In this document: positions 1 through 64,000 of the stretch, piece after piece
Layout of the letters: each line of letters begins with the position of its first letter
How positions within the stretch are numbered: the first letter of the stretch is position 1
Made by a program: the position numbers and the translations under genes
Notes under the pieces: model-generated
Databases searched by the model: none
Told to the model about the DNA's origin: nothing
Seen by the model: the letters and a program-made list of their open reading frames with translations, nothing else
NCBI GenBank assembly: GCA_034670405.1
Contig: JAXDDX010000041.1
Location: forward strand, 2,831,001-2,895,000
Direction of reading: 5' to 3'
Source: Hoplostethus atlanticus
Lineage: Eukaryota; Chordata; Actinopteri; Trachichthyiformes; Trachichthyidae
Length of the DNA: 64,000 nt

Positions 1-106
1 AGGACTACAATGACCACATGTACAGGGGGTTGCTGTAAAAGGGAGTTGTAGGAGGGTATCAATAATACACTATAGCAAAATGGGTCATGTGACAAACCAG
101 ACTTAC

Positions 107-26018
<25,912 letters not shown>

Positions 26019-26092
26019 TCACTTCGGCGTAACCGACCAGCAAAGATCGTCTATGTTTCAAAAAGAGGTGTCACTCAACAGGGAGCCGACGT

Positions 26093-26138
26093 CGACGTCA
26101 TCCCCGCCCTGTTTTATTGGGAGACTAAGCTGACGTCA
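26093..26138 (-). promoter_or_regulatory. ABI1 proximal promoter: CRE pair and CCAAT box
   Basis: A full palindromic CRE (TGACGTCA, 26131-26138), a near-CRE (CGACGTCA, 26093-26100) and ATTGG (CCAAT on the minus strand, 26116-26120) lie 180-230 bp upstream of the ABI1 start codon. CREB/ATF and NF-Y are the known binders of these motifs. Function is inferred. Confidence 0.6.
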
Positions 26139-26763
26139 CTTCTGCCGCCCCTCTGGTTCACTTCTGCCTATTCTAGTACATTAGATTACTTGATATAAGG
26201 AAACTACTAACCGGACGGTTCCGATTCTGAAACATGTCGTAGAATGAGTTGATATTTATTCATCGACTACCTTATATATACACAATTTTGAACAGAAATG
26301 TGTATATCTTATGATTGCTAATATAAGAGAGTGGTGACAAGTGAATTTCAATACAATATATTGCTTTGGTTAGCTGATATAAGATGTGCTCCCAACCGCC
26401 CGGGTCTATGGAAAATCGCATTAGCCACCTAGCCACCTAGCCAGAGGGCCTTGGTTAACTTCCACTTCCGACTGTCCAGTTCCAGTGTGCTCTCCGGCTC
26501 ATCACAGAAACATCAATTTGAACTTTTTGGAATAATACTTTACTTCCAGATAATAAGGTCCACATAAACCTTAGATGTCTGCTAAAGGAGTTCATATATC
26601 GCAACTTTTCCAATTCATTGAAAGAACACTGTGGTCGGACGATGACATTTGCAAGTACCATGAACTAATAGCAGAGTGGGAGATCTTCGCTTCTTTTTCC
26701 TCTCCGCTTATCACCCACCCCCCACTAGAAAAAAAACAGAACAAAACCTGGACCTTGACGAGA

Positions 26764-27075
26764 GGATGCCGGGATATGTAGTGTTACACTGCACAGTGGC
26801 TACAGTGGATGCGTGATATAAATTCGTGATGCCAAAGATGTATTGTAACATTACATTTAATTTTACTAATCTTGAGTTTTATCAGTTTATTTGCTTAATA
26901 TTCCTCGTGAAAAAACACTGCTGTCAACTCTATAAGCCGCTTACTGTACTTAAAACTACATTTCCACTAAGGGGTGGAGAAATGATGCATTGTGGAGCTT
27001 GTAGGAAATATTTGGTCGCCGTCTTTGAAAAAGTCCACATCTTTCCGGTAGAGAACTACAACTCCCTCAGCACAC
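26764..27075. promoter_or_regulatory. Cluster of four ZNF143 (SBF)-like motifs, ABI1-ACBD5 promoter region
   Basis: Four matches to the ACTACA-nn-TCCC type motif: 26764-26782 on the minus strand (ACTACATATCCCGGCATCC), 26955-26972 plus (ACTACATTTCCACTAAG), 26983-27003 minus (CTACAAGCTCCACAATGCA), and 27055 onward plus (ACTACAACTCCCTCAGCAC). ZNF143/THAP11 bind this motif at housekeeping and divergent promoters. They surround the likely ACBD5 transcription start. Confidence 0.6.
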
Positions 27076-27079
27076 TCTG

Positions 27080-27167
27080 CTTGGCGTTATTTTGCTGTTC
27101 ATGGCGTCTGTTGGTGAGCTACGGACAGGTCGCTTCCTCACTAGCAGATAGGATAGGTCATTTCATG
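27080..27167 (+). other. Candidate ACBD5 5' exon (mostly untranslated)
   Basis: A strong donor (ATG then GTAAGTGC, exon end 27167) lies 320 bp upstream of the ACBD5 start codon, and acceptor-like CAG/CTAG sites occur at 27428-27480. This suggests a first exon starting near the ACTACAACTCCC motif. The start of this exon is unknown, and whether it codes for an alternative N terminus (as the long human isoform has) cannot be settled. Confidence 0.4.
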
Positions 27168-27486
27168 GTAAGTGCAACCAAAATTGTATCTTTTCGTGGA
27201 GAATTAACCAGTATTAGACGGTATTTATCATAAATATTTGTAGAGTTTGAGCCATGTCACGCGCTAAACAGCTGCCCTAGATACACAAACGAAACAATCT
27301 CCTCCTACTGGGGTTTTTTGGCACAACACGGATTTGGTTGTTGATATTAGCATTGCAAAAGAGTCTAATTCCATTGCCTGATATCAGTAAATCGTGTAAA
27401 ACGTGTCACTACATTTCTGCACGTTTCCCATAACGCAGTTGTGTCTCTATTGGCCTAGGTTTTGTATTGACCATCTCAGTGACGTG

Positions 27487-30400
27487 ATGGAGTGTGTTAG
27501 TATGGAGGATGAAATGCGTCTGACAGAGCTGAGGTTTGAAGCAGCCGTCAAAGTGATCAAGAGTTTACCTCCAGACGGTGAGTACCAGTCTGCAGCACTG
27601 TGGAGCCGTTTAATGTAGCAAGACCAGTTTACACACCAGTGCTTCTCTCAGTCTTTCAATGGGGCTTTTTCAGGTGAACAGAATGGTCTCATAAGTTGTA
27701 GGCCAGCTTGGGTTCGCCTTGCATTGATCTTGTGAGATTTAAAAGGCTTAACCACTTTACAAACCGACAGCATGTTGCTGCTTTGCAGTGCAGACTTGCT
27801 TCCCTGTCAGTAGTCTAGCACTTAATACAATACATTATCTCTTTGCAGTACATTCAAATTCATACTATTCAAATCTAGTCTCAAATCCTTAATTTTCATT
27901 TACTTCCCAAAGAAAAGACTATATTACCATTTCAGGAATTAAACCGATCAGCAATTTTACATGCAAAAAAAATGCAAAATGTGCTGTGAAATTCCATATT
28001 TAACATTTAATTTCCATTCATTCAGGTTCTTTTCAGCCCTCCAATGACATGATGCTCAAATTCTACAGTTACTACAAGCAAGCCACACTCGGCCCATGTA
28101 ACATACCCCGGCCTGGCTTCTGGGATGCTGTCGGCAAAGCGAAGTGGTAATAGGCAAAAGGAAATGGATAGTCTGTCAACAAGTTTTTCTTTAAATGCAC
28201 GCAGGGTTCCTACGCAGGTTTGGGAATGTATGGGGAAAATAATGTGGTAATTTCCAGGTCTTGATAAGTTTGGAATTTGCACAAAAATGTTGCGAAAAGG
28301 TGGAAAAATATGTGCCTACTGTCCCAATATACATGCAACACTTTTTAATTTTAATCTTTTGAGTGATATGGCTTAGGAAGGGGGCAAGACAACTATCTGT
28401 AAATCACATTGAACACCTCAATGTTCAGAGCAAGTCAAGAAATCAAAGTCTGGAAAAAGTATGGAACTTGAAATTGAAACTGTAAGAACTGCGTACTACA
28501 TGTTGCTTTTTTAATCCACTTTATTCTAATTGTGCAGAACACAAAAGACTAAATTCTACTCTCTGGATTTGCTTTTGAGTGTTATTCCCTCCATTTAGTC
28601 TCAGGTTATGTGATGTGATCTCTGGACTTGTGCACGGTGAAAGAAGGATTGGAATGTAACCTCTTACCCACTTGTCTGGATCCCAAAAATCACAAAAGCG
28701 GTTCTTGTAGGATTAGCACCAGTTATCAGTGATCTGTCAATTGTTAGGACTCAATCACTGACTAGTACTTCTTAACTCTGTTTAGGTGTTGTTCATTAAC
28801 AGGACGCATTAACCCCGACTAAAATGACAAATTTGAAAGCTGGAATGGAATTGTCCAAAACTGATTTCAGTGAACTGCAGTCCTTGTATTGAAGAGGCCT
28901 TTTAACTTGATACTGTAATCAATGTTTTTTCATTATCGTTCTTCAGGGATGCGTGGAATTCTCTTGGAGATATGCCAAAGGAAGAAGCAATGGCGGCCTA
29001 CGTTGACGAAATGAAACTGGTATTTTTATTTTCTCAATCATTTATTTTTACATCCCATGCAGCATGTTGATACGCAGGCATACCAACAATTTCTTATTGA
29101 TTGCAATATAGCAATATACAAACCACACACAAAAATATACAAACCACACACAAAAAAAATAGGTTCCACCTATTTTTTTTGTGTGTGGTTTGATGAATTT
29201 GAGATTGAGATCAAGTCCATTTGGTACTAATTGAGTTCGCTACTGTGTTTTGATCTGTAGATCATCGAGGGCATGCCCATCACAGACGAGGTCGAGGAGC
29301 TCCTCCGGGTCCTTGGCCCATTCTATGAGCTGGTGGATGAGCAGAAGAAGATCTCTCACATCTCAGACCTGAGCGCAGGTACATTTCGTTAGCTTGGTGC
29401 ATTCCATCTGTCATTTACTGTATTTGAAATGTCCAGAATGTGGAGCTTAACCGTTTTTAATTCACCTCTTATCAGCCCGTTTGACAAAGTTTGCTAGGCA
29501 ACTTGAAGGCAAGTACTTTATTGTGTGTAAATCCCTAAATGGTTCCCTTTCGTCTGGTGTTGTAGTTTAGTACGCGTTTGTCCGCTGTGGTAGTTCAGAT
29601 GCTTTTAGCGCTCATTAGAAATCCAGTTTTGGATGCTAGATTAGTGGAATACAGACTGTGGTTGAGCACTTATAGGTTTTACTTTGTCATCAAAAATGGA
29701 GATTGAACTCCATTTGACACAGATAAATCCAAGCTTTATCCGTGTTGAGTCACTGAAAACACCTCTGCTTTATTCACTGTTCCTAAACTGGATGAGTAAT
29801 TTGTTCAGCTCAAGACGGCTCGTCATTTAGTGTGTACAGTGATGCTACAAATGTAGTGATCCTCAGCTTTCTAAATAAACACTGCGGGTAGTTTCCATTT
29901 AATTGTAATGTAAAGAAGGTGTAATTAATCTTACCCTTAAAGGAGGCACTGTCAGTTATTGTCATCTTGTAATAAACCCGGTTTGGTTGCACAGGGTTTG
30001 GGACAATGCTGACATCAAAGAGTGTCACGAGGAGCATCGTCAGAAACTTGGAAATGAATGGCACCCTTGAGAGCTGGCCTGCCAGGGTCAATAAGCCCCT
30101 GGAATTGAGGGAAAAGGAGGAGGACGAGCAGCAGGAGGAAGACGAGGAGGATGAGGAGGAGGAGGAAGAAGAGGAGGAGGATGAGGAAGATGAAGATGAA
30201 GATGAAGAAGAAGCAGTGATACAGGAAGTCAAAAAAGGTGATTAAAATGATTAAACTATCAGGAAGTGGGGCAGGAAATTGTCAGCAGAAGAACATTTAG
30301 ATTTTTCTGATGATTGTATTTCAGACAAGAAAGTAGCAGCGTCACTGCCAAAGAAAAAGGGTTCAGCGCGGAGACCCAAAGTGCCCCTGGCAAACGGAAA

Positions 30401-33400
30401 AGTGGCTAATGGGGTCGTCCATCTGACCAACGGGAGTCACTCCAAGGCTGCCCTGAACAGTGACGACTCCCAGGAGGGTCCGGTCAGCTCCAATGGGCTT
30501 CAGCTCAACGGACACCACTCAGGTAAGGAACTCAGTGTTGCGCTATAATATACTGTACATCCTACTTTGAATTACGCTTTGATCTTGCATTTGGTGATTT
30601 CTCTTCAATGATCACATGTAAGCACAGCAAGGTTGACTGCAATACTTGCAATATGCCCAAGCTCCGTTTCACTGAACTCACATGATGTCCATGAAATGTT
30701 TCAAAATGTTCACTGAGGACTCTGTACTGTAGATCACCACCTTGCCCACAGTGGCTGCCTGTGCTTGTGTGTTCTTGGCCATGTGATCGGTTAATCTGCT
30801 AAGCTTTATTCCCAGAGCTGTGGCAACTCAGAACGACCACTGAAACTTAACACTTAACACCTCAGCTGGTCCAGGGCCAGTTTTAATGGTTCTGTTGAAC
30901 TATAGTTATATAGCTATAGCGTAGAGTGAATAGCGCCCCTCCTCCATGTTAGTGTATTAATTACATTGTAGACAAGCATTCAGGAGATCAGCAGCAAAAG
31001 AGTGGAATACTTCTTTAAAATAATGAATCTGCACGAGGGCAAGTCTGATCCTTTCAGATGTTGTGTGTTTGTGCCGACCCTAGATCCCAGTGGGGATGCG
31101 TCCGGTCCCAATCACCTGGCCAGTGACTCGGACAGTGAAGTCTACTGTGACTCAGTGGACCAGTTTGGCCAAGAAGAGGCAAGACTGACACACACACAGA
31201 CACACAAATGCCTTAAAACCGCTGTGAATTGATATAACGCAATAGTGACTCAACCTTTACCCAGTTCATGAAAGCTTCTGCATTTTCTGCTCTAAACACC
31301 TGGTGTTGGTTAGCTGTTTTCTAGTGTGGTGCCAAAAATGGTTTCCGCTAAAAAAAGTGCTTCCCCTGTAGGCGTGTCTTGGCATCATTACATAATTACA
31401 TTTTTTATGAATTGTTATTCCATCACTGGCTTTTCAAATGGTAAAACAAAGTTTTAAACAGGATAACAAATGATGAAAGTAGCCTACCAAACGTGTTCAT
31501 TCTTATTATCTCAAGCCAGAAACGCCCAATGATTCTACAAGGAAGCTGTCAGTCTATTTATTAAGAACAATTTCCCCAATGATAAAAAATGTTGGCACAA
31601 CACCAGGAAAAAGTGCTTTGTTTGGAATAAGAAGAAGAACTGGGTAGTTAGCATGAGCAGCGATAGACAAGCGATCTCTGGGAAGTGCAGTGCAGATAAA
31701 TGGTAAATGGACTGCATTTTATATAGCGCTTTTATCCAAAGCGCTTTACAGTATATGCCTCTCATTCAAATAAAGAAAAACAACAATCTTGCGGATTATC
31801 ATTTGAACTGACATGAATAGGGATTGTGTTACAGCGGTTATATTACCTGGTTTATTATTGATAAATAATACACTCCACCATATCTGCTATTTGTGAAATA
31901 TATCTTCACATATGTGCATTTTCTCCAGAACTCGGAGCATACCCGTTCCATGGACGACCTGGATGAAGAGGAGAAGCCAGTCCCGCCACCTCTAGAGGAG
32001 CCACAGGCGCCACATGAGACCCGTGAGGATCTTGGTGATCCACCAGAGGGCATCCGGTGTGGAGGAGAGGATAGAGAGACCAGTGGGATGATCTCTCAAA
32101 GACAGAGGCTGAATGCAGACATGCCAGACAGCTCTTTGGTCAGAAGAGGAAGGGGTAAGGTTGCCCTCACCAGGCGATGCGAGAGGCTCCAATCACATCT
32201 GTGTATTGGTGTTGTGCAGCTACAACGTTTTGAACAGGCAAATCAGCTTTGGTGTTGTCTTTCATAACGTCACATTGTTTTGATGAGTTAACATTGCCTG
32301 CTAGCACATGCAGGCAATGGATGAAACCATTCTCCAAGCATCGTTTTTGAGATGTTTATTCCTGTAGCCTTTCAAATAAACGTTTCAGAGAACTGTGACG
32401 CTTTGAACAGCTGGAATCACCTTATTGCCATTTTGCATTTGCCAGGTGGAACTATTGTTCATGATACAAAAACTTGTCTCAGGCCAACAGGGTTGTTGCA
32501 GTGTGAACACACGGTTACAAAAAAATATATGTTTTTTGATGCTCCAACGAAGTAGGTAAACGTGTACTTTTACATAGACAGTGTGTGCACAGTGTTAAAA
32601 CAGCTCCGTGTTGCAGGCTCCAGGTCTTCAGGCCACAGTTCTGGATCCTTGGGGCCCATGCAGGGTGGTGGCGCTGGGGATGGGGAGCGCTGGGGAGGAG
32701 CAGTAACACCCAGAGGGAGCTTGAATGAGCAAATTGTGGTGGTGTTGGCCAGACTGCAGGAGGACATGCAGAGTGTTCTGGAGAGACTGCACACCTTGGA
32801 GGCTCTTACTGCTACCCAGGTCAGACCTGCCATTCTAATCCATTTCTACATATTGAACTGTAGCAGGTACTGTGTTGCTGCTGAGGAGCCTTGTCCTTTG
32901 ATAAAAGTAACCCTTGTGGACTTTCCTTTTCCCATTTCATGCTTTTTCCAGACAAGATCAATGGCTCTGTCTCCAAGTTATGCATCACCTCCAATGAATA
33001 AAAGCAGTAAGGTACATAGTTCAAAGGTTCTTTCATTTTTTTTAATTTGGATGAGGTTCAAAGCCTGATAAGACTTACATTGCACTTTGTACCATTCACC
33101 AAAACCTCTCAGCTAAATGAAAAAGAACTAATGATTTAAAACAGTTTTGTATAAATAAATACACATTATGAGATACAGGTTTTTCTTTATTTTAAAACAT
33201 TAAGTTCTATTTTTTCCACTATGATAAGCCACAGTTTTGTTATAAAAGATGGTGAACGCCATTTTTATTCATTCCTTTTTGTTTTTAATCTTCCAGAAAC
33301 CAACTTGGTGGCCTTTTGACATTTCTCCCAGCACGTTCGCCTTCGCTGTTATCTGGCCATTTGTGGTACAGTGGCTTATCCGCCTATACCTTCAGCGGAG

Positions 33401-33517
33401 GAGAAGGTATTTTTACAATCCACTTCAACATTGCTGTCAAAGATATTTCATCATTTTCAAACGTGCGATACCCAATTCAACGTGTCCTTTCACCCTCTCT
33501 ATAGACGGATCAACTGA
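27487..33517 (+). CDS. acbd5: ACBD5, acyl-CoA-binding domain-containing protein 5 (complete, 12 coding exons)
   Basis: Tail-anchored peroxisomal protein that binds very-long-chain acyl-CoA for beta-oxidation and tethers peroxisomes to the ER through VAPA/VAPB. Exons: 27487-27577, 28026-28146, 28947-29019, 29261-29378, 29995-30237, 30325-30522, 31084-31178, 31929-32154, 32617-32819, 32952-33011, 33297-33406, 33505-33517; phases agree throughout and give 516 residues (human about 525-534). In order: ACB domain (about 12-105, with [13 protein letters not shown] and [10 protein letters not shown]), an acidic run of Glu/Asp (exon 5), FFAT-like motif near 300-306 (SEVYCDS, preceded by acidic SDSD), a coiled coil in exon 9 ([19 protein letters not shown]), a C-terminal membrane anchor in exon 11 and a basic tail QRRRRRIN. 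ATGs at 27487, 27502 and 27514 all lie upstream of the ACB domain; the first is chosen. Intron 7 has a GC donor. An a/b teleost copy cannot be assigned. Confidence 0.95.
29140..29192. repeat. Perfect 25-bp hairpin with 3-nt loop in ACBD5 intron 3
   Basis: 29140-29164 and 29168-29192 are exact reverse complements with loop TCC. The left arm belongs to a local direct duplication (TATACAAACCACACACAAAA occurs twice, 29116-29155). It lies about 70 nt upstream of the exon 4 acceptor. Confidence 0.95.
30112..30216 (+). repeat. Coding purine-rich repeat (GAG/GAA/GAT), acidic tract of ACBD5
   Basis: Imperfect GAG/GAA/GAC codon repeat within ACBD5 exon 5 encoding an almost pure Glu/Asp run of about 34 residues. 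The reverse strand gives a polyserine frame that is only a shadow. Length is likely to vary between species and alleles. Confidence 0.9.
31232..31820 (+). repeat. MITE-like dispersed repeat, copy 2, with nested repeat
   Basis: It shares AAGCTTCTGCATTT, AGAAGAACTGGGTAG, GCGATCTCTGGGAAGTG and TTGCGGATTATCATTT, in order, with the copies at 7870 and 62365, but carries about 300 bp of extra internal sequence and the nested unit at 31701-31770. Lies in ACBD5 intron 7. Confidence 0.6.
31701..31770 (+). repeat. Teleost GGTAAATGGACTGCATTT repeat unit
   Basis: GGTAAATGGACTGCATTT followed by TATATAGCGCTTTTAT and AAAGCGCTTTACAGTA is a hallmark of an abundant fish dispersed repeat with an inner AGCGCTTT/AAAGCGCT inversion. 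It is nested inside the 31232-31820 repeat. Confidence 0.65.
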
Positions 33518-34990
33518 AATTGCTCGGACCCAAACACCCATGGCGTAGACCACCAAAAAGAGTCCTCTAAACGTCTTTGGTTGCGTAGCTAACGGCTGTG
33601 CCTCCCCTCTGCTTACACTCACAGCTCAGTAATTCGCTTTTGCACTATGAAGACGGCACCAAGAGTCGGTGGAAGACGGCTCACACAGGTCTGGTACTGT
33701 GGATGTGGAGTCAAACAAAAATATGAATGTAGGGGCTCACAGTCTATAATTATACGTTTTCAAGATGGTACTGTCGTACTAGATTTTTGTGAAAGAAATG
33801 CTTCATTCACGTCGAGAAGGAAAACCCGTGGTTAGAATATTGCCAATGTGTTCATAGACCAATCACAGTAGCTCCTGTTTCTGTTATTTCTGTAATTAAG
33901 ACTTTATTGCACATAACGTGGGCCTAATCGTTTGTTCTTTGAAGACGCTTGATGTGGTTATCGATTGTCACAACAATTCACTTTCATTAGTTGCCCAGGC
34001 AATGCTGCTAAAATGTTGTGATAACTAGTTTAGAAAAGAGGATTGAATGTAATAATATATTGTTTCAGTGCTTCTTTTAATTCTGAAAATATTTTGAAAT
34101 TGAAATTGAATTGAATATTTATTGCTTCTAGCAACAGTTAAAATGAAGGTGTCGCCAGTCAGATTTTAGCTTTATTGTTTTAAGTGATTGCTAAATGTTT
34201 TGATATCGGTTAGACAAGGTTCCTGTTAGGTTTTCACCACCCACCATACTGCGTATCAACCCATGTTTTACTTGGGTTGGTGCGATTCCATCCCCACGTC
34301 ATCACCTCCCAAATGGAAAAGTGCCTCAACATCGTAAGGTACATTCAGACAGCATCACAATTTAGTTCACAGAGCTTCACATATTGTAGCAGATCTGTTC
34401 CAGTAGTGGACCAAATAAGACACAACTCATATTAACCAGTGAGCCACGAGTAGATGGGAAATCCATGTGACAGTCACCTTAGCTATACTGTCGTCTTTTA
34501 CCAGGTGTAGCCTTACAGATTCCAGTTAGCTCTCTGATTAATGCATACTACTTGTCACTGTATATCTTTCATGTTTGTTTTGTACGTTGTCTAATTTTCA
34601 TGTTTAATGGAGTGACATAATTGTGTGTAAGGACATAGCGGAACTTAAATACTGATTTTGTCTGAGTGATTGTAGTGATGTATGGTTTATAAAGTGTTAA
34701 AATATTGGAAATTGTATACAATAGCTGTACAGTTCAGATAATGATGAAAATGCAATATTTTAAATTGCATTCCCCTGTATTAATGTAGAATACAATGTAT
34801 ATCATATTTAACGAGGTTTGCATCTGCAATCGCACTAATCTTTCCAGAGCCATTATGTTTTATTGAATAATAGTTCACCTTTCTACTGAAATGGACTAAG
34901 GCTTTCTCAACCTTTCTGCCTTTGGGTAGAGTGGTGCTCGCATGTGATTGATAATCTAAGCCTCAAATAAAGTTTTCATAAAGCATTTTG
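33518..34990 (+). other. ACBD5 3' UTR
   Basis: An AT-rich, non-coding stretch from the ACBD5 stop to a canonical AATAAA at 34966-34971. No gene or repeat with an open frame was recognised. The length of about 1.45 kb is an inference from the first canonical signal with a plausible downstream region. Confidence 0.6.
34966..34971 (+). terminator. ACBD5 polyadenylation signal
   Basis: AATAAA in CCTCAAATAAAGTTTTC, followed 10-30 nt later by T-rich sequence. It lies only about 140 nt from the oppositely oriented MASTL signal. Confidence 0.7.
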
Positions 34991-35109
34991 ATTCGTCTGG
35001 AGATCAATCGCCAGCTACTTCCTCCAACTATTTCTAATCTTGATGTATGGTGGTTGGTTTGGGTGTCACAGAGGGACACAAGTACATGATCATGGTTACA
35101 AACATAGAT

Positions 35110-35115
35110 TTTATT
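35110..35115 (-). terminator. MASTL polyadenylation signal
   Basis: TTTATT on the plus strand, AATAAA in the MASTL sense, about 810 nt downstream of the MASTL stop codon. It defines a 3' UTR of roughly 0.83 kb (about 35095-35927). Confidence 0.65.
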
Positions 35116-35927
35116 TGTAATGTTTTCTTAGAGAGAACATAAAAATTCACAACAAGCAAAAGGAGCCTTTAGTGAACACTTATTTAAAAAACAAGTAGTG
35201 TGGGAAAAGGACTGGACAATATTAAATGGAAATCACATAAAAGCAGCAAAGTTAGAATACAAAGTACCCATTCTCTTCTTAAAACGACGCATGTGCATGT
35301 ATTAAGCAAGATTGACAAAATACATTATAATACCATTTTTCCCCAGCAGAATTTCAGCCCTAAAAGAAAAATTCAGGGGGCCTGCCTGCCCAGCAGGGTG
35401 CGATCGGCATAAGTTAGCACCAGGCAGGAAGTGCAGCAATGGTCACATCATTACCAGTGAGGTTAGCATACACATAGTATGTTGTGTTTGAGCAATATAA
35501 CACCATGTCAACAAAGAAAATTAAGCCTTATTTAATTATTATAAACAATACATTTTGCTGTTAGAACAGCCGCATTACAAAGACACACAACTAAATAATA
35601 TGGTGAGATTTCACATGGGTAGAAACATTTCACTAACAAGCATACCTCCATGTCTTCAGAAGGTCACCTCCAAAGTTAGCCAACCAAATGCCAGATTCAG
35701 GCTCTCATTACTGATAATTGCACACAGGTAAAATCTTAAAAACCACAACCCTGGTCAGAGAAAAAATTCAGGTTTTTAGATGAGGTTTTCAGAATGAAAG
35801 CGAGTGAGTCACGTGACCACAGATGGACCCTCTCAGTTCATCGACAGCCAGCATTTGTTGACTTTTGCCATAATGAAAATGCCCTCCCAATGCGAAATAT
35901 CACCGTTAGTGTTTTTGTTGTTTAACT

Positions 35928-41687
<5,760 letters not shown>

Positions 41688-42400
41688 GTTATTGGTTTCA
41701 AAGGAGGAATCGGGTTGTGTCCACGGCCAGCTGTCAGAAAGTAAACAGTTGCATGGTAAAACAACAAGGTTGGGGTTTGTTTTGAAGTTTTGAAATTTTG
41801 AATTCCGCTCCTCCGCCTGGGGTCCTGTGCCGTGTGTTAAGTAAGTAATTGCCCGTACAAAACCTTTGACTTACATGAAATGTACTCAAAGTGTGTTGTA
41901 ATGAAATAATGCTATAAAATTATAATGTTATGAAAGGGGATAGAATGTATATATTCAATTTCATGTAAACTCAAAATAGTTTCACGGAGCGATATTCTTA
42001 TTCTCCATAATGTATTTTCAATCAGGCAATATGGGGCACACATAGAAAATGTATCTATAAAAGTATCTATAAAATATTGTCCACATAATGAGCAAATGTA
42101 ACTTTAGAATGTTATTTTTTCCACGTATGGTTTAAGCAGTTTTATTCGTATTATCGTCAACGTGCAGTTTGAATTCCAGAAATGTGATGATGCAACTTGT
42201 ACCCGGTAGTAATTCTGATTTACGTCATTTTGTAGGCTCATTGACCTCCGAAGATTCCATTTGATGCCCGTAAGCTGCTGAAAGTTGTGTAACAAGGAAA
42301 ACAAAAGGACGGTGCTCTAGGAGGGCATATACAGTTATAGAGGGACTGTGCTTGTACACTAACTCTCAATATTTCGCCTAATTTTTATTACTCTGGAATA
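41688..42400. promoter_or_regulatory. Divergent MASTL/YME1L1 promoter region
   Basis: 713 bp separate the two start codons in head-to-head orientation. No repeat or open frame of note. Contents: ATTGG at 41690-41694, three CHR-like motifs (41781-41802) and the likely YME1L1 start near 42300. Shared regulation is plausible; the same arrangement is known in human. Confidence 0.6.
41781..41802 (-). promoter_or_regulatory. Three CHR-like TTTGAA motifs upstream of MASTL
   Basis: TTTGAA occurs at 41781, 41789 and 41797, with an exact 8-bp period, 95-115 bp upstream of the MASTL start codon. TTTGAA is the cell cycle genes homology region (CHR) bound by MuvB in DREAM and B-MYB complexes at G2/M promoters. 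MASTL is a G2/M gene, so this context fits. Function is inferred. Confidence 0.5.
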
Positions 42401-51160
<8,760 letters not shown>

Positions 51161-51582
51161 ATACCTCAGCGGACAAGGCATTTTAGACTCTTGTTTGTTT
51201 GTTTGTATATACGAAGCCGTGCAGTTGAACTCAGGCCTTTTGCAGGCCTTGTAGTTCATTCAGTTCTTTGTATTGCTCTTGTGTTCAATGTGAAGATGAC
51301 CCTTAAATTACGTTCCAGCCCATATCCACATTTCTTTCTTTATTAATTCTGATTTGACTTTATCTTTGCTGAAGTGCAGACCTCCTGTTCAATGCTGTTT
51401 TAAAGCAATTGGATTGAAAATCAATTTGTTTTATACTTTAATTCTCAATGAGTTCTCAACAAGGGTCCACTGTCCTCAAATGTAATCACAATTTAATTAT
51501 GTAGTAGTTTTGTACATTCAAATCTCATATTTGGTATGTTATCAAGTTTATGAGGCATAATAATTGGCTATGGATCATTTTA

Positions 51583-51588
51583 AATAAA
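51583..51588 (+). terminator. YME1L1 polyadenylation signal (proximal)
   Basis: AATAAA 423 nt after the YME1L1 stop codon. A second AATAAA lies at 51970-51975, so two 3' UTR lengths are possible. Confidence 0.55.
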
Positions 51589-51969
51589 CATATCAAATGG
51601 TAATTTCATTTATTTGGTTATTTTACTCTACAAACACTTCATTTTAGATTTTTACAGATAGAAACTTACAGTACATATAGAATGTACCTTCTGGCTGTAG
51701 CAAGGTGCTGGTGATCATTGTTAAGTTCTCCATATTGTTCCATTTCTTTTCTCTACATTTTGTAATTCAGTTACAGCTACCATATGCTATACAACGTTTT
51801 TGTTTATATTTATTTAAGTGCCCAAAGTGTGTCATTTTTTTTAGTAGTGGTAGGCCCTCGTCCTATTCTAAGCTCAACCTGTAATAGACGTATGAAGGGA
51901 AATGTATATACTTTAAGTGTGTATAAGGATCAGTTTTGTCAGAATTGAAAATGGGCCTTGCGGAGCTTA

Positions 51970-51975
51970 AATAAA
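51970..51975 (+). terminator. YME1L1 polyadenylation signal (distal)
   Basis: AATAAA in GCTTAAATAAAAGTTATG, followed by GT/T-rich sequence. It would give a 3' UTR of about 0.83 kb. Confidence 0.55.
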
Positions 51976-52560
51976 AGTTATGCTAACATGAATGTTTTTT
52001 CAGTATCTGATTTTGTATAGAAAACCGCATCATCAGACAATAGATTGCATTTTACTTGATTATTAGTTATACCTTTATGAGACCTCCAGTATCTTAGCTG
52101 TTGTGTCAAGAAAGCATATCTAATATAGTGCGTCCTTTTGGGAGAACACATTTCCCTTAATGTTACATAGGGATAATGTTTTTCATGGATTTCAGGTGTT
52201 TTGGATGTGTAACTTGCAATTTATTTTAATGGGAGTTAATAGTGTCCCTACTTAATCTGTCTTTTTTGCATTTCTGATCACATCCCCGATTACTGTAGTC
52301 TGATATCGAACAATGATGGCATCATCAGAAACACTATATAACTATATCCTTTTTGAGCCCAGCCGGCCTCAGGTTTTAGTAAAATGACTAGTGAGTTTGA
52401 AAGATAATTGTCAACATCCACAATCTGCAAAACCGAACAAAAGCTCATTTAGATTGTTTTAACCTGCAATCAGCGGATTTAGTTTCAAATGAAGCCCAGA
52501 TCTAACAAGCCAGACTATTGTGTCCTCTGGTCCTTTTGTTTTGGGGCATGCCACAGTGTT

Positions 52561-52567
52561 TATAAAG
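52561..52567 (+). promoter_or_regulatory. TATA box of the PKS gene
   Basis: TATAAAG (preceded by GTGTT) at 52561, 162 bp upstream of the start codon, predicts transcription start near 52590. A TATA promoter contrasts with the TATA-less promoters of the neighbouring housekeeping genes and fits tissue-restricted expression. Inferred. Confidence 0.55.
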
Positions 52568-52722
52568 GGTCATGGAGGAAGAACAGCACTAGCTGGGACC
52601 AAAGACAGCAAGCAGGAATAAGCACTAAGCTCCACTGTTAACTGGCTTAGGGGAGTTCAAATTTTCAGCATGGGTTTTACAATGAGACTCCACTACTTGA
52701 GTAGAATATAATCAAATGAATA

Positions 52723-55700
52723 ATGGAGGACACAGAAGAGGACATAGCAATTGTTGGGGTTGGATGCAATTTCCCTGGAGGTAAGGCTAAAACATATTTA
52801 AATCAATATTTTGCAGTGCAGTCTGAATTTAAGACATTATAACCACTAGGGTACGTTTGTTTTCAGGCGAGGGACTGGACAATTTCTGGAAAGTTCTATT
52901 GGAGGGAAAGAATTGTGTTGCGGATATTCCAGAGGAGAGGTTTGACAGCGCCTATTGGTATGATCCTGATGATAGAAAACCTGGAAAGACACAGACAACC
53001 CAAGCTGCTCTTATAAATGGGTAAGCTCTAAACGTGAGACTTTCTAATGATTGTGATATCTGTTAAGCAAGTATTGATTCCTCTCTGGAAAGGTTTTTAA
53101 TTTGTGACCGATACCTCCATTTGTCCTTCAGCTTTAATGAGTTCGATCACAAGTTTTTTGGCATCACTGAAGCTGAGGCTGACTTCATGGACCCTCAGCA
53201 GAAACTCCTTCTACAGTGTACATACAGGGCATTAGAAGATGCTGGAATGCCTATGGAGACCATCAGTGGAAGCAGAACTGGAGTTTATATAGGTAACCAC
53301 TGTTCTATGATGCATGAAAGTGTTGATGGAACAATGTAACACTATAATGATTATAATATGGTCTGTGTTGAATATATTGTTGCAGGTCTTATGAACAGGG
53401 ACTATGAGACCCTCCTAAACAACAGTCCTAGCACAATAACCCACTACAACGCAACTGGGGCGGCTATGAGTGTTGCTGCCAACAGAATATCCTTCACCTT
53501 CAATCTCACTGGCCCTTCTTTCGCCATTGACAGTGCCTGTTCCTCGTCTTTGGTGGCTCTGCATTCAGCCTGCCAGGCTATGAAGCAAAGTATTGCACTT
53601 GTTCAATTCTCTCTTCCTGACAAATTCAAATTCACATTCAGTGACAAAAGCAGGCTAATTACTGCATGCTTTTATGCTTTCATTCTCATTTCTCTTCTCA
53701 ACCAGGAGACTGTGAGATGGCTCTATGTGGAGGGGTCAGCTGTATCATAGAGCCAAGAGTCTTTGTTGCTCTGAGCAAGGGAAAGATGATCTCACCTGAA
53801 GGAACCAGCAAGCCTTTCTCCAGCAGAGCAGATGGTTATGGCAGAGGAGAGGGCTGTGGGGTAGTTCTGCTGAAACCACTGAAAAATGTAAGTACATTAT
53901 AGTTTGTTTTCACAACCATGTCATTGTCTGAATGAATGTACTGCCATAGAGGTAATTGCTAGCCTACTAATGATATGCTTTTCTATACAAAGGCTATAAG
54001 AGACTTCAACAAGATTTGGGGAATCGTCTCCAAAACAGCAGTCAACCAAGATGGCCGCTCAGTCACTCCAATCACCAAGCCCTCCATGGTTCAACAAGAG
54101 GAGCTTCTGCGCAGAATCTACTCAGGGTCTGACCTTGCAAATGTCCAGTACATAGAGGCACACGGGACCGGAACCCCAATTGGAGACCCAGCAGAGGCAG
54201 GGAGCATCTCAAACGTCATTGCTAAAGCCAGACCTCCAGGTTCAGAGACACTCCGCATCGGCTCTGTGAAGAGCAACATTGGACACACAGAATCTGCAGC
54301 TGGAGTGGCAGGGCTCATTAAGGTACTCTTAATGATAAAGCATGAAACCATTGTTACCTCTGTTTTCTACTCCGAAGACAGTGCCAGTGTAGATGTAAAA
54401 GCTCTCAGTATAAATATTCCCACCAAAGCTGAGAAATGGGAGACAAATGGGTCTTTAGAGAGGGTAGCTGGGATCAACAGCTTTGGGTTTGGAGGCACAA
54501 ATGCACATGCAATTGTAAAAGAGTACAGGCAGGCCACCATTCCCAAACTGATCCCCCATGGCTGTCGAAAGCTCTTTGTACTTTCTGCAGCTTCAGAGAA
54601 ATCATTGATCTTGTCCATCACTGACACTCACCAGAGGCTTTGCCGAGATAAAACAGTTGACATACAGGCATTATCATATACCTCAGCATGTAGGAGGAGT
54701 CATTACAAACACAAATATAGGAAAGCCTTCCTAATGTCTTCCCTCTCTGATTTAGAGCATCAGCTGACATCTGCATTGAACAAGAAAGTTGAGTCAACAA
54801 AGTCAGGCACCCATTTGGTCTTTGTGTTTTGTGGAAATGGGGTGACCTACAGGGGTATGTGCATGCAGCTTCTGAGAGAGGTGCCTGTGTTTAGAGAGAA
54901 GGTCAAAGAAGTTGAGAATCTCTTCCAAAGTTATAAAAATACTAGCATCAACCAAAAGATCACAAATGACTATGACAATGATGATTACACCAAGCCAGAC
55001 ATTGTCCAGCCTCTTCTCTTTGCTATTCAGGTTGGCATCGTCAGTCTTCTAAAGCATTGGGGTGTCAAACCTGATGCTATTCTTGGACACTCTGTTGGAG
55101 AGGTTGCTGCTGCTCACTGTTCTGGCCTTTTATCTCTTGAGGATGCAGTGAAGGTGGTGTACCACCGCAGTACTCTCCAGAGCAAGGTCACAGGAGGGAA
55201 AATGCTCGTAGTCAGTAATGTGGCTGTAGCAAAGGTCTTAGAAATCCTTCCAGCATTCTCTGGGAAAATTTGTGTAGCAGCTTTCAACAGCCCTCAGTCC
55301 TGCACTCTGTCCGGTGATGCAGATGCTATACACACCCTCCACCAGAGGCTGAAGACCATGTTTACAGATACAAATATCTTCCTTTGTGTCTTAGATGTTC
55401 CAGCTGCATACCACAGCCATATGATGGATCCCATAGTAGGTGACATTGAGAAAAGTATTGACTCTTTGGCTGTCAACAATATGGAGTGTGGACTTTTTTC
55501 AACAGTGACTGGAAACAAGCATTCGTATGGTGACTTTAGCACAGGCAGGTATTGGGCTAAGAATATTAGAGAGCCTGTTTTATTTGAACAAACACTGCGG
55601 GCTGCAACCAAGGACAAGAAGTCAAGAAGCAATGTGGTCTTTGTGGAGATTGGACCTCGTAGGGCTCTCCAAAGGAACATCCATGAAACTTTGGGTAATG

Positions 55701-58700
55701 ACCACATAGTTCTCTCCTCAGTGCAGCCGGAGAAAGATTATGAGACAATCCTGTCTACAGTGGCAAAACTATTTGAACTGGGCATTCATGTAGACTGGCA
55801 TCAGCTCTATAGCGGTAGCGAGACATTGCCAACAGCTCTTCCAGTCTATCAGTTTGATGACCTGAAGAAAGAGGTGTATTTTGAAGCTGTAAGAAAAAGA
55901 AATGAAACAACTGCTTCCTCTCACCATCCACTGCTATCCCAAATAAAGCAGGATAATAAAGAGTACAAGTGCAATCTCTCATTAGAGACTGCACCCTATC
56001 TTTGGGAGCATAAAAACAATGGTGTTGCCATTGTGCCAGGGGCGTTGTACGTTGAACTAGCTTATGCCTCAGTAATGGCAAGTTTAAGGCCAAAGAAGCC
56101 CATTTCCTTGCTCCAGCTCAGTGTAACTTTTCACAGTCTGTTTACACTCAGTTCACACTCACATCAGTTGAAAGTAACACTGGAGCATGCAGAGAATGAG
56201 ACTATGTTTAAAGTACAGTCTTCTTCTGCAACACATGCATCTGGCGCATATAGATGTACAACTGGCCAGCCATTGTTAGAAGAACAAACCATTTGCCTTG
56301 ACATTATCTTCCAAAGGTGCAAAGTGGTTATCAAGAGAAAAGAGATTTACTCAATTCTTTCTCAAGCAGGATTTGAATATGGTTCTATTTTCAAACAGCT
56401 CGACGATGTGCAGATTGGATATGAATTCAAGGAAGCCGTGACAGCAATTCACGTCCCTGGTGAGGTTCTGAAACACCTTCATGATTATTTCATCCACCCT
56501 GTGTTATTGGACTATTTCTTACAAATGACTGCTGTAGTAGCCATCGGCGGGCTAACAGCCAAGCAGGTATTCCCCTCAGCAATCGGCTGTGTAGCCATAT
56601 CAGGACCACTCCAAGAGGAAATGGTCATGTATTTAAGAGCAACTCAAGAGACTCCAGACTTCATTGATGTATGTGGCTGCTTTTCCACTAAAGAGGGGAA
56701 TGTACTGATGGAACTTAAGGAGGTGAGGGATCTCATTTTTGGGCCATTGCTCAAATGTTGTAGAGCCACTGTTCTTCCACAGTGAAATCATCTCACTTAC
56801 TGATGAGATTGACTTCAACTGCAAAATAAAGGCCATAGTTTTTGAGGACAAACAAGGCATTGCTAAAGCACTTAGACCATATGTACACCCAGAATCAGTC
56901 ATTGTGCAGAACAGAGACTACTGGTTGGCTGACCAGCTTCGACACTTAGTGTTTCACTCACTTTACACTGATGTGGATTTGGAGGAGGTTCTCTTCTTTT
57001 GGGGTGTGCAGGACCTCAGTCACCTGTCATCTGAGAAGATCCTGGAATGCTTGGTTACTTGCTGTGAGCTATTTCGCCAGATTGTTTTAGTTTTGAAAGA
57101 GAGCAAACGCTCTTGCACTATCCGGGTCATAGCTTATAGATCAACAGAGAAAACTGTGGACCATATCAGTCCTGGTTTTGTGCTCTCTGGTATGACAAGG
57201 GCCTGTGCAGCAGAGATGGCAGGGCTCTCTTTCCAGCTGATTGACCTTGCCTCTATGACCAGTGAAGACATTCAAACTCTGGTTCATGTTATAAACACCT
57301 GTAAACAACAAGAGGTCATAATAAGCAAAGGGCAGGCATCAGCAACAAGAATAGTGCGAACCCCCATAAAAGACATGGCTTTATGTGAGGGTGGTATGGA
57401 TTCAGTGTATATTAAGGACTTTGTCCTACAGACTGCTGATCCATACAGAATGGCAAACTTGTCTGCCATCCCCTGTGATGCACACATAAATATTGGCCAA
57501 GGGAATTTAGTTGAGATTCAGCTCATGAATGTATGTGTGCACTCATCTGATTACTTTCCTGTCAGTAGTTCACATTTGAATTTCAGCGAAACAATGTATT
57601 GGAACAAGCACACGTCTCAGAATCACAAGCTTCTGGCGTTAGATTTTAGTGGCATTGTCACAGCTGTTGGGAAAGATGTTCAAGAACTCAAAGTTGGAGA
57701 TCATATTGTTTCTTGTTATCCAGTAGGTGCCACTTCAAAGATTTTGATTCCTGAAGCAGTGTGCTACAACACAAAGAGACTCCCATTTCTGAGAGAAATT
57801 CCCTGTGTATCTTACTTTGTGCTGGCATGGGAGATCATGCAGAGAATCCTACCACAGGTAAAGCAACATCACAGGAAGTTGGCCATCATCTCCTCCAGTC
57901 CAGCTTCCGTTTTGCTAAAGGTTTTAGCTCTGACAGCAAACAAGTCAGGGTGGAACGTTACCTCTCTGCCACATTTCAGAAGGGAACTCCTGAATATCGA
58001 TCAGTGTCATGCATTTGTTTTTCTGCCACCATTTGATCAGTCTTGGCAGGGGATAAATGGAAGTGATGGCCTGGAGAGACACATTATTTTTGTGTGTAAC
58101 AATCAAATGTCGTCCTCACTCTCAGCAAACATGTTTGCACAGGAGAGTGAAGACCTGCATGTACACAAACTTAATGTGTCCAGTGTTTTCCAGAGAGCCA
58201 ATCTAAAAACACAAAAAAGAAAGATTTTTCATTGGCTAATGTCATTAGGCTTCAATGCAGTATCACTACCTCTAAAAAGGGATACGTTTCAGTTACCGGG
58301 CACAAGAGAAGCTCAGACCAATGCAGATGTTGAGTCCTACTTTACAGCAAAGTTGGTGCAGCAAGTGGTTTTAGACCATGAAGGATCTGATTCTCCAGTG
58401 TCTGATATCCCTTTGCTTACAAGGCCAAGGCAACTCTTTAAACAAAGCTATGTCTACATTGTGACTGGAGGGCTCTCGGGTCTGGGACTTGAGACAGTCA
58501 AGCTCATTGCGCATAATGGTGGAGGTTGCATTGCAACACTTTCCAGAAGTATTATCTCAGCTGAAATGCAGTCTGAGATGGAAACACTCCAGAAAAAATG
58601 CGGGGTGACAATCGCCAATGTCCAGTGTGATGTTTCTGTGTCAACGCAGGTGGTGGAGGCAATCTCAAAGATTGGACAAAGGTTCCCTTCTTGTCCAATC

Positions 58701-59492
58701 AAAGGCGTGTTTCACAGTGCTGCAGTGTTACATGATGCACTGATTGAAACTCTTGATCAGTCCCTCTTCCAAAAGGTCTTACAACCAAAAGTGAATGGGG
58801 CTCTAAACCTTCACTACGCAACGCTGCACAACAAACTGGATTTCTTTGTGTGTTACTCGTCCATCTCTTCCTTCATTGGTAATGCCTCACAGTGTAACTA
58901 TGCGGCAGCCAATTCCTTCCTAGACACATTTTGTCATTATCGGAGAAACCTTGGACTTGCTGGACAGTCCATCAACTGGGGTCCTTTGAACCTCGGTCTC
59001 CTGTTGAACAAAGACAATTTCCAAAGGTTCCTGGAGACAAAAGGGATGATGATTATGGATGTGTGTGAGGTTCACAAAGCTCTTGAAAAGTGTCTGTTGA
59101 TGAACAACCCACAGCAAGTTATATGCAAATTCAACTTCAAAAATCTAAACAATCATGTTCTTTCACAAAATGCTGCTCTCAGAGAACGACTGTCAGCTTT
59201 GGTGGAAATGGAACTGAAAGACAATACACTGAATGAGCCCAGGGTTCAGCATGTGTCTTCCATACACGACAGTCTGAGAACAATTCTCAGTGAGATAGGC
59301 AATATTAGAGATGATGTGGATGAGCTGGATGATGAGACAGCTCTGTGTGCATTGGGCATTGACTCAATGTTGGCCATGACTCTGCAGAACAAGATTTTCC
59401 AAGAGACAGGTGTGAATGTGCCTTTGGTTAGAATACTGGACCCCAATAGTACGCTGAAAACATTGGTAACTACTGTAAGGGATGGTGGATAA
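52723..59492 (+). CDS. Type I polyketide synthase (animal PKS, fish pks1-like), with apparent frameshift
   Basis: Iterative multidomain synthase that builds a polyketide from malonyl-type units on its ACP. Exons: 52723-52780, 52867-53020, 53132-53292, 53386-53589, 53706-53887, 53993-59492; about 2,085 residues if the shift is ignored. Order: KS (start [14 protein letters not shown]; Cys 176 in DSACSSS, His 310 in EAHGTG, His 351 in NIGHTES); AT (Ser 620 in GHSVGE, His near 727 in YHSH); DH (His 926 in HxxxGxxxxP, Asp 1093 in [10 protein letters not shown]); pseudo-KR ([17 protein letters not shown]); ER-like ([20 protein letters not shown], cofactor loop degenerate); KR ([14 protein letters not shown]); ACP (LGIDSM, Ser near 2044). 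No thioesterase. The frame changes at about 56,727, after the DH. Fish orthologues (zebrafish and medaka pks1) are, as I recall, needed for otolith seeding; the avian relative MuPKS makes psittacofulvin pigment. Fatty acid synthase is excluded by missing TE and sequence style. Confidence 0.9.
53993..56722 (+). CDS. PKS last exon, 5' part (end of KS, AT, DH)
   Basis: The first reading frame of the 5.5-kb exon, from [12 protein letters not shown] through the DH domain to MELKE. Past GAG (56722) this frame runs only about 20 more codons of unlike sequence to a stop at 56783-56785. All KS, AT and DH catalytic residues seen here are intact. Confidence 0.85.
56727..59492 (+). CDS. PKS last exon, 3' part (pseudo-KR, ER-like, KR, ACP)
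   Basis: The second frame, opening at 56727 ([20 protein letters not shown]...) and staying open for 921 codons to TAA at 59490-59492. It carries the structural KR half, the ER-like domain, the KR with intact glycine-rich loop and YxxxN, and the ACP. A 2.7-kb undisturbed frame indicates recent selection or a sequencing error at the junction rather than old decay. Confidence 0.85.
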   Translation, partial: GISFLGHCSNVVEPLFFHSEIISLTDEIDFNCKIKAIVFEDKQGIAKALRPYVHPESVIVQNRDYWLADQLRHLVFHSLYTDVDLEEVLFFWGVQDLSHLSSEKILECLVTCCELFRQIVLVLKESKRSCTIRVIAYRSTEKTVDHISPGFVLSGMTRACAAEMAGLSFQLIDLASMTSEDIQTLVHVINTCKQQEVIISKGQASATRIVRTPIKDMALCEGGMDSVYIKDFVLQTADPYRMANLSAIPCDAHINIGQGNLVEIQLMNVCVHSSDYFPVSSSHLNFSETMYWNKHTSQNHKLLALDFSGIVTAVGKDVQELKVGDHIVSCYPVGATSKILIPEAVCYNTKRLPFLREIPCVSYFVLAWEIMQRILPQVKQHHRKLAIISSSPASVLLKVLALTANKSGWNVTSLPHFRRELLNIDQCHAFVFLPPFDQSWQGINGSDGLERHIIFVCNNQMSSSLSANMFAQESEDLHVHKLNVSSVFQRANLKTQKRKIFHWLMSLGFNAVSLPLKRDTFQLPGTREAQTNADVESYFTAKLVQQVVLDHEGSDSPVSDIPLLTRPRQLFKQSYVYIVTGGLSGLGLETVKLIAHNGGGCIATLSRSIISAEMQSEMETLQKKCGVTIANVQCDVSVSTQVVEAISKIGQRFPSCPIKGVFHSAAVLHDALIETLDQSLFQKVLQPKVNGALNLHYATLHNKLDFFVCYSSISSFIGNASQCNYAAANSFLDTFCHYRRNLGLAGQSINWGPLNLGLLLNKDNFQRFLETKGMMIMDVCEVHKALEKCLLMNNPQQVICKFNFKNLNNHVLSQNAALRERLSALVEMELKDNTLNEPRVQHVSSIHDSLRTILSEIGNIRDDVDELDDETALCALGIDSMLAMTLQNKIFQETGVNVPLVRILDPNSTLKTLVTTVRDGG

Positions 59493-59794
59493 TTTTGTAT
59501 TATCATTACATGATGACTAAGAAATGCTTTTGTGATTGCATGAAAATACATTTGAGTCATTTTAGTTAGACTGTTCTGTTTCAGCTCAGAGGTATTATCA
59601 TAACATTCTGTTGTCGGCTGTCGGCTGCATATGTTTATATAACCGACAATGGTTTATTTTCGATGGTTTTATTTTTTTAATTTCCTTGTTGTTTTATCAT
59701 TTATATTGTTTCTACTGATTTCTTTTTAACTGCTTATTTTATATTCTACCTTTGTGCTTATATATTTGTCTTTTTCTCCTGCTGAATTATTTTA

Positions 59795-59860
59795 CTTTCT
59801 GCTGCAATGACTGAATTTCCCCACAGGGATCAATAAAGTTTCATCTTATCTTACCAAACA
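59795..59860 (+). repeat. Teleost retroposon 3' tail, second copy
   Basis: CAATGACTGAATTTCCCCAC followed by AGGGATCAATAAAGTTTC and ATCTTATCTTA is the same tail type as at 44385-44440. Confidence 0.6.
59832..59837 (+). terminator. Likely PKS polyadenylation signal within a retroposon tail
   Basis: AATAAA 340 nt after the PKS stop lies in CCCCACAGGGATCAATAAAG, the teleost retroposon tail also seen at 44385. The gene may use a repeat-derived signal. Confidence 0.4.
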
Positions 59861-59978
59861 GTTACAGTAATAGTCTGTATTATATCAGAGTCCTATGGCG
59901 ACTTTCTGTAACTTGTCGAGTGTTTATTAGTAGGCTTAAAGTCTTTCTCAACAGTCTTTACTTTACTTCACAGACTCA

Positions 59979-60194
<216 letters not shown>

Positions 60195-60940
60195 TTACAG
60201 TATTACAGATAACAGTATTCCTTTTCCTTAATATTTTTGAATAAAAATAAATACTCTGCAAATAAGATCTCTACAGCCAATAAATTCAATCTGCCAAATC
60301 AAACTTGGAATATTTTTGGCCGTGAAACTAAAGATGGGGTGTGTTGGGTTTGTGAATGATAAATTAGAATCAGTTAAATAATAAATATATATATATATAT
60401 AAAGAGCTGAGTGTTTTAAAACATGCCATTTATACCTCAAACATGACAGAATGGAAAAAGCTATGGCAATGACATGTAATGGAAAACAGGGGAATAACAT
60501 CCCCTTATGTTGGCCTCAAGCTCCACCTGCCTGGACAGCGATGTAGAATGGGTGACCTGTGAGAGGAAGATAAGCGCAGTGTGTATACAGTGTGTCCTCA
60601 AGTCTTAGAAAGCACATTCACATACTGCAGCACAAAAGGAATAGCCTCTTGTGAACTGCAGTGGAGAAATAAGCTGCATTGCTAGATTGCACACTTTGTA
60701 ACCCTGGTTTATCCAGCGTCGGTCTTCAACTATGGCAGACAGCCAGGAGCCCCATCCTGACTGAGAGATGGACAATGCCTGCTGACTTATGTAAGACTTG
60801 GCCCTTCTGAATGAGCCCTGCTGTGCACTGCAGACCCCTTACTTGTGCTACAGATAGCACCTAGAGCCATTCATTGAAAGATTAGGCATGCTTCATGACC
60901 CACGGATTTCTGTCATCACCTTACAAACATGAACCACTGA

Positions 60941-60983
60941 GAGGGAGATATTAGGCCTTTTGTATAAGCCTAATATCTCCCTC
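60941..60983. repeat. 16-bp perfect inverted repeat with 11-nt loop
   Basis: 60941-60956 and 60968-60983 are exact reverse complements (GAGGGAGATATTAGGC). The right arm runs into a CT-rich simple stretch. Confidence 0.9.
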
Positions 60984-62520
60984 CCTCTCTCTCTCTCTCT
61001 CCTCGTGATTATTAGGCCATTTGGAAAGGTGGAATATTTCTAACACAAGATATTTTTATATTTTGGACTCTTTTTGCAGATCACGATTTATAGGCAACAG
61101 CCAACAATGGACATTTAAACAATGTTGGTATAGATTTCATTAATAAAATATTTAAGCTTACAGAAACCTTTAGATTAATTTGATTATATTGTATATGTGA
61201 CCAAGCAAAGTGCACTAGTTTAGCGCACCGATAAAACCAATTAAGGAGCTTCTATTTTAATGAATTTTGGAAAGGCTTAGAGGTTAGACCTATTTTGTCC
61301 AAGACTGTAGATTTGTAAATGTAAATGTAATTAAAACAAACATTAGACTTTATTGTTTAATGATGGCAATGATTGTTTCTTACCTTGATGAACTTCAGGG
61401 AAAGACTCAGTAGGCTACGTGGCATCTTGACCAGCAATTTCACTTTGATTTTCAGTAATACAGTAACCTTTAGTATAAATGAGAGATTGGTCATACTCAC
61501 GGTGGTTCGAGTGCATCTGTGTCCATGCCAATTGGAGCCAATCACCAGCCAGCCCTGCCAGCTCGATAAAATTTTCAATGTGAAATCTGCTTTGACTGAA
61601 TCAGAAGGCAAAACCTGCCTTATCACGTCAAAGTAGCTTTTTTACAGATTCAAACTACACTGATGGCCATTTAAAACATTATGTCAAGGTGATTTGGTCT
61701 ATTTTGAGGTGCTATAGGTTACAATGGTTTAAAAAAAGCTTAAGTCAAGCTTATAGCCAAATCAATTCTAGATTGATTTTTAATTTGTGATTCCAATTAT
61801 CCCTCTGAGGGCTAAAACTATTCAGTACTAATATAATGATTCTGACAATTTGACATTAGACATTAGACATTAGACCCCAAATGAACATTTATGGGAGATG
61901 CTAGAGTAGTGTATAAGACAGTGTGTTCATAAAGTTCATAAAGCAATCATAAAGTTACTGATAAATTAGAATCATCCAACCAGTAATGATAAGCATTGAC
62001 CCTGACTTGTAAGAGATGAGTAGACGGAAACCATGCCAGAAAAGGAAACCAATCAACACGTTCCTATTTTTTTAACCGTGCCTATACCCAGAAGTGACAT
62101 AGTCCAAAAACTACAGATGAAAGCTTTAACATAATAATCTGTGACATGTTCACATAATTGAATTTCTATTTTGCTAAAGCTTTTCCATGAGGTATGAAGA
62201 AAGTCAGTTTCATTTAATGTTTCAGCTGGCATTGAATTGAGTTGTTGGGGGTAGATGGAAAGTCATTGTTTTCCACTACTGAGAGACAAATCTGTATAAA
62301 AATGTATTATTTTGCAAGTAATAAATAAATAAATAAATGTCTGTTTTGCTGTTCTTTATTGTAGATTGATGTAACACATGTGCTTGAAAGCTTTTACATT
62401 TGATGTTATAAACACTTGGTGTCAGGTAAGTCTTTCTAGAAAAAATTCCTCTGTCGCACAGGAAGTGATGCGTTTTACATTTCCGACACACTGTTTGATT
62501 GACAAGTGATCTCTGGGAAG

Positions 62521-63812
62521 CAGTGGCGGCTGGTGCATTTTTCTCCAGGGGGGGCTATACCAAAAATCAAACAAACATGTACTAAGGTATCATCAGTGTA
62601 TTTAAATAAATGAAAAGGCCTTTATTTGTATTTGCTGAGCTGAATGAACATTTGTTGTAATGAAACGTGCTTAAGGTAAGTTAAGGTACTTCAATTAGTA
62701 CAAATTCTTCATAATAATTATCTTTTATACTACAATATGTAATGGTGAAAGACTAAAGTAACCGAAAAGTGCCTCGATAAGTGCAACAGAAATCTGACAA
62801 CACAAAACCCTGAGACAATGGCAGAAAATTATGAACACAATAACACCTAATAGAATTTTTTTTTTTTTTTTTTATTAATATGGTATTACATTTGAAATAC
62901 CCAGTGCCATCAAAACGCTGAGTGAACTGGCTCAAAGCCATATGACTTTGCCACCTTGTGGCTTAAACGTTTTGTACATAAATGTTGCCCTTCTCTCCTT
63001 GAGAGATGCACATTTCTCAATGACTCTATGGCACCACAGAACTTGACACAGTTTATTATTTTAGACAGGATGTGCCTGTTTTTGTCAACCTCTTCATTAT
63101 GCTCACGGATCCCTGTCCTGTAGCCTTCATCAAGCTGAGCAGCTATGTTTACTTTCCCAAACATTTGCTTTTGCTTTTTCTGATATGTGGTTTAAATCAT
63201 TCAAACCTTTCTGAATCCATGCTGGGTCTGAGACCTGTCGTTTGAAAAAGGGTGCAGGGAAAGCAAAATAAAGCATTGGTGTCACTACATACAGTTAGCC
63301 AAGCCTTCCTACTAAACCAGCTCCTTGAAAACGACCGAGTATATTGTCTCATTCTGGCGCATTTTATGTCAGATGTACCACGAGCCACTCGCTCTCTGCT
63401 GCCAACCAGTGGTTGGTGGTGTGTAAATCAGCAGCATTCAGATAAATGCTGTTTGTACATGCGCAGTTCGTTGGTGGGGCGCAGCTTTCCTGCGCCCCAC
63501 CAAGCTCCTATCTCTTGTATTGAGAGGAGCGAACTGCGCATGTACAATTTATAACGAGAGTCAATGGGCAAAGATTTTTGCGCCCCAGGCCGGAAATACG
63601 TGGCCTAGCAGTAACTTTAGACAACGTAGAACAATTTTAATCTACATTTTATTGCAGATTATACATTCTACTCACTAACTATATGATATTTACCTCGCTC
63701 ATTTAAAAAAAATATATAAGAAAGTAATTTTTAAAGTCTTATTCAATGAAGTCTAGGATGTGGGGAGTGGTGGGGCGGCGCCCTAGCGCCCTCTATTGGC
63801 CAGCCGCCACTG
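62521..63812 (-). mobile_element. hAT-superfamily DNA transposon, internally deleted
   Basis: Terminal inverted repeats CAGTGGCGGCTGG (62521) and CCAGCCGCCACTG (ends 63812) are flanked by identical 8-bp duplications CTGGGAAG (62513-62520 and 63813-63820), the hAT signature. Minus-strand frames 63197-63388 and 62910-63164 retain pieces of a ZMYM1-like transposase: SDTNALFCFPCTLFQ (TTF-type zinc-finger region) and FGKVNIAAQLDEGYRTGIRE with HNEEVDKNRHILSKIINCVK (start of the DUF4371 region). Most of the catalytic domain is absent, so it is non-autonomous. The exact target duplication suggests moderate age. An internal hairpin lies at 63453-63547. Confidence 0.9.
63453..63547. repeat. Two-step hairpin inside the hAT element
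   Basis: Outer arms TTGTACATGCGCAGTTCG (63453-63470) and its inverse (63530-63547); inner arms TTGGTGGGGCGCAG (63471-63484) and its inverse (63490-63503) with loop CTTTC. The right outer arm is offset by 26 nt. GC-rich against the surrounding AT-rich DNA. Confidence 0.85.
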
Positions 63813-64000
63813 CTGGGAAGTGATCCACAGAAACACCACAGTGACCAAAGATGTTGACAAAATAAAAACAAAAATCTGGAAGATTACCACTTTGAGATTA
63901 AAATTTATTAAATATTAACAAAATAATTTATAAAATATTTTATACACATCACTTTCATTATTATTTATTTCATAATTTATGAGCAGCTTAAGGAGTGGAA

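Follow-up and report, generated by a model that had tools for sequence, protein, structure and literature searches.

In medaka, otolith nucleation requires OlPKS, a polyketide synthase (PKS) of 2051 aa that is encoded by six exons at the ha locus with the domain order KS-AT-DH-KR-ACP. As described in PMC4604110, every domain including the ACP is needed for rescue, an extract of a fungus expressing OlPKS restores otoliths, and the product was undetected by HPLC. Otoliths are missing in zebrafish pks1 mutants, which medaka pks1 can rescue (PMC6531356), and zebrafish is reported to have a second such PKS gene (PMC4604110). In birds, MuPKS of the budgerigar, also covered in PMC7036892 and PMC13405874, and ApPKS of the duck are the described counterparts; the duck AT accepts acetyl- and malonyl-CoA, and the animal PKSs examined there as a group are without an integrated release domain, a trans-acting partner having already been suggested (PMC6334511). 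Vertebrate PKSs were tabulated as early as 2015 (PMC4604110), and a 2024 survey describes them as fairly common across vertebrates, with AFPKs absent from vertebrates (PMC10764717). A preliminary description of the locus studied here had expressed surprise at a vertebrate polyketide maker; given that table and survey, the surprise is smaller than it stated.

The locus, PKS-A, is a known kind of vertebrate gene that codes for an already described enzyme type. It is a real type I PKS gene on the forward strand at 52723-59492 of the window, with its ATG at 52723 and its stop codon at 59490-59492, the window being the 64,000-nucleotide stretch of contig C41 (2831001-2895000) that was analyzed. Probably it is the fish pks1/OlPKS-type gene, coding for a type I PKS that acts iteratively, is partially reducing and serves otolith nucleation. 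New here are an intact convergent sister gene (PKS-B), conversion-like tracts in the KS, a nearby gene for a short-chain dehydrogenase (SDR), and a stand-alone OLAH-type thioesterase. The exons of PKS-A were assembled from splice sites and reading frames (Table 1); introns 1-5 are 86-116 nt long, and a bridged model (exons 1-5, 53993-56722 and 56766-59492) has 2071 residues.

Table 1. Features of PKS-A and its surroundings; positions are those of the window unless given for contig C41.
Feature	Position	Strand	Evidence
PKS-A exon 1 (start codon, KS start)	52723..52780	+	matching boundary in sister gene PKS-B
PKS-A exon 2 (KS)	52867..53020	+	gene model, PKS-B comparison
PKS-A exon 3 (KS)	53132..53292	+	gene model, PKS-B comparison
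PKS-A exon 4 (KS active Cys176, DSACSSSL)	53386..53589	+	gene model, motif
PKS-A exon 5 (KS)	53706..53887	+	gene model, motif, PKS-B comparison
PKS-A exon 6 before frame change (remaining KS, AT, DH)	53993..56722	+	frames, Pfam
43 nt with frame change; needs skipping as intron in uninterrupted model	56723..56765	+	homologous to PKS-B coding sequence
PKS-A exon 6 remainder, downstream frame (linker, ER remnant, KR, ACP, stop)	56766..59492	+	
TGA ending upstream frame in sequence as written	56783..56785	+	frames
AT domain (PF00698), active Ser620 at ~55091	54818..55738	+	Pfam, motif
DH domain (PF21089 + PF14765), His926, Asp1093, HxxxGxxxxP complete	55925..56719	+	Pfam, motif
ER remnant, GroES-like (ADH_N) half only	57567..57716	+	Pfam, profile searches
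KR domain (PF08659), TGGLSGLG and NYAAAN	58452..58988	+	Pfam, motif
ACP (PF00550), Ser2030 at ~59364, 41 residues to C terminus	59271..59474	+	Pfam, motif
Near-identical tract with PKS-B, exon 5 (8 mismatches in 162 nt)	53726..53887	+	
Tract shared with PKS-B, suggestive of gene conversion (6 mismatches in 365 nt)	54031..54395	+	
Abl-interactor exon	16484-16948	-	PDB search
Greatwall kinase exon	41244-41870	-	PDB search
FtsH/YME1-type AAA protease exon	47267-47542	+	Pfam, PDB search
SDR exons, beyond PKS-B	C41:2913507-2915706	-	

In the bridged model the domains follow the order KS-AT-DH-KR-ACP with active-site residues present, among them Cys176, His310 and His351 of the KS and the GIDSM motif of the ACP. 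The matches to KS (295.7 bits), AT, DH, KR and PP-binding all exceed the Pfam cut-offs, bearing out the preliminary description in its claims of a type I PKS in a fish and of visible key residues in these five domains. The Pfam search of the translated exons that it had suggested recovered the five domains but not an ER. No thioesterase (TE) is among the Pfam matches of PKS-A, and 41 residues follow the ACP serine, in agreement with its account of a protein that has no release domain and ends about 40 residues past that serine.

That description had tacitly taken the gene to be open throughout, which does not hold for the assembled sequence, as exon 6 has a one-base frame change followed by the TGA at 56783. 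The two parts of exon 6 could be joined only over a further "intron", 43 nt long (56723-56765). These 43 nt align with PKS-B coding sequence at 24 of 42 identical bases, and the 13-residue peptide they encode in the downstream frame matches PKS-B LIKYLGTRSYVVE at 7 of 13 residues, an alignment equaled in none of 20,000 shuffles; the upstream frame scores -23. As a single block, exon 6 is 5500 nt, a multiple of three plus one. Given this homology and block length, PKS-A is one base off an open frame and, with the TGA lying after the DH, the sequence as assembled encodes neither KR nor ACP. A true ultra-short intron, leaving the gene intact as first joined, would explain the GT...AG ends and the in-frame join; it is nevertheless very improbable considering the match to coding sequence, the greater length of introns 1-5, a further AG two bases before the chosen acceptor AG, the absence of an intron from PKS-B at this point, and the total of six exons described for OlPKS (PMC4604110). 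The frame change may have arisen in the assembly, or it may be an allele or a lesion; we favor an assembly error because the remaining model is open with intact motifs. A single one-base difference in an assembly is frequently a sequencing error. This consideration, the otherwise open frame and the preserved catalytic motifs of PKS-A, and the need for the gene in otolith formation seen in medaka and zebrafish mutants (PMC4604110, PMC6531356) make it unlikely that PKS-A is a recent pseudogene here, its function carried by PKS-B (intact, 2102 aa) or by neither gene, even if the DH/linker frame change, soon followed by a stop, and the open frame of PKS-B throughout would fit such a loss. A genome search with the C-terminal half returned three matches, namely PKS-A itself, PKS-B and a FASN-like sequence that matched weakly, and therefore no alternative haplotype copy was seen. 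A working PKS-A allele is probably present in the living species. Automatic annotation of this assembly may cut the protein short or introduce a spurious intron of 43 nt.

PKS-A might also be read as a divergent fatty acid synthase (FAS) instead of a PKS, since its domain order is the same as that of FAS. The PDB comparison, which matched 254 sequences, points elsewhere: among the best 60 of the 254, the first 31 are PKS chains, headed by 7zma (678 bits over three stretches) and mycocerosic acid synthase (MAS; 573 bits), and the first FAS stands at rank 32 (2vz8, 417 bits), with the sea-slug synthases EcPKS1 and EcPKS2 lower at 365 and 336 bits. No listed NCBIfam model reached its cut-off, the best being "type I polyketide synthase" NF045894 (475 bits against 1740). 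A scan of bacterial genomes with part of exon 6 found no relative, and one with the KS alignment of PKS-A and PKS-B gave seven loci. A KS tree was built from 20 rows, four of them from this fish (PKS-A, PKS-B, a FASN-like and an OXSM-like sequence) and 16 bacterial, the latter partly from a search matching 123 of 149 genomes; L023 and L024 failed the motif filter, L025-L028 were left out, and of the 15 loci L029-L043 four contributed rows. PKS-A and PKS-B are joined at 100/100 with their wider placement unsettled, and an AU test on this 20-row tree with its one FAS row did not reject the grouping of both with the FASN-like row (p 0.50). Although that result leaves room for a FAS, the genome has a separate FASN-like locus on contig C164 that contains KS exons and matches TE, PKS-A is without a TE and has a degenerate ER, and published trees set animal PKSs apart from FAS (PMC4604110, PMC6334511). 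We therefore regard a FAS identity as hardly credible and retain the assignment of PKS-A to the PKSs.

The reductive capacity of PKS-A appears smaller than initially proposed. A full reducing-type domain set had been claimed, which is not supported, as only an ADH_N-like part of the ER was found, and the nucleotide-binding (cofactor) half was undetected by profile searches in both PKS-A and PKS-B. The ADH_N match is 22.0 bits in the whole of PKS-A (cut-off 23.5), 25.3 bits in its isolated ER region and 27.6 bits in PKS-B. At E up to 10, in a scan limited by HMMER filters that discard most matches above ~0.1, no other family was detected in the ER regions of the two proteins. A profile built from the C-terminal halves of the two proteins had 71 matches among PDB sequences, and for each of the best 60 of the 71 the best stretch fell in the KR-ACP part; the two alignments displayed contain a single ER-like piece, a GroES-like one from MAS, which at 7.2 bits is by itself not significant. 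The pseudo-KR placed between DH and ER is plausible by position, with a sub-threshold Rossmann match of 13.2 bits in the DH-to-ER stretch of PKS-A and none in that of PKS-B. The ER-like region was modeled with AlphaFold from its single sequence; the model had a mean pLDDT of 32.7 and was not used. Because only the GroES-like half of the ER is recognizable, PKS-A is, judged from its sequence, most likely a synthase of the polyene type in which the ER is dead. The missing cofactor half in PKS-A and PKS-B parallels the ER of MuPKS, described as inactive, and that of ApPKS, for which inactivity has been suggested (PMC6334511).

A sister gene lies downstream of PKS-A on the opposite strand. In the searched genome (632.8 Mb in 1161 contigs), PKS-B occupies C41:2903056-2895328 and is intact, with 2102 residues in six exons, the region from the end of the KS through the ACP being contained in one uninterrupted exon. 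The two genes converge, their stop codons lying 4.8 kb apart, and their proteins are 58.8% identical over 2048 aligned residues. PKS-B fits the six-exon plan, whereas PKS-A would do so only with its one-base frame change disregarded. The DH motif that is complete in PKS-A is altered in PKS-B to HTHNGIPIIAG.

Parts of the KS are far more alike than the proteins as a whole. The longer near-identical tract in Table 1 covers both catalytic KS histidines and is separated from the tract in exon 5 by divergent sequence around intron 5. Four-fold sites of PKS-A and PKS-B agree at 87 of 98 positions in residues 194-400 of the KS, at 25 of 39 in an AT stretch (residues 573-662) and at 155 of 410 outside the two; the longest run of identical four-fold sites, 46, was reached in none of 10,000 permutations. 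A DNA search of the whole genome returned the window copy and two PKS-B stretches at 95% and 93%. From this sequence comparison, the KS tracts look like products of gene conversion between the sister genes. For the AT stretch we make no claim of conversion: its signal is weaker, and without the KS tract 186 of 10,000 permutations were as high. A limited literature search found no relevant publication on gene conversion of this kind.

Of ten neighboring exons, three matched Pfam families (AAA, AAA lid and kinase, the kinase below its cut-off). Judged by eye, one neighbor is presumably acbd5. The SDR exons lie ~10 kb beyond PKS-B, the intervening genes being only partly annotated; the best PDB match of this gene is 3rd5, which is not named rdh12, and the label "rdh12-like" that we give it is our assumption from inspection. 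In zebrafish, rdh12l is reported to adjoin pks1 and to be down-regulated in the nco mutant (PMC6531356). Together, the motifs, exon plan and neighbors suggest that PKS-A is the ortholog of pks1.

In the reading favored here, the AT of PKS-A would charge the ACP with a short starter and with malonyl units, the KS would extend the chain, and KR and DH would process it. As no working ER would be present, double bonds would be kept in the chain, and an unsaturated acyl chain built on the ACP would then be released in trans. Polyene chemistry, the use of malonyl units and release in trans are each probable for PKS-A. The product may then be released into the otic vesicle by secretion and would trigger calcium carbonate nucleation there. 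The preliminary description left product and release step open, and the otolith PKS literature as represented by PMC4604110, PMC6531356 and PMC6334511 settles neither. Ten candidates were scored for PF00975 in the genome, with two matches, one in the FASN-like locus on C164 and the other in a gene apart from it on contig C6. Exon pieces of the C6 gene match a medium-chain S-acyl FAS thioesterase (4xjv, E 3.5e-47) and the stand-alone thioesterase RifR (E 2.4e-28); given this stand-alone OLAH-type gene, a trans thioesterase is available, and it may serve the PKS. Psittacofulvins occur as aldehydes and are modified by ALDH3A2 (PMC13405874), so that an SDR or ALDH partner is also conceivable. At its most speculative, and in our view improbably, the two pks genes could form, with the rdh12-like SDR near them, a small vertebrate biosynthetic cluster, in which the polyene would come off the ACP in trans, either through the stand-alone OLAH-type thioesterase or by reduction, and would receive an aldehyde or alcohol end group from the SDR, giving a retinoid-like polyenal or polyenol as otolith nucleator; conversion would keep the KS cores alike while the DHs diverge, giving two related products per genome. 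The degenerate ER, from which unsaturated chains are expected, the nearby SDR gene and the candidate stand-alone acyl-ACP-type thioesterase are handles on the otolith PKS product, as is the sister synthase, with a KS nearly identical by apparent conversion and a changed DH motif.

Compared with known systems by their published descriptions, PKS-A is of the same kind as the fish otolith and avian PKSs, the kinship that had been proposed for it at the outset (PMC4604110, PMC6334511). Medaka OlPKS shares the KS-AT-DH-KR-ACP order, a length of ~2050 aa and active-site motifs reported as conserved, and its six exons correspond to those of PKS-B and to those that PKS-A would have without the frame change. 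The complete DH of PKS-A and the changed DH of PKS-B parallel OlPKS and OlPKS-2/3, the latter marked DH*; medaka has three related genes, and at least two were found in this genome (PMC4604110). Zebrafish pks1 (nco, csr, vns) is described as a fish PKS gene with an SDR gene of the rdh12 type beside it (PMC6531356), and an SDR gene, tentatively rdh12-like, lies beyond the PKS pair here. MuPKS and ApPKS have the order KS-AT-DH-(ER)-KR-ACP without a release domain, and some avian PKSs have an ER without the canonical NADPH motif, similar to the degenerate ER of PKS-A; MuPKS, however, makes polyenes of feather pigment, whereas the fish gene acts in otolith nucleation (PMC6334511). The sea-slug AFPKs EcPKS1 and EcPKS2 are likewise animal type I synthases without a TE, although they are the weaker match. 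MAS, too, is a single-module PKS without a TE (PMC6334511), but it is bacterial, and of its ER just the GroES-like stretch aligns with PKS-A, and weakly.

PKS-B, the sister of the otolith-type polyketide synthase gene PKS-A, is intact (six exons, 2102 aa), and the two genes are convergent. Its dehydratase motif reads HTHNGIPIIAG and is missing the proline found in HxxxGxxxxP. In both near-identical tracts the match between PKS-A and PKS-B extends to silent sites, and the second tract spans the catalytic histidines of the ketosynthase; the tracts point to gene conversion.

Features of the PKS region and related loci (C41 and C6, contigs of GCA_034670405.1)
Feature	Location	Strand	Remark
PKS-B	C41:2895328-2903056	-	lies shortly past window end
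PKS-A/PKS-B near-identical tracts	window 53726-53887, 54031-54395		
Short-chain dehydrogenase exons	C41:2913507-2915706	-	rdh12-like by eye
OLAH-type thioesterase gene	C6:9668762-9668902 region (L050)		stand-alone
UnaL2 LINE 3' element	window 4317-4371	+	Rfam RF00436, 62.5 bits
Reverse-transcriptase-like frame (by eye)	C41:2906511-2907212	-	
Reverse-transcriptase-like frame (by eye), short copy	near C41 2904700		
Acidic codon run (Glu/Asp repeat)	window 29976-30242	+	

The stand-alone thioesterase is a candidate trans-acting release enzyme for the PKS. The AATAAA nearest the PKS-A stop on its 3' side lies at about 59832, in sequence (window 59815-59850) resembling the tail end of an interspersed repeat of fish, and the poly(A) signal of PKS-A may derive from a transposable element. 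The acidic codon run falls inside what, by eye, resembles an exon of acbd5.

The longer reverse-transcriptase-like frame separates PKS-B from the short-chain dehydrogenase gene, which lies close to the PKS pair. In zebrafish, according to PMC6531356, pks1 is adjoined by rdh12l.
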